A stretch of DNA of 55,599 bases from contig CANQCL010000013.1 in the NCBI GenBank assembly GCA_947589215.1, positions 1-55,599 on the forward strand. The letters run 5' to 3'. The notes under the pieces are model-generated. The model did not search any database. It was not told where the DNA came from and worked only from the letters and a program-made list of their open reading frames with translations. Positions 1 through 55,599 of the stretch are shown piece after piece; the stretch's first letter is position 1, and every line of letters starts with the position of its first letter. The DNA comes from an uncultured Clostridia bacterium (GTDB lineage: Bacteria; Bacillota; Clostridia; Oscillospirales; Ruminococcaceae). Made by a program: the position numbers and the translations under genes.

Positions 1-121
1 AATAGCCATTTTTTTCAACACGTAAAATGTTTTTATCGAATTTTATCAAGTAATGGCTTACACTCCCAATAATCATTCCCGAGCCGTCCTTAAAGACGAC
101 CAATAAATCAAAAGTATCCAT
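1..121 (-). CDS. Hypothetical protein, 5' part only (runs off the window)
   Basis: An ATG at 121 is preceded by AAGGAG and opens a frame that continues through the window edge (about 40 residues visible, beginning MDTFDLLVVFKDG). No family is recognised; a DGSG turn after a hydrophobic strand is the only pattern. It is the last visible gene of the leftward run of element genes, following closely on a 20-residue ORF. Seen: start, ribosome site, open frame. Inferred: that it belongs to the integrated element. Confidence 0.6.
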   Translation of the reverse strand, partial: MDTFDLLVVFKDGSGMIIGSVSHYLIKFDKNILRVEKNGY

Positions 122-123
122 AA

Positions 124-186
124 CTAATCTCCTTCCTCTTTCTCGTTCTCTAAAGCCTTTAAAACCTCAATAAACGCATGGAACAT
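124..186 (-). CDS. 20-residue small ORF
   Basis: ATG at 186 has a strong GGAGGTG site six bases upstream, and the frame ends in TAG just before the ribosome site of the next gene. The product (begins MFHAFIEVLKAL, ends in a Glu-rich tail) would be one amphipathic helix. Tight packing between two genes and the strong ribosome site argue that it is translated. Small ORFs of this kind are common in phage accessory operons; function unknown. Confidence 0.5.
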   Translation of the reverse strand: MFHAFIEVLKALENEKEEGD

Positions 187-199
187 TTAGGACACCTCC

Positions 200-577
200 T
201 CAGTTATTCACATAGAGAATAATGCACTTTTTCCAATAAGGTTCATATTTCGCCAGTTCCTGTTTCAGTCGAGCGTCAAACTCTACATCTGTCATAGTTG
301 CAACGTCTTCAAAATTATCTAAATAATCAGCAAGGTCGTCTTCAAAATCATCTCGATCCGTATAACATATACTTTCATTGATTGTTTGTGAACAATCAAG
401 AAATTCACCTATATAAGAATTTATACAAGAGCAACTCATATAAGGATAATCTCCATTATAATTTGCATCCTCTCCTGCAAACACCAGCAATGGTAAATCA
501 GGATTATCAATAATAAGTTTTCTTAAATCCTTTGTAGAGTGTAGTAAATCTGTTGATATTTTTTCTTTTTCTGTCAT
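200..577 (-). CDS. Hypothetical protein, 125 aa, element accessory gene
   Basis: The ATG at 577 directly abuts the stop codon of the upstream YopX-family gene, with GGAGGTG lying inside the end of that gene, so the two are probably translationally coupled. The protein is acidic (runs such as DRDDFEDDLADYL near residues 74-86), has four or five Cys in the first 75 residues and no membrane segment. I do not recognise a family. Position in the leftward operon suggests an accessory phage protein expressed when the repressor is inactive. Confidence 0.75.
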   Translation of the reverse strand: MTEKEKISTDLLHSTKDLRKLIIDNPDLPLLVFAGEDANYNGDYPYMSCSCINSYIGEFLDCSQTINESICYTDRDDFEDDLADYLDNFEDVATMTDVEFDARLKQELAKYEPYWKKCIILYVNN

Positions 578-1078
578 TTATTTCACCTCCAACAGCTCTG
601 GATTTTCGTAGATGTTGTCTATGACCTCGCAATTAACAATAAAAAACATTATATCCTTCCTACCCATCTTGTATGATCTTAGTATATGTTCAAGATAAAA
701 TCCTAAGTTCCCACATTGATATTTATTGCTCATGTCATCCGATTTGTGTATACCGTATCTTACAATACTTTTGCAATCAGATAAAGGTATTCCTACAGAT
801 TGCACTATATCCCCTTCAAAAATCTCCTTGCCGTCCTTGTCCTTTAAGCCTGTGTACTGTCCTACAGTTTCAGGAATAACCTGTGCTTTTGTGCAGGTAC
901 AAAGATAACAGTGACTACAGATAAACAAGTTTTGGATAATATAACACCTGTCCTCTTCAAAAACTGGAACACCATATACCCAATAACCTTTCACCCACTC
1001 ACTGTTTACAAATATCTTTTCTTTTCCGTTCTCATCTCTGTGAAACCCTCTGAATTTAATTTCTCTATTGTTTGTCAT
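578..1078 (-). CDS. YopX family protein
   Basis: The product is 166 residues from ATG 1078, chosen over an upstream in-frame start at 1099 because GGAGGG lies seven bases before 1078 and the longer form would overlap the DUF5131 gene. It begins with IKFRG-type sequence and carries QYTGLKDKDGKEIFEGDIV, the signature of YopX proteins, a family frequent in Firmicute phages whose biochemical role is not established. The middle has a Cys cluster (CSHCYLCTC). It starts two bases after the stop of the DUF5131 gene, so both are in one operon. Confidence 0.88.
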   Translation of the reverse strand: MTNNREIKFRGFHRDENGKEKIFVNSEWVKGYWVYGVPVFEEDRCYIIQNLFICSHCYLCTCTKAQVIPETVGQYTGLKDKDGKEIFEGDIVQSVGIPLSDCKSIVRYGIHKSDDMSNKYQCGNLGFYLEHILRSYKMGRKDIMFFIVNCEVIDNIYENPELLEVK

Positions 1079-1080
1079 TA

Positions 1081-1866
1081 TTAACCCTCCTGTTCCCACG
1101 GAAATTCTCTCCGCATATTATTCTCTCCAACAATAGGAATGAGACTGTCTTTCATAAATACGGGGCGATTATACTTGTCACAGCACTCAACAATATGTTC
1201 AATCCAATCCTTTTTAGGTATGACCTTACTTTTGCTATTACCTGTTTCTGCACCTATAATAATCCAATGTACTTGTTTAAATAACAAGTTATGTTTTTCC
1301 GGCTGCAAATCTTCTAAAAGTGGCTCTATGCTTACAAACCTTTGAGCACATGCAGGAAGATAATTATATAAATACATTTCCTTTTCTTTCGTAATACTAG
1401 TTCCATACCAAAAATTATCACTTTGAACATAGCCGTTAATTTTGTATCTTTTTGGATTTTTTGTTAGAAACAGATATCTATGTTGCGGTGCTTTTTCACA
1501 AGCGGTGAACACTTCTTCTATCCAACTATCAGGCACCCAATCACCAAATAAGTCTGCCATGCTGCATACGAATATAGTCTGCGGCTTTTTCTGCTGCTGC
1601 GGCTCCGCGAGGCGGTATCTGTGGAATGTTGGCTCAAATCCGTATGGATATGCGCAAACTCTCTCTTTTCCGTCTTTGCATTCCGTGATTATTGGCGTGG
1701 CTAAATCGTTAATCCCTTTGAACACTCCGTCTGTTGTCGTGTGCGGCATGTCAAAAGGTTTGAATCTCTCCGCTATTCTCCGAGCGTAGCAGTATTTGCA
1801 TTTATGGAAACAGCCTGTAACCGGATTCCATGTACTGTCACACCACTCAATTTTTGTTTTATTCAT
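1081..1866 (-). CDS. DUF5131 (phage Gp37/Gp68 family) protein, radical-SAM-like
   Basis: The 261-residue protein starts with a KIEWCDSTWNPVTGC block, followed by CxxxCxxC (Cys19, Cys23, Cys26), the arrangement that binds a 4Fe-4S cluster in radical SAM enzymes. This is the hallmark of the phage Gp37/Gp68 family, whose substrate is unknown. Length is normal for the family and the three Cys are intact. AAGGA precedes the ATG. The gene lies in the leftward operon with YopX, typical of the early accessory region of clostridial prophages. Confidence 0.9.
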   Translation of the reverse strand: MNKTKIEWCDSTWNPVTGCFHKCKYCYARRIAERFKPFDMPHTTTDGVFKGINDLATPIITECKDGKERVCAYPYGFEPTFHRYRLAEPQQQKKPQTIFVCSMADLFGDWVPDSWIEEVFTACEKAPQHRYLFLTKNPKRYKINGYVQSDNFWYGTSITKEKEMYLYNYLPACAQRFVSIEPLLEDLQPEKHNLLFKQVHWIIIGAETGNSKSKVIPKKDWIEHIVECCDKYNRPVFMKDSLIPIVGENNMRREFPWEQEG

Positions 1867-1875
1867 AATTTTCCT

Positions 1876-1953
1876 TCAATCCTCTCTCCAATTTTCTGTA
1901 TTACCGTTAAGCTCCCTCAAAACGTCACCGCAAAGTATTTGATTTCTTGGCAT
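1876..1953 (-). CDS. 25-residue ORF resembling the N-terminus of a DNA methyltransferase
   Basis: A short frame from ATG 1953 to TGA 1876 encodes MPRNQILCGDVLREL followed by ten polar residues. The ILxGDxLxxL pattern is the usual beginning of phage N6/N4 DNA methyltransferases, but the SAM and (D/N)PPY motifs are missing. The ribosome site is weak. Either a decayed gene start left by a deletion or a chance small ORF. Confidence 0.35.
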   Translation of the reverse strand: MPRNQILCGDVLRELNGNTENWRED

Positions 1954-1968
1954 TTTTCTAACTCTTTC

Positions 1969-2181
1969 TTATAATTTCTTAGTTTCCAAATCTGCTAATG
2001 TAATACATAAGTAATTACATATCGCTTGGATTTCGCTCAATTGCAAAGACTTTGGATTTCTTTTTCTGTTGCTCCACGTTGCAGTATTAAATCCTAGATC
2101 GTTACACAACTTCTTATTGGTGATGTCCCTGTCCTGCATATATAAGCTTATGTTTTTTATAACCCTGTTACAATCAACCAC
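1969..2181 (-). CDS. Small HTH protein, 70 aa
   Basis: Start is GTG 2181 with AAAGGGGAT upstream. Residues about 20-60 fit an XRE-type helix-turn-helix: ITNKKLCNDLGFNTATWSN, then a basic RKRNPKSL recognition helix end and a C-terminal ADLE. It would be a DNA-binding regulator or excisionase-like helper of the element. It follows the Cro-like gene on the same strand with a 30-base gap, so both are probably read from the operator-controlled leftward promoter. Confidence 0.75.
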   Translation of the reverse strand: MVDCNRVIKNISLYMQDRDITNKKLCNDLGFNTATWSNRKRNPKSLQLSEIQAICNYLCITLADLETKKL

Positions 2182-2211
2182 GTTTAGATCCCCTTTAAGT
2201 GAAATATGATA

Positions 2212-2403
2212 TTACTGAATTAGTTTCTCGCAAGTAGTACCAAGCACTTTGGCAAGTTTGACGCCTACAAGTATAGTTGGAACTTTCAAATATCGCTCAT
2301 ATTGTGCAATCATAGGTTGTGCAATACCGACTAGTTTTGCTAATTCAGCTTGTGTTAATCCTTTTTCTTCTCTCAGCTTTTTTATGTTTTCTGCAAATGC
2401 CAT
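2212..2403 (-). CDS. XRE-family HTH regulator, Cro-like
   Basis: The 63-residue protein is essentially one HTH_3 domain (IKKLREEKGLTQAELAKLVG, recognition helix QPMIAQYER). ATG 2403 is preferred over GTG 2412 because GAGGTG lies seven bases upstream of the ATG and overlaps the GTG. It is the first gene after the leftward promoter at 2540-2568 and is divergent from the 131-residue repressor, the classical Cro position. It probably binds the operators at 2546-2591. Confidence 0.85.
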   Translation of the reverse strand: MAFAENIKKLREEKGLTQAELAKLVGIAQPMIAQYERYLKVPTILVGVKLAKVLGTTCEKLIQ

Positions 2404-2539
2404 TTTTGTCACCTCACTTTTTTGTTTATAACTTGGCTATTGACGTTCCTTATAAAATGCTGTATACTTTATTTGGGAAACAAGTATTTTTGATGTATTT
2501 TATAAGGGATTTTTGCGCCCTGTATAATAGCTTAGCTAT

Positions 2540-2568
2540 ATTATACTCTAAACTTAGAGATATGTCAA
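2540..2568 (-). promoter_or_regulatory. Leftward consensus promoter of the element
   Basis: On the minus strand, TTGACA (2568-2563), a 17-base spacer and TATAAT (2545-2540): a perfect sigma-70/sigma-A consensus. The spacer holds the operator dyad at 2546-2559, so a bound repressor would block polymerase directly. It drives the Cro-like gene and the leftward operon. Confidence 0.85.
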
Positions 2569-2591
2569 CAACCAATTCTCTAAGTTTAGTT
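2546..2591. promoter_or_regulatory. Two repressor operators between divergent regulators
   Basis: Operator 1 is CTCTAA-AC-TTAGAG (2546-2559), a perfect 6+6 dyad. Operator 2 is CTCTAA-GT-TTAGTT (2578-2591), with one imperfect half. Together they form a 12-base inverted repeat (2549-2560 against 2577-2588), with centres 32 bases apart, about three helical turns. Operator 1 fills the spacer of the leftward promoter; operator 2 lies just upstream of the repressor ribosome site. The layout suits mutual control by a cI/Cro pair. Confidence 0.75.
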
Positions 2592-2628
2592 AATTCTGCA
2601 TATTGCACAATAAAGAGAGGTTTTATTT

Positions 2629-3024
2629 ATGCAAAATGACTATATTTCTTCAGAAATAGCTCAGAGAATCAAACTGGTTGCAAAATCTAAAGGTTTAACA
2701 GTAGCTACCGTACTTGAAGAAACTAATCTTGGAAGAAATACAATGGCAAACTTAAAAACATCTATGCCAAAAGCAGATAATCTAGCTAAAATCGCTGACT
2801 ATTTGGATTGTTCAGTTGATTACCTGCTTGGGAGAACCTCAAGTTCAAATCTCAAATTAACAATAAATGAAAAAAGCTCATCTCCCGAATTATCGGAAGA
2901 TGAGCAAAAAATGATTGATATATTCAAGTGTCTTACGCCAATGCAAAAAGGAGAAATAATCGGCAGGGCACAGCATATGGCTGAACAGAATGAGGAAATT
3001 TACAAGCAAGAAGATGTAGGATAA
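2629..3024 (+). CDS. XRE-family repressor, cI-like
   Basis: The 131-residue protein has an N-terminal HTH (about residues 10-65: RIKLVAKSKGLTVATVLEE, then LGRNTMANLKTS and DNLAKIADYLDCSVDYLLG) and a C-terminal region ending in a charged helix. There is no LexA-like Ser/Lys autoprotease motif, so induction probably does not go through self-cleavage. RBS AGAGAGG precedes the ATG. It lies divergent from the Cro-like gene across two operators and upstream of cargo and integrase, the usual place of the maintenance repressor. Confidence 0.85.
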   Translation: MQNDYISSEIAQRIKLVAKSKGLTVATVLEETNLGRNTMANLKTSMPKADNLAKIADYLDCSVDYLLGRTSSSNLKLTINEKSSSPELSEDEQKMIDIFKCLTPMQKGEIIGRAQHMAEQNEEIYKQEDVG

Positions 3025-3135
3025 CCGTAATTAGTAATAATTTATAAGGTTTTTCCAACAATTTTTAGTAAGTCTACATGAAAGGGAAGTGTATAATAAT
3101 TTTTTAAACTGCTCAATTAGAATTATAGTACCATT

Positions 3136-4509
3136 TTATTTTTTAGGCGGGTTTATAACATAGTAATGCAATCTTTCTTTATATTCTTTTTCAAATTCTT
3201 GAGAATAATCATAAATGATGTTTGGTGAGTTTGTGTCTAATGCTTTTTTTATTTTATCTGATAGGTTATTATGATTGTCAGTCCTCAGTAATTTATAACC
3301 TTTACTGCATAACAATATGTTTATATATAAATCTCTTTGTATCCTATCAAAGTCTAAATGTGAAGAATCGTCTAATTCAATGAGTAGAATTACCTTATTA
3401 TTTCTATTGCTTATCAAAGCAAAATCAATTTGCTTATTTATTATAAATTCTTTTACTTCTTTTAATTTTTTATCATTCTCATCATCAATAGGGTAAAAAA
3501 GGTCTATTAGTCTTATAGATCCGAAAACATTATAATCATGATAGTTACCTTGTATTATATTCAGGAGTTGTTTATAAGAGTTAAATTCGTTATTTGTCAA
3601 AACAGAGCTTTTACTATTTAATTTTTTGAATTTTAGATCTTTTCCTAAAAATTGTTTAAAAGCAAATAATAAATAATCCAATTCATATATTTGTGTCAAA
3701 TGTGAAAAGTTAACAAGATTATAACCTTTTTCATTTATGTCAACTTTATCCCAATATTGACTATATTCTTGCGGCAGAATACTATTGTTTAATTTGTTTT
3801 TTAAATCATTGATTTTATTTTCTATATTATTGATTTTATCTGATATTGCTGTTAGTTCACATCTTCTATCATTTAAGATATTCTGTTTTCTATGTTTATT
3901 TGCAAAAAAGTCTTGATTGGTATTATGATTGTTAAAATTTATTTCTTCTTTTAATTTTTGGTTATATTTTTTAAATCTGCTTGAATGTTTATATACTAAG
4001 AATACAATACTTGTTATAAGTGTAGAAATAATTAAAGCTATTAAAGAACAAATTATAATACATGCTGCAAATAGAAGTATAAATAATACTACTTTTCCAA
4101 TTATAAGTAAAATAATTTGTATACTTTGAAAAAAGGACACTAAACCGTATTTTATTGGGAAATATGATTTTTGTACTTTATCATATCCATATAGAAAAAT
4201 ATTTACCGCAGAGATGACTGATAATGCTATGAAAATAATAACGGAAAGGACTTTTTGAATCTTAGTATACATATCTTTTATATGTCTTTCTGCATTTTCT
4301 TTTATTTTTTCATTTTTCTTAGTATTTTCTGAATATAGTTCATTTGAAACTGAATCAAAATTTTTTTCTATATCTTTTACTTCATTTTGGATTTGTATGT
4401 AATGATTTCGAGCTTCAGAAAGCCATTGATTATTTTTTTGTAAATCTATTATAAGTTTACAAGCATAATTAAGTTTTTTTATAAATTCTTTCGGATTATC
4501 ATTGTACAT
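3136..4509 (-). CDS. Membrane-anchored coiled-coil protein with C-terminal DUF2726 nuclease-like domain
   Basis: The 457-residue protein has an N-terminal coiled coil (about 1-85), three hydrophobic segments (about 90-110 and two within 135-178), a second coiled coil (about 195-250) and a C-terminal domain (about 290-435). In that domain KQIDFALIS followed by ILLIELDDSSH and QRDLY match the D...ExD...H arrangement of DUF2726, a PD-(D/E)XK nuclease-like family; its acidic residues are intact. It is very AT-rich and oriented opposite to its neighbours, between repressor and integrase, where lysogenic conversion and defence genes usually sit. Substrate and role are unknown; defence or superinfection exclusion is an inference. 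Confidence 0.8.
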   Translation of the reverse strand: MYNDNPKEFIKKLNYACKLIIDLQKNNQWLSEARNHYIQIQNEVKDIEKNFDSVSNELYSENTKKNEKIKENAERHIKDMYTKIQKVLSVIIFIALSVISAVNIFLYGYDKVQKSYFPIKYGLVSFFQSIQIILLIIGKVVLFILLFAACIIICSLIALIISTLITSIVFLVYKHSSRFKKYNQKLKEEINFNNHNTNQDFFANKHRKQNILNDRRCELTAISDKINNIENKINDLKNKLNNSILPQEYSQYWDKVDINEKGYNLVNFSHLTQIYELDYLLFAFKQFLGKDLKFKKLNSKSSVLTNNEFNSYKQLLNIIQGNYHDYNVFGSIRLIDLFYPIDDENDKKLKEVKEFIINKQIDFALISNRNNKVILLIELDDSSHLDFDRIQRDLYINILLCSKGYKLLRTDNHNNLSDKIKKALDTNSPNIIYDYSQEFEKEYKERLHYYVINPPKK

Positions 4510-4660
4510 AATAAATCTCTCCTAAAGACTATGTTATAGTACAATAATACATTAAATTACACATTTAGTCAATAAATATTTAGATGACAGAATAATAAAA
4601 TAAATATTGCTGTTGTATACGCTAAATAAATTATAGATTAAAAGAAGGTATTAAAATAAT

Positions 4661-5692
4661 ATGAATGTACAAAAACAAAAAAGCGGTACATATAGGTGTA
4701 AAGTATATATAGGCAAAGATGAAACAGGAAAGAAAAAATACAAAAGCTTTACGCATGAAAATAAATATGAATGTATAAGACTTGCATCAGAATATAAAAA
4801 CAAACAAAATATGCCTACATGTAAAAAACCGTTGAACGAGGCAATAGACAGCTACATTGAATCTAAGAGTAGTATATTATCTCCCTCTACAATCAGAGGC
4901 TATAGAATTATGCAACGTAATGCTTATAAAAGCATTATTAAAAAGCCTATAGATGAATTAGATAATATAGTTCTGCAAAACTGGGCTAATGAAAACGCAT
5001 TAAAATACAGTGCAAAAACTATAAATAATCAGTTTGGGCTATTAACAGCAGTTTTACAGCAGAATAATTTAACTATTCCAAAAATTGATTTAAAACCTAA
5101 GACAAAAACTATATATGTTATACCTGACTTAAATCAAATAAAAACTATTATTAAAATAGTTCACGGCGAGAATATTGAAATACCTATATTGCTAGCTTTA
5201 TTGCTTGGATTACGTCAAAGTGAAATAAAAGCATTAAAATGGATCTGTTATGATCCCAATAAAAAAACACTTTTAGTAAGCGGAGCAGTAGTTCCGGATG
5301 AAAATAATATATACGTTCACAAAAAAGAAAATAAATCATATGCAAGTAACAGACTCTTAGATGTTCCTGATTACTTATGCAAAATATTAAATGAAAAAAG
5401 AAATAATCAAAGTGATGATGAATATATATCGAATATGTTGCCTAGTAGCATATTGAGGTCATTTTATAAACTTTGTGAAAGTAATGGACTTCCCAAGTTT
5501 AAAATACACTCTTTACGACATGCCAACGCTAGTATTATGCTGCTTAATGGAGTAAGCGATAAATATGCTATGGAGCGATTAGGACAATCTACACCGTCTA
5601 TGATTAAGAATGTTTATCAACATGTATTTGATGATGAACAAAAGAAAATTTCAAAAAAATTAAACGACAGTTTTAATAAACTTATAGAATAG
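4661..5692 (+). CDS. int: Tyrosine recombinase (phage/ICE integrase)
   Basis: The 343-residue protein has an N-terminal arm-binding domain (residues 1-50, GTYRCKVYIGKDETGKKKY), a SAM-like core-binding domain (about 55-135) and a catalytic domain. Catalytic residues visible are Arg185 (LLGLRQSE), a beta-hairpin Lys about 225, His283-x-x-Arg286 (HSLRH) and Tyr319 (NVYQHV). The sixth position, usually His or Trp in LGH, is Gln309 (LGQST). The gene ends about 55 bases from a tRNA 3' fragment, as expected for an integrase next to its own attachment site. Confidence 0.95.
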   Translation: MNVQKQKSGTYRCKVYIGKDETGKKKYKSFTHENKYECIRLASEYKNKQNMPTCKKPLNEAIDSYIESKSSILSPSTIRGYRIMQRNAYKSIIKKPIDELDNIVLQNWANENALKYSAKTINNQFGLLTAVLQQNNLTIPKIDLKPKTKTIYVIPDLNQIKTIIKIVHGENIEIPILLALLLGLRQSEIKALKWICYDPNKKTLLVSGAVVPDENNIYVHKKENKSYASNRLLDVPDYLCKILNEKRNNQSDDEYISNMLPSSILRSFYKLCESNGLPKFKIHSLRHANASIMLLNGVSDKYAMERLGQSTPSMIKNVYQHVFDDEQKKISKKLNDSFNKLIE

Positions 5693-5713
5693 TTTCCGCA
5701 AAGTTTCCGCAAA
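5692..5713. repeat. Tandem 11-bp repeat after int
   Basis: GTTTCCGCAAA occurs twice back to back (5692-5702 and 5703-5713), overlapping the int stop codon. Its place between integrase and attachment core suggests arm-type integrase or excisionase binding sites. Confidence 0.55.
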
Positions 5714-5745
5714 AGTTAATTATATCTTGATTTTACGTACTTTGT

Positions 5746-5774
5746 AAAGGGTTCAAATCCCTCTTTCTCCGCCA
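5746..5774 (+). other. Right attachment site: 3' end of a tRNA gene (probably tRNA-Ser)
   Basis: The sequence GGGTTCAAATCCC, then CTCTTTCTCC and GCCA, reproduces a T-arm (loop TTCAAAT), a 7-base acceptor strand TTTCTCC, discriminator G and CCA. Nothing upstream folds as the rest of a tRNA, and the outer T-stem pair is mismatched (A against C). So this is only the 3' end, left where an element recombined with a tRNA gene whose intact copy must be left of the window. Discriminator G and the implied GGAGAAA acceptor start suggest Ser. Confidence 0.75.
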
Positions 5775-5777
5775 ATG

Positions 5778-5822
5778 AAAAAGCACTGAAATACCCTGTT
5801 TTCGGGGTTCTCAGTGCTTTTT
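5778..5822 (+). terminator. Terminator of the original tRNA gene
   Basis: A 12-bp perfect stem AAAAAGCACTGA / TCAGTGCTTTTT closes a 21-base loop that itself contains CCCTG/GGGG pairing, and ends in a T run. It directly follows the CCA of the tRNA fragment and probably served the tRNA gene before integration. Confidence 0.8.
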
Positions 5823-5859
5823 GTTGTTTATCGGAAAGTAGCATAAGAATTTGTCATCA

Positions 5860-6723
5860 TTATTCATCAAGAGCCTTTTTCATAAAATCCTCAGTTGAAA
5901 TTCCGCTGGCTCGGTTGTATCGGTTAAGACGATAAAGACAGTCTTCGTCTTTTGAAATATAATTCATCTTTTCTTCAACGCCAAAGCTGACCTTAAATCC
6001 GCAGGCTTTAACAAACTGCGTGCTGTCATCGGTAATAGCGCCGTATGGGTAAACGTATGTATTAGGTACAATTTCGCAGTTGGCTTTTATTTTATCGAGA
6101 AAGCTTAGAGTGTCGGACATAAAAGCAGAACGATAATCGTCGTAGCTTTCATTGCCCATTCTCTTAGAACCGACCCTTTTTGCCATATTGTGAAAATTAT
6201 CCGAGTGGCAGGCTATTTCTACCCGTCCGCTGGTGTAAGCGTCTTTGCAGTCCTTCCAAGACATATATGAGTAATTCGGATTAGGGTCGTTTTCCTTTGT
6301 CGCTTTGTCGCAGAATGCTCCCACTACTGCGAAAACCGCTTTCATATTGTACTTCGACAGCAGCGGGAGAACGTAATACATATTATTATAGCAGCCGTCA
6401 TCAAAGCTTAAAATCACAGGCTTTTTAGGAAGCTCCTTGTCAGAATACACATAAGATATAAGATCCTGACACAGTATCGGCGTATAGCCGTGTTCTTTAA
6501 GATAAAGCATATCGCTTTCAAGCTCTAAAGGTGAAAGAACATAATCACCCTGCTTACTTTCATCCTTTAAAATTGAATGATACATTATAATAGGCAATTT
6601 TATACCTCTTATGCTCTCAGCAAAAGCAGAACCGGCATAAAATAAAACTGAAGCTAACATTGCTCCCGAAATAAACAAGGATAGCATTTTTAATACTTTT
6701 TTTACAGAAACGATTTTAAACAT
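5860..6723 (-). CDS. Secreted polysaccharide deacetylase (NodB domain)
   Basis: The 287-residue protein has a signal peptide or N-terminal anchor (about 8-36, ending SAFAES). The NodB domain shows motif 1 SFDDG (Asp108, Asp109), the metal His pair of motif 2 in ACHSDNFH (His173, His178) and motif 3 YPYGA near residue 225. Such enzymes remove acetyl groups from peptidoglycan or other cell-surface glycans with a divalent metal, outside the membrane. GGGAGTG precedes the ATG. It is the first chromosomal gene beyond the attachment site and is transcribed alone. Exact substrate cannot be told. Confidence 0.88.
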   Translation of the reverse strand: MFKIVSVKKVLKMLSLFISGAMLASVLFYAGSAFAESIRGIKLPIIMYHSILKDESKQGDYVLSPLELESDMLYLKEHGYTPILCQDLISYVYSDKELPKKPVILSFDDGCYNNMYYVLPLLSKYNMKAVFAVVGAFCDKATKENDPNPNYSYMSWKDCKDAYTSGRVEIACHSDNFHNMAKRVGSKRMGNESYDDYRSAFMSDTLSFLDKIKANCEIVPNTYVYPYGAITDDSTQFVKACGFKVSFGVEEKMNYISKDEDCLYRLNRYNRASGISTEDFMKKALDE

Positions 6724-6796
6724 TTGGTCACTCCCTGACGTTAAACGCTATAATACTATTCATATTAGAATGTTTGTATAATTATTTGTAATATTC

Positions 6797-6825
6797 TTGT
6801 TTTTGATAATTTATTATGCTATAAT
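6797..6825 (+). promoter_or_regulatory. Promoter of the phosphofructokinase gene
   Basis: TTGTTT (6797-6802), 17-base spacer, TATAAT (6820-6825), 33 bases before the ATG. Confidence 0.6.
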
Positions 6826-6857
6826 TATCTAAAGAATTTTATTAAAGGTGAAGTATT

Positions 6858-7940
6858 ATGGCAAGACGAGTAGGCATTTTAACAAGCGGAGGAGACTGTC
6901 CGGGTCTTAATGCGACCATAAGAGGTGTTGCGAAGGCTTGTTATCAGAAATTCGGCAAAGACGGCGTTGAAATTATCGGTATTCAGGACGGATACTCAGG
7001 GCTTATAAATAACCAGTGCAAGCTGATGTCACCGGCTGATTTTTCGGGTATACTCACTCAGGGAGGTACCATTTTCGGAACGAAAAGAACGCCTTATAAG
7101 ATGATGCAGGTAATTGAGGAGGACAACATAAACAAGGTAAAGGCAATGAAGCAGACCTACAAAAAGCAAAAGCTTGACTGTCTTTTAACACTTGGCGGAA
7201 ACGGAACTCACAAGACGGCAAATCTACTCTCAAGCGAAGGGCTTAACGTGATAGGGCTCCCGAAAACAATAGATAACGATATCTGGGGGACAGACGTTAC
7301 CTTTGGATTTCACTCTGCCGTTGACATTGCCACCGATGTTATAGACAGACTTCACACAACGGCGAACTCTCACGGAAGAACCCTTGTTGTTGAAATTATG
7401 GGAAACAAAGCAGGCTGGCTCACGCTTTATTCGGGAATAGCAGGAGGAGCAGATATAATAGTGATACCTGAGATACCGTTTAATATAAATAAAATCTGCA
7501 AAGCAGTCGAAAAGCGTGCAAAAAGGGGAAGTGCCTTTTCCATATTAGCTGTTGCTGAGGGAGCTTTCGACGAAGACGAGGCAAAGCTCAAGAAAAAAGA
7601 GCGTGCGAGAAAAAGAGCAGAGGCAGGAGAGACAACTGCCACTAACAGAATTGCCAAAGCCATTGAACAAAACACGGGCTTTGAAACAAGGGTATGCGTA
7701 CCGGGTCATATGCTTAGAGGCGGAAGTCCGTCGGCTTACGACAGAGTTTTGGCTACAAAGTTCGGCTGTCACGCCGCTAATCTTATAGAGCAGGACAAAT
7801 ACGGCTATGCTGTTGCTATGAAGAACAATATAGTCACAGAAAACAGGCTAGAAGATGTTGCTGGTAAGACAAAATTTGTACCTGTTGATGACCAGCTTAT
7901 AAAAACAGCCAGAGATATAGGCATATCTTTTGGAAATTAA
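6858..7940 (+). CDS. pfk: 6-phosphofructokinase, Pfp/mixed-substrate type
   Basis: The 360-residue protein carries GGDCPGLNA (11-19), GGTIFGTKR (69-77), GGNGTHKTA (113-121), PKTIDND (135-141) and MGNKAGWLT. It phosphorylates fructose 6-phosphate in glycolysis. Phosphoryl-donor choice is set by two positions: here Gly116 matches the ATP-type residue (E. coli Gly104) while Lys136 matches the PPi-type residue (E. coli Gly124), the combination of the intermediate group of PFKs. The neighbouring Asp of GGDG, a Mg ligand in E. coli, is Asn115. The donor therefore cannot be assigned. The aldolase for the next step is the next gene. Confidence 0.92.
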   Translation: MARRVGILTSGGDCPGLNATIRGVAKACYQKFGKDGVEIIGIQDGYSGLINNQCKLMSPADFSGILTQGGTIFGTKRTPYKMMQVIEEDNINKVKAMKQTYKKQKLDCLLTLGGNGTHKTANLLSSEGLNVIGLPKTIDNDIWGTDVTFGFHSAVDIATDVIDRLHTTANSHGRTLVVEIMGNKAGWLTLYSGIAGGADIIVIPEIPFNINKICKAVEKRAKRGSAFSILAVAEGAFDEDEAKLKKKERARKRAEAGETTATNRIAKAIEQNTGFETRVCVPGHMLRGGSPSAYDRVLATKFGCHAANLIEQDKYGYAVAMKNNIVTENRLEDVAGKTKFVPVDDQLIKTARDIGISFGN

Positions 7941-7941
7941 C

Positions 7942-7990
7942 CGGTGAGCAGGCAGGGGTACCCCCTGCCTGCTCGCCGTTCTTGATTATT
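7942..7990 (+). terminator. Very stable GC-rich terminator hairpin after pfk
   Basis: A 17-bp stem (7942-7958 with 7962-7978, one G-T pair) closes a 3-base loop, centred on GAGCAGGCAGGGG. The downstream T-rich stretch is broken (TTCTTGATTATTGTTTC), so termination may be incomplete. It separates pfk from the aldolase promoter. Confidence 0.7.
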
Positions 7991-8005
7991 GTTTCTAGCG
8001 GCTGC

Positions 8006-8034
8006 TTGCAATTTGAAGAAAAATAATGTATAAT
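8006..8034 (+). promoter_or_regulatory. Promoter of the aldolase gene
   Basis: TTGCAA (8006-8011), 17-base spacer, TATAAT (8029-8034). The same TTGCAA-17-TATAAT form recurs before the EF-G-like gene and before rsmE. Confidence 0.75.
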
Positions 8035-8077
8035 AATTTAGTAATATTAGAATTTTTAATTTGGAGGTATAACATTT

Positions 8078-8941
8078 ATGTTAGTTTCAGCAAAAGAAAT
8101 GCTAAACAAAGCAAGAGAAGGTAAATATTCAGTTGGTCAGTTCAACATCAACAACCTTGAATGGACTAAGGCTATTTTACTTACCGCACAGGAGCAGAAC
8201 TCACCTGTTATTCTCGGAGTTTCAGAGGGCGCAGGAAAGTATATGTGCGGTTATAAGACAGTCGTAGGAATGGTAAAAGGAATGTTGGAGGAGCTTGGCA
8301 TTACAGTTCCGGTTGCACTTCACCTTGATCACGGCTCATATGACGGAGCAAAGGCTTGTATTGAAGCAGGCTTCAGCTCGGTTATGTTCGACGGCTCTCA
8401 CTATCCCATCGAGGAAAACATCGAAAAAACAAAGGAGCTTGTGGCTGAGTGCGAAAAGCTTGGACTTTCTATCGAGGCAGAGGTTGGTTCGATAGGCGGA
8501 GAGGAAGACGGAGTTATCGGCGCAGGCGAATGTGCGGATCCAAATGAGTGCAAGGCGATAGCTGACTTAGGAGTTACAATGCTTGCAGCAGGTATCGGAA
8601 ACATTCACGGTAAGTATCCTGAAAACTGGGCAGGTCTTTCATTTGAAACTCTTGCCGCTGTCAAGGAAAAGGTAGGAGATATGCCTTTAGTTCTTCACGG
8701 CGGAACAGGAATCCCTGAGGATATGATAAAGAAGGCTATTTCTCTTGGAGTTGCCAAAATCAACGTAAATACAGAATGTCAGCTTGCTTTTCAGGAAGCT
8801 ACAAGAAAGTATATAGAAGATGGCAAGGATAAGCAGGGTAAGGGCTTCGACCCGAGAAAGCTCCTTGCACCGGGCTTTGAAGCTATAAAAGAAACAGTAA
8901 AAGAAAAGATGGAGCTTTTCGGTTCAGTAAACAAAGCGTAA
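8078..8941 (+). CDS. fba: Class II fructose-1,6-bisphosphate aldolase
   Basis: The 287-residue protein matches class II aldolases throughout: SVGQFNINNLEW at the N-terminus, the zinc ligand motif LHLDHG (about 85-90), the EAEVGSIGG loop, GNIHGKY with a second zinc His, VLHGGTGIP with the third, and KINVNTE phosphate binding. It cleaves fructose 1,6-bisphosphate to dihydroxyacetone phosphate and glyceraldehyde 3-phosphate in glycolysis. GGAGGT lies nine bases before the ATG. It has its own promoter but follows pfk, so two successive glycolytic steps are paired. Confidence 0.97.
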   Translation: MLVSAKEMLNKAREGKYSVGQFNINNLEWTKAILLTAQEQNSPVILGVSEGAGKYMCGYKTVVGMVKGMLEELGITVPVALHLDHGSYDGAKACIEAGFSSVMFDGSHYPIEENIEKTKELVAECEKLGLSIEAEVGSIGGEEDGVIGAGECADPNECKAIADLGVTMLAAGIGNIHGKYPENWAGLSFETLAAVKEKVGDMPLVLHGGTGIPEDMIKKAISLGVAKINVNTECQLAFQEATRKYIEDGKDKQGKGFDPRKLLAPGFEAIKETVKEKMELFGSVNKA

Positions 8942-9014
8942 ATCTATTTCTAAGTTAATACCGAGTGTAGCCTAGTTACCACTCGTTAATAAAAACAGGG
9001 ATAATACTGAAATT

Positions 9015-9050
9015 AAAGGCGTATCCTTGTGGTACGCCTTTTTAGTTTTT
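9015..9050 (+). terminator. Terminator of fba
   Basis: Stem AAAGGCGTA / TACGCCTTT (9015-9023 with 9033-9041) followed by a T-rich tail to 9050. Confidence 0.85.
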
Positions 9051-9260
9051 TAGAGGTTAGAGATTAGATGCAATTAACAGCAAGATATTCTTGCCTCTTA
9101 CTTCAGCTTTTAGATGCTAGAAATTTAGAGGCAAGAAGCAAGATTCTATCTATTTTACAAAGTACAAGCCTGCCGTTATACAACAGTAAATACATTTTGT
9201 ACTAACTCTCCAAAGGCGGATTGCGTGCAAGGCTCAGCCCTGCTCTTGTCTCTAACAGTA
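9051..9260. repeat. Dispersed intergenic repeat, copy 1
   Basis: The stretch between fba and the QueT-like gene contains GAGGCAAGAAGCAAGA-type units, a middle module (CTGCCGTTATACAACAG ... TACTAACTCTCC) and a palindromic module AAGGCGGATTGCGTGCAAGG with CTCAGCCCTGCTCTTG. The last two modules recur near 26160-26320 (the palindromic one in the same orientation, the middle one mainly inverted) and in parts at 13100-13180 and 17480-17600. No preQ1 riboswitch is visible here. Confidence 0.75.
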
Positions 9261-9275
9261 GAAAGGAAAGTGTTT

Positions 9276-9824
9276 ATGAAAAATCTAAGTGTTAAAAAAA
9301 TCGCAGTTTTATCAGTAACAGCGGCTTTGTATGTCGCAGTGACAATGACTTTAGGCTCTCTTGCCTACGGCAGTATTCAGTTTCGTATCTCAGAGGCGTT
9401 AGTGCTTCTATGCTTTTATAAGAAAGAATACTGCTATTCAATGGTAGTAGGCTGTCTTATCGCCAACATAATAAGCACCGTCGGTGCAATAGATATGGTA
9501 GTCGGAACATTGGCAACTTTGATTGCGGTTGTTGTGATAGTTGTATGTTCAAAGTATCTACCCGGTTTTTTTGTTAAAAAATTCGGTATGAGTGAAAACC
9601 TTGCCTCGACAGCCGCTTTGATTACAGTTTCTCTTTCGCCTGTGGTGTTTAACGGAATTATAGTGGGACTAGAGCTTAAATATGTATTTGACTTACCTCT
9701 GTTTTTGTCGATGGGACAGGTAGCTCTTGGAGAGCTTGTATGCGTCACAATAATCGGAGTTATACTCTTTAAGCTTTTAGAAAAAAATAAAGCGTTTATG
9801 AAACTTATTAAATTCGGAGAATAA
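9276..9824 (+). CDS. queT: QueT-like transporter (predicted queuosine precursor uptake, ECF-type S component)
   Basis: The 182-residue hydrophobic protein has five or six membrane segments and the family signature ALYVAVTMTLGSLAYGSIQF followed by RISEALVLL. ATG 9276 is used, with GAAAGGAAAG upstream, rather than an in-frame ATG at 9225 that lies in repeat DNA. QueT proteins are substrate-binding components of ECF transporters, tied to queuosine precursors by riboswitch and genomic context; that assignment is predicted by family. No energising genes adjoin, so a shared ECF module elsewhere is assumed. It is transcribed alone and ends in a terminator. Confidence 0.82.
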   Translation: MKNLSVKKIAVLSVTAALYVAVTMTLGSLAYGSIQFRISEALVLLCFYKKEYCYSMVVGCLIANIISTVGAIDMVVGTLATLIAVVVIVVCSKYLPGFFVKKFGMSENLASTAALITVSLSPVVFNGIIVGLELKYVFDLPLFLSMGQVALGELVCVTIIGVILFKLLEKNKAFMKLIKFGE

Positions 9825-9875
9825 TTAGGTACATATTCTTTACCGATAATCAGTATAAAAATATATTACGTTTTG

Positions 9876-9904
9876 ATCGCTTTGCAGTAGCAGAGCGATT
9901 TTTA
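9876..9904 (+). terminator. Terminator of the QueT-like gene
   Basis: Stem ATCGCTTTGC / GCAGAGCGAT (one T-G pair) with a four-base loop, then TTTTT. Confidence 0.8.
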
Positions 9905-9933
9905 AATATTCAACAAAAATTTCTTAAAATCCC

Positions 9934-9962
9934 TTGCAATTTATAGTGAAATAGTATATAAT
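9934..9962 (+). promoter_or_regulatory. Promoter of the EF-G-like gene
   Basis: TTGCAA (9934-9939), 17-base spacer, TATAAT (9957-9962), about 75 bases before the GTG start. Confidence 0.75.
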
Positions 9963-10037
9963 TGTATTGTTATTAGTAATACATAATGTATAAAATATCT
10001 AATAAGCTACAAATCTAATCGAATGGAGAGATAAAAG

Positions 10038-12128
10038 GTGAAAACGTACGATAATACGAAGATCAAAAATATTGCGCTTTGCGGTCACGCAGGCTCGGGA
10101 AAGACCTCGCTGTGCGAAGGGCTTTTATACAAGAGCGGGGCAAGTGAAAGGCTTGGTAAAATTTTAGACGGCAATACTGTTTCTGATTATACAAATGAGG
10201 AGATCACTAGAAAATCGTCTGTATATACGTCTCTTTGCGCGTTTGAAAGAGACGGCTTTAAAATAAATATTTTAGATACACCGGGACTTTTCGATTTCGC
10301 AGGAGAAATGATAGAAGGAATATCCGCCTGTGATACAGCTATGATAACCGTATCGGGTAAATCAGGAGTAAATGTAGGAACGCACAAGGCATATTCGGCA
10401 GCGGTTTCTATGAAAAAGCCGAGAATGTTTGTCGTTACAAAGCTTGATTCTGAAAACGCAAACTTCTACAATGTTTTGACTGACCTAAAAGCTGAGTTCG
10501 GACCGACAGTATGTCCTGTTGTTGTACCTGTTATTGCAGACAGAAAGATTGTATCTTATGTAAATCTGATAGAGATGAAAGCGTATAAATACGACAACAG
10601 CGGAAATGCCGTTGAAACAGAAATGCCGACATCAGAACTGGGCGACAAGATAGAGTATCGTCTGCAAGGACTAAAAGAAGCTATATCTGAGGCTGTTGCC
10701 GAAACAGACGAGGAGCTTTTTGAAAAATTCTTCAGCGGAGAGGCATTTACGCAAAAGGAGCTTATAGACGGAATACACAAGGGAATGAACGAGGGAATAA
10801 TAACACCTGTTACCTGTGTATCTTCTACAACTCTGGCAGGAATTGATATGCTGTTAAAGGAAATATCCTTACTTCTGCCCGCTTCAAACGACGATGAGAC
10901 TGCTATAGCAAAAGACAAAAAAGGTTCGCCTGTTGAAGTAAAATGCGATATGTCAGAACCGTTGAGCGCCTTTGTATTTAAAACGGTTGCCGATCCGTTT
11001 GTTGGAAAAATGTCGTTCCTCAAAGTAATGTCGGGAAAAATAAAAGCAGGCAGCGACGCATTAAACGCATCGACTGGGGTAGCATTAAAGATAGGAAAGC
11101 TGTTTACGCTTGTAGGCAAGAAGCAAATTGATTTAACAGAAGCAAACTGCGGAGATATCGTTATTGCAACAAAGCTTGACGTAAACACAAACGATACTAT
11201 TTGCGATACGTCAAGAATTGTCAACTTCAGCGCTATAAGCTTTCCACAGCCTTGCTACCCGATGGCTGTTAAGGCTAAGGCACAGGGCGATGAAAGCAAG
11301 ATTTCAAGTGCTGTTGCAAAGCTTCTTGAGCAGGATCTGACCCTTGATTATTATCAAGATAAGCTTACTCACGAGCAGATCATCAAGGGCTTGGGCGAAC
11401 AGCATCTAAACTCTGCACTGTCTAAGCTGAAGAATGATTTCGGCGCTGATGTTAGTCTTACAATACCTAAGATCCCTTACAGAGAAACTATCAGAAAGAA
11501 AGTTAAGGTTCAGGGCAAGCATAAAAAGCAATCTGGAGGTCACGGTCAATACGGTGACGTTTGGATCGAATTTGAGCCTTGCGTTTCTGACGATTTGATT
11601 TTTGAGGAAAAGATTTTCGGAGGAGCAGTTCCGAAAAACTATTTCCCTGCAGTTGAAAAAGGTTTGCAGGAGTGTATATCAAAGGGTGTTTTGGCAGGCT
11701 TCCCGGTTGTGGGGCTAAAGGCTATATTAGTTGACGGCTCTTACCACCCTGTTGATTCCTCTGAAATGGCGTTTAAGATGGCGGCTACCATAGCTTATAA
11801 GGAAGGTCTTGCTCAGGCTGATCCTGTGCTGTTAGAGCCTATCGGTGCGTTGAATGTTATTGTACCTGATGAAAATACAGGCGATATAATAGGCGAGCTT
11901 AACAAACGACGCGGCAGAGTGCTTGGAATGAACCCGTATGAATCAGAAAAGGGTATGACTGAGGTTATCGCTGAGGTACCGATTTCAGAAATGAGCGACT
12001 TTACAATGCTTCTTAGACAGATGACACAGGGCAGGGGAAGCTTTACACTAAAACAGGAAAGATACGAACAGCTTCCTGCGCACTTAGTTGCAAACGTAAT
12101 TGCCGAAGCGTCGGTTAACGGCAATTAA
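10038..12128 (+). CDS. Elongation factor G-like GTPase (EF-G paralogue)
   Basis: The 696-residue protein starts at GTG 10038 with GGAGAG upstream. It shows G1 GHAGSGKTS (16-24), G3 DTPG (80-83) and G4 TKLD (about 134-137), then EF-G domains II to V, with the RETIRKK and GGHGQYGDVWIEFEP region of domain IV and the RGRVLGM region of domain V. After DTPG the catalytic His of canonical EF-G is replaced by Leu84, and switch I is shortened, as in the EF-G-like subfamily. It is therefore probably not the main translocase; its role is unknown. It is six bases upstream of a radical SAM gene, in one operon. Confidence 0.9.
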   Translation: MKTYDNTKIKNIALCGHAGSGKTSLCEGLLYKSGASERLGKILDGNTVSDYTNEEITRKSSVYTSLCAFERDGFKINILDTPGLFDFAGEMIEGISACDTAMITVSGKSGVNVGTHKAYSAAVSMKKPRMFVVTKLDSENANFYNVLTDLKAEFGPTVCPVVVPVIADRKIVSYVNLIEMKAYKYDNSGNAVETEMPTSELGDKIEYRLQGLKEAISEAVAETDEELFEKFFSGEAFTQKELIDGIHKGMNEGIITPVTCVSSTTLAGIDMLLKEISLLLPASNDDETAIAKDKKGSPVEVKCDMSEPLSAFVFKTVADPFVGKMSFLKVMSGKIKAGSDALNASTGVALKIGKLFTLVGKKQIDLTEANCGDIVIATKLDVNTNDTICDTSRIVNFSAISFPQPCYPMAVKAKAQGDESKISSAVAKLLEQDLTLDYYQDKLTHEQIIKGLGEQHLNSALSKLKNDFGADVSLTIPKIPYRETIRKKVKVQGKHKKQSGGHGQYGDVWIEFEPCVSDDLIFEEKIFGGAVPKNYFPAVEKGLQECISKGVLAGFPVVGLKAILVDGSYHPVDSSEMAFKMAATIAYKEGLAQADPVLLEPIGALNVIVPDENTGDIIGELNKRRGRVLGMNPYESEKGMTEVIAEVPISEMSDFTMLLRQMTQGRGSFTLKQERYEQLPAHLVANVIAEASVNGN

Positions 12129-12134
12129 GTTACT

Positions 12135-13052
12135 ATGCTTTGCAATCTTTGTCCCCGACAATGTAATATTGACAGAGAAATTTCCGCAGGCTTTTGCAGA
12201 GCCTGCGGAAATCTTGATAATGTCAATGTAGCAAGAGCGGCTCTACACTTCTGGGAGGAGCCGTGCATAAGCGGAGAAAGGGGAAGCGGAACGGTTTTCT
12301 TTTCAAACTGCAATTTAAGATGCGTATTTTGTCAAAATGCTGAGATAAGCATAAACGGCAAAGGTAAAGAAATATCGTATAAACGTTTGGCAGATATATT
12401 TTTAGAGCTTGAAGAACAGGGTGCGGAAAACATAAACCTTGTAACTCCCGCGCACTATACCTATCAAATTTTGAAGGCTCTTGATATGGTAAAATACAAG
12501 CTGGATATTCCGATAGTGATGAACTGCGGAGGGTATGAATTAGCGGATACTATAAAGCTTTTTGACGGATATATAGACATTTATCTTCCTGATTTGAAGT
12601 ACAAAAGCAGTGAGCTGTCGGGTAAATATTCTTCGTGCCCTGATTACTTTGAAAGGGCTGTCACAGCGATAGAGGAAATGCACAGGCAAGCACCAAAGCT
12701 TGTCTGGGACACAGGAATAAAAGACAATGATATAAAAATTCTCAAAAAGGGACTTATAATAAGGCATCTTGTTTTGCCTAACTGTTATCACGACAGCCTT
12801 GATATACTTGACTGGCTGTATGAGTGCAGGTTTTTGACAAAGTATAATTTTCTCCTTAGTCTGATGAGTCAATTTACGCCTACCGAGCAGTGCAAAGATC
12901 ACCCGGAGCTTAACAGGCGTATTACCACCTTTGAATATGACAAGGTTGTAAGCAAAGCTAGTCAGTATGGTTTCAGGGGATATATACAGGAACGCTCCTC
13001 TGCTCAGGAGGAATACATTCCGCCGTTTGATTTAACCGGAGTGAGCTACTAG
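12135..13052 (+). CDS. Radical SAM protein, PflX / pyruvate formate-lyase activating enzyme-like
   Basis: The 305-residue protein has a Cys-rich N-terminus (CNLCPRQC, CRAC) and the radical SAM cluster Cys59-xxx-Cys63-xx-Cys66 in SNCNLRCVFCQN. The rest follows the short PflX-type barrel (NLVTPAHYTYQIL, IPIVMNCGGY, DIYLPDLKY, RHLVLPNCYHDS). The family reductively cleaves SAM to make a radical; the target is unknown and no glycyl-radical enzyme is adjacent. It starts six bases after the EF-G-like gene with no terminator between them, so the two are co-transcribed. Confidence 0.88.
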   Translation: MLCNLCPRQCNIDREISAGFCRACGNLDNVNVARAALHFWEEPCISGERGSGTVFFSNCNLRCVFCQNAEISINGKGKEISYKRLADIFLELEEQGAENINLVTPAHYTYQILKALDMVKYKLDIPIVMNCGGYELADTIKLFDGYIDIYLPDLKYKSSELSGKYSSCPDYFERAVTAIEEMHRQAPKLVWDTGIKDNDIKILKKGLIIRHLVLPNCYHDSLDILDWLYECRFLTKYNFLLSLMSQFTPTEQCKDHPELNRRITTFEYDKVVSKASQYGFRGYIQERSSAQEEYIPPFDLTGVSY

Positions 13053-13262
13053 AGACTAGAGGCAAGAGGTAAGAGGCAAGAGGCAAGAGCAACGGTGACG
13101 TTGCATCCTCTGCTGCCTTTGGGAAGTTTGTAAAATGTGTTTACTTTGTAAAACGGCAGATTAGTACCTATGTAAAAAATTTAAAGGTAAGACCGGCGAA
13201 CCGACGGGGGTTCTGCACAATTAGAAGCAAGAGGCAAGAGGTAAGACATTTAGAGACAAGTC
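13050..13262. repeat. Dispersed intergenic repeat, copy 2
   Basis: It begins within the radical SAM stop codon with tandem AGAGGCAAGAGGTAAG-type units. The conserved module TGTGTTTACTTTGTAAAACG then GCAGATTAGTACCTATGTAA follows, then ACCGGCGAACC and a second run of GAGGCAAGA units up to 13262. The central module matches 26160-26205. Confidence 0.75.
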
Positions 13263-13292
13263 TGACAAATTGGCAAAGGCTATAATAATAAA

Positions 13293-13339
13293 AAACTGTC
13301 AAGGTGATTGAAAGTAAAAATTCATCTCCTTGACAGTTT
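13293..13339 (-). terminator. Terminator of the small HTH gene
   Basis: Stem AAACTGTCAAGG / CCTTGACAGTTT (13293-13304 with 13328-13339). Read leftward it ends in TTTTTTATTATTATAG. It also stops rightward entry from the repeat region. Confidence 0.75.
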
Positions 13340-13352
13340 ATTATGTTTTATT

Positions 13353-13574
13353 TTAGTCTTTATAGCTTCTCTTTTTGTTAGTTAATCCGCTTATATAATC
13401 TAAAGATGTGTCGTACAAAATTGCTAATTTTACTGCAAAATCCATAGGTATTTTACTCTCTCCTCGTTCATATCGCTGATACTGTGAAGTATGCATATTT
13501 AATAATTTAGATACTTCTGCTTGACTCATATCTCTATCTTCTCTAAGGTCTTTTATTCTATTGAATATCATCAT
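13353..13574 (-). CDS. XRE-family HTH regulator, 73 aa
   Basis: ATG 13574 is eight bases after AAGGAG. The protein is a single HTH_3 domain (FNRIKDLREDRDMSQAEVSK, then SQYQRYERGES, then LAILYDTSLDYISGLT) with a basic end. It is divergent from a 69-residue protein of unknown function, with the promoter of that gene between them, so the regulator probably controls that pair. This is a two-gene island flanked by a repeat and terminators; it may be a small acquired module or an antitoxin-like pair. Confidence 0.85.
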   Translation of the reverse strand: MMIFNRIKDLREDRDMSQAEVSKLLNMHTSQYQRYERGESKIPMDFAVKLAILYDTSLDYISGLTNKKRSYKD

Positions 13575-13620
13575 AAAAAACACTCCTTTTTATTATTATA
13601 ACAATTTACAATAATTTTTC

Positions 13621-13649
13621 TTGACATTAACCTAAAATTGTGTTATTAT
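13621..13649 (+). promoter_or_regulatory. Promoter of the 69-residue gene
   Basis: TTGACA (13621-13626), 17-base spacer, TATTAT (13644-13649). The surrounding AT-rich DNA has ACAATTTACAAT on one side and AAAATTGTGTT on the other, possible sites for the divergent HTH protein. Confidence 0.7.
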
Positions 13650-13712
13650 TAATTCACAACCTTATTTTTGTGTTGGTAAATAAATTCTTTATATTTAAGG
13701 AAGTGTTTTAAA

Positions 13713-13922
13713 ATGTCAAAAAACAGAATAAAAGTGACAGAGATGGATAAAATCAATCAGCAAGCTAATAACATAGCAGGACTTTCCCATGTTTGTGCAA
13801 TGTACTTAGCCTTTACAGGTGAGAATAATTTTCTTCAAAATGCTCTGGAATATCTGATGAAGGAAGCATATAATCATCAAGATTGCTGCAATTTGCTTCT
13901 TGACAAACTAAGCAAACAATAA
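13713..13922 (+). CDS. Hypothetical protein, 69 aa, partner of a divergent HTH gene
   Basis: AAGGAAGTG precedes the ATG, and a terminator follows the stop. The protein is soluble and helical (KINQQANNIAGLSHVCAMYL, then ALEYLMKEAYNHQDCCNLLL) with three Cys. I do not recognise a family. Its promoter is close to consensus and overlaps the likely binding region of the divergent regulator, so expression is probably repressed by it. Confidence 0.7.
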   Translation: MSKNRIKVTEMDKINQQANNIAGLSHVCAMYLAFTGENNFLQNALEYLMKEAYNHQDCCNLLLDKLSKQ

Positions 13923-13950
13923 AACCTACTGAAAAATCAGTAGGTTTTTT
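13921..13950. terminator. Bidirectional terminator
   Basis: Stem AAAACCTACTGA / TCAGTAGGTTTT with an AAAA loop (13921-13932 with 13937-13948), with A and T runs on the two sides. It lies between two convergent genes. Confidence 0.88.
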
Positions 13951-13952
13951 AA

Positions 13953-14816
13953 TTAATCTATTCTAACAAACTCAGGATTATGATTTTTAAAGTAAGCCAG
14001 ATACTTAAAGCCTGCTTTTTTAACAAGCTCTTTACACTCTTCTATACCTTTGCCTAAATCTTCAACTCGATGTGCGTCCGAGCCGAGAGAAATTATCTCT
14101 CCGCCTAAATCGTGATACATCTTTATATACTTATATTCAGGGAATGAATTTCCGTATTTCTGCCTCAGCCCCGACGTATTAACTTCTATTCCCTTTGAAT
14201 TTTGTATGATAACCTTAAAGCACTCTGCAATTAAATCGTCGTATATTGAATGGTCGACGTTAATTCCATAATCCCCCTTTATATATCTAAGTGTGTAAGT
14301 TAAATGTCCTAAGACGTCAAATTTGCCCCATTTACAAAGCTTTAAAATCTCTTTAAAATAATCTTCAAGCATCATATAAATGTTTCTGCGTAACATACTA
14401 TTATAATTTATAAAGCAAAAATCAGGGTGGTTGCTAAGCTCGTGAATAGAACCAATAACTAAATCCAAACGGTCGTCCCCGACAGCTTTATTCGCAATAT
14501 CAAAATCTTGCGGAGCTTGACCAAGCTCAACTCCGCAGATAAGATTTATACTGTCGCTGTAACGCTCTTTAAGCTTTGTTATACAGTCAAGCGACCTTTC
14601 AAAATCCTTTCCGAAATCGTATGTATCATGCTCGTTAGGCTCGGCATTATAGTAGTCAATGCCAAACCAGCGGTTGCACTCGCAGTGGTCTGTTATTGCA
14701 TAAGCCTCAAGACCCAGCTCTATTGCCCTCTCAACCATTTGTTCAGGGTCTGCACTTGAATCGGGCGAAAAATATGTATGTGAATGACAGTCAATAAGAC
14801 CTTTCAGTTCGTTCAT
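13953..14816 (-). CDS. PHP-domain phosphoesterase, histidinol-phosphatase (HisJ) family
   Basis: The 287-residue protein carries all PHP motifs: DCHSHTYFSPDSSA at the N-terminus, ITDHCE, GVELG, IGSIHE, GHLTY and GSDAH near the C-terminus. These residues bind a metal cluster. The family includes HisJ/HisK histidinol-phosphate phosphatase, the penultimate enzyme of histidine biosynthesis. No other his gene is nearby, so the exact substrate is inferred only from family. Confidence 0.88.
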   Translation of the reverse strand: MNELKGLIDCHSHTYFSPDSSADPEQMVERAIELGLEAYAITDHCECNRWFGIDYYNAEPNEHDTYDFGKDFERSLDCITKLKERYSDSINLICGVELGQAPQDFDIANKAVGDDRLDLVIGSIHELSNHPDFCFINYNSMLRRNIYMMLEDYFKEILKLCKWGKFDVLGHLTYTLRYIKGDYGINVDHSIYDDLIAECFKVIIQNSKGIEVNTSGLRQKYGNSFPEYKYIKMYHDLGGEIISLGSDAHRVEDLGKGIEECKELVKKAGFKYLAYFKNHNPEFVRID

Positions 14817-14984
14817 TTCAATTCCTCATTTCTTTTTTATAGTTTTTATTATACCATAATTTTGAATAAAATGCAAGGCAAACTTAGTTTGTTCAAATAA
14901 AAAGCGGTTGAAAAAATTATACTTGTATGATATAATTTTGTATGATATTGAAATAAAATCTCACAGAAAATGGTGGTCTACAAA

Positions 14985-15512
14985 ATGAGAATAAATATAA
15001 AATTGTTTATTTTAGCAGTCATACTTGGAGTTTTGGGCATTTTGCTTCCTTGGTTCTTCGGAGGAATAAGTCTTTTCGGAACAGGACTGCTGCCTATGGA
15101 ATTCCCTATTTTGCTTTGCGGAATGATTTGCGGTCTGGGATACGGAGGCGTTGTAGGAGCATTAGTACCAATTCTGTATTCGCTTATTTTCGGTACAATG
15201 GATATTTACCCGCTGGGAGTTGCAACAGCCGTTGAGCTTTGCGCTTATGGAGTTCTCTGCGGACTGCTTTATAAGACGCTAAAGCAAAATGTTTATGTCT
15301 CTTTACTGCTCTCGATGTTCAGCGGAAGAGCGATATTTTATATTGTGTATTATTTTATCCTCCGCTATGAGGGAAGATCATACACAGCTGATATGTTTAT
15401 AAACGGAGAGGTTTTAAACGTACTTGCAGGAATAGCGATACAAATTATATTTATACCTGTTATCGTTCTTATACTTAACAAGACAGGTATCGTACACAAA
15501 GGCGAAAAATAA
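14985..15512 (+). CDS. ECF transporter S-component-like membrane protein
   Basis: The 175-residue protein has five or six membrane helices (LFILAVILGVLGILLPW; MEFPILLCGMICGLGYGG; TAVELCAYGVLCGLLY; IIFIPVIVLIL). ATG 14985 is preferred to ATG 14970 because GGTGGT lies seven bases before it. Short six-helix proteins with a GLGYGGVVGALVP segment are typical substrate-binding components of ECF vitamin transporters; the ligand cannot be told. A DUF1015 gene follows after 23 bases on the same strand, so they are probably an operon. Confidence 0.75.
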   Translation: MRINIKLFILAVILGVLGILLPWFFGGISLFGTGLLPMEFPILLCGMICGLGYGGVVGALVPILYSLIFGTMDIYPLGVATAVELCAYGVLCGLLYKTLKQNVYVSLLLSMFSGRAIFYIVYYFILRYEGRSYTADMFINGEVLNVLAGIAIQIIFIPVIVLILNKTGIVHKGEK

Positions 15513-15535
15513 AAATTAGATAAAGGGGAAACACT

Positions 15536-16816
15536 ATGTCAACAGCATTTAAGCCGGCTGATATTCTTCTGCCGAATGATAAAACCGATATGTTTGCTTG
15601 GTCGGTCGTTGCCTGCGACCAGTATACAAGCGAACCTGAATACTGGAAGGACGTCGAAAAAATTGTCGGAAATAAAAATTCTACTCTCAATATGATTTTG
15701 CCTGAGATATATCTTTCAGACATCAATGTTGAATCAAGAATAGAAAGCATACATAAGACAATGAATAAATATCTGTCGTCAGATGTTTTTAAGGAGTACA
15801 AAAATTCATATATCTATACAGAGCGAATCCAGAGCAACGGAATACTCCGTCAGGGACTGATAGGTATGATAGACCTTGAGGAATACGATTACTCAAAGGG
15901 AAGCGCCTCTCCTGTCCGTGCGACTGAGGCTACAGTTGTTGAGAGAATACCTCCGAGAATAAAGGTAAGAAGGGGCGCAAGACTTGAGCTTCCGCACATA
16001 ATGATACTTATAGACGATGAGAACAAGACCGTAATCGAGCCAATAGGCGAAAAGGTTAGCTCTATGGAAAAGCTTTACGATTTCTCACTTATGAAAAACG
16101 GCGGAAGCATAAAGGGGTATCTTGTTCAAGACGAGCAAAAAAACAGAATTGACAGAGCATTAACAGCTCTTGGTGACAAAAACGCTTTTAATGAGAAGTC
16201 CGGCTTATCCGACGCTCCTGTTTTACTATATGCTATGGGCGACGGCAACCACTCACTTGCAACTGCAAAAGCGTATTATGAGGAACTCAAGGCAAACTAT
16301 CCCGACAAAGATATGTCATTACACCCTGCAAGATACGCATTAGTTGAGATAGTCAATCTACACAGTGAGGCTTTGCAGTTTGAGGCTATCCATCGTATTG
16401 TTACAGACGTTGACTGCGAAGATTTACTGAAAAATCTTAGATCCTCGCTTTCGCTTACTGAAACAGACTGCGGTTCGGGTCAGACATTTACATATGTTTG
16501 CAAGGGTGTTAAAAAGAAGCTGTTTATCAATAACAAGCTTTCAAATTTAACTGTCGGCTCACTGCAAACAGTATTGGACGATTATATAAAAGAAAACGGC
16601 GGAAAGGTAGATTATATTCACGGAGCAGATGTTTTGGAAAAGCTGGCTCAGGCAGATAACAGCATAGGGTTCATACTTCCCGATATGCTTAAATCAGAGC
16701 TTTTCCCGACCGTCATTAAAGACGGTGCTCTGCCGAGAAAGACATTCTCTATGGGTCACGCTGAGGATAAGAGATTTTATATAGAGTGCAGGAAGATTAC
16801 AATTGATAATGGATAA
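15536..16816 (+). CDS. DUF1015 family protein
   Basis: The 426-residue protein begins with FKPADILLPNDKTDMFAW and contains MGDGNHSLATAKAYYEEL at about residues 233-250, the counterpart of the family's DGHHR motif. That motif resembles the one in ParB/sulfiredoxin-like enzymes such as the free serine kinase SerK, so a phosphotransfer or nucleotide-using activity is plausible but unproven. In Clostridia DUF1015 is often near serine biosynthesis genes, but here its neighbours are an ECF S component and rpiB. AAAGGGGAAA precedes the ATG. Confidence 0.88.
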   Translation: MSTAFKPADILLPNDKTDMFAWSVVACDQYTSEPEYWKDVEKIVGNKNSTLNMILPEIYLSDINVESRIESIHKTMNKYLSSDVFKEYKNSYIYTERIQSNGILRQGLIGMIDLEEYDYSKGSASPVRATEATVVERIPPRIKVRRGARLELPHIMILIDDENKTVIEPIGEKVSSMEKLYDFSLMKNGGSIKGYLVQDEQKNRIDRALTALGDKNAFNEKSGLSDAPVLLYAMGDGNHSLATAKAYYEELKANYPDKDMSLHPARYALVEIVNLHSEALQFEAIHRIVTDVDCEDLLKNLRSSLSLTETDCGSGQTFTYVCKGVKKKLFINNKLSNLTVGSLQTVLDDYIKENGGKVDYIHGADVLEKLAQADNSIGFILPDMLKSELFPTVIKDGALPRKTFSMGHAEDKRFYIECRKITIDNG

Positions 16817-16842
16817 TTGATAATTGATAATGAATAATTATA
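16801..16842. repeat. AT-rich GATAATTGATAATTGA tandem repeat
   Basis: Units of (G)ATAATTGAT/ATAATGG repeat from the DUF1015 stop codon onward. The same unit recurs at 22702-22713, 29150-29210 and 54610-54650, usually beside the GAGGCAAGA-type repeats. Confidence 0.55.
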
Positions 16843-16855
16843 AAAGCCAATAAGA

Positions 16856-16889
16856 AAAAAGTGTTCGGAAAAAACCGAACACTTTTTCT
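16856..16889. terminator. Terminator between DUF1015 and rpiB
   Basis: Stem AAAAAGTGTTCGG / CCGAACACTTTTT with a six-A loop: 13 perfect base pairs, usable in both directions between two convergent genes. Confidence 0.9.
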
Positions 16890-16906
16890 ATTCTCTAACT
16901 TAATCT

Positions 16907-17347
16907 CTAACCTTTAACCTCTATATCTGTTATCATATCCACTCTTCTCTTGTGGCGTCCCCCTAAAAATTCAGTTTTCAAAAAGACGTCAACAAGCTCG
17001 ATTGCAAGACCTCTGCCTACAACTCTGCCGCCCATACAAAGAACATTAGCGTCATTGTGCTGTCTTGTCATCTTTGCCGAATAGTAGTCTGAACAGCAAG
17101 CCGCCCTAATGCCTTTTACCTTATTTGCAGCAATCGAAATTCCTATACCTGTTCCGCAAATGAGTATCGCCTTTTCAATAGCTCCGCTTACAACATCGTC
17201 GCAGACCTCTTTCGCCTTTTGCGGATAGTCGCACTTCTCCCCGCTCATACAGCCGTAGTCTTTATACTCGATCCCGTTTTCCTTAAAGTATTCAACTATA
17301 GCTTCTTTTATTTCAATTCCTGCGTGGTCGTTGCCTATTCCTATCAT
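16907..17347 (-). CDS. rpiB: Ribose-5-phosphate isomerase B
   Basis: The 146-residue protein has GNDHAGIEIKEAI at the N-terminus, the catalytic-loop Cys64 in CGTGIGISIAANK and His97 in TRQHNDANVL, all standard for RpiB. It interconverts ribose 5-phosphate and ribulose 5-phosphate in the pentose phosphate pathway; rpe is in this window at 45222. The last codons (VKG and TAG) read through GAGGTTAAAGGTTAGAGA-like repeat DNA, so the extreme C-terminus may be repeat-derived. Transcribed alone. Confidence 0.95.
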   Translation of the reverse strand: MIGIGNDHAGIEIKEAIVEYFKENGIEYKDYGCMSGEKCDYPQKAKEVCDDVVSGAIEKAILICGTGIGISIAANKVKGIRAACCSDYYSAKMTRQHNDANVLCMGGRVVGRGLAIELVDVFLKTEFLGGRHKRRVDMITDIEVKG

Positions 17348-17374
17348 AATTTAATTTATTCTCCTTTCAGCGGC

Positions 17375-17700
17375 AAGACAGACTGGATAAAATGTCATCA
17401 TTACCTTACCGTTCTTGCCTCTTGCCTCTAAAATTCTTGCCTCTTATAGCCCAAAGGCGGCAGAACCTCCGCCGGTTCGGTGGTCACCGTTGCCTTACCA
17501 TTATTTCTTCTTGTTTCTTGTATCTTGGTACTAGCCTGCCGTTGTACAAACTATAACACTTATCGAACTAGCCAAAGGCGGAGAGCCCCACCGGCTCGTC
17601 GTTCATCATTGCCTTACCTTTCTTGCCTCTTGCCTCTAAAATTCTTGCCTCTTATAGCCCAAAGGCGGCAGAGCCCCCGCCGGCTCGGTGGTCTTTTTCT
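17375..17700. repeat. Dispersed intergenic repeat, copies 3 and 4 in tandem
   Basis: Two direct copies of a block starting TTCTTGCCTCTTGCCTCT, continuing TTATAGCCCAAAGGCGGCAG and ending in a GC-rich palindrome (CCGCCGG..TCGG) lie at 17413-17484 and 17620-17692. Between them are the middle module (GCCTGCCGTTGTACAAAC) and a third palindrome (GCGGAGAGCCCCACCGG). The right-hand copy forms the last 14 codons of tsaB. The whole 300-base gap between rpiB and tsaB is repeat; no other gene is visible in it. Confidence 0.82.
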
Positions 17701-18407
17701 GCTTTTGTTATCTGCAAATAGCTTGCGTTCAGTTTTGATGCGTCATCAAAAAGGCTTTCGTCATTAAGCGCTATCATACACAAAGAATTTGCATTCTGAA
17801 GTCTTTTGCTGATAGGAGCTAGTACAACGCTTTCATCGTCATTAAACAAGCCGTCTTTGATTTCTTTTGCATTGTCACCGACAAGGATTATACTCTCAAA
17901 ACCATTATCCTGCCTGTATTTCAGTATTTCATCGTTACTGCAAACAGTATCATCGCATATACTTTCAATCTTTTCACCATAAATTTTATACACTCCGAAA
18001 TAAGACACATTAAGTCTTGCCCTCATAACTGAAAATACGATTTTCTCGTCACGCTCTCCGCTGCACACATTCATCGCAAGCGATTTCAATGTCGAGATAC
18101 CTGCGCACTTTTTGTTATCCTTAAAGCATAACCCTTTTACCGCCGATATTCCTATTCTAAGACCCGTATAGCTTCCCGGTCCGTTTGCAACAGCAACAGC
18201 GTCAATATCTTTGAGAGTTACATTGGCGTCCGCCAAAAGCTTTTTCAACAGAGGAAGCAAAACCTGAGAGTGGGTAAGCTCGGTCATAACGGTGATGTTT
18301 GCCAATATCCTGTCTTTATCCGCAACGGCTAAAGACGCTATTTTCCCTGAAGTGTCAACGCCTAGAACTATTTTTGATTTTTCATCTGTTTTATTCAAAG
18401 CGTTCAT
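17652..18407 (-). CDS. tsaB: tRNA threonylcarbamoyladenosine biosynthesis protein TsaB, with repeat-encoded C-terminus
   Basis: The 251-residue protein has the ASKHA-fold start ILGVDTS-like (VLGVDTSGKIASLAV), ELTHSQVLLPLL and the family motif NGPGSYTGLRIG. TsaB pairs with TsaD and, in the TsaBDE complex, with TsaE to make t6A at position 37 of ANN-decoding tRNAs. It overlaps tsaE by 17 bases. The last 13 residues, DHRAGGGSAAFGL, are encoded by the dispersed palindromic repeat rather than by normal TsaB sequence, which should end near KAEK. tsaD is not in this window. Confidence 0.93.
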   Translation of the reverse strand: MNALNKTDEKSKIVLGVDTSGKIASLAVADKDRILANITVMTELTHSQVLLPLLKKLLADANVTLKDIDAVAVANGPGSYTGLRIGISAVKGLCFKDNKKCAGISTLKSLAMNVCSGERDEKIVFSVMRARLNVSYFGVYKIYGEKIESICDDTVCSNDEILKYRQDNGFESIILVGDNAKEIKDGLFNDDESVVLAPISKRLQNANSLCMIALNDESLFDDASKLNASYLQITKAEKDHRAGGGSAAFGL

Positions 18408-18825
18408 CTCCGTTGATTTCTATTTCTCTTTCGTTTTCACTAAGCCTTGTGAATTTGATGTATATTGTATTCTCTGGCAGTGCGTCTGAGATGTTTTCGC
18501 TCCACTCCACCGCAAGAATATTTCTGTCGTTCATATAATCATAAAAGCCGGTCGTTTCAAGGTCGAGCGAATTTGTTATCCTGTACATATCAAAATGACA
18601 CAGCATAATGCCGCTGCTGTCAGACCTGTATTCATTAACAAGCGCAAAAGTAGGAGATGTAACCATATCTCCTATCCCAAGACCGATAGAAAGTCCTCTT
18701 GTAAAGGTAGTTTTGCCAACGCCCAAGCCGCCTACATAGGCAATAACGTCTCCGCCTTTGAGCTTTTTTCCGACGCTTTCTGCAAATTTAATTGTCTCCT
18801 CAGGCGAGTTGGTAACTACCCTCAT
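18391..18825 (-). CDS. tsaE: tRNA threonylcarbamoyladenosine biosynthesis ATPase TsaE
   Basis: The 144-residue protein has a Walker A motif GGLGVGKTT (32-40), SPTFALVNEY (switch-like), HFDMYR and the AVEWSE block, all typical of TsaE. It is the ATPase that drives the TsaB-TsaD cycle in t6A formation. The gene ends inside the start of tsaB, so translation is coupled. A hypothetical membrane protein gene lies 19 bases upstream on the same strand and may share its promoter. Confidence 0.95.
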   Translation of the reverse strand: MRVVTNSPEETIKFAESVGKKLKGGDVIAYVGGLGVGKTTFTRGLSIGLGIGDMVTSPTFALVNEYRSDSSGIMLCHFDMYRITNSLDLETTGFYDYMNDRNILAVEWSENISDALPENTIYIKFTRLSENEREIEINGDERFE

Positions 18826-18844
18826 TTTAATTCTCCTGTTATAA

Positions 18845-19561
18845 TTATTTTAAAAGTGCTTCTTCCGAATGGTCGTCGTATAACGGCTCGTTTGATAAAA
18901 CCTCGTCTATTTTACTGTTTTGGTCGTTTGCGGTTGCCGTTTCGGCAGGTTCAGATTCGTTTTTATCGGCGCTGCCGTCATTTTTATGCCTTACCTTCGT
19001 GTCAAATCTCTCGATAAACGTAAAATACTTCTGTGCCGCTTCAATCTGATCAATCTCGAACGGACACTCGTCTGCGATCTGCTTTGTATTGAGAGCCGCA
19101 ACGGTAAACTCTATAATTTCATTGCCGTTGTTGTCATAGAAGATCGCGTTGGTTTTCATATATCTTATTACAATTCTCGAAACATTGTCAAGAGCAAGAC
19201 GGATAGGTTCTTCGGCAATCGCTCTGTCACCTCTGAATTTGATAGGGATAGCATAGCTTTCCCACTCTTTAAATGCGTAGATGAAATACTCATATGTGTA
19301 TGATTTCTTACCTCTGGCGTTTGCAGTCGAGCCTGTTTTATTTGCAAATACTATCGTCAGATCCTTAACATCTACATCAGGCAGTGCGTTTTCGACAAGA
19401 GTGTTTACACGCTGAATGTCACGCTTGAGCTTTTTCTTACGTCTTTTTTTGCCCAGCGCTTTAAAGATTATTGCAAACAATATAATTAAAACAACTGCTG
19501 CACATACCGCAAAGAAAATCATAGTTCCCTTTTCACCGAATACATCCTTTAAAAAGTCCAT
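18845..19561 (-). CDS. Hypothetical membrane-anchored protein, 238 aa
   Basis: One membrane helix (about 13-36, MIFFAVCAAVVLIILFAIIF) is followed by a basic stop-transfer segment (KKRRKKKLKR), so the rest is probably cytoplasmic. Residues 45-195 form a globular alpha/beta region I cannot assign, and the last 40 residues are acidic, low-complexity and rich in Glu, Asp and Ser. It lies upstream of tsaE on the same strand with a short gap and downstream of fhs. No function proposed. Confidence 0.8.
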   Translation of the reverse strand: MDFLKDVFGEKGTMIFFAVCAAVVLIILFAIIFKALGKKRRKKKLKRDIQRVNTLVENALPDVDVKDLTIVFANKTGSTANARGKKSYTYEYFIYAFKEWESYAIPIKFRGDRAIAEEPIRLALDNVSRIVIRYMKTNAIFYDNNGNEIIEFTVAALNTKQIADECPFEIDQIEAAQKYFTFIERFDTKVRHKNDGSADKNESEPAETATANDQNSKIDEVLSNEPLYDDHSEEALLK

Positions 19562-19597
19562 TTTACATTCTCCGTTCGTATGATTTTTTAATAAGCC

Positions 19598-21277
19598 TTA
19601 GAAAAGACCGCTTATGTTTCCGTCATTGTCACAGTCTATATTATTTGCGGCAGGGATCTTCGGAAGTCCAGGCATTGTCATAATATCTCCCGTATACGCA
19701 ACTATAAAGCCTGCTCCGTTTGAAAGCTTCAGATCCCGAACTGTTATCTCAAAGCCCTCCGGCTTACCAAGCTTTGTCGGGTCGTCAGAAAGCGAATACT
19801 GCGTTTTTGCAACGCAAACAGGTATATCCGCATGACCTAACGCCTCGATTTCCTTTATAGCCTTTTCAGCCTGCTTGGTGTAAATCACACCGTCCGCACG
19901 GTATATCTCCCTTGCGATTATATCGAGCTTCTCCTTGATTGGAAGCTTTTCGTCATAAAGGGTGTGGAAATTTGTTTCGCTGCCCTCGCACTTGTCTATA
20001 GTATCGCAGACCTTTTGCGCTAAGTCTGTTCCGCCGTCTCCGCCTTTGGCAAAAATCTCAGCGAGAGACACCTCAACTCCCATTTCTTTGCAAAAGTCTT
20101 TTATGTACTCTATCTCAGCCTCTGTATCAGTGTGAAATCTATTGATTGCAACCACAACGGGAACGCCGAACTTATGCATATTTTCTATGTGGGTCTTCAA
20201 GTTCACTATTCCCTTTTTAAGAGCGTCAACATTCTCCTTGTTAAGTTTATCTCTTGCAACTCCGCCGTTGTATTTAAGCGCACGGATAGTGGCAACCAGA
20301 ACAATGCAGTCAGGAGCAAGTTTTCCGAACCTGCACTTGATATCCATAAACTTTTCAGCGCCTAAGTCTGCACCGAAGCCCGCCTCAGTAATACAGTAAT
20401 CGCCCAGCTTTAAAGCCAACTTAGTCGCACGAATCGAATTACAGCCGTGCGCAATATTTGCAAAAGGACCTCCGTGCATAATTGCAGGATTGTTCTCAAG
20501 CGTCTGAACAAGGTTAGGCTTAAGAGCGTCTTTCAAGAGCGCAGTCATTGCGCCGCAGCCCTTTAACTGCTTTGCGTAAACAGGATTGCCGTCCAAATCA
20601 TATGCCACCAAAATACGTTCAAGCCGTTTCTTTAAGTCATCCAAATCCGACGCTAAACACAGCACAGCCATAATCTCGGTAGCTACGGTTATCTGAAAGC
20701 CGTCCTCACGGGGAATGCCGTTTACCTTTCCGCCAAGACCAATATTTATATATCTAAGCGCTCTGTCGTTCATATCAAGGCAACGCTTTATGAGAATTCT
20801 TCTCTGGTCTATTCTAAGCTCGTTGCCCTGCTGCAAATGGTTATCAATAAGAGCGCAAAGCAAATTATTTGCAGATGTTATCGCATGCATATCTCCGGTA
20901 AAGTGAAGGTTTATATCCTCCATAGGCACTACCTGAGCGTATCCTCCGCCTGCGGCACCGCCCTTTATTCCGAACACAGGTCCGAGTGACGGTTCTCTCA
21001 GAGCCAGAACGGCATTTTTGTTTATCTTAGCCATAGCCTGAGCAAGACCAACCGAAATTGTTGTTTTACCCTCGCCGGCAGGAGTTGGGTTGATTGCCGT
21101 AACCAAAATCAGCTTACCGTCTTTTTTGCTTTTAAGCTTTTTAAAAAGCGACTCCGAAAGCTTTGCCTTGTAATGTCCGTAAGGTTCGATATCCTCGTCA
21201 TCTATCCCTAACTTTTTTGCGATCTCAGTAATTTTCAGCATTTTTGCCCTAGATGCAATTTCGATATCAGATAACAT
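19598..21277 (-). CDS. fhs: Formate-tetrahydrofolate ligase
   Basis: The 559-residue protein is full length, with the ATP-binding [10 protein letters not shown] motif (64-73), [36 protein letters not shown] and [20 protein letters not shown]. It converts formate, ATP and THF to 10-formyl-THF, feeding purine and formyl-Met synthesis or one-carbon flow in anaerobes. AGGAGGG precedes the ATG. Its promoter shares a -35 element with that of the divergent rsmE gene. Confidence 0.97.
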
Positions 21278-21336
21278 ATAAGCCCTCCTAATAAATGAAA
21301 GTATTTTTTTAACTTATCCATACAACACTTATAGAT

Positions 21337-21365
21337 AGTATAACATACATTTATCATTTTTGCAA
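21337..21365 (-). promoter_or_regulatory. Promoter of fhs, sharing its -35 box with rsmE
   Basis: On the minus strand, TTGCAA (21365-21360), 17-base spacer, TATACT (21342-21337). TTGCAA is its own reverse complement and also serves the rightward promoter. Confidence 0.7.
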
Positions 21366-21388
21366 AAATTTTTTGTATATGGTATAAT
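21360..21388 (+). promoter_or_regulatory. Promoter of rsmE, sharing its -35 box with fhs
   Basis: TTGCAA (21360-21365), 17-base spacer, TATAAT (21383-21388). Polymerase can bind in only one direction at a time at the shared hexamer. Confidence 0.72.
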
Positions 21389-21391
21389 TAG

Positions 21392-21436
21392 AGACAAAGT
21401 ATCTTGTCTCTTGCCTCTGGTTTCTTGCTTCTAGCT
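21392..21436. repeat. Short GAGGCAAGA-type repeat before rsmE
   Basis: AAGTATCTTGTCTCTTGCCT and TGGTTTCTTGCTTCTAGC are inverted GAGGCAAGA/GAAGCAAGA units. They lie in the rsmE 5' UTR, between its promoter and its GGAAAGGA ribosome site. Confidence 0.6.
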
Positions 21437-21454
21437 ATGGAAAGGAAAATCAAT

Positions 21455-22189
21455 ATGCCTAGATTTTTTGTTAATAAAAACAATATAATTGACAACCATA
21501 TAATTATAAACGGCGGCGACGCTTTACACATAGGACGGTCGCTGAGAATGAAAATCGGCGACGAGCTTGTTCTGTGCTATGAAAAAATTGATTATAAAAC
21601 AAAAATACTTAGTATAAGTGATAGTGAAGTTTACTGCGAAATTCTTTCTAACGCGCCTACGGATGCCGAGCCCGATATTGAGCTAACATTGTATCAGGCA
21701 GTACCGAAGCTTGACAAGCTGGAACTTATCACTCAAAAGGCTGTTGAACTGGGAGCGGTCAAAATTGTACCTGTTATAACCTCACGCTGTATTTCCCGAC
21801 CTAATAAAAAGAGCTTTGCGAAAAAAAAGGAGCGCCTTAACAAAATCGCACTAGAGGCTGCAAAGCAGTCAAACAGAGGAATAATTCCTGAAATTTTGGA
21901 TATAATAGACTTTAAAACCGCAGTATCTCAGCTTTCAAAACACGATTTTTCGTTTGTTTGCTATGAAAAGGGCGGAATACCCTTTACAAGCGTTGTCAAC
22001 GCATCAGATTTCAAAAACAAAAGCGTCGGTCTTTTTATAGGAAGCGAGGGCGGATTTGAAGAAAGCGAAATAGAAATTTGCGGGAAAACGGGAATAAAAA
22101 TAATAAGTATGGGAAAACGCATTTTAAGGTGCGAGACTGCTCCGATAAGTGCGGTAAGTATTATAATGGCGCTTAGCGGTAATATGTAA
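21455..22189 (+). CDS. rsmE: 16S rRNA (uracil-1498-N3)-methyltransferase
   Basis: The 244-residue protein starts MPRFFV at ATG 21455; an in-frame ATG at 21404 lies in repeat DNA and lacks a ribosome site. It has the N-terminal PUA-like region (HIGRSLRMKIGDEL) and the SPOUT domain with IGSEGGFEESEIE and LGKRILRCETAP-like SMGKRILRCETAPISA, the knot that binds SAM. It methylates U1498 of 16S rRNA near the decoding centre. Single gene, divergent from fhs. Confidence 0.95.
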   Translation: MPRFFVNKNNIIDNHIIINGGDALHIGRSLRMKIGDELVLCYEKIDYKTKILSISDSEVYCEILSNAPTDAEPDIELTLYQAVPKLDKLELITQKAVELGAVKIVPVITSRCISRPNKKSFAKKKERLNKIALEAAKQSNRGIIPEILDIIDFKTAVSQLSKHDFSFVCYEKGGIPFTSVVNASDFKNKSVGLFIGSEGGFEESEIEICGKTGIKIISMGKRILRCETAPISAVSIIMALSGNM

Positions 22190-22344
22190 GCGCAGGACGT
22201 AATATTTAAAACCGTATAAATATTTTATTAAATGAAATAATATATATTATATTAAAGAATAAAATTTACTAAAAGGCTTGAAATTGTATAATTAAAGTGA
22301 TATAATTTCTTTGTAACTTTTATGTCAGCATAAAGGAGTAAAAC

Positions 22345-22398
22345 GTGAAATCATTTTTGCGTTGGAAAGGAAACCTTTGCAAAGTAAAGGTATGGTGA
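22345..22398 (+). CDS. Possible 17-residue leader ORF
   Basis: GTG 22345 is preceded by a strong AAAGGAG. The frame encodes MKSFLRWKGNLCKVKVW and ends in TGA six bases before the ATG of the next gene, which has only a weak site of its own. Translation through this ORF could therefore deliver ribosomes to the downstream start. Confidence 0.4.
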   Translation: MKSFLRWKGNLCKVKVW

Positions 22399-22403
22399 TC
22401 AAT

Positions 22404-22703
22404 ATGAGTAAATTAAAAACTATTCTCGGCATTTCTGCAATCGCAGGCGCAATAGCCGCAGCAATTGCCTATAAGAGAAAAAAGGATTTGGAAGAGTACG
22501 AATATGAGGAATTTGATGAGTGCTTCTGCGACGACTGCTGCTATCCCGATGAGGAAAGCGCTGAGGAAGCAATAAATCAAGCGTCCGAAGATAAGACTGA
22601 AGATTCGGCTGATGATGCGAGTGAGGATACAACTGATAGTACAGCTGAGGAAACTGACGAAAGCACTGCTCCCGAAGCTGAAATAGATCAGGCTGAAGAG
22701 TAA
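22404..22703 (+). CDS. Small membrane-anchored acidic protein, 99 aa
   Basis: From ATG 22404 the product has a short Ala/Gly-rich helix (residues 5-22, TILGISAIAGAIAAAIAY), a basic KRKKD edge, a Cys-rich acidic stretch (DECFCDDCCYPDEE) and a long Asp/Glu/Ser/Thr tail. In-frame starts at 22362 and 22392 lack good ribosome sites. The N-terminus is like the small Gly/Ala-helix protein at 49965. Four Cys within ten acidic residues could bind metal. No family recognised. Confidence 0.7.
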   Translation: MSKLKTILGISAIAGAIAAAIAYKRKKDLEEYEYEEFDECFCDDCCYPDEESAEEAINQASEDKTEDSADDASEDTTDSTAEETDESTAPEAEIDQAEE

Positions 22704-22730
22704 TTGATAATTCAATAATTTAATAAAAAT

Positions 22731-22776
22731 AACCGATGGCGTTTAAACTTGTTTAACAGACCCATCGGTTTTTATT
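22731..22776. terminator. Terminator between the acidic protein and uvrC
   Basis: Stem AACCGATGG / CCATCGGTT (22731-22739 with 22762-22770), T-rich on the right and A-rich on the left, between convergent genes. Confidence 0.85.
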
Positions 22777-22790
22777 TTATTATCACATCT

Positions 22791-24641
22791 CTACTTCATA
22801 TTGTCGATTACTTTTTTAAGCTCTAAGAGCTGTTCCTCGCTGCCGCCTATCACAGATTTGATCTCATCAAGCTCAGCCGCTTTAAGTGCCTCTTTGGTTT
22901 TAAAGTGCATAATAAGCTTCTTTGCCTTTGCGTCGCCTATGCCATTTACCTTTGTAAGCTCAAGCTGATATGTGTTCTTTTTATGCTTAGCGGTCTGAAA
23001 GGTTATCGCATAACGGTGAACCTCGTCCTGAATACGAGTAATAAGGTTAAATGCCGACTTCATCTGAGAAACGCTTATCTCTCCGCCCCCTGTGGCGATT
23101 GCCCTAGTGCGGTGCTTTGAATCCTTTACCAAGCCGTACAGCGGAATATCCAGATGATATTTTTCCAAAACTGCGCTTACAGCGTTTACATGACCTTTTC
23201 CGCCGTCTAAGAATATAAGGTCTGGGAGAGTTTTAAAGCCCTCGTCTGTTTCATCGGCATCAAGATAGCGCTTTATACGGCGTTCAATGACCTCCTGCAT
23301 ACAGGCGTAGTCGTTCTGCTCAAAAACGGTCTTAATGGTGAATTTCTTATAGTTCTTTTTTAAAGGTCTTGCATTTTTGAAAACTACCATTCCTGCAACC
23401 ATATTGGCAGACGCAAGATTTGATATGTCGTAGCACTCAATATATTTAGGAGGATTGGGAAGTCCTAAAAGCTTTGAAAGCTCGTCTAAGGCGATAATTT
23501 CTTTGCCCGTTCTGCCTACCTTTATTGAGATCTGCTCAACTGCATTGGCACGAGCCATTTCAACAAGCTTTAGCATATCTCCTCTTTGGGGTATTTTTAT
23601 ATGAACCGCCCTGCCCGATCTCTCCCGCAGAAACTTCTCGGCAAGCTCTATGTCCTCAGGTTCGCCGTCCAGAAAGATATTCTTAGGTATGTCAGCCTTA
23701 TCAGAATAGAATTGATACAAAAAATCGCCGCGCATTTTCTTTGTATCCTCAATTTCGCCAAGCATAAAGCTGACCTTATCAAACAAACGCCCTCCACGAT
23801 ACATCAGCACGCTTGCACAGGCGATCTCGACATTCTCCGCAAGCGCAATTATATCGGCGTCTTTCATATTCTCGTCGATTATCTTCTGGTTTTCAGATAT
23901 CTTCTCAATTGCTCGGATCCTGTCACGCAGGCTTGCCGCCTGCTCGAAATCAAGCTCCTCTGCGGCTTTTTCCATAAGCGAGGTAAGCCTTTCAACTGAC
24001 TTCGCAGAGCCGTTTTTCATATAGTCTACAGCCTGGTTTATAATTTCTCTGTAATCCTCCTTAGAGATTCTCCCTCTGCAAAGACCCATACACTTGTTTA
24101 TGTGGTGGTTAAGACAAGGTCTGCCCTTTTTAAAATCTCTCGGAAAAACCTTGTGGCAGGTAGGAAGCTTAAATACTCTGTTCGCCTCCTCAACAGCCTG
24201 CTTAACGGCGTAACTGCTGGTGTAAGGCCCTATATAGACTGCGTTGTCGTCGTCTTTTTGCAAAGCCGCCGAAATTCTCGGGTAATCCTCATTGGTGATT
24301 TTTATATAGCTGTAGCCCTTGTCGTCCTTTAACAGAATATTATATCTTGGCATATTCTGTTTAATAAGCGAGCACTCTAATACCAGCGCTTCAAACTCGC
24401 TGTCTGTGACGATGAAGTCGTAGTCATAAACCTGAGACACCATTTTCGCAACTTTGGGAAGGTGGTCGGCTGACTCACGAAAATAGCTGGTCACACGCTT
24501 TCTCAAAGACTTCGCCTTGCCGATATATATAATTTTCCCTTTTTCATTTTTCATCAGGTAGCAACCGGGTGAAAGAGTTAGCTTTGATGTTTTATCTCTT
24601 AAAAAGGGTAGTCTTTTATTTTCATTTTCAGTTACTTTCAT
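22791..24641 (-). CDS. uvrC: UvrABC excinuclease subunit C
   Basis: The 616-residue protein starts at ATG 24641 (GGTGAT upstream; GTG 24653 overlaps that site). It has an N-terminal GIY-YIG nuclease (GCYLMKNEKGKIIYIGKAKS), the PCLNHHINKC Cys cluster region, a UVR motif (about 205-240), the RNase H-like nuclease (ECYDISN, DLIFLDGGKGHVNA) and C-terminal HhH (LTKVNGIGDAKAKKLIMHF). It makes both incisions around a UvrB-bound lesion in nucleotide excision repair. Transcribed alone; uvrA and uvrB are not in the window. Confidence 0.96.
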   Translation of the reverse strand: MKVTENENKRLPFLRDKTSKLTLSPGCYLMKNEKGKIIYIGKAKSLRKRVTSYFRESADHLPKVAKMVSQVYDYDFIVTDSEFEALVLECSLIKQNMPRYNILLKDDKGYSYIKITNEDYPRISAALQKDDDNAVYIGPYTSSYAVKQAVEEANRVFKLPTCHKVFPRDFKKGRPCLNHHINKCMGLCRGRISKEDYREIINQAVDYMKNGSAKSVERLTSLMEKAAEELDFEQAASLRDRIRAIEKISENQKIIDENMKDADIIALAENVEIACASVLMYRGGRLFDKVSFMLGEIEDTKKMRGDFLYQFYSDKADIPKNIFLDGEPEDIELAEKFLRERSGRAVHIKIPQRGDMLKLVEMARANAVEQISIKVGRTGKEIIALDELSKLLGLPNPPKYIECYDISNLASANMVAGMVVFKNARPLKKNYKKFTIKTVFEQNDYACMQEVIERRIKRYLDADETDEGFKTLPDLIFLDGGKGHVNAVSAVLEKYHLDIPLYGLVKDSKHRTRAIATGGGEISVSQMKSAFNLITRIQDEVHRYAITFQTAKHKKNTYQLELTKVNGIGDAKAKKLIMHFKTKEALKAAELDEIKSVIGGSEEQLLELKKVIDNMK

Positions 24642-24753
24642 AATAAATATCACCGTTTTGTATGAAATGTACTACATATATTATAGTAGCATAGATAACG
24701 AAAAAATAATATTAAAATTTATTAATTATTAAATTAATAATTATTTGTTGTTC

Positions 24754-24782
24754 TTGAATTTATATATTTTAGGATATATAAT
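24754..24782 (+). promoter_or_regulatory. Promoter of the cation:proton antiporter gene
   Basis: TTGAAT (24754-24759), 17-base spacer, TATAAT (24777-24782), 37 bases before the ATG. Confidence 0.68.
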
Positions 24783-24818
24783 GTATAAAGTTTGATTACT
24801 AGGAAAGGAAGTAGTTAT

Positions 24819-26033
24819 ATGCAAGCTTTTATAAACGGCCTTATTAATTCTGATTTCAGTTATCTGCTGTTTATTGCAATAATTTTACTGTCTACAAAAT
24901 TTTTAGGACTTGTTACAATGAAGTTTCGTATGCCGCAGGTTGTCGGAGCTTTAATTGCGGGATTTATACTGGGTCCTGCTGTTTTAAATTTAGTCAGAGA
25001 CACTGATTTAATATCATCTCTTGCAGAGATAGGAGTTATAGTTCTTATGTTCTGCGCAGGACTTGAAACAGACTTAAACGAGATGAAAAAGACGGGTGCT
25101 GCCTCGTTTGTGATAGCGCTTATAGGAGTTTTACTGCCGTTAGCAGGAGGCTTCGGTGTTGCATACTTTGCAAACAGCGATCCTGATTTAATACTTCACG
25201 ACGTATTTATCGGAATCATCTTAACGGCTACCTCTGTAAGCATTACCGTTGAAACCTTAAAGGAGCTTGGAAAGCTAAACTCACGGGCAGGAAACGCGAT
25301 ACTCGGAGCGGCAATTATAGACGATGTTCTGGGAATTATCGGTTTGACTATTGTTATGAGTATGGCAGATTCATCTGTAAGCATACTGATAGTGCTTTTG
25401 AAAATAATTGCTTTCTTTGTATTTGCCATTATTGCTTGTTATCTATTCCGTAAATTATATGAAAAATGGACCTCAAAAACAGAGAAAGATTTACGAAGAT
25501 ATGCAATAACCGCATTTGCATTTTGTCTTCTCTTATCCTTCTGCGCTGAATTTTTCTTCGGCGTTGCAGACATCACAGGAGCATACATTGCCGGTCTTGC
25601 GATAGCAAAGACCCCGAAAACCGAATATGTTACCAAAAAATTCGACACGCTTTCATATCTGCTTTTATCGCCCATCTTTTTTGCAAGCATAGGCTTAAAG
25701 GTCAACTTTTCAGGTATGACCTCGACCATTTGGATATTTGCTATTGTTCTGACGCTTGTTGCAATTATAACTAAAATTCTCGGCTGCGGTCTGGGTGCAA
25801 AGCTGTTCAGATTTTCAGCAAAAGAAAGTCTGCAAATCGGCATAGGAATGATATCCAGAGGAGAGGTTGCGCTCATTGTCGCAAGCAAGGGCGAAAAAAT
25901 GGGGCTTATGCCGCCAGCTTATTTTGGTCCTGTAGTTCTTATGGTCATAGTCACGACTATTATAACCCCTGTCCTTTTAAAAATAGTCTTCAAAGACCGG
26001 AGAACCTCCGGTGGCTCTGCCGCCTTTGAATAG
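24819..26033 (+). CDS. CPA2-family cation:proton antiporter, with repeat-encoded C-terminus
   Basis: From ATG 24819 (GGAAAGGAA upstream) the 404-residue protein has about 12-13 membrane helices with KefB/NapA-like motifs: RMPQVVGALIAGFILGP, LMFCAGLETDLNEM, AAIIDDVLGI (the ion-binding acidic pair in helix 5) and ADITGAYIAGLAIA. Such proteins exchange Na+ or K+ for protons. There is no RCK/TrkA-N domain. After KIVFK the last 12 residues, DRRTSGGSAAFE, are encoded by the dispersed palindromic repeat, in the same frame as the TsaB tail. Confidence 0.92.
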   Translation: MQAFINGLINSDFSYLLFIAIILLSTKFLGLVTMKFRMPQVVGALIAGFILGPAVLNLVRDTDLISSLAEIGVIVLMFCAGLETDLNEMKKTGAASFVIALIGVLLPLAGGFGVAYFANSDPDLILHDVFIGIILTATSVSITVETLKELGKLNSRAGNAILGAAIIDDVLGIIGLTIVMSMADSSVSILIVLLKIIAFFVFAIIACYLFRKLYEKWTSKTEKDLRRYAITAFAFCLLLSFCAEFFFGVADITGAYIAGLAIAKTPKTEYVTKKFDTLSYLLLSPIFFASIGLKVNFSGMTSTIWIFAIVLTLVAIITKILGCGLGAKLFRFSAKESLQIGIGMISRGEVALIVASKGEKMGLMPPAYFGPVVLMVIVTTIITPVLLKIVFKDRRTSGGSAAFE

Positions 26034-26322
26034 TTTGTAAAAAGTAGTAGTTAGCACAACGGCGGGCTAATGCCTTGTATGAAAGATTAGCTCTTGCCTC
26101 TAATCTCTAGCTTCTAATCGGTGCCGTTGCATCCAATCCTCCTTTGGAGAGTTAGCATAATGTGTTTACTTTGTACAACGGCAGGTTAGAACCTAGATGT
26201 AAGAGGCTAGAACTAATCTTTTCCACAAAGTATAAGTCTGCCGTTTCTCAAACTATAACACTTATCAAACTACCCAAAGGCAGACTGCGTGCAGGGCTCA
26301 GCCCTGCTCTTGCATCTAATTA
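25990..26322. repeat. Dispersed intergenic repeat, copies 5-7 in a cluster
   Basis: It begins inside the antiporter gene with the palindrome GACCGGAGAACCTCCGG and CTCTGCCGCCTTTG. The middle module follows twice (AGCACAACGGCGGGCTAATG; TTACTTTGTACAACGGCAGG), with CTTGCCTCTAATCTCTAGCT units, an inverted middle module and the AAAGGCAGACTGCGTGC / GGGCTCAGCCCTGCTCTTG palindrome seen at 9212-9247. No gene is visible in it. Confidence 0.8.
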
Positions 26323-26323
26323 C

Positions 26324-26351
26324 TTGACAAATGAAAATTATATGTTATAAT
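26324..26351 (+). promoter_or_regulatory. Rightward promoter of the short RNA
   Basis: TTGACA (26324-26329), 16-base spacer, TATAAT (26346-26351): consensus hexamers. Start expected near 26358. Confidence 0.78.
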
Positions 26352-26357
26352 ATAGAC

Positions 26358-26465
26358 ATAAAAAGAGAGTACTGCACATAGGCAATTAAATTGCCGTGGC
26401 GGTTTTACTCCCTGTTTAGTGTTAGAAACACCGCAACTATGGGAGCGTGGCGGTGTTTCTTATTT
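26358..26465 (+). ncRNA. Predicted short RNA, about 105 nt (possible antitoxin RNA)
   Basis: The interval from the predicted start to the hairpin terminator (GAAACACCGC 26425-26434 with GCGGTGTTTC 26450-26459, then TTATTTTATTT) contains no convincing ORF. Its 5' end, GAGAGTACTGCACATA, and the later GGCGGTTTTACTCCCTG nearly match the 5' end of the RNA expected from the opposite strand. Small hairpin GGCAATTAAATTGCC at 26381-26395. Convergence on a shared terminator with a toxin-like transcript suggests antisense control. Confidence 0.6.
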
Positions 26466-26703
26466 TATTTGAAAATAAAAAACTTCTATTATTACTTATG
26501 AAATATAAGATAACATAGAGCGATAACGCTGATAAGAATATATATTATCTCTAATGCTATCCGATGTTTTGTGCGGTTTTGCAAAGCAAAATTTCGGACA
26601 TTGTCCGAAAAACACAAAACTCGTATTTGAAAATCGCAGATTTTCAAATTTCACCCCCCTGTTTTCAGGGAGAAACCGCCTACCGTTTATGTACAGTACT
26701 CTC
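26425..26703 (-). ncRNA. Predicted leftward transcript, mRNA of a 51-residue toxin-like peptide
   Basis: From the predicted start near 26703 to the shared hairpin at 26425-26459. The 5' UTR has a CCCTG-AAAA-CAGGG hairpin just before a GGGGGG ribosome site, and the body folds into several hairpins (TTTGAAAATC/GATTTTCAAA; TTTCGGAC/GTCCGAAA). The 3' end is not well marked, because the shared hairpin has a poor T run in this direction. Confidence 0.5.
26492..26647 (-). CDS. Candidate small membrane toxin, 51 aa, TTG start
   Basis: GGGGGGTG lies four bases before TTG 26647. The frame encodes a Cys/Arg-containing N-terminal half (KICDFQIRVLCF; LQNRTKHR) and a C-terminal membrane helix ALEIIYILISVIALCYLIF with terminal HK. 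Hydrophobic helices ending in Lys are typical of Firmicute type I toxins (Fst, TxpA and holin-like toxin families), though those are usually shorter and start with ATG. Another frame of the same transcript starts at GTG 26705 but lies in the 5' UTR and lacks a membrane segment. Confidence rests on locus layout more than on sequence. Confidence 0.45.
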   Translation of the reverse strand: MKICDFQIRVLCFSDNVRNFALQNRTKHRIALEIIYILISVIALCYLIFHK

Positions 26704-26709
26704 ACATTT

Positions 26710-26738
26710 ATTATAATTTAAAATATATATTTTGTCAA
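26710..26738 (-). promoter_or_regulatory. Leftward promoter of the toxin-like transcript
   Basis: On the minus strand, TTGACA (26738-26733), 17-base spacer, TATAAT (26715-26710): perfect consensus. It faces the promoter at 26324-26351. Confidence 0.82.
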
Positions 26739-26742
26739 ATTA

Positions 26743-26767
26743 AGCCGAACGGAAATCCCGTTCGGCT
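26743..26767 (-). terminator. Terminator of nfnB
   Basis: Stem AGCCGAACGG / CCGTTCGGCT with a five-base loop, 10 perfect pairs. Its leftward tail, TTAATTTGACA, is short of T and runs into the leftward promoter of the RNA locus. Confidence 0.75.
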
Positions 26768-26784
26768 CTTATTTTATCACTATA

Positions 26785-28173
26785 CTATTTTGACTTGATA
26801 TACTCGTCTATCGCCTTAGCTGCATCCTTTCCTGCACCCATAGCAAGAATAACAGTTGCAGCACCCGTAACTGCGTCTCCGCCTGCGTAGATTCCCTCAC
26901 GAGATGTCTTTCCCGTTTCCTCCTCGACTACAAAACAGCCGTGTTTGTTGGTTTCAAGACCCTCTGTCGTGTTTCTGATAAGCGGGTTGGGAGATGTTCC
27001 TATCGCCATAACAACGCAGTCAACATCGAGAACAAACTCGCTGCCCTCTTTTGGAACAGGTCTGCGGCGTCCGCTTTCATCAGGCTCGCCCAACTCCATC
27101 TCAATACACTTCATACCCTTTACAAACTTATGCTCGTCGCCCAGAATTTCAACTGGGTTGTTGAGCGTTTTGAATATAATACCCTCTTCCTGAGCGTGTT
27201 CAACTTCTTCAATACGGGCAGGAAGCTCGTTCATAGAACGGCGGTAAACTATGTACACATTCTCTGCACCCAGCCTTTTTGCGCTCCTTGCAGCGTCCAT
27301 TGCAACATTTCCTCCGCCGACAACGGCAACGCTTTTTGAGTTATGTATCGGGGTATCGCTGCCTTTTTTGTAAGCCTTCATAAGGTTTACCCTTGTTAAA
27401 TACTCGTTTGCAGAATATACGCCTTTTAGATTTTCACCCGGTATTCGCATAAATCTCGGAAGTCCCGCTCCCGAGCCTATGAATACAGCCTCATAGCCGT
27501 CATCAAACAGCTCGTCAACAGAAATCGTCTTGCCGACGACTGTATTCGTCATTATTTTAACGCCCATTGCTTCGAGGTTTTCAATTTCCTTTTGAACGAT
27601 AGCCTTAGGAAGTCTGAACTCAGGTATTCCGTAAACTAAGACTCCTCCTGCCAAGTGCAGCGCCTCATAAACGGTGACCTCATATCCCAGCCTTGCCAAG
27701 TCGCCCGCACAGGCAAGACCCGAAGGTCCTGCCCCTATTATTGCTACCCTGTGACCGTTTTGGTCGGGCTTTTTAGGTTCTTCCTTGCAGTTGTTCATAT
27801 GATAATCGGCGACAAAACGCTCAAGTCTTCCGATAGCTACAGGCTCGCCCTTTATTCCCCTTATGCACTTGCTTTCGCACTGCGTTTCCTGTGGGCAGAC
27901 CCTACCGCATACGGCAGGGAGCGAGCTTGATCTCGATATTATCTGATATGCGCCCTCGAAGTCCTCTTCTCTGATTTTAGAGATAAATTCAGGTATGTCA
28001 ATAGCAACAGGACATCCGCCTACACAAGGCTTGTTCTTACAGTTTAAGCACCTGTTAGCTTCGTCTATTGCCTGATCTTTGGTGTAGCCGAGCGTTACCT
28101 CTTTAAAGTTTTTATTTCTCACGTCAGGAGCCTGAGAGGGCATTTCGTTTTTCTTTAGTGACATATTAGGCAT
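26785..28173 (-). CDS. nfnB: NADH-dependent reduced ferredoxin:NADP+ oxidoreductase subunit B / glutamate synthase small-chain-like
   Basis: The 462-residue protein has the N-terminal double 4Fe-4S domain (CLNCKNKPCVGGCPV, CGRVCPQETQCESKC), an FAD-binding IIGAGPSGLACAGDLARLG motif, an NADPH motif VVGGGNVAMDAARSAKRLG and the C-terminal GIYAGGDAVTGAATVI. Alone it could be a GltD-like subunit, but the gene immediately upstream (five-base gap) is the FNR-like partner, which makes the pair NfnAB: electron-bifurcating transhydrogenase coupling NADH and reduced ferredoxin to NADPH in anaerobes. Confidence 0.9.
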   Translation of the reverse strand: MPNMSLKKNEMPSQAPDVRNKNFKEVTLGYTKDQAIDEANRCLNCKNKPCVGGCPVAIDIPEFISKIREEDFEGAYQIISRSSSLPAVCGRVCPQETQCESKCIRGIKGEPVAIGRLERFVADYHMNNCKEEPKKPDQNGHRVAIIGAGPSGLACAGDLARLGYEVTVYEALHLAGGVLVYGIPEFRLPKAIVQKEIENLEAMGVKIMTNTVVGKTISVDELFDDGYEAVFIGSGAGLPRFMRIPGENLKGVYSANEYLTRVNLMKAYKKGSDTPIHNSKSVAVVGGGNVAMDAARSAKRLGAENVYIVYRRSMNELPARIEEVEHAQEEGIIFKTLNNPVEILGDEHKFVKGMKCIEMELGEPDESGRRRPVPKEGSEFVLDVDCVVMAIGTSPNPLIRNTTEGLETNKHGCFVVEEETGKTSREGIYAGGDAVTGAATVILAMGAGKDAAKAIDEYIKSK

Positions 28174-28178
28174 AAATT

Positions 28179-29027
28179 TTACACGCTCCTTTCCTGATTT
28201 TTGAACAGATTGCAGGTTTCCTCATATCTTTGTCTTTCAAAATCCTTGTACATATTAGAACGCTCGATAGCCTCGTCAAAATCCACAAGATGGCCGTCAA
28301 AATCAGGTCCGTCAACACAGGCGAACTTCGTTTCTCCGCCGACAGAAAGACGGCAGCCTCCGCACATACCTGTACCGTCTATCATAATAGGATTCATAGA
28401 AACCATAGTCTTGATGTCATATTCTTTGGTAAGCCTGCAAACAAACTTCATCATAACAAGCGGTCCTATCGCAATGACCTCGTCGTACTTCTCTCCGCCT
28501 TCGATTAGCTTTTTCAAAGCGTCGGTCACAAGACCCTTTTCTCCATAGCTTCCGTCGTCTGTCATCACAACATATTTGTCGCTGACAGCCTTAAACTCGT
28601 CCTCGAGAATGAGCAGATCCTTATTTCTAAAGCCCACTACCGAGTGAACCTCACAGCTTGAGTTATGCAGCTTTTTTGCAACAGGATATGCAATCGCACA
28701 GCCTACTCCGCCGCCTACAACAGCGACCTTTTTTAGCCCCTCTGTATGAGTCGGAACTCCCAGCGGACCTACAAAGTCCTTTATCTCGTCGCCCTCGTTT
28801 AAGTGATTAAGCTTTTCGGTCGTACTGCCGACTATCTGAAAAATAATCGTAACAGTTCCTGCCTGCCTGTCAAAATCGGCAACGGTAAGCGGAATGCGCT
28901 CTCCCTCGTCATCAACACGAAGTATTATAAACTGACCCGGTTCAGCCTTCTTTGCAACTAAAGGAGCATCTATTTCCATAAGAGTAACCGTTGGGTTAAG
29001 CTCTTTTTTCTTGATTATTCTATACAT
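28179..29027 (-). CDS. nfnA: NADH-dependent reduced ferredoxin:NADP+ oxidoreductase subunit A (FNR-like)
   Basis: The 282-residue protein has an FAD-binding barrel (AEPGQFIILR, RIPLTVADF), an NAD-binding part (VAVVGGGVGCAIAYPVAKKL) and a C-terminal 2Fe-2S site (GTGMCGGCRLSVGGETKFAC). It matches the NfnA/SudB type rather than PyrK; the PyrK paralogue at 51183 has the same layout but lacks the long C-terminal extension. GGAGG precedes the ATG. First gene of the nfnAB operon. Confidence 0.9.
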   Translation of the reverse strand: MYRIIKKKELNPTVTLMEIDAPLVAKKAEPGQFIILRVDDEGERIPLTVADFDRQAGTVTIIFQIVGSTTEKLNHLNEGDEIKDFVGPLGVPTHTEGLKKVAVVGGGVGCAIAYPVAKKLHNSSCEVHSVVGFRNKDLLILEDEFKAVSDKYVVMTDDGSYGEKGLVTDALKKLIEGGEKYDEVIAIGPLVMMKFVCRLTKEYDIKTMVSMNPIMIDGTGMCGGCRLSVGGETKFACVDGPDFDGHLVDFDEAIERSNMYKDFERQRYEETCNLFKNQERSV

Positions 29028-29039
29028 TTATTCCTCCTA

Positions 29040-29370
29040 TTCCGGCGAGACGGTAGGGTATGTGACCCCTGCACGTAATCTGCCTTTGGAAAGTTTGATT
29101 AATGTTGTTGATTTGAGCAACGTCAGGATGTAGTAATGGACAAAGGACAATGGATAGTGTTAATTATCAATTGTCAACTGTCAATTATCAATTAATAATC
29201 CGCCGTTGTGTATAGCTTTAAATTTAACTAATAATAGTCGGCACTTGATGTAATGTAACAAATGTAACCGTTGCTCATATCTCTAAAAGTTCAGCTTTTT
29301 TATTATACTTTATCTACCCCGTTTTGTCAATGTTAGAAATTAGAGGTTAGAGGTTTAAGTGTCTGCGTTT
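29040..29370. repeat. Dispersed intergenic repeat, copy 8, with AT-rich repeat
   Basis: The module CTGCCTTTGGAAAGTTTGAT and ATTTGAGCAACGTCAGG is a diverged copy of the middle module. It is followed by GATAATTGACAATGG-type units on the inverted strand (29150-29210) and a TTAGAAATTAGAGGTTAGAG unit near 29334-29360. The rest of the stretch from 29370 to 29537 shows no gene or clear element. Confidence 0.7.
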
Positions 29371-29537
29371 TAAATAGTTGTGTTTCATTTTAATAAAAAA
29401 ATAAAAATGATATAGTATTCTGCAATTACGGATATGGTAACAAGGGAATTTTATTACATATTATGGAAATCATTTAAATGATATGGATAATTTTATGTTA
29501 ATAATGCACAAAAATATTCTCTTGGAAATATAAAACA

Positions 29538-29567
29538 TTGACTAAATTTTCAGTAAAATGATATAAT
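29538..29567 (+). promoter_or_regulatory. Promoter of the Cys-repeat surface protein
   Basis: TTGACT (29538-29543), 18-base spacer, TATAAT (29562-29567), 42 bases before the ATG. Confidence 0.6.
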
Positions 29568-29608
29568 AAAGTATAAAAATTAATATAATTTGAAGGGAAA
29601 TTGAAAGA

Positions 29609-32600
29609 ATGAAATTCAAAAGACTCTCAATATGTCTGCTGATTTCAATCGTTCTAACAATAAAAATTGCAACAGGCGGTACGGTTTCTGCTGCAGCAGA
29701 CATTAATAGTGTTGACACAATTATTTCCAATCAAATCATAAATACATCTAATCAGAATTTAGATTTTAAAAAGGGAAAGACTTTTATTAAGGGCAAATTT
29801 CGCTATAAGATTATTTCTCTAAGCGGTCAAAAGGGTAATGTTTCTCTTATCGGTACGAAGTCCAAATCTATAAAAGCAGTCAAAATTCCAAAAACGGTAA
29901 TGAATAACGGTTATACGTTTAATATAACCGCAATTGGCAAAAAGGCTTTTATAAATTGTAAAAAATTAAAGTCGGTAACTGTAAACGCAGAAATAAAAAC
30001 AATCGGCAAAAAAGCATTTTATGGATGTAAGAAACTGAAGAAGATTAACTTTTACGGCAAGAAGCTAAAAAAAGTAGGCAAATATGCTTTTAAGAAAATT
30101 AATAATAATGCTGTTATAAGAGTGCCAAAAGACAAATTTGAAGAGTATAAAACATTGCTGGATAATAAAGTTCTAAAATCCACAGTTAGAATTGTAACTT
30201 TACATACACATGAATATAAAGTTCTGCATATACTTGTTGCGGCAGATTGTACAACTCAAGGTCAGCAGATTGTAAAATGTTCGTGCGGTGCTGTAAAGCT
30301 GTGTGAAATACCTGCGCTTGGTCACGACTATTCAGCAAATTTAATAGTCGACAGCGTTGCGACCTGTAATACTGAAGGCTCAATGTCCAAACATTGCAGC
30401 CGCTGTGGTTCTAAAGCTTATGTAACTGTAATTGACAGGTTTGGTCATTACTTTACCAATTACGTTTATAATAATGATGCGTCTTGTACTGGAGACGGAA
30501 CAGAAACTGCAAAATGCGGGTACTGTAATGAGATCAAAACTCGTGTAAAGACTGGTTCTGCACTGGGGCACGATTTTTCAGATGAATTTACTACTGATAT
30601 TGAGGCAACCTGTGAAACAGACGGCACTAAGTCAAAACACTGTATTCGCTGTAATGCTAAAACAGAAGTAACGAAAATAGATAAACTCGGTCATAGTTTT
30701 AATAATTATATATACAATGATGATGCAACTTGTGTTAAGGACGGAACAGAAACTGCAACGTGCAGTAGGTGCGGTAAAACAGATACCCGAATAAAAGCGG
30801 ATTCGGCACTGGGACATAGCTTTTGCGATTACGTTTACAATGACGACGCAACTTGTACGGAAGACGGTACAGAAACAGGAAAGTGTGTTCGATGCAATGT
30901 TACTGACATACGTACAAAGACAGGTTCTGCACTGGGGCACAATTTTTCAGATGAATTTACTAATGATATTGAAGCGACCTGTGAAACAAACGGCACTAAA
31001 TCAAAGCACTGCGTTCGCTGTGATATGAGGGAAGAAATAACGGTAATTCAAAAGCTGGGCCATGATTTTAGCAATTATTCTTATGACAATAATGCAACCT
31101 GCACAGAGAATGGAACAGAAACCGCAATGTGCAGTAAGTGCAATAAAAAAGATACCCGAATAAAGGCAGATTCAGCACTGGGACATAGCTATTCTAACTA
31201 CGTGTATAATGGTGATGCTACGTGTACGGAAGAAGGTACAGAAACAGGAAAGTGTATTCGATGCAATGTTACTGAAACACGTACGAAGACAGGTTCTGCA
31301 CTAGGGCATGATTTTTCAGACAAGTTTACTACCGATGTTGAGGCGACCTGTGAAACAGACGGCACTAAGTCAAAGCACTGCGTTCGCTGTGATTTGAAAA
31401 CAGAAATAACATTGATACCAAAGCTGGGTCATGAGTTCAGAAATTATTCATATAATGACGACGCAACTTGCGTAGCTGACGGAACTGAAACTGCAACGTG
31501 CAGTAGGTGCAGTGAAACAGATACCCGAACAAAGTTTGGCTCTGCTCTGGGATATGACGCGCATCGATTCGGAGAGTGGCAGATAATAGTTGAAGCCGGA
31601 TGTACAAGCTGGGGTACTATGGCTCGTACTTGTTCGATTTGCGGAGAGCAGGAGACGGAATCAACCCAACCGCTTGGTCATAGCCTTTCAGACTTTGTTT
31701 ATAATAACGATGCAACATGTACCAAAGACGGTACCGAAACAGCAAGCTGCATTAGATGTAATTATACAGATACTCACACAAAGACGGGCTCTGCGTTAGG
31801 CCATGATTATTCGGCAGAATTTATAGTTGATATTGAAGCAACTTGTACGACAAACGGCTCTAAGTCAAAACACTGCAAGCGATGCGGTGAAAAGACTGAT
31901 GTTACCAAAATAAGTAAGCTTGGTCATAATTTTAAAAATTACATTTTCAATAACGATGCAAAGTGTACAAAAGACGGCACCGAGACAGCAAGCTGCATTA
32001 GATGTAATTATACAGATACTCAAATTAAGGCGGGCTCAGCATTAGGTCATGATTATTCAGCAGGATTTATAGTTGATATTGAAGCAACTTGCACAACAAA
32101 CGGTTCTAAGTCAAAACACTGCAAGCGATGCGGTGAAAAGACTGATGTTACCAAAATAAGTAAGCTTGGTCACAATTTTGAAAATTATGTTTTCAATAAC
32201 GATGCAAAGTGTACAGAAGACGGCACTGAAACAGCAATATGCAGTCGGTGCGGTAAGTCAGATACTAGAATAAGCGAAGGCACTTCTCTTGGATATGATT
32301 CACATACTTTCGGAGAGTGGATGACGGCAGTTGAGGCAGGATGTACAAGCTGGGGTACTATGGCTCGTACTTGTTCGGTTTGCGGAGATCAGGAGACTGA
32401 GCTAGTTCAACCTCTTGGTCATAGCCTTTCTGAATTTGTTTATAATAACGATGCAACGTGTACAAAAAACGGTACTGAGACGGCAAAATGTATTAGATGT
32501 GATTATACAGATACGCATGAAATTGAAGGTTCGGCATTTGGACATAATATCGTAGTAAAGGGTAAGAAAAAGAAGGCTAGTTGTACTGAAATGGGCTATG

Positions 32601-33190
32601 CAACTTATTCTGTCTGCGAAAATGAGGGATGCACATATGCTTTATTTGAAGGTGTTACTGACGCAATGGGACATATATGGAGTGAAACTGATAATGCTTG
32701 TACAGTATGCGGAGTTACAGCACCTAAGGAGAATGAACATTGGCAGATAATCTATTATGCCGACCCAGAAATCTGTGAAGGAGAGTTTACAAGCAGCAGA
32801 TCCGCCGCTAATGAGGATGTGGAGGAGCTTGTAGATAAAAAGTATGTAATTTATAGCGCTTCAGGAGATGGCACTGTAAGTGTTACAGCGCCTGAACCAA
32901 AAATCGGATACAAGTTTACAGGCTGGAGCGATGGTGTTAAAGAGAAGACACGTACAGATTCGTGGAATAATATGGACAAAACAATAGAGGCAAACTACAC
33001 TTACGATTACAGTTCTCTGTATTCTGTTTTAGGTTACGATAATAGCAGTGAACAAGGCGGAGCTTTAAACGGCATTTCTTTGAAGAAACCTTATCTGATG
33101 AAGTTTATAAATTATGTTGATATATTAGGTTTGAGTGAAAAGAAGTACAACATACTTTTTCCAAATGACTTTGACCGCCGATGTTTTTAA
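29609..33190 (+). CDS. Secreted surface protein with LRR_5 cap and about 18 Cys-containing 41-residue repeats
   Basis: The 1193-residue protein has a signal peptide (about 1-31, ending VSAAAD), a BspA-like LRR segment (about 95-185, VTVNAEIKTIGKKAFYGCK) and, from residue 238 to 977, about 18 units averaging 41 residues. Each starts (L)GH and carries one Cys in the first half (ATC) and a CxxC or HCxRC pair in the second. Three unit types alternate. Near 1040-1130 a GYKFTGWSDGV segment resembles Listeria-Bacteroides repeat domains. There is no LPXTG or membrane anchor; the C-terminus (NDFDRRCF) looks abrupt. Likely an adhesin or surface-display protein; ligand unknown. Confidence 0.88.
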   Translation: MKFKRLSICLLISIVLTIKIATGGTVSAAADINSVDTIISNQIINTSNQNLDFKKGKTFIKGKFRYKIISLSGQKGNVSLIGTKSKSIKAVKIPKTVMNNGYTFNITAIGKKAFINCKKLKSVTVNAEIKTIGKKAFYGCKKLKKINFYGKKLKKVGKYAFKKINNNAVIRVPKDKFEEYKTLLDNKVLKSTVRIVTLHTHEYKVLHILVAADCTTQGQQIVKCSCGAVKLCEIPALGHDYSANLIVDSVATCNTEGSMSKHCSRCGSKAYVTVIDRFGHYFTNYVYNNDASCTGDGTETAKCGYCNEIKTRVKTGSALGHDFSDEFTTDIEATCETDGTKSKHCIRCNAKTEVTKIDKLGHSFNNYIYNDDATCVKDGTETATCSRCGKTDTRIKADSALGHSFCDYVYNDDATCTEDGTETGKCVRCNVTDIRTKTGSALGHNFSDEFTNDIEATCETNGTKSKHCVRCDMREEITVIQKLGHDFSNYSYDNNATCTENGTETAMCSKCNKKDTRIKADSALGHSYSNYVYNGDATCTEEGTETGKCIRCNVTETRTKTGSALGHDFSDKFTTDVEATCETDGTKSKHCVRCDLKTEITLIPKLGHEFRNYSYNDDATCVADGTETATCSRCSETDTRTKFGSALGYDAHRFGEWQIIVEAGCTSWGTMARTCSICGEQETESTQPLGHSLSDFVYNNDATCTKDGTETASCIRCNYTDTHTKTGSALGHDYSAEFIVDIEATCTTNGSKSKHCKRCGEKTDVTKISKLGHNFKNYIFNNDAKCTKDGTETASCIRCNYTDTQIKAGSALGHDYSAGFIVDIEATCTTNGSKSKHCKRCGEKTDVTKISKLGHNFENYVFNNDAKCTEDGTETAICSRCGKSDTRISEGTSLGYDSHTFGEWMTAVEAGCTSWGTMARTCSVCGDQETELVQPLGHSLSEFVYNNDATCTKNGTETAKCIRCDYTDTHEIEGSAFGHNIVVKGKKKKASCTEMGYATYSVCENEGCTYALFEGVTDAMGHIWSETDNACTVCGVTAPKENEHWQIIYYADPEICEGEFTSSRSAANEDVEELVDKKYVIYSASGDGTVSVTAPEPKIGYKFTGWSDGVKEKTRTDSWNNMDKTIEANYTYDYSSLYSVLGYDNSSEQGGALNGISLKKPYLMKFINYVDILGLSEKKYNILFPNDFDRRCF
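30320..32539 (+). repeat. Coding tandem repeats, about 123 bp each
   Basis: About 18 units begin at GGTCAC-like codons (Gly-His). The most alike are the pairs near 31800-32045 and 32046-32290, where an A-B double unit (about 246 bp) is repeated almost unchanged. They point to recent duplication and make the copy number likely to vary between strains. Confidence 0.85.
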
Positions 33191-33205
33191 GGAATAATTT
33201 TTTAG

Positions 33206-33237
33206 GCACATAGAGGTAAATTCTATGTGCTTTTTTA
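33206..33237 (+). terminator. Terminator of the Cys-repeat protein gene
   Basis: Stem GCACATAGA / TCTATGTGC, then TTTTTT. The same hairpin sequence ends the next surface gene at 37653-37684. Confidence 0.88.
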
Positions 33238-33270
33238 TATCTATAATAGTGTAAAAAATTAATCGTGTTA

Positions 33271-33299
33271 TTTACAAATAATAATAAAAATGTTATACT
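33271..33299 (+). promoter_or_regulatory. Promoter of the transglutaminase/Big2 surface protein
   Basis: TTTACA (33271-33276), 17-base spacer, TATACT (33294-33299). The roughly 95-base leader after it has an outer CGTCTG/CAGACG pairing and a second TTATACTAAAT copy at 33372, so it may be structured. Confidence 0.62.
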
Positions 33300-33402
33300 A
33301 AATATAGTATGATTCAAGAAAAACAGAAAGCGTCTGATTAATTGCAAATATGCCGAGTAAGCAGACGGGATTATACTAAATCAAAAGATAAGGAGAAAAA
33401 CA

Positions 33403-36400
33403 ATGGTAAGAATAAAAAGTATTTTTAAAAGACTGTTTTCTGCCGGCTTGGCATTTGCCATGATATTATCGGTAGTTATGCCAATACCTATGCCTGCCGC
33501 TTTTGCAGAAACGACTGATAACAGTTCTTCTACAGTAAAGGATCATACATATCGCTACTTTTACTATCAGTTAGAGCCTGCTGCAAAAGGCTTCTATGAC
33601 GCTATGTACAATGCGTATATTGATGGTACGTTACAAAAGGGCGGCGACTATGATCTTACGGGGAATGGCTGTGTTACAGAGGCGCAGTTAGCACTTTACA
33701 TAAGCGGCAATAGTCAATTGCTGTATGATTTCGGTGCGGCTAGGGATGCGTTTCAGTATGATTATCCTGATGTGTTTTGGGTCGATTTTTCGGCATTGTC
33801 TTTCCGTATCGGAAAAGATTCTAACAACAATTTAAAGGCATATCTGGGTATCGAACGTAAAGACACTTACTTTTTGCCCGGATTTACTGCGGAAAATATC
33901 TCTGAAAAAATAACAGAATATAATAAAAAGGCAGACGAACTGGCTAAGAATGCAAGCGAGGTTGAAGCCGGAGAGTATGAGAACCCTACCAAAGAAAGGG
34001 TAGAATACGTCCACGATACTATTGCAAAGAATATGATCTACAAGTACGAAGATCAAGTCTCAAGCGGAAACGCCAGAACTGCTTATGACAGCTTGATTAT
34101 CGGCGAGGGCGTATGCGAAGCTTATACTAGAGGCTTTAAGGCTGTTATGGATCGTCTTGGTATCCCAACTATATGTGTAACGGGAGTTTATAAGGTAAGC
34201 GACAGCTGTTCTGAACCGCATATTTGGAATTATGTACAGGCAGACGGTCAGTGGTATGCGGTAGATGTAACTATGGACGATCCGACAGGTAAAAGACACG
34301 AGTGGCTGAATAAAAACAGCGGACACGAAACCAGAGAATACTGTTTAGTGGGCTCTATGGTGATGATGAATGACCATATTGCAAGCGGAATTATGTCTCC
34401 TGCAAACTTTGAGTTTTCATATCCGAACCTAGCAACAGATCCGCTGCGAGGTGAAGTGTATTACAACGACGGGAACTTCAAGGTTAGGCACTTTGAGGAT
34501 AACTTTGTTGAAGGTAATGACGGCAACGTTGAATCGGGTACGGTGATGGTTTCATACAATGGCAAGAACTATACCGAGAATAAAGCGGACGGTATCTACA
34601 TACTTGCACGGTTCGGATATATGGAAAATGGCGAATGGAAATTTGAAAATTGGGGGTATATTGAACCGTCAGTTTACGGAGTGCCTATTGAAGACGAGAC
34701 GTATGTTGATGATGAATTGGGACATTATATGATGTTCTATATGCCTCATTTGGAGATGGTGCAGTTTGCAGCTACAACTATGCCGCCTCCATATGGAGAC
34801 AATTTACAGGACATAGTTAAGACAGGAGCTTACTATCAAGGAAACCCGTCTCTTTTATCTGAAAAAACGCGGGAAATACAGAATTTATGGTATTCAGGAT
34901 ATAAGAAACCGCCTTATATTGCAACTGCTTCTCCTATGCCGGGTACTATGACTATCGGCAGAGAGTATCATGTAAAGGTTACATATGATCAGAAACTTAT
35001 AGAAACTGAGGATAAAAGCGACGAAGTTGGAATCAAACTGTTGTATACTGACGTTTATGACGGCAGTGACGCTAGTATGACTGCTGAAAAGTACGCTGTT
35101 CTTAAAAACTTTAAATGGGATAAAAACTGTACAGTGGAGTTTGATTTTACGCCTAGTGCTAAGTATGCTGATATCGGGGTGATTTATGATCTGCAGGTGA
35201 CTGGTCTTATAGGCGATATTTCCGGCAGTGAGCCTATGCATATCAATTACATAGCCGGAAACACTGAATCAGCATGTGCATACCGCTCACAGGGATATTA
35301 TTGGAATGTATTCGGAAAGCCTCATCTTATTGACAATTCAGATATTGATACTACAGGTTGGCAGGGTGTTGATATGCAGACGGGTGAATCGCAAAACAAT
35401 ATTACTATACCGGAAGAGATCTCTCACCGTCTTATGCTTGTAACAGAGAACGCTTCGCCGCTTGATGAACAGAAACTCCTTAAAGAGTTGACACAAGGCG
35501 ATGACATTAACATAGACTCTGGTGATATAAAGAAAAGCGAGACATACAATATAAAGCTGACATTGTGCAAGGCACAGGTTCTTAAGACAGGTCAGGGCGT
35601 TCGTGTATCTGTGGGATTCCCTGCCGGATATTCATATGATAGTTTGAGCGAGGGAACGACATTCAAGGTTTATCACTATAAGATGGACGACAAGGGCAAC
35701 TGCATAGGTGTTGAAGAAATACCTGTAGTTATCACTAAAAACGGACTTATTCTCACTATTAATTCGTTCTCGCCGTTTACTATTGCCGCTGTGGACAGCT
35801 CTAAAGTTGAAACTGACAACAGCAAATCCGTCGTTATTGAAACAAGTGAAGGCGGTTATGTTGAGGATACCTCACACAAGAAGCTGCAAGGCGTTGACGG
35901 CATTTTAGCCGTTAAAAGCGGCTCACAGAGCGTAACAGTAAAAGCAAATTCAGGTATGGAGATTGAATCCATAACTCTTGGCGATAAGAGTGTGAATGTA
36001 ACCGATAAACATTCTCAGGAGGTTGTGCTTGACTACTCATCTTTGGGAGATAATGCAACTCAGTTTTATGTTTCATTCATAAATGAGAAGTCAGAGGAGC
36101 TTAATGCAGAGCATAAGATAAGTACCAACATTGAAATTCTTCCAACTTCTATCATAATGGAGGATACCAATGTAGTTGTAAATCCGGGAAATACTCTTTC
36201 TATTTCTCCAAAAGTAACAGAGCTAAACGGTACTACAAGTTATCAGTGGTACAAAGACGGACAAAAGCTGAACGGGGAAACCAATAAGACTCTTTCAAAG
36301 AGCAATATGCAGGAAAGCGACTCGGGTGAGTACACTTTAGAAGCAACCACTATAGATAATGGCAATACAGTTACAGCTAAGAGCGAGACAGTGAATGTAT

Positions 36401-37575
36401 ATGTAGGAACTTTAACAGTAACACTGGAAAGCGCAAAGTCAATGAAGCATCACGAAACTGCACAGCTTACAGCGTCTGTGTCGCCGGTAAATAAAAATGT
36501 TGAGTGGAAGTCGGATGCGGAGGATATTGTGAGCGTTGATCAAGCCGGCAGAATCGTTGCCGAAAATGTGGGAACCGCTAATATCACCGCTTCTGTAGAC
36601 GGAGTTGAAGCAAAGTGTTTGGTAACTGTCAGCAAGCTGGGTATTGAAAAAGTAACCATTAATTCGGAGACGGAACCAGTTAAACTGGCAGAGCAGGAAA
36701 GTCAGATGCTTTCTGTGACAATTGCACCGTACAATGCAACAAATACTGATGTTGTATGGTCATCGAAAAATGAAACTATTGCCACTGTTGAGGGCGGACG
36801 TGTTACAGGAATGAGCGAGGGTAAAACTAAAATTCACGCCGTTGCAGATGGAGTAGATGCATCTATTGATGTAATTGTGGGACCGCTAATAGAAGCGGAA
36901 AGCATTACACTTGATAAAAATTCACTTAGTCTTGAGCAAGGCTCAACCTATACGCTTAAAGCGACAGTGCTTCCTGAGAATACTACTAATAAAACGATTA
37001 TATGGAAGTCAAGCGATCCGAGCGTGGCAAGCATTGCAGCAAACGGTATGGTGACGGCGCTAAAAGAAGGTACGGCAGTAATTACTGTTTCATGCGGTAA
37101 GGTAACTGCGGATTGTAAGGTCACCGTTACTGCAAAACATTCTCAAAATAACGAACAGCCTTCAGGCAGTACCGTTAAAACAGATAAAACAAATACGCCT
37201 ACGGTTTCGCCTGCAACAAGAAGCAAAACACAGGTTGAAAAAGATAAGCAAAAAGCTAAAAATGCAGTAAAGAACGCAAAAATTGCAAAGCTTAAAGTTA
37301 ATAGTAATGCAAAGAAAAAGATTTCTGTAAGCTGGAAGAAAATCAGCGGTGTAAAGGGTTATCAGGTACAGGTGTCTGCTAAGAAAAACTTTAATAAATT
37401 TGCTTTGAATAAGTTTACTCCAAAGAAGAAAATAACGCTCAAGGGTTCAAAAATCAAGAGCGGAAAAACTTATTATGTAAGAGTAAGGGCTTATTCTCAA
37501 TACAAGAATGTTAAAAATGTCGCTAAGAAGACTTACGGCAAGTGGAGTAAAAAGCTCAAAGTAAAAGTAAAATAG
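33403..37575 (+). CDS. Large secreted protein: transglutaminase-like, Big2 and Fn3-like domains
   Basis: The 1390-residue protein has a signal peptide (1-36, ending AAFAET). A transglutaminase-like domain (about 190-320) has an intact triad: Cys238 in GEGVCEAY, His273 in EPHIWNY and Asp288 in AVDVTMDDP. Middle regions are unassigned up to about 790, then an Ig-like segment (about 905-1005, YQWYKDGQKLNGET) and three Big2 repeats (about 1005-1240; VWSSKNETIATVEGGRVTGM is typical). A basic Fn3-like domain (about 1290-1390, SWKKISGVKGYQVQVS, YYVRVRAY) closes it. No LPXTG; the basic C-terminal domain may bind the wall electrostatically. GGAGA precedes the ATG. Confidence 0.88.
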   Translation: MVRIKSIFKRLFSAGLAFAMILSVVMPIPMPAAFAETTDNSSSTVKDHTYRYFYYQLEPAAKGFYDAMYNAYIDGTLQKGGDYDLTGNGCVTEAQLALYISGNSQLLYDFGAARDAFQYDYPDVFWVDFSALSFRIGKDSNNNLKAYLGIERKDTYFLPGFTAENISEKITEYNKKADELAKNASEVEAGEYENPTKERVEYVHDTIAKNMIYKYEDQVSSGNARTAYDSLIIGEGVCEAYTRGFKAVMDRLGIPTICVTGVYKVSDSCSEPHIWNYVQADGQWYAVDVTMDDPTGKRHEWLNKNSGHETREYCLVGSMVMMNDHIASGIMSPANFEFSYPNLATDPLRGEVYYNDGNFKVRHFEDNFVEGNDGNVESGTVMVSYNGKNYTENKADGIYILARFGYMENGEWKFENWGYIEPSVYGVPIEDETYVDDELGHYMMFYMPHLEMVQFAATTMPPPYGDNLQDIVKTGAYYQGNPSLLSEKTREIQNLWYSGYKKPPYIATASPMPGTMTIGREYHVKVTYDQKLIETEDKSDEVGIKLLYTDVYDGSDASMTAEKYAVLKNFKWDKNCTVEFDFTPSAKYADIGVIYDLQVTGLIGDISGSEPMHINYIAGNTESACAYRSQGYYWNVFGKPHLIDNSDIDTTGWQGVDMQTGESQNNITIPEEISHRLMLVTENASPLDEQKLLKELTQGDDINIDSGDIKKSETYNIKLTLCKAQVLKTGQGVRVSVGFPAGYSYDSLSEGTTFKVYHYKMDDKGNCIGVEEIPVVITKNGLILTINSFSPFTIAAVDSSKVETDNSKSVVIETSEGGYVEDTSHKKLQGVDGILAVKSGSQSVTVKANSGMEIESITLGDKSVNVTDKHSQEVVLDYSSLGDNATQFYVSFINEKSEELNAEHKISTNIEILPTSIIMEDTNVVVNPGNTLSISPKVTELNGTTSYQWYKDGQKLNGETNKTLSKSNMQESDSGEYTLEATTIDNGNTVTAKSETVNVYVGTLTVTLESAKSMKHHETAQLTASVSPVNKNVEWKSDAEDIVSVDQAGRIVAENVGTANITASVDGVEAKCLVTVSKLGIEKVTINSETEPVKLAEQESQMLSVTIAPYNATNTDVVWSSKNETIATVEGGRVTGMSEGKTKIHAVADGVDASIDVIVGPLIEAESITLDKNSLSLEQGSTYTLKATVLPENTTNKTIIWKSSDPSVASIAANGMVTALKEGTAVITVSCGKVTADCKVTVTAKHSQNNEQPSGSTVKTDKTNTPTVSPATRSKTQVEKDKQKAKNAVKNAKIAKLKVNSNAKKKISVSWKKISGVKGYQVQVSAKKNFNKFALNKFTPKKKITLKGSKIKSGKTYYVRVRAYSQYKNVKNVAKKTYGKWSKKLKVKVK

Positions 37576-37652
37576 GCAGCGGCTTTATAAGCATAACCGT
37601 CTTATTAGTTTGAGGTATTAACTCAAACTTAGTAAATTTCATATAAGAAATT

Positions 37653-37684
37653 AAGGCACATAGAAATAAAGTTCTATGTGCCTT
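37653..37684. terminator. Terminator after the transglutaminase/Big2 gene
   Basis: Stem AAGGCACATAGAA / TTCTATGTGCCTT (13 pairs), nearly the same sequence as the hairpin at 33206. The T run on the right is poor; it may also stop apbE transcription from the other side. Confidence 0.78.
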
Positions 37685-37715
37685 ATAAAATATCAAGTTT
37701 TTAATTTGAATTTTC

Positions 37716-38756
37716 TTATTTAGCAGTAATGACGTTAATTTTCATATTTTTATGGTCGCTGTCGATAGTAAATTTGCTTTTTATTTCCTCTGTAATATGG
37801 ATTTCTCCGTCGTCTGTTATAAGGATCATATCAAAATCCTGATACTGCCGCCAATAATCGACTGCTTTGTCTAGACCCATTACAAAAAGTGAGGTAGAGA
37901 GCGCATCGCATAGCCTGCCCTCTTTTGCAATAATTGTGACTGACTGCAAGTCGTTTTCAACAGGATGACCAGTGGTTGGATCTATAATGTGTCCGTATTT
38001 TTTTCCGTCCCTGTCAGTGAAATACCGTTCATAGTTTCCCGAAGTTACAACTGCAATATCTGAAACACTCAATACTCCGACATTTCCTGAACCTTCAGGG
38101 TCTTTCACGCCTAGTTTCCAATCGCTGCCGTCAGGCTTGGCACCTATAGTTTTGATGTTCCCTCCCAAATCAAGCAAAGCGGAACTGACGCCGTTGTCTT
38201 GTAAGAATTCTGTGGCTATATCGCTCGCATAGCCCTTCCCCAAAGAGCCGAAATCAATCATCATCTCGGGCTTAAGCTGCACGCTTTTTTCACTTAGACT
38301 GACTTTTTTATAATCAACTTTCTTTAAAAGATTTTTGATTTCTCTGTCATTAGGAATTCGATATTGCTCTGTTGTAAAACCCCACGCACTCAAAACAGGA
38401 TAAATTGTAGGTTCCAGAGCGCCGCTTGTCTTTTCTGAAATATCAAGCGCAAATGTCAGCAGTTCTGACGTTTCTTCGCTAACTTCTGTTGGCTTTCCGT
38501 TGCTGTGGTTGACCGCATAAATTTCACTACTCTTATCAGTAACAGACCACATACCTTCAAGACGTTTGATTTGGTCTTTTGCTTGTTGTAGTATCTTATC
38601 TGCATTGCCGCCATAGGCAGTAATGCTCATATAAGTATCCATTGCAAAAAAATCAGTGCTTGATTTATTTGCATCATTATTGAAATTGTAACACGCACTT
38701 GTTAAGAGCATAGAGAAAAATATCAAAGCTATTGCGATTATTTTTTTCATTCTCAT
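37716..38756 (-). CDS. apbE: FAD:protein FMN transferase, lipoprotein
   Basis: The 346-residue protein has a lipobox LLTSAC (Cys about 22) after a basic and hydrophobic leader, so it is tethered outside the membrane. ApbE motifs present are MDTYMSITAYG, DFGSLGKGYASD, LLDLGGNI, HIIDPTTGHP and the metal site CDALSTSLFVMG. The enzyme attaches FMN to Thr or Ser of target proteins such as RnfG/NqrC or FMN_bind proteins in extracellular electron transfer. No such target is next to it. It is divergent from the leader and gene at 38842-39876. Confidence 0.93.
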   Translation of the reverse strand: MRMKKIIAIALIFFSMLLTSACYNFNNDANKSSTDFFAMDTYMSITAYGGNADKILQQAKDQIKRLEGMWSVTDKSSEIYAVNHSNGKPTEVSEETSELLTFALDISEKTSGALEPTIYPVLSAWGFTTEQYRIPNDREIKNLLKKVDYKKVSLSEKSVQLKPEMMIDFGSLGKGYASDIATEFLQDNGVSSALLDLGGNIKTIGAKPDGSDWKLGVKDPEGSGNVGVLSVSDIAVVTSGNYERYFTDRDGKKYGHIIDPTTGHPVENDLQSVTIIAKEGRLCDALSTSLFVMGLDKAVDYWRQYQDFDMILITDDGEIHITEEIKSKFTIDSDHKNMKINVITAK

Positions 38757-38841
38757 TTCTCGTCTTTCAAAAATTTAATCTATTTATATTTTATTTGGGT
38801 ATGAATATATTGTCAAGTCATAAATAAAAAAGCAAAAACCC

Positions 38842-38870
38842 TTGACTTTTTTGCCAAAAGATGTTATTGT
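38842..38870 (+). promoter_or_regulatory. Promoter of poly-G leader 1
   Basis: TTGACT (38842-38847), 17-base spacer, TATTGT (38865-38870). It aligns with the promoter of leader 2 (54670-54698): both begin AAAAACCC and share ATGTTA before the -10 box. Confidence 0.65.
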
Positions 38871-38892
38871 ATTCTTGTTTGGAGGAATATTT

Positions 38893-39009
38893 ATGTGCAG
38901 AACAGTTAATGTAATAAAATGTAAACGGGGGGGGGGCTTAAAAGCCTGACTTTTATTTGTTATGCACAAAATAATTCTCTGAAATCTAATATTGAATATA
39001 AGGCGTAGT
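38893..39009 (+). CDS. 38-residue leader peptide 1, read through a 10-G run
   Basis: ATG 38893 has GGAGG nine bases upstream. The frame encodes MCRTVNVIKCKR, three Gly from the G run, then LKSLTFICYAQNNS and a Lys/Glu-containing end, stopping at TAG 39007-39009. Leader 2 is also 38 codons, begins Met-Cys, crosses an 11-G run, and shares TFI-x-C/Y-AQN. With 9 G the frame meets TAA four codons after the run begins; with 11 G it stops at a TAA at about 38973. The present 10 G gives the full frame. TAG lies inside the 5' arm of the following terminator. Confidence 0.7.
38927..38936 (+). repeat. Poly-G tract, 10 bases, inside leader 1
   Basis: Ten G in AT-rich DNA, within the leader reading frame. 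Runs this long are prone to slippage during replication. Confidence 0.9.
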
Positions 39010-39036
39010 ATGCATAGGCGTACTGCGTTTTTTATT
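39001..39036 (+). terminator. Attenuator terminator of leader 1
   Basis: Stem CGTAGTATGC (39005-39014) with GCGTACTGCG (39019-39028), two G-T pairs, loop ATAG, then TTTTTT. The leader stop codon occupies pairs 3-5 of the 5' arm. A ribosome at that stop would prevent the stem from forming. Confidence 0.82.
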
Positions 39037-39063
39037 ATTTAATTATATTTTGGGAGGTCTATT

Positions 39064-39876
39064 ATGATGAAAAAAGTTTTAAATCTATTGACAGCTTTGG
39101 TTATGGCTATCAGTTTGATAGGAGTTATTCCAGTTGTAAATGTATGTGGTGAAACCACAAATCCAACCACAGGTTTATCAACAACTGTTTTGCCTACGAC
39201 AGTTGTTAAGCCATCTTTAGTTACCAGACCAACTTCAATAAAACCAACTACACCGAAAAAAAGAACAGTTACTAAAGAAAAAACAACTATTAAAGCAACT
39301 GATAAGGCTACAAAAACCATAACCAAAGCTCTGGCTAGAGAAATAATGAAAAAGGCAAAAATTAAAAAACTTAAAGTTGCAAGTAGAGACAATAAAATAC
39401 TAGCAAATTGGAAATATATTAAAAATGCAACAGGTTATAAAATGCAAGTTTCAAACACTAAAAATTTCAAAAAAATAATTAAAACTGTTAATGTAAGAAA
39501 TCCTAAAGAAAAAATCGTTGATGGTGATAATATTGCTTATTATAAACCTAGTATGGCAGGTATTATGGTAAATAAAAAATTTCCAGCCGGTAATTCATAT
39601 TATATTAGGGTAAGAGCATACACAGCTTATAAAACTTCAACAGGAGTTAAAAAGAGAGTTTATAGTAAATGGAAAAAGTCTAAGAAAGTTAAGATAATTA
39701 AATCAACAATTAAAACATCTTGGTGGTTAACAGATCAGTGGAAAACTTATAGTTATATAGATATTAATAATAATTATTGGGATTCAAATGGATATTTCTG
39801 TAAATACGAAAATATGTTAAGAAAGAGTGGTGGTTTTTCTTCATATGAGATAAAACATATATTAAGCGAAATTTAA
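39064..39876 (+). CDS. Secreted Thr-rich protein with Fn3-like domain, 270 aa
   Basis: A signal peptide (about 1-30, ending VNVCGE) is followed by a Thr/Pro/Lys-rich linker (about 32-100) and an Fn3-like domain (about 100-215) whose NWKYIKNATGYKMQVSNTKN and YYIRVRAYTAYK segments match the C-terminal domain of the 1390-residue protein. The last 55 residues (SWWLTDQWKTYSY onward) are Trp/Tyr/Asn-rich and unassigned. GGGAGG precedes two adjacent ATGs (39064 and 39067). Expression must pass the poly-G leader and its terminator upstream. Confidence 0.82.
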   Translation: MMKKVLNLLTALVMAISLIGVIPVVNVCGETTNPTTGLSTTVLPTTVVKPSLVTRPTSIKPTTPKKRTVTKEKTTIKATDKATKTITKALAREIMKKAKIKKLKVASRDNKILANWKYIKNATGYKMQVSNTKNFKKIIKTVNVRNPKEKIVDGDNIAYYKPSMAGIMVNKKFPAGNSYYIRVRAYTAYKTSTGVKKRVYSKWKKSKKVKIIKSTIKTSWWLTDQWKTYSYIDINNNYWDSNGYFCKYENMLRKSGGFSSYEIKHILSEI

Positions 39877-39896
39877 ATTAAAGGAGAAAAGTAAAA

Positions 39897-39971
39897 ATGA
39901 CCGTTGCAAATTATATGAAAGAAATAATTGAACTAGAGAAAACGCAAGAAAGCGAATTATTAATGAATTAG
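39897..39971 (+). CDS. 24-residue ORF, possibly the front part of a frameshifted small coiled-coil gene
   Basis: AAAGGAGAA precedes ATG 39897. The frame encodes MTVANYMKEIIELEKTQES and ends at TAG 39969. A second frame overlapping its end reads KRIINELEKLKLTVKNGVG and continues to TAA near 40021, so one base of frameshift would join them into a charged helical protein of about 40 residues. The rest of the stretch to 40210 holds only the terminator below. Confidence 0.4.
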   Translation: MTVANYMKEIIELEKTQESELLMN

Positions 39972-40077
39972 AAAAGTTAAAGTTAACTGTTAAAAATGGG
40001 GTAGGAAGAAATACGATATAAAAGGAAGTCAATGTTAAGGTTTTGAAAAGTTTTAACAAATATAAACTAAACTGCAA

Positions 40078-40113
40078 AGCGTTCGGGTCAATAAAATGAC
40101 TTGAACGCTTTTC
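40078..40113 (+). terminator. Terminator before splB
   Basis: Stem AGCGTTC / GAACGCT extended inward by GTCA/TGAC, then TTTTCTCTT. Confidence 0.75.
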
Positions 40114-40210
40114 TCTTGCATCAAGCTACTAGCCTGCTGATACATAATGAATATTTAACACTTATGTACAAACAATAATACGAAACAAACTATAAAAAAA
40201 CGGAGTTAAT

Positions 40211-41206
40211 ATGTATCCTAAAAAAATTTACTACGAGCCTAAGGCACTTGACTATGAGCTGGGAAAAAAGCTGAAAGAAAAATACTCAGATGTTGAGTGG
40301 ATTCCTATTGAAAGCCATAACAATATCGAGGAATTAAGAACGAGAAGCAATGCCGATTTTGTTGAGATGAAAAAATATCTTATAATAGGCATAAGAAAGA
40401 CCCATAAATATGTGGAAAACCAAAAGGTTTCTGACTATCTTGTACCTTTTTCATCATCTGGCTGCAGTGCAATGTGTCTTTATTGCTATCTTGTTTGCAA
40501 TTATAATAAGTGTTCGTATCTGCGTGTTTATGTAAACATTGATTATATGCTTGATAAATTAATAGAGAGGTCACAAAAAACGGATAAGATCTGTACATTT
40601 GAAATCGGAAGCAACAGTGATTTAATATTGGAAAATCAAATTACTGGAAACCTTATTAAAACTATTGAGAAGTTCGCCGAGAAAGGACGAGGTTTTATAA
40701 CTTTCCCAACGAAATTCAGTATGGTTGACAACCTTTTATCGCTCAATCATAAGGGTAAAGTTATTTTCAGAATGAGCGTTAATCCTGAGATGATAATAAG
40801 AAAGGTCGAGATAGGAACATCTCATTTAATTGAAAGAATAGAAGCAGTTAATAAAATGTGCGATGCAGGATACAAGGTAGGATTGCTTATTGCACCAGTT
40901 ATTTTTGTTGATGATTGGAAAAGTCTATATATTGAACTTTTAGACACACTGTATGACCGACTTACTGAAAAGGTAAAAAAAGAAATGTTTATTGAAGTTA
41001 TTTTTATGACATACAGCTATGTTCAAAATGCAATTAACAGTCAGGCATTTCCGAATGCTTTGAAGATATATAATAAAGAGCTTATGACAGGTCGTAGCAG
41101 AGGAAAATACTATTATAAGCAGGAATACCGAGACGAAGCGGAAGTCTTTTTGCGTAAAGAAATAAAGGCACGGTTTGATGGAACAGAAATTGTATATGTG
41201 GTTTAA
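40211..41206 (+). CDS. splB: Spore photoproduct lyase family radical SAM enzyme
   Basis: The 331-residue protein has the radical SAM cluster Cys85-xxx-Cys89-xx-Cys92 within SSSGCSAMCLYCYL, the SP lyase form, followed by NKC. RVYVNIDYMLDKL and FRMSVNPEMIIRKVE also match the family. The enzyme repairs the thymine dimer called spore photoproduct during germination. With dpaAB in the same window this supports a spore-forming host. CGGAG precedes the ATG. Transcribed alone between two terminators. Confidence 0.92.
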   Translation: MYPKKIYYEPKALDYELGKKLKEKYSDVEWIPIESHNNIEELRTRSNADFVEMKKYLIIGIRKTHKYVENQKVSDYLVPFSSSGCSAMCLYCYLVCNYNKCSYLRVYVNIDYMLDKLIERSQKTDKICTFEIGSNSDLILENQITGNLIKTIEKFAEKGRGFITFPTKFSMVDNLLSLNHKGKVIFRMSVNPEMIIRKVEIGTSHLIERIEAVNKMCDAGYKVGLLIAPVIFVDDWKSLYIELLDTLYDRLTEKVKKEMFIEVIFMTYSYVQNAINSQAFPNALKIYNKELMTGRSRGKYYYKQEYRDEAEVFLRKEIKARFDGTEIVYVV

Positions 41207-41233
41207 TTTTAAATTAGAGGCACAGATGAATCG

Positions 41234-41270
41234 AAAAAACAGCCCTCGGCTAACTGCCGAGGGCTGTTTT
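41234..41270. terminator. Bidirectional terminator between splB and tRNA-Lys
   Basis: Stem AAAAACAGCCCTCGGC / GCCGAGGGCTGTTTTT, 16 pairs with a five-base loop. It ends both splB and the convergent tRNA transcript. Confidence 0.92.
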
Positions 41271-41346
41271 TGGTGAGCTATCGGGGATTCGAACCCCGGA
41301 CCCTTTGATTAAAAGTCAAATGCTCTGCCAACTGAGCTAATAACTC
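41271..41346 (-). tRNA. tRNA-Lys (anticodon TTT)
   Basis: The minus strand folds as a 76-base tRNA with encoded CCA. Acceptor GAGTTAT/ATAGCTC has one T-G pair. The D-arm is AGCTCAGTTGGCAGAGC, the anticodon loop ACTTTTAATC gives TTT, and the T-arm is CCGGGGTTCGAATCCCCG. The gene is intact. Confidence 0.97.
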
Positions 41347-41376
41347 AAAACACACTGTCTAAATTACAGCTTTATA

Positions 41377-41405
41377 ATTATAACAAATGTAAAAAGGCTT
41401 GTCAA
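41377..41405 (-). promoter_or_regulatory. Promoter of tRNA-Lys
   Basis: On the minus strand, TTGACA (41405-41400), 17-base spacer, TATAAT (41382-41377): perfect consensus, 30 bases before the tRNA. Confidence 0.85.
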
Positions 41406-41493
41406 TACTTTTTTCAAAAAAATTTGCTTTGCTTTTTTGAACTATTTTATACATAAAATCAAAGTCTATACTTATCCAAATAATTCTGTATTG

Positions 41494-41522
41494 TTGACAA
41501 CTAATCGTAATTATGATACTAT
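41494..41522 (+). promoter_or_regulatory. Promoter of nadA
   Basis: TTGACA (41494-41499), 17-base spacer, TACTAT (41517-41522). The spacer holds a near-palindrome ATCGTAATTATGAT that could be an operator. The stretch from 41407 to 41490 shows nothing else. Confidence 0.68.
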
Positions 41523-41610
41523 AGTCCTATAATAACAGTAGGAATGAGATTTGATAACATATAATGAAACAGCATAGTTAATTTTATTTTGCTGTGTATA
41601 GGTGATTAAA

Positions 41611-42531
41611 ATGGCGAAAACAGTTACAGAGGTTCAAAATGAAATACTTAAATTAAAAAAAGAAAAAGACATATGTATTCTGGCGCATAGTTATCAGGGC
41701 AGAGAAATCATTGAAATAGCTGATTTTGTAGGAGATTCCTTTGCGCTTTCTGTTAAAGCAAAAAGCGTACCCAATAAAACCGTGATAATGTGCGGAGTTC
41801 GTTTTATGGCTGAGACCGTTAAGCTTTTATCTCCCGATAAGACGGTTATATTGTCTAACAAAAATGCAGGCTGCCCTATGGCTGAACAGTTTGAAAAAGA
41901 TGAGATAGAATATATAAAAAAGAGAAACGGTGATCCCTGCGTAGTTTGTTATATTAATACAACAACCGAGCTTAAAACTGTTTGCGATGTCTGTGTTACT
42001 TCTTCGTCTGCTTTGAAGATAGTTGATAAGCTTGAAGATAAGAATATATTATTTATACCCGATATAAATTTAGGTACATATGTAAAGAATAATGTTAAGG
42101 GTAAGAACATTCAGCTTCTTCACGGGGGATGTCCTGTTCATGCGTGCGTTAATGAGAGCGAAGCAATAAAGGCAAAAGAGGCTCACCCGAATGCGTTGCT
42201 GTTGGTTCATCCCGAATGTTTGCCTGAGGTTGTAAAGCATGCAGATTATGTCGGTTCAACGTCTGGGATAATGGAATACGCTAAGAAGTCTGACGCTGAT
42301 GAATTTATTATAGGAACAGAGCAGGCAATCATAGAAACGCTTCAGTATGAGTGTCCTGACAAAAGCTTTTACCCTCTCAGCGTTAATATCATCTGTAGAA
42401 ATATGAAAGCCACAACGCTTGTTGATGTTTTGAACTGCTGTAAAGGAACAGGCGGAGAGGTTATTGAGCTTGAAGAGGAAACTATGAAAAAGGCAAGAAA
42501 ATGTATTGACAGAATGATTGAACTTGGATAA
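41611..42531 (+). CDS. nadA: Quinolinate synthase
   Basis: The 306-residue protein (ATG 41611, with AGGTGAT upstream; GTG 41602 overlaps that site) has HSYQGREI, the three 4Fe-4S Cys in MCGVRFMAE, LHGGCPVH and IICRNMK, plus GSTSGIMEY and GTEQAII. It condenses iminoaspartate with dihydroxyacetone phosphate to quinolinate in NAD synthesis. nadB and nadC, often in the same operon, are not adjacent. A terminator follows the stop codon at once. Confidence 0.95.
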   Translation: MAKTVTEVQNEILKLKKEKDICILAHSYQGREIIEIADFVGDSFALSVKAKSVPNKTVIMCGVRFMAETVKLLSPDKTVILSNKNAGCPMAEQFEKDEIEYIKKRNGDPCVVCYINTTTELKTVCDVCVTSSSALKIVDKLEDKNILFIPDINLGTYVKNNVKGKNIQLLHGGCPVHACVNESEAIKAKEAHPNALLLVHPECLPEVVKHADYVGSTSGIMEYAKKSDADEFIIGTEQAIIETLQYECPDKSFYPLSVNIICRNMKATTLVDVLNCCKGTGGEVIELEEETMKKARKCIDRMIELG

Positions 42532-42568
42532 AAAAACAGCTAAGGAGTTTTTCCTTTAGCTGTTTTTA
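42532..42568. terminator. Terminator between nadA and dpaB
   Basis: AAAAACAGCTAAGGA pairs with TCCTTTAGCTGTTTTT (one bulge), T run on the right and A run on the left; convergent genes. Confidence 0.85.
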
Positions 42569-42599
42569 CTTTTTGCTGGTTTATAAACGGGTTAAAACT

Positions 42600-43199
42600 T
42601 TATTTTTTCAGCATCGGCTGAATTTGCCTTCCCTCAAGAGCGTATGATATAGCTTCGGGTACAAGTTCAAAATGTGCCACGATTGAATTTGGCTTGTTGA
42701 TGTAATCGTCCTGTGAGTAGGGAACAAAGTAATAGTTTTTATAATTTTGCAGTGTTCCTATGTTCTTAGCGCTTGCTGAAAGAGCGTCGTTTGTTGAAAT
42801 TGCAATAAGTACGGGTCTTGAGTTTCTCAAGTGGGATTTGCACGCCATTGTAACAGGGGTATCGGTTATTCCCAGAGCCAGCTTTGCAAGAGTATTAGCC
42901 GTGCAGGGAGCTACCACAACAATGTCAAACAGCTTTTTAGGTCCTATCGGCTCGGCGTCCTCAATGGTGATGATAGCCTTGCGTTTGCATATTCTCTCAA
43001 GCCATTCAACATTGTCAGACGCCTTTCCGAAGCGTGTGTTTATAGTCGCTGAGTTAAACGACATTATCGGCGTTACTTCACAGCCGATCTGAACAAGCTG
43101 AGATGCGCAGGAAAACGCTTTTTCAAACGTACAAAAGGATCCGCAGACGCAGAACCCCACTCTCAGCCCGTCGAATATGTTGTCTTTATTTACTGCCAA
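42600..43199 (-). CDS. dpaB: Dipicolinate synthase subunit B
   Basis: The 199-residue flavoprotein-fold protein has the N-terminal GFCVCGSFCTFEKAF motif, PIMSFNSATINTRFG, the VVAPCTANTLAKLALGITDT block and a C-terminal NYYFVPYSQDD. These are typical of SpoVFB/DpaB. With DpaA it makes dipicolinic acid in the mother cell for the spore core. It overlaps dpaA by ten bases. Confidence 0.95.
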   Translation of the reverse strand: MAVNKDNIFDGLRVGFCVCGSFCTFEKAFSCASQLVQIGCEVTPIMSFNSATINTRFGKASDNVEWLERICKRKAIITIEDAEPIGPKKLFDIVVVAPCTANTLAKLALGITDTPVTMACKSHLRNSRPVLIAISTNDALSASAKNIGTLQNYKNYYFVPYSQDDYINKPNSIVAHFELVPEAISYALEGRQIQPMLKK

Positions 43200-44074
43200 G
43201 GATCGTCGCCCCTTTCATCGAGTATGTTGAGTATGGTATCCGCTATTATTTGTCCCGATGTTACAGGCGCAACCTTTCCCGGCAGGCTAAGAGCCCATAT
43301 TGTTTTAAGTCCAAGCTGTCTTGCGTTGTCAAAGTCAACACCGCCCGGCTTTGAGGCTAAATCAATGACCAGAGTGTTCTTGTTTATTTTCGATAGCTTT
43401 TCTTTGTCAAGAATTTTTGCAGGTACTGTGTTTACAATCAAATCAAATTTTGAGAGCCAGTTGTCGATTTTATCAATTTCAAGAGACTTGTATCCGTATA
43501 ATTCTGCCCAAGCAAATGCGTTTAGGTTTCTTGCACAAATTGAGACGTCGCTTTCCAAAGCTTTGAACAGCTTAGCGCAGGCTTTGCCGACTCTTCCAAA
43601 GCCTATTATAAGTGCCTTTGAGCCCGCTACCGTACACGGCATTTCTTCAATTGCAATAGACAAAGCACCTTCTGCGGTGGGAATACAGTTTTTTATTTTG
43701 AGCTCGTCACGGATATAATAGTCAACAGAGAAATGTCCGTGTTCAAAGAACAAGGTTCTCAGGTTTTTGCTTAAATTTCCTCCTACTACTATGCTGTGAG
43801 GCTTCATAGTGGAAATAGCGTCACTTAGAGTTATTTCTCCGTCATAGAACGGAGCGTTTACTGTCTTGTCGTCGTTGCTCGATATGATAGGTAGCACTAA
43901 AACGTCTATTTTTTCTTTTATTTCTTTAAGGCTTGATACCTTTTTAAGCTCAGAGTTTTCAAAAAGATTAAAGCCAAAGCAGTATACATCATGTCCTTTA
44001 TCTTTTAATCTCTTAGCTAAAAATGTTTGACGGGAATCACCGCCAAGCACTAATATATTTTTATTTTTAATCAT
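43190..44074 (-). CDS. dpaA: Dipicolinate synthase subunit A
   Basis: ATG 44074 is nine bases after GGAGGG; the longer open frame to 44209 has no ribosome site. The 294-residue protein has an N-terminal ILVLGGDSRQTFLAKRL motif, VVGGNLS and a C-terminal Rossmann domain ALIIGFGRVGKACAKLFKAL, then LVIDLASKPGGVDF and WALSLPGKVAPVTSG, all typical of SpoVFA/DpaA. It converts dihydrodipicolinate to dipicolinate with DpaB, which overlaps it. Expected regulation is by mother-cell sigma K, not verified here. Confidence 0.95.
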   Translation of the reverse strand: MIKNKNILVLGGDSRQTFLAKRLKDKGHDVYCFGFNLFENSELKKVSSLKEIKEKIDVLVLPIISSNDDKTVNAPFYDGEITLSDAISTMKPHSIVVGGNLSKNLRTLFFEHGHFSVDYYIRDELKIKNCIPTAEGALSIAIEEMPCTVAGSKALIIGFGRVGKACAKLFKALESDVSICARNLNAFAWAELYGYKSLEIDKIDNWLSKFDLIVNTVPAKILDKEKLSKINKNTLVIDLASKPGGVDFDNARQLGLKTIWALSLPGKVAPVTSGQIIADTILNILDERGDDPWQ

Positions 44075-44272
44075 AAGGGTTAGCCCTCCAAGCATAAGAT
44101 TTTTTATTATAAGAAAAATAAGGGATAGTTCATTATATGTGCTATTTTCTTTTGTGTTAATATTGAAAAAGCCTTTAAATGATGTTATACTTAATTTAAG
44201 AATTATCAACTTTTGTCTGTATTTTGAATAGATTAGATTTAAGATGAAATTCTAATAGAAACGGAGATTGGT

Positions 44273-45190
44273 ATGAATAAAATTTCTGTCGATAAGATTA
44301 ATTTGAATTTGCGTACCGATAGAAAAGGTTTTATAAACGAGTGTGAAAGAGAATATGATTCTCAGCTTCTTAAAACGGCAAGCGCAATAAGCGACCGTTC
44401 GTTTGACCGACCGATTATTTTGCTTTCAGGTCCGTCGGGTTCGGGTAAAACAACAACCGCGCTAAGACTTGAAAAGCTTCTTGAAAATTTGGGACATCCT
44501 TCAAAGACGTTATCTCTTGACAATTATTTTCTTCCACTTGAAGGGAATTTAGAGAATGTTGATTTTGAAGCCCCTGAGAGAATAGATATACCTTTCTTAA
44601 AAGAACAGCTTGAGGCTATTGCTAACTGTAAAGAGGTTCTTTTGCCCGACTTTGATTTCAAAACTCAGAGAAGGGTTTTGAAAGAAAGATATAAAAGAGA
44701 GAAAAACGAGATAGTAGTTATCGAGGGTATTCACGCCCTTAATCCTGATGTAACAGGAGACGGTGATGATTTTTCAAATAATATATATGTAAGTGTGAGA
44801 ACCAGAATAATAGATAAAGACGGCGTTTCGTTTCACCCGTCAAAAATAAGGCTGATCAGACGGATAATTCGTGACACGCAGTTTCGTGCAAGAAGTATTG
44901 AGACTGTACTTGAACATTTTAAAAGTGTAGAACGCGGTGAGAATTTATATATTATGCCGTTTAAAGAGCGTGCGCACTTTGAGATAGATACGTTTATTGG
45001 GTATGAGCTTTCTGTGTATAAGGACTATCTTATGCCTATGCTTTTGGAAATAAAGAATAGTTATCCAGATTATTATAAGTATGAATCTTTAGAAAAAATG
45101 TTTGAGCAGATTGATAGTCTTGACGATTCGCTTGTAGTTAAAAATTCGGTGGTAAGGGAATTTTACGGCGGAAGTGAGCTGGAATATTAG
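44273..45190 (+). CDS. Uridine kinase-like nucleoside kinase
   Basis: The 305-residue protein has a short N-terminal region, the Walker A motif LSGPSGSGKTTTALRLEKLL (about 51-70), LSLDNYFLPL, an LPDFDFKTQRR segment and VVIEGIHALNPD, followed by RIIDKDG and RLIRRIIRDTQFR. This is the uridine kinase/phosphoribulokinase fold in the long Clostridia form. It probably phosphorylates a nucleoside such as uridine; the substrate is not proven. rpe begins 31 bases after its stop, on the same strand. Confidence 0.87.
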   Translation: MNKISVDKINLNLRTDRKGFINECEREYDSQLLKTASAISDRSFDRPIILLSGPSGSGKTTTALRLEKLLENLGHPSKTLSLDNYFLPLEGNLENVDFEAPERIDIPFLKEQLEAIANCKEVLLPDFDFKTQRRVLKERYKREKNEIVVIEGIHALNPDVTGDGDDFSNNIYVSVRTRIIDKDGVSFHPSKIRLIRRIIRDTQFRARSIETVLEHFKSVERGENLYIMPFKERAHFEIDTFIGYELSVYKDYLMPMLLEIKNSYPDYYKYESLEKMFEQIDSLDDSLVVKNSVVREFYGGSELEY

Positions 45191-45221
45191 GCTTTCAAAT
45201 CTTGAAAGGAAGTTTAAAATT

Positions 45222-45875
45222 ATGACAGAAAAAAATATATTGGTTTCGGCTTCGATTTTAGGCTGTGACTTAGCAAATATTGAAAGTGAGATCAAGCGAA
45301 TAGAAAAAGCAGGCGCTGATTTTGTTCATTTTGATGTTATGGACGGAGTTTTTGTTGATAACATAAGCTTTGGGCTTCCTGTGCTAAAATCGGCAAAGAC
45401 AAAAACCAACTTGCCTTTTGATGTTCACCTTATGATAACTGAACCTGAAAAGTATATAGCTGAATTTGCAAAGGCAGGAGCAGATATTATAACATTTCAC
45501 TCTGAGGCGGCTAAAGACATAAAAAAATGCATTGATATATGTAGAAAAAACGGCTGCAAGGTTGGAATTTCTGTCAAGCCTAACACTCCGGCATCGGAGG
45601 TTTTTCCGTTTCTCGGAGAGGTTGATATGGTTCTCGTTATGACTGTTGAGCCGGGATTCGGCGGTCAGGGATTTTTGCCTTTTACTTTGGAAAAAATAGA
45701 ACAAATACGCAAAAGAGCAGATAAACTAAGTCTTGACATTGATATTCAGGTGGACGGAGGGATTACCGATGAAACCTGCAAGGATGTCAAAAAAAGCGGG
45801 GCAAACATACTTGTTGCGGGAACGTACTTGTTCAAAGCTGATAATATGAAAAAAGCGGTCGAGCTTCTTAAATAG
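45222..45875 (+). CDS. rpe: Ribulose-phosphate 3-epimerase
   Basis: ATG 45222 has GAAAGGAAG upstream; an in-frame ATG at 45174 lies inside the previous gene. The 217-residue TIM barrel has SASILGCDLANIESE, the metal His in FVHFDVMDGVFV, FDVHLMI, ADIITFHSEA, VEPGFGGQGF and QVDGGITDETC. It interconverts ribulose 5-phosphate and xylulose 5-phosphate in the pentose phosphate pathway, complementing rpiB in this window. Confidence 0.96.
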   Translation: MTEKNILVSASILGCDLANIESEIKRIEKAGADFVHFDVMDGVFVDNISFGLPVLKSAKTKTNLPFDVHLMITEPEKYIAEFAKAGADIITFHSEAAKDIKKCIDICRKNGCKVGISVKPNTPASEVFPFLGEVDMVLVMTVEPGFGGQGFLPFTLEKIEQIRKRADKLSLDIDIQVDGGITDETCKDVKKSGANILVAGTYLFKADNMKKAVELLK

Positions 45876-45877
45876 CT

Positions 45878-46447
45878 TTACTGATATAATTCGGAAATTT
45901 TACTTAGAGCATTACTGTTTATCAATAAATCGTAATGCTCTTTTGTTTGCTCAATAATAAGACGGTCGTTTGAGCTGTAGCATTTTATCTTTTTTATAAT
46001 CTTTGCAGCTTGTTTTATATATGTCTTAGGAAAAGAAATCAACAGCCTGTATATATTATCCGAATAAAATAGTACGCTTGACTTTATTATCAAGCTCATT
46101 TCGTTTTTAAGCCTTGAGCTTAGTTCAATAAGCTCCTTTATGCTGTCTGTCTGAAAAATTACGTCTAACATCATATGTGAATTTTCCTTATCGTATTTTT
46201 TGTAATTGTCTTTTTGGGTTATAAATACAACACAGCCGCCTGTAAACTCTTCAAATATCTCGACGTATATTTTATTTCCTATGTCGTAAAATCCGCTTCG
46301 CTTTAGTATGTTTATCAGAATATCCACTAGCTTTTTTGCTTCGGGAGAATTTCTGTCGCACTTTGAAAAGTCTATCTCAAGCATTACTAAATCATTGTGA
46401 GATAAAACTATTTTTATTGTGTTATTCGATATACGAATAATTCTCAA
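45878..46447 (-). CDS. MecA-like adaptor protein
   Basis: From TTG 46447 (GAGGTG six bases upstream) the 189-residue protein starts LRIIRISNNTIKIVLSHNDL, close to the N-terminal substrate-binding domain of MecA (LRIERIS...TKEDL), then a variable middle and a C-terminal domain (about 100-185) of MecA type. The longer frame to 46498 has no ribosome site. MecA delivers substrates to the ClpC protease in Firmicutes. It is convergent with rpe, two bases apart. Confidence 0.75.
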   Translation of the reverse strand: MRIIRISNNTIKIVLSHNDLVMLEIDFSKCDRNSPEAKKLVDILINILKRSGFYDIGNKIYVEIFEEFTGGCVVFITQKDNYKKYDKENSHMMLDVIFQTDSIKELIELSSRLKNEMSLIIKSSVLFYSDNIYRLLISFPKTYIKQAAKIIKKIKCYSSNDRLIIEQTKEHYDLLINSNALSKISELYQ

Positions 46448-46572
46448 GCCGTTCACCTCGCTTACTTTGAAAGTAATTACCCGTAGCCCGGAACACATTC
46501 GTTATGTTATAGTATTCCTGACGCCTTATTTCTGTGAAAATTTATTATTGTAAAAATCACCGTCAAAAAAAT

Positions 46573-46600
46573 AAGGCATACAAACATTTGCTTGTATGCC
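46573..46600 (-). terminator. Terminator of the GDSL esterase gene
   Basis: Stem GGCATACAA / TTGTATGCC. Read leftward it is followed by TTATTTTTTTGACGG. Confidence 0.8.
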
Positions 46601-46637
46601 GTTACTTGATGTCTTATTATATTTATCCTTGCATCTT

Positions 46638-47714
46638 TTACCAATGCTGATATCTTTTTATACTATATCTGTTTTTTCTTCTTCTCAGCAAAATAATAAT
46701 CGCTGATAAAGCTGCTATAAGTACCAGTGTTATCATTATAATAACCGGAGCAAACAACGGAGATCTTACCGCCCTTGAAGTGGTTTGTGTTTTCGGTACT
46801 TTCTCATTCACTGTGATACTTGCATAAAAGGTTTTGTCGTCAACTATTTGAGCTATGCACTCGCTTATTGCTTCGTGTCCCTTTGCATTAGGGTGAATGT
46901 CTGTTTTGCTTATGTTTGTAAGCTCTGTTGATTTACCGCAAAAGCTTGTATATACATCAGCTACGTTGTATCTTTGCTTATTGTCCTCAGTCTTTGAGTT
47001 CATATTTATAATTCGGTTTACCTCGTCAATTCTTGATACGAAAACATCAGTTATAATGCCGGGTATTTTAATCTTTAAGCCGTCAAGCGGATTATAAACC
47101 GTTTGAAAAACAATCTCAGCGTTTGGATTGATTTCATATATCTCATCGGTAATACCAATGAGATTGCCCTTTAATTTTGTAATATTGTTGCTTATTGTTA
47201 CAACCATTTTATTTAGCTTATCTAAAACATCGGGAGCGGTAAAGTCAAATTTAACTTCTGATTCTTCGCCGGTAAGGCTTGTACCCATAGTGTCGTTTAT
47301 AAACTGTAAAAGTGCGCTGAGAAGATCGTTGCCTCCTATTGAAATCAATATTAAATCAGATTTTTTTATGTCATTGTCGTAGTTTTTAGATTTAACTCTT
47401 GAATAAAGCTCTAATGAAGTCTGACCGTCAATTGCGTAATTGTAATAGTCGCTGTTCTGCGACAGCTTGTATTTCTTTGCGAGAAGATTAGCGTATGAGT
47501 TTGTGTTATAGTTATTTCCCTTTTTGTAATTTGCCAGACCAAAACCAGTAGAAATTGAGTCTCCCAGAACAAGCATACACTGAGGAGTGGAAACCTCGAC
47601 CTGCTTTGTTGTCGGCTCTGCAAATACTGTTATAATACTGTCTGAAAAAGAAACAGTCAAGGTAAAAATAACGCATATGATTGAAAAGAATTTGTTTTTT
47701 ATTTTTATCACCAT
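46638..47714 (-). CDS. Cell-surface SGNH/GDSL hydrolase with C-terminal membrane anchor
   Basis: The 358-residue protein has an N-terminal signal peptide (about 8-33), an SGNH domain with block I LVLGDSIS (catalytic Ser), GQTS, block III ISIGGNDLL and block V TDIHPNAKGHE (catalytic Asp and His), then a linker and a membrane helix (about 317-340) followed by LLRRRKNR. It should be held outside the membrane. Substrate is unknown; deacetylation of glycans or ester hydrolysis are the family activities. AAGGA directly touches the ATG, so the exact start is uncertain by a few codons. Confidence 0.87.
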   Translation of the reverse strand: MVIKIKNKFFSIICVIFTLTVSFSDSIITVFAEPTTKQVEVSTPQCMLVLGDSISTGFGLANYKKGNNYNTNSYANLLAKKYKLSQNSDYYNYAIDGQTSLELYSRVKSKNYDNDIKKSDLILISIGGNDLLSALLQFINDTMGTSLTGEESEVKFDFTAPDVLDKLNKMVVTISNNITKLKGNLIGITDEIYEINPNAEIVFQTVYNPLDGLKIKIPGIITDVFVSRIDEVNRIINMNSKTEDNKQRYNVADVYTSFCGKSTELTNISKTDIHPNAKGHEAISECIAQIVDDKTFYASITVNEKVPKTQTTSRAVRSPLFAPVIIMITLVLIAALSAIIILLRRRKNRYSIKRYQHW

Positions 47715-47953
47715 TCCTTGATTTTGATTGTCTTTTTGATTAAATTCTGTATTTTAAATTAATTCAACTTACCCATCATAAAATTATTATACATTAAAAG
47801 CTTTAATAAGGCAACTTTCGATATTTACTAGATATTTATATTATATATCTAAGGTGGCATCTGTATTTATATTGATATTTTTCCCGAAGTGTATTATTAT
47901 ATTAGTTGAGATTGCGGAGAAATACTGTGAAAAATGGTGTACGGAGAAATTTT

Positions 47954-49882
47954 ATGATAATTAATTGCGAAAACTTATATAAATACTTTGGCGGAGAGCT
48001 TCTGCTCTCAGATATAAGCTTTACAGTCGAGGACAGAGACGTTATAGGTCTTGTGGGACAAAACGGCTGCGGGAAATCTACCTTGTTAAAAATAATTATG
48101 GGAGTTGAGGATTATGACAAAACTCCGGACGGAAAGGGAAGTATCTCGGTTGCGAACAAAGCTAAAGTTGGATTTTTAGCTCAGAACAGTGGACTGGAAA
48201 GCAAAAATACCATTAAAGAAGAGATGAAAAAGCCTTTTGATAAACTGCTTAAAACTTATCAAAGAATGAAAGAGCTTGAAAAGATTATGGGCAGTTTTGA
48301 TGATGTTAATTCAAAAAACAGGCTGTCAGATGAGTATGCAGAACTTTCAAGCTATTTTGAATCCAACGACGGATACAGAATAGACGTTAAGATATCAACA
48401 GTCTTAAACGGAATGGGTTTTAAAGACTTTGATACAGATAGGGTGATAGATAATTTGTCAGGCGGAGAGAAAACACGTCTTGCTATGGCTAAGCTTCTTT
48501 TAGAAGAGCCTGATTTGCTAATTCTTGACGAGCCGACAAATCATCTAGACTTAGACACTCTTTCTTGGCTTGAGGACTATTTGAAAAGCTATAAAGGTGC
48601 GATCATAATAGTATCTCACGACAGATATTTTCTCAACAAGCTTTGCGGTAAAATATTTGAAATAGAAAACAAGCGTCTGACTATTTACAAGGGAAATTAT
48701 TCTTCTTACTTAGTTCAAAAGGAGATGAATGCTGAGCGCCGAAACAAGGAGTATGAAATTCAAAAGAGGGAAATTGCAAAGCTGGAGGACTATATTTCTA
48801 AAAACAAGGTTCGTGCGTCTACTGCCAATATGGCGAAAAGCAGACAGCATATGCTTGATAAGATCGAGCGTATAGATAAGCCGATAAACTATGTAAAGCC
48901 TCCGAAAATAGTTCTTGAATACGATTATGAGCCGACAAAGGATATTATTACAGTTGAAGACTGTGATTTAACAGTCGGAGATGGGGCAGACAAAAAGACT
49001 TTGCTTGACAGTTTTAGTTTAGAGGTCAAGCGTGGAGAGAAAGTATCAATTATCGGCAGAAACGGAATAGGCAAGACTTCGATATTAAAGCTTATTTTGG
49101 GAATTAACGAGCATAGCAAGGGAAGTATCAGATGGGCAAATAATGTGAAAACCGCTTACTTTGAACAGGAAAACACATCTTTTGACAAGAATAATACTGT
49201 CATTGACGAGGTTCACAAGCGTTTTCCGAGAATGACTGACGAGCAGATAAGAAAGGTCTTGGGAAGCGTACTTTTGACAGGCGATGATGTTTTCAAGCAG
49301 GTGGGAGTGTTATCTGGTGGTGAGAGAGTTAAGCTGTGCTTTGCTGTTCTCACGCTTCAAAGGGGCAATGTTCTGATTCTTGACGAGCCTACTAACCATT
49401 TGGATTTAATGTCAAAAGAGGTTTTAGAACAGGCATTGACAGAGTATGAGGGTACGATTATTCTTGTATCTCACGACAGATATTTGTTAAATAAGTTGTC
49501 TGGGAGAATTATTGAAGTTACAGAGAGCGGAGTTAAATCATATAACGGAAACTATGACGATTACCATCAGCAAAAGGCAAATGAGATTGCACAAATGGCT
49601 GAAGGTGAGAATACTAAGTCAGAAAAGCAAAAACAGAGTTCTCAAAAAAGGCAGTACAGAACCAAAGAACAGCGTGCGGCGGACGTTAAAAGAAAACAGC
49701 GTATAAAAGAATTGGAAACTGAAATTGAGCTGCTTGAAAATAATATCTCACAGCTTGAAACGGATATTTCTACGCCTGAAATAGCAGGTGATTATGAATT
49801 GTGCGCTGAAAAGTGCAGGGAGCTTGAAGAAAAAAAGAATATTCTTGATAACTTGCTTGAAGAATGGGCAGAACTGGAGTAA
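47954..49882 (+). CDS. ABC-F family ATPase (Uup/YfmR-like)
   Basis: ATG 47954 follows CGGAGA. The 642-residue protein has two ABC domains: first with GQNGCGKSTLL, LSGGEKTRLAMAKLL and LLILDEPTNHLDLDTL; second with GRNGIGKTSILKLI, LSGGERVKLCFA and LILDEPTNHLDL. A linker with a long charged helix (about 250-320) separates them, and a C-terminal coiled coil (about 545-640) follows. There are no membrane helices. ABC-F proteins act on ribosomes, in translation quality control or antibiotic protection; which one applies here is unknown. Confidence 0.92.
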   Translation: MIINCENLYKYFGGELLLSDISFTVEDRDVIGLVGQNGCGKSTLLKIIMGVEDYDKTPDGKGSISVANKAKVGFLAQNSGLESKNTIKEEMKKPFDKLLKTYQRMKELEKIMGSFDDVNSKNRLSDEYAELSSYFESNDGYRIDVKISTVLNGMGFKDFDTDRVIDNLSGGEKTRLAMAKLLLEEPDLLILDEPTNHLDLDTLSWLEDYLKSYKGAIIIVSHDRYFLNKLCGKIFEIENKRLTIYKGNYSSYLVQKEMNAERRNKEYEIQKREIAKLEDYISKNKVRASTANMAKSRQHMLDKIERIDKPINYVKPPKIVLEYDYEPTKDIITVEDCDLTVGDGADKKTLLDSFSLEVKRGEKVSIIGRNGIGKTSILKLILGINEHSKGSIRWANNVKTAYFEQENTSFDKNNTVIDEVHKRFPRMTDEQIRKVLGSVLLTGDDVFKQVGVLSGGERVKLCFAVLTLQRGNVLILDEPTNHLDLMSKEVLEQALTEYEGTIILVSHDRYLLNKLSGRIIEVTESGVKSYNGNYDDYHQQKANEIAQMAEGENTKSEKQKQSSQKRQYRTKEQRAADVKRKQRIKELETEIELLENNISQLETDISTPEIAGDYELCAEKCRELEEKKNILDNLLEEWAELE

Positions 49883-49915
49883 AGTGATTTGCTTTATAAA
49901 TTAATTATATGTAGA

Positions 49916-49942
49916 GAGCGGATTGCACCGCTCATTTGTTAT
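49916..49942 (+). terminator. Weak terminator-like hairpin after the ABC-F gene
   Basis: Stem GAGCGG / CCGCTC with a six-base loop, then ATTTGTTATGT. Short, with a broken T run. Confidence 0.45.
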
Positions 49943-49964
49943 GTGTTGTGATAAACGTAGCTTA

Positions 49965-50141
49965 TTAAAACATTGTACCAAAGTCTTCAAAAACCTCACC
50001 GATAGCTTTTATTGCTTTGCCTGTGTTCGATTTGAGCATTCTCTTGTCCTTTTTGGTAGCGTTTGATAACGCATAAGCCGCAGCGCCGACAGCCACTCCT
50101 ATTGTTACGCCCTTAGCAAGCGAGCTGAAGTTGATTTTCAT
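49965..50141 (-). CDS. Small Gly/Ala-helix protein, 58 aa
   Basis: TCCTCCT at 50148-50154 gives a strong AGGAGGA before ATG 50141. The product has a small-residue helix (residues 9-25, AKGVTIGVAVGAAAYAL) that could insert in a membrane, a basic middle (TKKDKRMLKSN) and an amphipathic end (AIKAIGEVFEDFGTMF). It resembles in plan the protein at 22404. Function unknown. It lies between the ABC-F gene and the pyridoxamine kinase operon, on the opposite strand. Confidence 0.72.
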   Translation of the reverse strand: MKINFSSLAKGVTIGVAVGAAAYALSNATKKDKRMLKSNTGKAIKAIGEVFEDFGTMF

Positions 50142-50229
50142 AATATATCCTCCTTTTTTTGATTTGTATGTAATAGTAATTTTCCCGAAAAAACAAATGT
50201 ATATTCAGAGAACTTTTTGTAATATAAGG

Positions 50230-50258
50230 TTGTTAAACTATGAAAAATATGATATACT
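50230..50258 (+). promoter_or_regulatory. Promoter of the pyridoxamine kinase-pyrK-pyrD operon
   Basis: TTGTTA (50230-50235), 17-base spacer, TATACT (50253-50258). Confidence 0.6.
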
Positions 50259-50297
50259 ATTTTAGAAAATTAAAGAAATATTTTAGGAGAAATGTTA

Positions 50298-51155
50298 ATG
50301 CTTGAATGTAAAAAGGTAGCGGCGATAAACGACATTTCCGGTATCGGACGCTGTTCGCTGACGGTAATTATCCCGTCATTGTCGGCAATGGGGATTCAGG
50401 TTTGCCCTGTACCCACAGCAGTTTTGTCTGCACATACAGGATTTGATGACTTTGTTTTTCGCGACCTTACTGATTATATTAAACCCGCTCTCGGACACTA
50501 TAATAAAATGAAATATAAATTTGACTGTATTTATACAGGTTTTCTAAGCTCTCAGGAGCAGGTGGATCATTGTCTTGATTTTTTTGAAAGCTTTAATGAT
50601 TCTTTAAAGGTCTGCGATCCTGTTATGGGCGACGGAGGAAAGCCTTATCCGACGTATACAAAAACAATGTGCCAAAGAATGATAGAGCTTGTTAGAAAAG
50701 CTGATGTTATAACGCCTAACCTTACTGAGGCGGCGATTTTGCTTGGTGAGGAATATCAGTCTGCTCCGATGAGGGCAACAGAACTCAAATCATGGCTTGT
50801 AAGGCTTTCAGAGATAGGACCAAAAGTTGTAGTTATCACAAGCGTTGCGTTGGAAGGCTCAGGGCTTTGCAATGTAGGGTACGACAAGGAACATTCTGCT
50901 TTTTGGAAGGTTTCGTGCGATTATGTGCCGGCTCACTATTCGGGCTGCGGAGATATGTTTTCAAGCGTTTTGGTGGGAGGTCTTTTGAAAGGCGACAGTC
51001 TGCCTATCGCTATAAATAGAGCAACTGCTTTTACCGAGCTTGCGATAAAAACCACATTCAGCTATTCGGCTGAACCGAGCGACGGAATTATGCTTGAAGG
51101 CTGTTTAAGCTGGCTTATAAATACTCAGGTGTTCAAGGATTATGAAACACTGTAG
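50298..51155 (+). CDS. Pyridoxamine/pyridoxal kinase
   Basis: ATG 50298 is eight bases after AGGAG; ATG 50292 is too close. The 285-residue protein has the ribokinase-like fold with AINDISGIGRCSLTVIIPSL, PTAVLSAHTGF, YTGFLSS, CDPVMGDGGKPY, ADVITPNLTEAAILLGE, VVITSV and the catalytic loop YSGCGDMFSSVLVGGLL. This Cys-containing GCGD form is typical of Clostridia pyridoxamine kinases in the salvage of pyridoxal 5'-phosphate. It is followed after 27 bases by pyrK with no terminator between, so it seems co-transcribed with pyrimidine genes. Confidence 0.9.
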   Translation: MLECKKVAAINDISGIGRCSLTVIIPSLSAMGIQVCPVPTAVLSAHTGFDDFVFRDLTDYIKPALGHYNKMKYKFDCIYTGFLSSQEQVDHCLDFFESFNDSLKVCDPVMGDGGKPYPTYTKTMCQRMIELVRKADVITPNLTEAAILLGEEYQSAPMRATELKSWLVRLSEIGPKVVVITSVALEGSGLCNVGYDKEHSAFWKVSCDYVPAHYSGCGDMFSSVLVGGLLKGDSLPIAINRATAFTELAIKTTFSYSAEPSDGIMLEGCLSWLINTQVFKDYETL

Positions 51156-51182
51156 ATAATATGAGTTGGAAAGGAAATTTTT

Positions 51183-51950
51183 ATGTTCACACAAGGTTTG
51201 TATGAAATTATAAAAAAATCTCAAACTGCTGAGGATACGTTCGACCTTACGCTGTCTTGCAGGGAATTAAGCGATTTGGCAAATCCCGGACAGTTTGTGC
51301 ATATAAGCGTACCAGGTTTTTTCCTAAGGCGTCCTATATCGATTTGCGATATTGACAAGGATAACGGAACTATTAGAATAGTTTTTCAAATCAAGGGAAA
51401 GGGAACAGATGCACTTTCTAAATTTGAAGTGGGCGAGAGACTTGATATGCTTGGACCTTTGGGTATCGGCTTTAAGCTTATCGATACTGATAAAAAAGTA
51501 ATAACGGTCGGCGGAGGAATTGGCACACCGCCTATGTTGGCTGTGGCTAAGAATTACGGCGAAAATGCAACTGCGATTTCAGGCTTCAGAACAAAGGATT
51601 TTGTTATACTTCAGGAAGATTTTAAAGCACAGGGCAATAAAACAATACTGTGTACAGATGACGGAACAGCAGGGGAAAAAGGCTTTGTTACCGACGCATT
51701 AATAAGATGCATAAAAGAAGAAAAAACGGATATAATTTACGCCTGCGGTCCTATCGTGATGCTAAAGGCGGTATCAAAGATTGCGATAGAAAATGAAATA
51801 CGCTGTCAGATATCTCTTGAAGAGAGAATGGCGTGCGGAGTTGGGGCTTGTTTAGGGTGCGCTGTGAAAATGACACGGGGAGGACGTGAGTTTTACGGAC
51901 ACGTTTGCAAAAACGGACCTGTATTTGACGCAAGGGAGGTTGTATTATAA
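51183..51950 (+). CDS. pyrK: Dihydroorotate dehydrogenase B, electron transfer subunit
   Basis: GAAAGGAA precedes the ATG. The 255-residue protein has the FAD-binding segment LANPGQFVHISV and RRPISICDID, the NAD-binding VGGGIGTPPMLAVAK and the C-terminal 2Fe-2S ligands ACGVGACLGCAVK with a later VC. It passes electrons from the PyrD FMN to NAD. It overlaps pyrD by one base (TAATG), so they are translated together. It is a distant paralogue of nfnA in this window. Confidence 0.95.
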   Translation: MFTQGLYEIIKKSQTAEDTFDLTLSCRELSDLANPGQFVHISVPGFFLRRPISICDIDKDNGTIRIVFQIKGKGTDALSKFEVGERLDMLGPLGIGFKLIDTDKKVITVGGGIGTPPMLAVAKNYGENATAISGFRTKDFVILQEDFKAQGNKTILCTDDGTAGEKGFVTDALIRCIKEEKTDIIYACGPIVMLKAVSKIAIENEIRCQISLEERMACGVGACLGCAVKMTRGGREFYGHVCKNGPVFDAREVVL

Positions 51951-52861
51951 TGGCTGATTTATCTGTGAATTTCTGCGGAGTTGAAATGAAAAATCCATTA
52001 ATTACAGCTAGCGGAGCTTACGGCTATGGACGTGAATATACTGACCTCTATCCTCTTTCTAAAATAGGCGGTATCTCGACTAAGGGTACGACCCTTAATG
52101 AAAAGGACGGAAATCCTCCTCCGAGAATCGCCGAAACACCGAGCGGTATGTTAAACTCTGTAGGTTTACAAAACGGCGGTATAAAAAAGTTTTTGGCATA
52201 TGAGCTTCCCAATCTTGAAAAGCAAAACATAGCTATAATTGCAAATGTTGCGGGAGGAACTATTGAGGAGTGCGTTGAACTTGTTTCAATGCTTGAGGGA
52301 ACAAGTGTAGATATGATCGAGCTTAATATATCCTGTCCTAATGTTAAGCAGGGTGGAGCGGCATTCGGAACAAACAAGGACTGTGCGGCTGAAATTACAA
52401 AGGCAGTAAGAAATGCGACTTCAAAACCGCTGATGGTAAAGCTCTCTCCGAATGTAACCAGTATAGCTGATATTGCAAAGGCTGTTGAAGCAGAAGGTGC
52501 AGATGCGATATCTTTGATTAACACTCTGCTTGGTATGAGGATAGATATAAAATCAAGACGTCCTATTCTTAAAAATAATGTAGGAGGACTTTCAGGTCCT
52601 GCTGTATTTCCGATAGCGGTTAGAATGGTATGGCAGGTTGCTAATGCTGTTGATATTCCCGTTTGCGGAATGGGCGGAATAGCCTGTGCTGAGGACGCTG
52701 TTGAAATGATGATGGCAGGTGCGGAGTGTTTTCAAATAGGCGCTGTTATGTTCAGCGATCCGTATGCACCCGTTAAGATAATTGACGGAATTAATGAGTG
52801 GTGCGATAAAAACGGAGTAAAAAACATAAGCGAAATAGTAGGAACAGTCAAGACTTGGTAA
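51950..52861 (+). CDS. pyrD: Dihydroorotate dehydrogenase class 1B, catalytic subunit
   Basis: The 303-residue protein has NPLITASGAYGYGREY, GISTKGTTLNEKDGNPPPR, GMLNSVGLQN, IELNISCPNVKQGG (catalytic Cys of the class 1 enzymes), MVKLSPNVT, SLINTLLGM and VCGMGGIACAEDAVEMMMAG, with the FMN-binding GAVMF near the end. It oxidises dihydroorotate to orotate in UMP synthesis together with PyrK. Other pyr genes are not in the window. A terminator follows. Confidence 0.97.
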   Translation: MADLSVNFCGVEMKNPLITASGAYGYGREYTDLYPLSKIGGISTKGTTLNEKDGNPPPRIAETPSGMLNSVGLQNGGIKKFLAYELPNLEKQNIAIIANVAGGTIEECVELVSMLEGTSVDMIELNISCPNVKQGGAAFGTNKDCAAEITKAVRNATSKPLMVKLSPNVTSIADIAKAVEAEGADAISLINTLLGMRIDIKSRRPILKNNVGGLSGPAVFPIAVRMVWQVANAVDIPVCGMGGIACAEDAVEMMMAGAECFQIGAVMFSDPYAPVKIIDGINEWCDKNGVKNISEIVGTVKTW

Positions 52862-52884
52862 ATGATATACTATATAAAAAGTTC

Positions 52885-52912
52885 AAAGAGGGATTTTTGT
52901 CCCTCTTTTTTT
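52885..52912 (+). terminator. Terminator of pyrD
   Basis: Stem AAAGAGGGA / TCCCTCTTT with a six-base loop, then TTTTTT. Confidence 0.92.
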
Positions 52913-53084
52913 GTCGCTTTTTGGCGAATAAATAAAGGTAACAAAGTTTGTAATATTTGACTATGAATTATTCTCACTATGTAATTATTTTGTAATAATT
53001 AATAATACATCGACAATATTTTGCACAATTTAATTATAATATATTTCAAATATATATAAAATATAAACAAAAACGACACTTTTT

Positions 53085-53168
53085 AAAGGTTACAAAAAAT
53101 TTGACTTTTGTAACCTTTTACTTTAGAATATCGAAAGCACTTAAAAGAAAACAGTCGGTTACTGTTTT
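53085..53168. promoter_or_regulatory. Two hairpins upstream of the transglutaminase-like gene
   Basis: A perfect 13-bp dyad AAAGGTTACAAAA / TTTTGTAACCTTT (53085-53097 with 53106-53118, 8-base loop) is followed by AAAACAGT / ACTGTTTT (about 53149-53168). They could be RNA hairpins, or the first could be a dyad operator. The rest of 52913-53248 is AT-rich without a gene. Confidence 0.5.
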
Positions 53169-53248
53169 TGTGCGGATGTGAAAACATAAGAAAGCGTGTA
53201 ATTATTTTGGAGACAGAGTGATAATTCACTTGTGATTGGAGGATTGGA

Positions 53249-54061
53249 ATGAAAATACTATCTTATGTTAAGGTGCATTTCTTTAAGAATTTTGAAAAGA
53301 TAATTGCATTTGCTGTGGCTGCACTTATTGCTGCGTTTATGTTTCAGGGTATAAGCACTGTGAGCTTTAATGGAAAGGCTTACTCGAAAAATAATGCAGT
53401 TTCTGCGACTTATGCAAAATCAATGGCAAAATCAGAAAAAAGGTTAAACAGCATAAGCTCGGTTAAAGGTAAGAAAACAGTTAAAGAAAGAACAAAGACA
53501 ACTAATAAAAAGAAAGTAAAAAAGAAGTCTGCGGTTAAAAGTAAAACCAAATCAAAAAGAAAGTCAAGTACATATAAAAAAACCAGTAACAAAGTAGAGA
53601 ACAGGCTGAACTCTGCTGAGTTAAAGCCTAAGGAGTTTCTAAAAGGCAAAGATGAAAAAATTCTTAAAAAACATCTCAATAAAATAATAGACGATGATAT
53701 GTCAAATTATAAAAAGGCTAAAGTATGTTATGATTATCTCATAGATAACACTCATTATGCTTATGGCGGCTGGGGAAATGCAATTGAGTCTGTTCTTGAA
53801 AATGGGTACGGTACGTGTACTGAGTATTCATATGTGTATATGGCTATGATGAAGTATTTGGGATTTAACGCTAAAACGGTTGACGGCAGCACCGCTATGG
53901 CAGCAGGAGGGTACGGCTATCATATGTGGACAGAAGTTAAACTAAACGGCAATACATATGTGTTCGACCCTCAGGTTGAGGACGATATGACTAACGGAAA
54001 GATAAATTATTATAGATTTTGTAAGACTTATTCCGAAGTACCAGGAGCGTATATAAAGTAA
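53249..54061 (+). CDS. Secreted or membrane-tethered transglutaminase-like protein, 270 aa
   Basis: An N-terminal hydrophobic segment (about 18-38, IIAFAVAALIAAFMFQGIS) is a signal peptide or anchor. A Lys/Ser/Thr-rich linker (about 58-120, many KKK and KSK) is followed by a transglutaminase-like domain (about 135-268) with an intact triad: Cys190 in GYGTCTEY, His225 in YGYHMWTEV and Asp240 in VFDPQ. Such domains can be peptidases or cross-linking enzymes. The very basic linker would bind anionic wall polymers. GGAGG precedes the ATG. Confidence 0.87.
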   Translation: MKILSYVKVHFFKNFEKIIAFAVAALIAAFMFQGISTVSFNGKAYSKNNAVSATYAKSMAKSEKRLNSISSVKGKKTVKERTKTTNKKKVKKKSAVKSKTKSKRKSSTYKKTSNKVENRLNSAELKPKEFLKGKDEKILKKHLNKIIDDDMSNYKKAKVCYDYLIDNTHYAYGGWGNAIESVLENGYGTCTEYSYVYMAMMKYLGFNAKTVDGSTAMAAGGYGYHMWTEVKLNGNTYVFDPQVEDDMTNGKINYYRFCKTYSEVPGAYIK

Positions 54062-54076
54062 AAAAGAATAATATTC

Positions 54077-54115
54077 GGCGGACACTTTATATTAAAGATT
54101 TGTCCGCCTTTTTGT
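54077..54115 (+). terminator. Terminator of the transglutaminase-like gene
   Basis: Stem GGCGGACA / TGTCCGCC (54077-54084 with 54101-54108), then TTTTTG; a CTTTA/TAAAG pairing lies inside the loop. Confidence 0.85.
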
Positions 54116-54181
54116 TTTTATTGAATAAATTTCAAAAGTATGCCAATAATCTATTCAGAATTTAGAAAGTGAGGCATACAT

Positions 54182-54472
54182 ATGCAAAGTAAATTATCGA
54201 AAAAAAATCAATTAATCTTTAAGATAAAAAGACTTAAAATTTCTTTAATAACAGGCTTTTTACTTGTAGCATTAATATCTTTTACGGCAGGAGAAGAAAT
54301 AAGAGAGCTTTCGTTTCTTTTCCCTGAGTTTAGTATTGCACCGTCGGTGAAATTGGACGAGAAAAGCGAAAGTAAAGCTAAAGAATCTGACGATTTGGTA
54401 GTAGAAGTTGAGGAAAATGAAAAACCAAAGGTTCGGTTTTTTATAGTGGATTTCATTAAATCTCTACTATAG
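54182..54472 (+). CDS. Hypothetical single-span membrane protein, 96 aa
   Basis: GTGAGG precedes the ATG. The protein has a basic N-terminus (MQSKLSKKNQLIFKIKRLK), one membrane helix (about 21-38, SLITGFLLVALISFTAG) and an acidic, Lys/Glu/Ser-rich tail ending in a short hydrophobic RFFIVDFIKSLL. No family is recognised. It follows the transglutaminase-like gene on the same strand but after a terminator. Repeat DNA begins right after its stop codon. Confidence 0.65.
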   Translation: MQSKLSKKNQLIFKIKRLKISLITGFLLVALISFTAGEEIRELSFLFPEFSIAPSVKLDEKSESKAKESDDLVVEVEENEKPKVRFFIVDFIKSLL

Positions 54473-54650
54473 GCAAGACCGCCGAGCCGGCAACGGTGAC
54501 GTTGCTGGCAGAAGCAAGAAAATTAGAAGCAAGAAGCAAGACCGCCGAGCCGGCGGTGGCTCTGCCGCCTATATAAGTCTGATTTAATGTTAAACATTGA
54601 TAAACGGCGGGCTTAACAATTGATAATTGACAATGGAAAATGGATAATGA
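54473..54650. repeat. Dispersed intergenic repeat, copy 9
   Basis: AAGACCGCCGAGCCGG occurs twice (from about 54476 and 54537), separated by GAAGCAAGA units. The second is followed by CGGTGGCTCTGCCGCC, the same palindrome that encodes the tails of TsaB and the antiporter. The degraded middle module (TAAACGGCGGGCTTAA) and ATTGATAATTGACAATGG units follow. Confidence 0.78.
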
Positions 54651-54669
54651 ATTTTTTATCAAAAACCCC

Positions 54670-54698
54670 TTGACACCCCTGTCGAAAAATGTTACAAT
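54670..54698 (+). promoter_or_regulatory. Promoter of poly-G leader 2
   Basis: TTGACA (54670-54675), 17-base spacer, TACAAT (54693-54698). Confidence 0.75.
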
Positions 54699-54727
54699 AT
54701 ACACATCTTAGTTAAGGAGTGATATTT

Positions 54728-54844
54728 ATGTGTACGATTAACTCCCAATTTTTAACAGGGGGGGGGGGCGTAAAGCCAACCTTTATTAGTTGTGCACAAA
54801 ATATTGCTAAATTGAATAAGTTATATATTGTAAATAGGACGTAG
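54728..54844 (+). CDS. 38-residue leader peptide 2, read through an 11-G run
   Basis: AAGGAG lies upstream of ATG 54728. The frame encodes MCTINSQFLT, four Gly from the G run, VKPTFISCAQN and a Lys/Asn/Ile-rich end, stopping at TAG 54842-54844. It equals leader 1 in length (38 codons), start (Met-Cys), order of parts and the TFI..AQN segment, although the DNA has diverged. With 10 G it would stop at TAA directly after the run; with 12 G at a TAG seven codons after it. TAG lies in the 5' arm of the terminator, at the same pairs as in leader 1. Confidence 0.72.
   Translation: MCTINSQFLTGGGGVKPTFISCAQNIAKLNKLYIVNRT
54758..54768 (+). repeat. Poly-G tract, 11 bases, inside leader 2
   Basis: Eleven G in a row, within the leader frame, in AT-rich surroundings. 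Confidence 0.9.
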
Positions 54845-54872
54845 TATGCGTAGGCGTACTGCGTCTTTTTGT
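54838..54872 (+). terminator. Attenuator terminator of leader 2
   Basis: Stem GACGTAGTATGC (54838-54849) with GCGTACTGCGTC (54854-54865), two G-T pairs, loop GTAG, then TTTTTGTGTTTTT. The leader TAG lies in the 5' arm. Confidence 0.85.
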
Positions 54873-54901
54873 GTTTTTGGAGGTGATTGGAAATTTTTAA
54901 T

Positions 54902-54950
54902 ACAGCAAAGAATGGCAGACGCTTTGCTGTTTGTAACGTCCTCAGTCTGC
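54902..54950 (+). promoter_or_regulatory. Alternative hairpins between leader 2 terminator and the BspA-like gene
   Basis: ACAGCAAAG / CTTTGCTGT (54902-54910 with 54922-54930) encloses GCAGAC (54915-54920), which can instead pair with GTCTGC (54945-54950) just before the AAAGGAG at 54951. The two pairings cross, so the untranslated region may hold a pseudoknot or a switch. Confidence 0.4.
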
Positions 54951-54985
54951 AAAGGAGTATTAAGAAGAAAGGATGGTTTTCTAAA

Positions 54986-55599
54986 ATGAAAACTAAAAGA
55001 ATTATATCATTGCTTGCGTCATTAGCAATGATAGTAACAGCGATTACAGGTACAATGACGGTATCGGCTGTTGAAGCTAATGGAAAAATAGGAGACAACT
55101 TAACTTGGACGCTTGATGCAAACGGCAAGCTTACAATATCTGGAGAGGGAGCGATGGCTTCGCCTGAAGTTATAAATGTGACACATGCTAATGGTTTTAG
55201 CAATACAGGTAAGTCTGGTCTAGAAAAGGCACTAGAAACACAACTGAAGGATTATACGGAAATTTATACATATAAAGAACATATGGAGGAAATTAAAGAG
55301 GTAGTAATAGGAGAAGGAGTAACATCAATAGGATTTGCTGCATTTTATAAAATGCCAAACCTTGAAAGTGTGGTATTACCTTCTACTATTTCAGAGTTTA
55401 AAGGTATAGGGTATAACACTCATACTAATGATGTTGATGCACATGGTCCCGGCCCTATACATGCTTATGCAAGTTTGGCATTTGCAGAGTGTACAAAACT
55501 TAAAAAGCTTACTTTAACTGATGGTATGACAGCAATAGGAAGTATTGCATTTTATGGCTGTACAGCATTAGAGAGTGTAAGAATACCATCAACAATTAA
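54986..55599 (+). CDS. BspA-like leucine-rich-repeat surface protein, N-terminal part (runs off the window)
   Basis: ATG 54986 follows AAAGGATGG. The visible 204 residues have a signal peptide (about 1-28, ending TVSAVE), the NLTWTLDANGKLTISGEGAM block typical of clostridial BspA-like proteins and LRR_5 repeats (VVIGEGVTSIGFAAFYKMPN; LTLTDGMTAIGSIAFYGC). The last window bases look like a TAA, but the frame passes through them two bases out of register, so the gene continues. Such proteins act in adhesion at the surface. It is the apparent target of leader 2. Confidence 0.88.
   Translation, partial: MKTKRIISLLASLAMIVTAITGTMTVSAVEANGKIGDNLTWTLDANGKLTISGEGAMASPEVINVTHANGFSNTGKSGLEKALETQLKDYTEIYTYKEHMEEIKEVVIGEGVTSIGFAAFYKMPNLESVVLPSTISEFKGIGYNTHTNDVDAHGPGPIHAYASLAFAECTKLKKLTLTDGMTAIGSIAFYGCTALESVRIPSTI

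Follow-up and report, generated by a model that had tools for sequence, protein, structure and literature searches.

A multi-copy family of poly-G leader reading frames in Clostridia that probably gate transcription attenuators by phase variation

Two short leader open reading frames (ORFs), each crossed by a run of G and followed by an intrinsic terminator, precede genes for secreted-type proteins in the 55,599-nucleotide stretch of Clostridia DNA analysed here (the window). They belong to a family present in many copies in one genus. We consider it probable that the ORFs undergo slipped-strand phase variation and so gate an attenuator: slippage would take place in living clones, the translating ribosome would drive read-through, and a helix over the leader start (P1) would act as a lock. 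This reading is drawn from the anatomy of the leaders, the logic of their registers, covariation in P1 and in the terminator, conservation across the family, and differences in run length among copies and orthologs.

All features described lie on the forward strand. At leader 1 the original prediction had named a promoter, a strong ribosome site, a run of 10 G and a Rho-independent terminator, and each is found. The promoter-like site at 38842–38870 (−35 TTGACT, 17 nt, −10 TATTGT with TG before it; 9/12) is weak taken alone, because seven comparable sites occur in the 800 bases scanned compared with 3.4 in shuffles. The Shine–Dalgarno sequence GGAGG (38881–38885) stands before ATG 38893, and the 10-G run occupies 38927–38936; the two G runs of the window give seven overlapping G8 matches, where shuffles lead one to expect 0.15. 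Folding gives a small hairpin between the end of the run and GCC (38934–38947), and the terminator (39000–39033) consists of a stem at 39000–39031 (−18 kcal/mol, z −5.8), which holds a TAG in its 5′ arm, followed by a U run. The ORF itself has to be redrawn. It had been given as 38 codons at 38893–39009 with 10 G, but the TAG lies at 39006–39008, and 39006 − 38893 = 113 is not a multiple of three. With the assembled 10 G, the ORF spans 38893–38949 and encodes 18 codons (MCRTVNVIKCKRGGGLKA), ending at a TGA (38947–38949) about 50 nt upstream of the terminator stem, which is the OFF register. With 11 G (38 codons) or 8 G (37 codons) the frame is open from 38893 to the TAG at 39008, and with 9 or 12 G a TAA stop follows directly after the run. 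Of the early stops foreseen for 9 and 11 G, the former is borne out and the latter is not; 10 G, taken as the ON length, is OFF and 11 G is ON, the two states having been inverted by a one-base coordinate error.

Leader 2 has the same parts: a promoter at 54670–54698 (TTGACA, 17 nt, TACAAT; 11/12), a 38-codon ORF at 54728–54844 from ATG 54728 to TAG 54842–54844, an 11-G run at 54758–54768, P1 strands predicted by folding at 54718–54741 (5′) and 54786–54808 (3′), and a terminator hairpin at 54836–54867 (−21.8 kcal/mol, z −6.0). By predicted register, leader 1 is assembled OFF and leader 2 ON.

A switching mechanism is proposed where the sigma-70-type promoter yields a short leader mRNA, on which a ribosome would load at once and move across the G run. 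A ribosome in the right register would pass the stretch that pairs with the start and either stop in, or traverse, the 5′ side of the terminator; the hairpin would be blocked and RNA polymerase would continue into the downstream gene (ON). In the other registers the ribosome would be released after the G run and the leader would fold, P1 would mask the leader start and probably the ribosome site as well, and the terminator would form, leaving the gene silent. Replication slippage in the G run would reset the register, giving a heritable and random switch at each locus. The notion that a ribosome finishing the leader masks the 5′ arm, and that a slipped run prevents this, had already been put forward; it fits both the family and the Streptococcus gallolyticus system compared below, with the register the other way round.

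A search of the leaders' own genome, using a conserved stretch and runs of at least 9 G, gave 12 aligned leader copies on ten contigs; two of these copies, C9 and C27, are truncated at contig ends and may represent a single locus split in half. All 11 runs of at least 9 G in this genome fall inside leader copies, which places the association of leader and G run above chance. With a sequence-only model built from these copies (R1), 84 matches were obtained at E ≤ 0.01; they come from 13 of the 15 genomes of the genus, own genome included (14 matches), with up to 18 per genome and a single weak match in G001; 73 of the 84 were read, the 11 weakest being omitted. When R1 was run on 297 family genomes, three further genera proved to carry copies. 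A second model that adds P1 and the terminator (R2) had matches in 13 genomes out of 396 from the family and in 6 out of 394 from the order, counts that take in the own genus. Of its 16 matches outside the genus, 12 were examined, in genera g16, g28, g36, g66 and g74. Three others, weak matches in G096, G418 and G676, were rejected as leaders, since only a terminator-like hairpin was seen, and one, a third copy in G387, could not be placed within its locus. The element is thus dense in one genus and sporadic elsewhere, in five other genera. A pattern scan of named genomes returned at least 111 stretches, most of which are not leaders as judged by filter or by eye. Among the matches listed, four from the metagenome-assembled genome (MAG) 'Cyanobacteria bacterium SIG32' (L160, L168, L233 and L239), of an unrelated phylum, are leader-like; a short ORF start, 9 G and then TTTGCACAAAA were read in L160, L168 and L239, L233 being listed only. 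One leader of the genus has a run of 26 G (L131, G009:C13:35221-35401). G006:C48 (L094) looks by eye like a chimera, with a 5′ half of the G006 leader type and a 3′ half of the G009:C2 (L130) type, which suggests that leaders may recombine with one another at the G run.

The anatomy is conserved across these copies. A sigma-70-like promoter with a 17-nt spacer scores 10–12/12 in 56 of the 63 leaders with enough upstream DNA (3.4% in shuffles), and the start codon is ATG or GTG behind a Shine–Dalgarno-like sequence. A run of at least 6 G is present in 62 leaders. Truncation at a contig end leaves four of these without a hairpin, and C22 breaks off ahead of its terminator (the hairpin listed there is spurious); the other 57 have a complete terminator. 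Every one of these 57 has one or more frames that lead uninterrupted from the G run into the terminator, compared with about 31 in shuffles. The stop of an open frame lies within the 5′ arm or loop, or 1 nt before it, in 46; in the other 11, for example C10a, the frame passes beyond the hairpin with no stop in the 5′ arm or loop. Of the 12 copies examined in other genera, 11 can be read in a register whose stop falls within the 5′ arm or the loop, with differing peptides, and the twelfth has a stop codon upstream of its G run. The stretch containing TGCACA is translated as AQ in some clades and LHK in others, so we infer that the feature kept is a translatable path into the terminator rather than a peptide. 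A conserved AQN had invited an arrest-peptide interpretation; this was rejected, as other clades use another frame and the RNA stretch pairs with the start region. A DnaA-box interpretation of TTATGCACA was also discarded, the box not being kept across copies by eye. Some copies have a short or absent G run. In G006:C9, G014:C1, G387a (5 G), G370c and G744 the frame is still open into the terminator, and these resemble locked-ON forms; it is closed in G000:C1, G000:C2, G004:C2, G004:C21, G012:C14, G145b and G387b, which look like locked-OFF or dying copies. In G010:C22 the stop falls 6 nt short of the stem. The closed copies, G010:C22 and the 11 frames that pass beyond the hairpin weigh against the proposed mechanism, whereas the copies still open with a short or absent run speak for it.

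The original prediction missed the pairing of the leader start region with sequence that lies 3′ of the G run. In leader 1, the 5′ strand of this helix, P1 (38878–38899), comprises the Shine–Dalgarno sequence, the spacer, the start codon with the A of AUG bulged, and codons 2–3; the 3′ strand (38963–38983) comprises the TGCACA motif and an anti-Shine–Dalgarno sequence, and lies within the ON-register frame. The leader start (AUGUGCA) contains UGUGCA, whose reverse complement is TGCACA, and the two sides change together: UGUACA occurs with UGUACA in G006, UGCGCA with UGCGCA in G009, UGUACAGAU with AUCUGUACA in G007, and ACUUAUGUUUU with AAAGCAUAAGU in G273. A leader start pairs better with the downstream part of its own leader than with one taken from another cluster (17.0 vs 14.0; 16 clusters, 61 leaders; 0 of 20000 permutations), and a swap test by duplex energy gave −15.6 for own and −11.2 for swapped partners (18 clusters, 60 leaders; again 0 of 20000). 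In an alignment made by the sequence-only model (A2), both sides have changed in 94 cells vs 33.8 in shuffles (0 of 500), with compensatory changes at five of eight P1 pairs and eight of 12 terminator pairs; at the outer three counted P1 pairs, 22 to 41 of about 67 rows show no pairing. Folding carries P1 over the Shine–Dalgarno sequence in both leaders of the window, and P1 likely conceals the ribosome site; taken alone, the Shine–Dalgarno part has weak support, since 916 of 20000 permutations reach it and it lies about 1 sd from shuffles. In G176 (locus L186, shared with RGIG8644), neither folding nor the swap test gave a convincing P1, which, like the unpaired outer positions, weighs against the mechanism. 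RNAalifold, given all 76 rows, recovered the terminator and not P1, probably owing to the many partial or gapped rows, and P1 was therefore assessed by the named structure and by swap tests.

The genes behind the leaders mostly encode proteins with a secreted-type N-terminus, which a simple hydrophobicity rule assigns to 45 of the 63 leaders where a downstream ORF was found; ten leaders have none, mostly at contig ends, and most downstream genes were judged by the N-terminus only. Regulated gene 1 (39064–39876), called Fn3-like in the original prediction, encodes a secreted-type protein of 270 aa without a Pfam match, and its ortholog in G005 is 97.9% identical in DNA. Regulated gene 2 (54986–55599, cut by the contig end) encodes a BspA-type leucine-rich-repeat secreted protein (LRR_5, E 2e-20). 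Between terminator 2 and this gene, window positions 54886–54958 hold a stretch shared with paralogs (GGAGGTGATTGGAAATTTTTAATACAGC...) that has paired arms and a possible second short ORF reading toward the gene start. Scanning showed that leader 2 and its paralogs precede three proteins of the BspA type with leucine-rich repeats, two of them with fn3, and that another downstream protein, of 2116 aa, has six FctA pilin-type stretches. Among the other 18 downstream genes, five have similar N-termini, and the one scanned from this group is an ABC transporter; several have response-regulator-like starts, and four have alike starts of one family.

The leader-1 locus lies beside apbE, in synteny with three relatives. 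The leader is 93–94% identical to those of the relatives while the adjoining apbE is 75–78% identical; a different gene replaces gene 1 in G011, and one gene intervenes in G010. The locus thus looks like a recombining expression site. When L098, L104 and L109 are set against window positions 38780–39876, the leader is 93–94% identical and different secreted-type genes stand behind it.

Counting G at the leader-1 locus in assemblies of relatives, as had been proposed at the outset for related strains, shows that the run differs in length between orthologs: it is 10 G here and 9, 9 and 9 in three relatives. Four paralogs of similar sequence around the run, two being cut copies, carry 11, 11, 11 and 12 G. 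Among the 53 genus copies with at least 7 G, a count that includes C22 with its cut terminator, 10 are ON, 35 have one G too many, 6 one too few and 2 are ambiguous. A further, clustered count of 59 G-run copies, which adds seven from other genera and from which a filter dropped one ON copy (G010:C43), gives 39 that need one G fewer (or two more), 8 that need one more, 10 ON and 2 ambiguous; by cluster (30 in all), a surplus base predominates in 17 and a missing base in 4 (sign test, p 0.0036), and outside the genus the two classes stand at 4 to 2. In G006, ten main-type copies share a single OFF register; one of them has 8 G, and another has 12 G offset by a compensating loss. Free-running slippage would not produce this unless selection acted. 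Such a bias is not predicted by simple random slippage; selection for OFF with an easy return through loss of one G, or slippage at the RNA level, would give it. Assembled G counts may be off, and for Bifidobacterium the available part of a published study likewise advises caution with annotated G counts (PMC9187656).

Poly-G is not confined to leaders across the genus, because G002, with no leader match, and G001, with its weak one, each hold ten runs of at least 9 G; G008 has neither leaders nor such runs. Twenty stretches around other runs of this length in relatives were inspected: by eye several lie in promoter-like spacers, and five lie in coding sequences, two in frame and three out of frame. 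Runs of 9–10 G between −35 and −10 were seen at G014:C4:2382 (L317), G007:C5:3483 (L322), G002:C4:132101 (L306) and G002:C9:217025 (L312), where promoter strength may follow the number of G; in L306 and L312, TGCACAAAA lies upstream. The coding runs (also 9–10 G) are at G002:C5:60895, 63147 and 67806 (L307–L309), G014:C4:135622 (L318) and G005:C24:6557 (L320), and the genes are of F420-hydrogenase type, hexapeptide transferase, glycosyltransferase, FkbM methyltransferase and, just below the cut-off, acyltransferase. Promoter spacers and transferase-like coding sequences are ordinary places for phase variation.

The excess of copies with one extra base raises the alternative that the register is fixed and slippage happens at the RNA level: the leader would be built one base too long, and polymerase slippage or +1 ribosomal frameshifting on the G run would bring some of the transcripts or ribosomes to the terminator, giving graded, non-heritable expression. 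The 39 to 8 split of OFF copies, its persistence among clusters and outside the genus, and the maintenance of the G006 register through compensating length changes all argue for it. Against it, roughly a sixth of the copies are ON as assembled, a difference of one G separates orthologs as well as similar paralogs, the runs of 9–10 G in relatives occupy ordinary phase-variation places with two of the five coding ones in frame, and G145b retains the extra base without a G run. We regard this alternative as unlikely, with some real weight. A bolder variant, which we hold a little more doubtfully, takes the extra base as design: RNA-level slippage and the start helix would together set read-through for many surface proteins at a low, noisy level maintained by translation, with heritable loss of a G as the extreme state. 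Such a slippage-gated attenuator is not known from any described system.

Other explanations concern what the leader senses, or whether the G counts carry meaning. The covarying P1, the G-run hairpin and the low folding energies (z below −2 in 47 of 61 leaders) could belong to a structured RNA that senses a protein or ligand, with the ORF incidental. This is improbable, given that a frame opens into the terminator in every measurable copy, that the start codon is ATG or GTG behind a Shine–Dalgarno-like sequence, and that the two window leaders match no Rfam family at the curated threshold. Miscounted runs in real leaders, in which case the switch states would mean little, seem somewhat less probable again: the named relatives are MAGs with NODE-type contig names, probably from short reads, and several contigs end at the G run, but the anatomy is independent of G counts and the lengths group consistently by clade. 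Least credible is a trp/his-type attenuator in which the run encodes glycine and the ribosome senses charged tRNA-Gly. The usual registers do place two to four consecutive Gly codons in the run; however, the downstream genes seen are mostly for secreted proteins and not glycine metabolism, registers vary among copies, the open frame persists where Gly codons are few, and an informal look noticed no competing antiterminator stem.

If phase variation of the leader ORF does gate the attenuator, a mechanism for which one Streptococcus has supplied the proof, at two loci, would extend to a multi-copy family of gut Clostridia, and one genome could switch about a dozen genes independently, mostly for secreted proteins. 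The R2 model provides a means of searching for such switches in uncultured bacteria. The natural series of G lengths, the locked-open copies and the P1 variants are material for testing attenuation by translation, and the off-by-one register bias poses a new question.

The original prediction knew of no named system of this kind in Clostridia; a described system does exist, in a Streptococcus. Among the matches listed from the full-text literature, which mostly leaves subscription papers outside its coverage, that system was the one of this kind, and no poly-G leader attenuator in Clostridia was seen. In the pyrBI attenuator of E. coli, a ribosome that translates the leader into the terminator stem prevents termination, and control is exerted by UTP-dependent pausing of RNA polymerase. 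The Clostridia leaders would share with pyrBI the translation into a terminator stem and differ in that a repeat tract would exert the control.

At the S. gallolyticus loci pil1 and pil3, as described in the available part of the report, GCAGA repeats in a leader ORF shift the stop into the terminator and raise pilus transcription, and the switch was demonstrated with mutants of the start and the terminator and with added stop codons (Danne et al. 2014, PMC3894217). As far as that text goes, both systems have a repeat tract inside a short leader ORF, a register that sets the stop either well upstream of, or in or past, an intrinsic terminator, surface adhesin genes downstream, and a low state that is the majority state. 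The Clostridia leaders also show the features of the pil1 kind in that the ORF holding the tract is served by a promoter, a ribosome site and a start codon of its own, and the intrinsic terminator lies between the leader and the structural gene. They are best read as working like the pil1 leader, a functional likeness that we do not file as homology. The differences, again by the available text, are that the tract is of GCAGA pentamers in S. gallolyticus and of poly-G here; that two registers are high and one low there, whereas usually one is ON and two are OFF here; that two loci contrast with up to 18 matches per Clostridia genome; that a helix covers the leader start here, of which that text makes no mention for pil1 or pil3; and that the S. 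gallolyticus switch is proven by mutants whereas the Clostridia switch is predicted from sequence. In the gut commensal Bifidobacterium breve, slippage in tracts of 11–12 G in sortase-pilus genes switches surface pili (PMC9187656), and according to the part of that study available the tract lies in the structural gene rather than in a leader attenuator as in Clostridia. The kind of switch is therefore already known from S. gallolyticus; what is new is that the tract consists of G, that one register in most cases is the ON register, that a helix covers the start, that there are many copies, and that OFF copies are biased toward one base too many.
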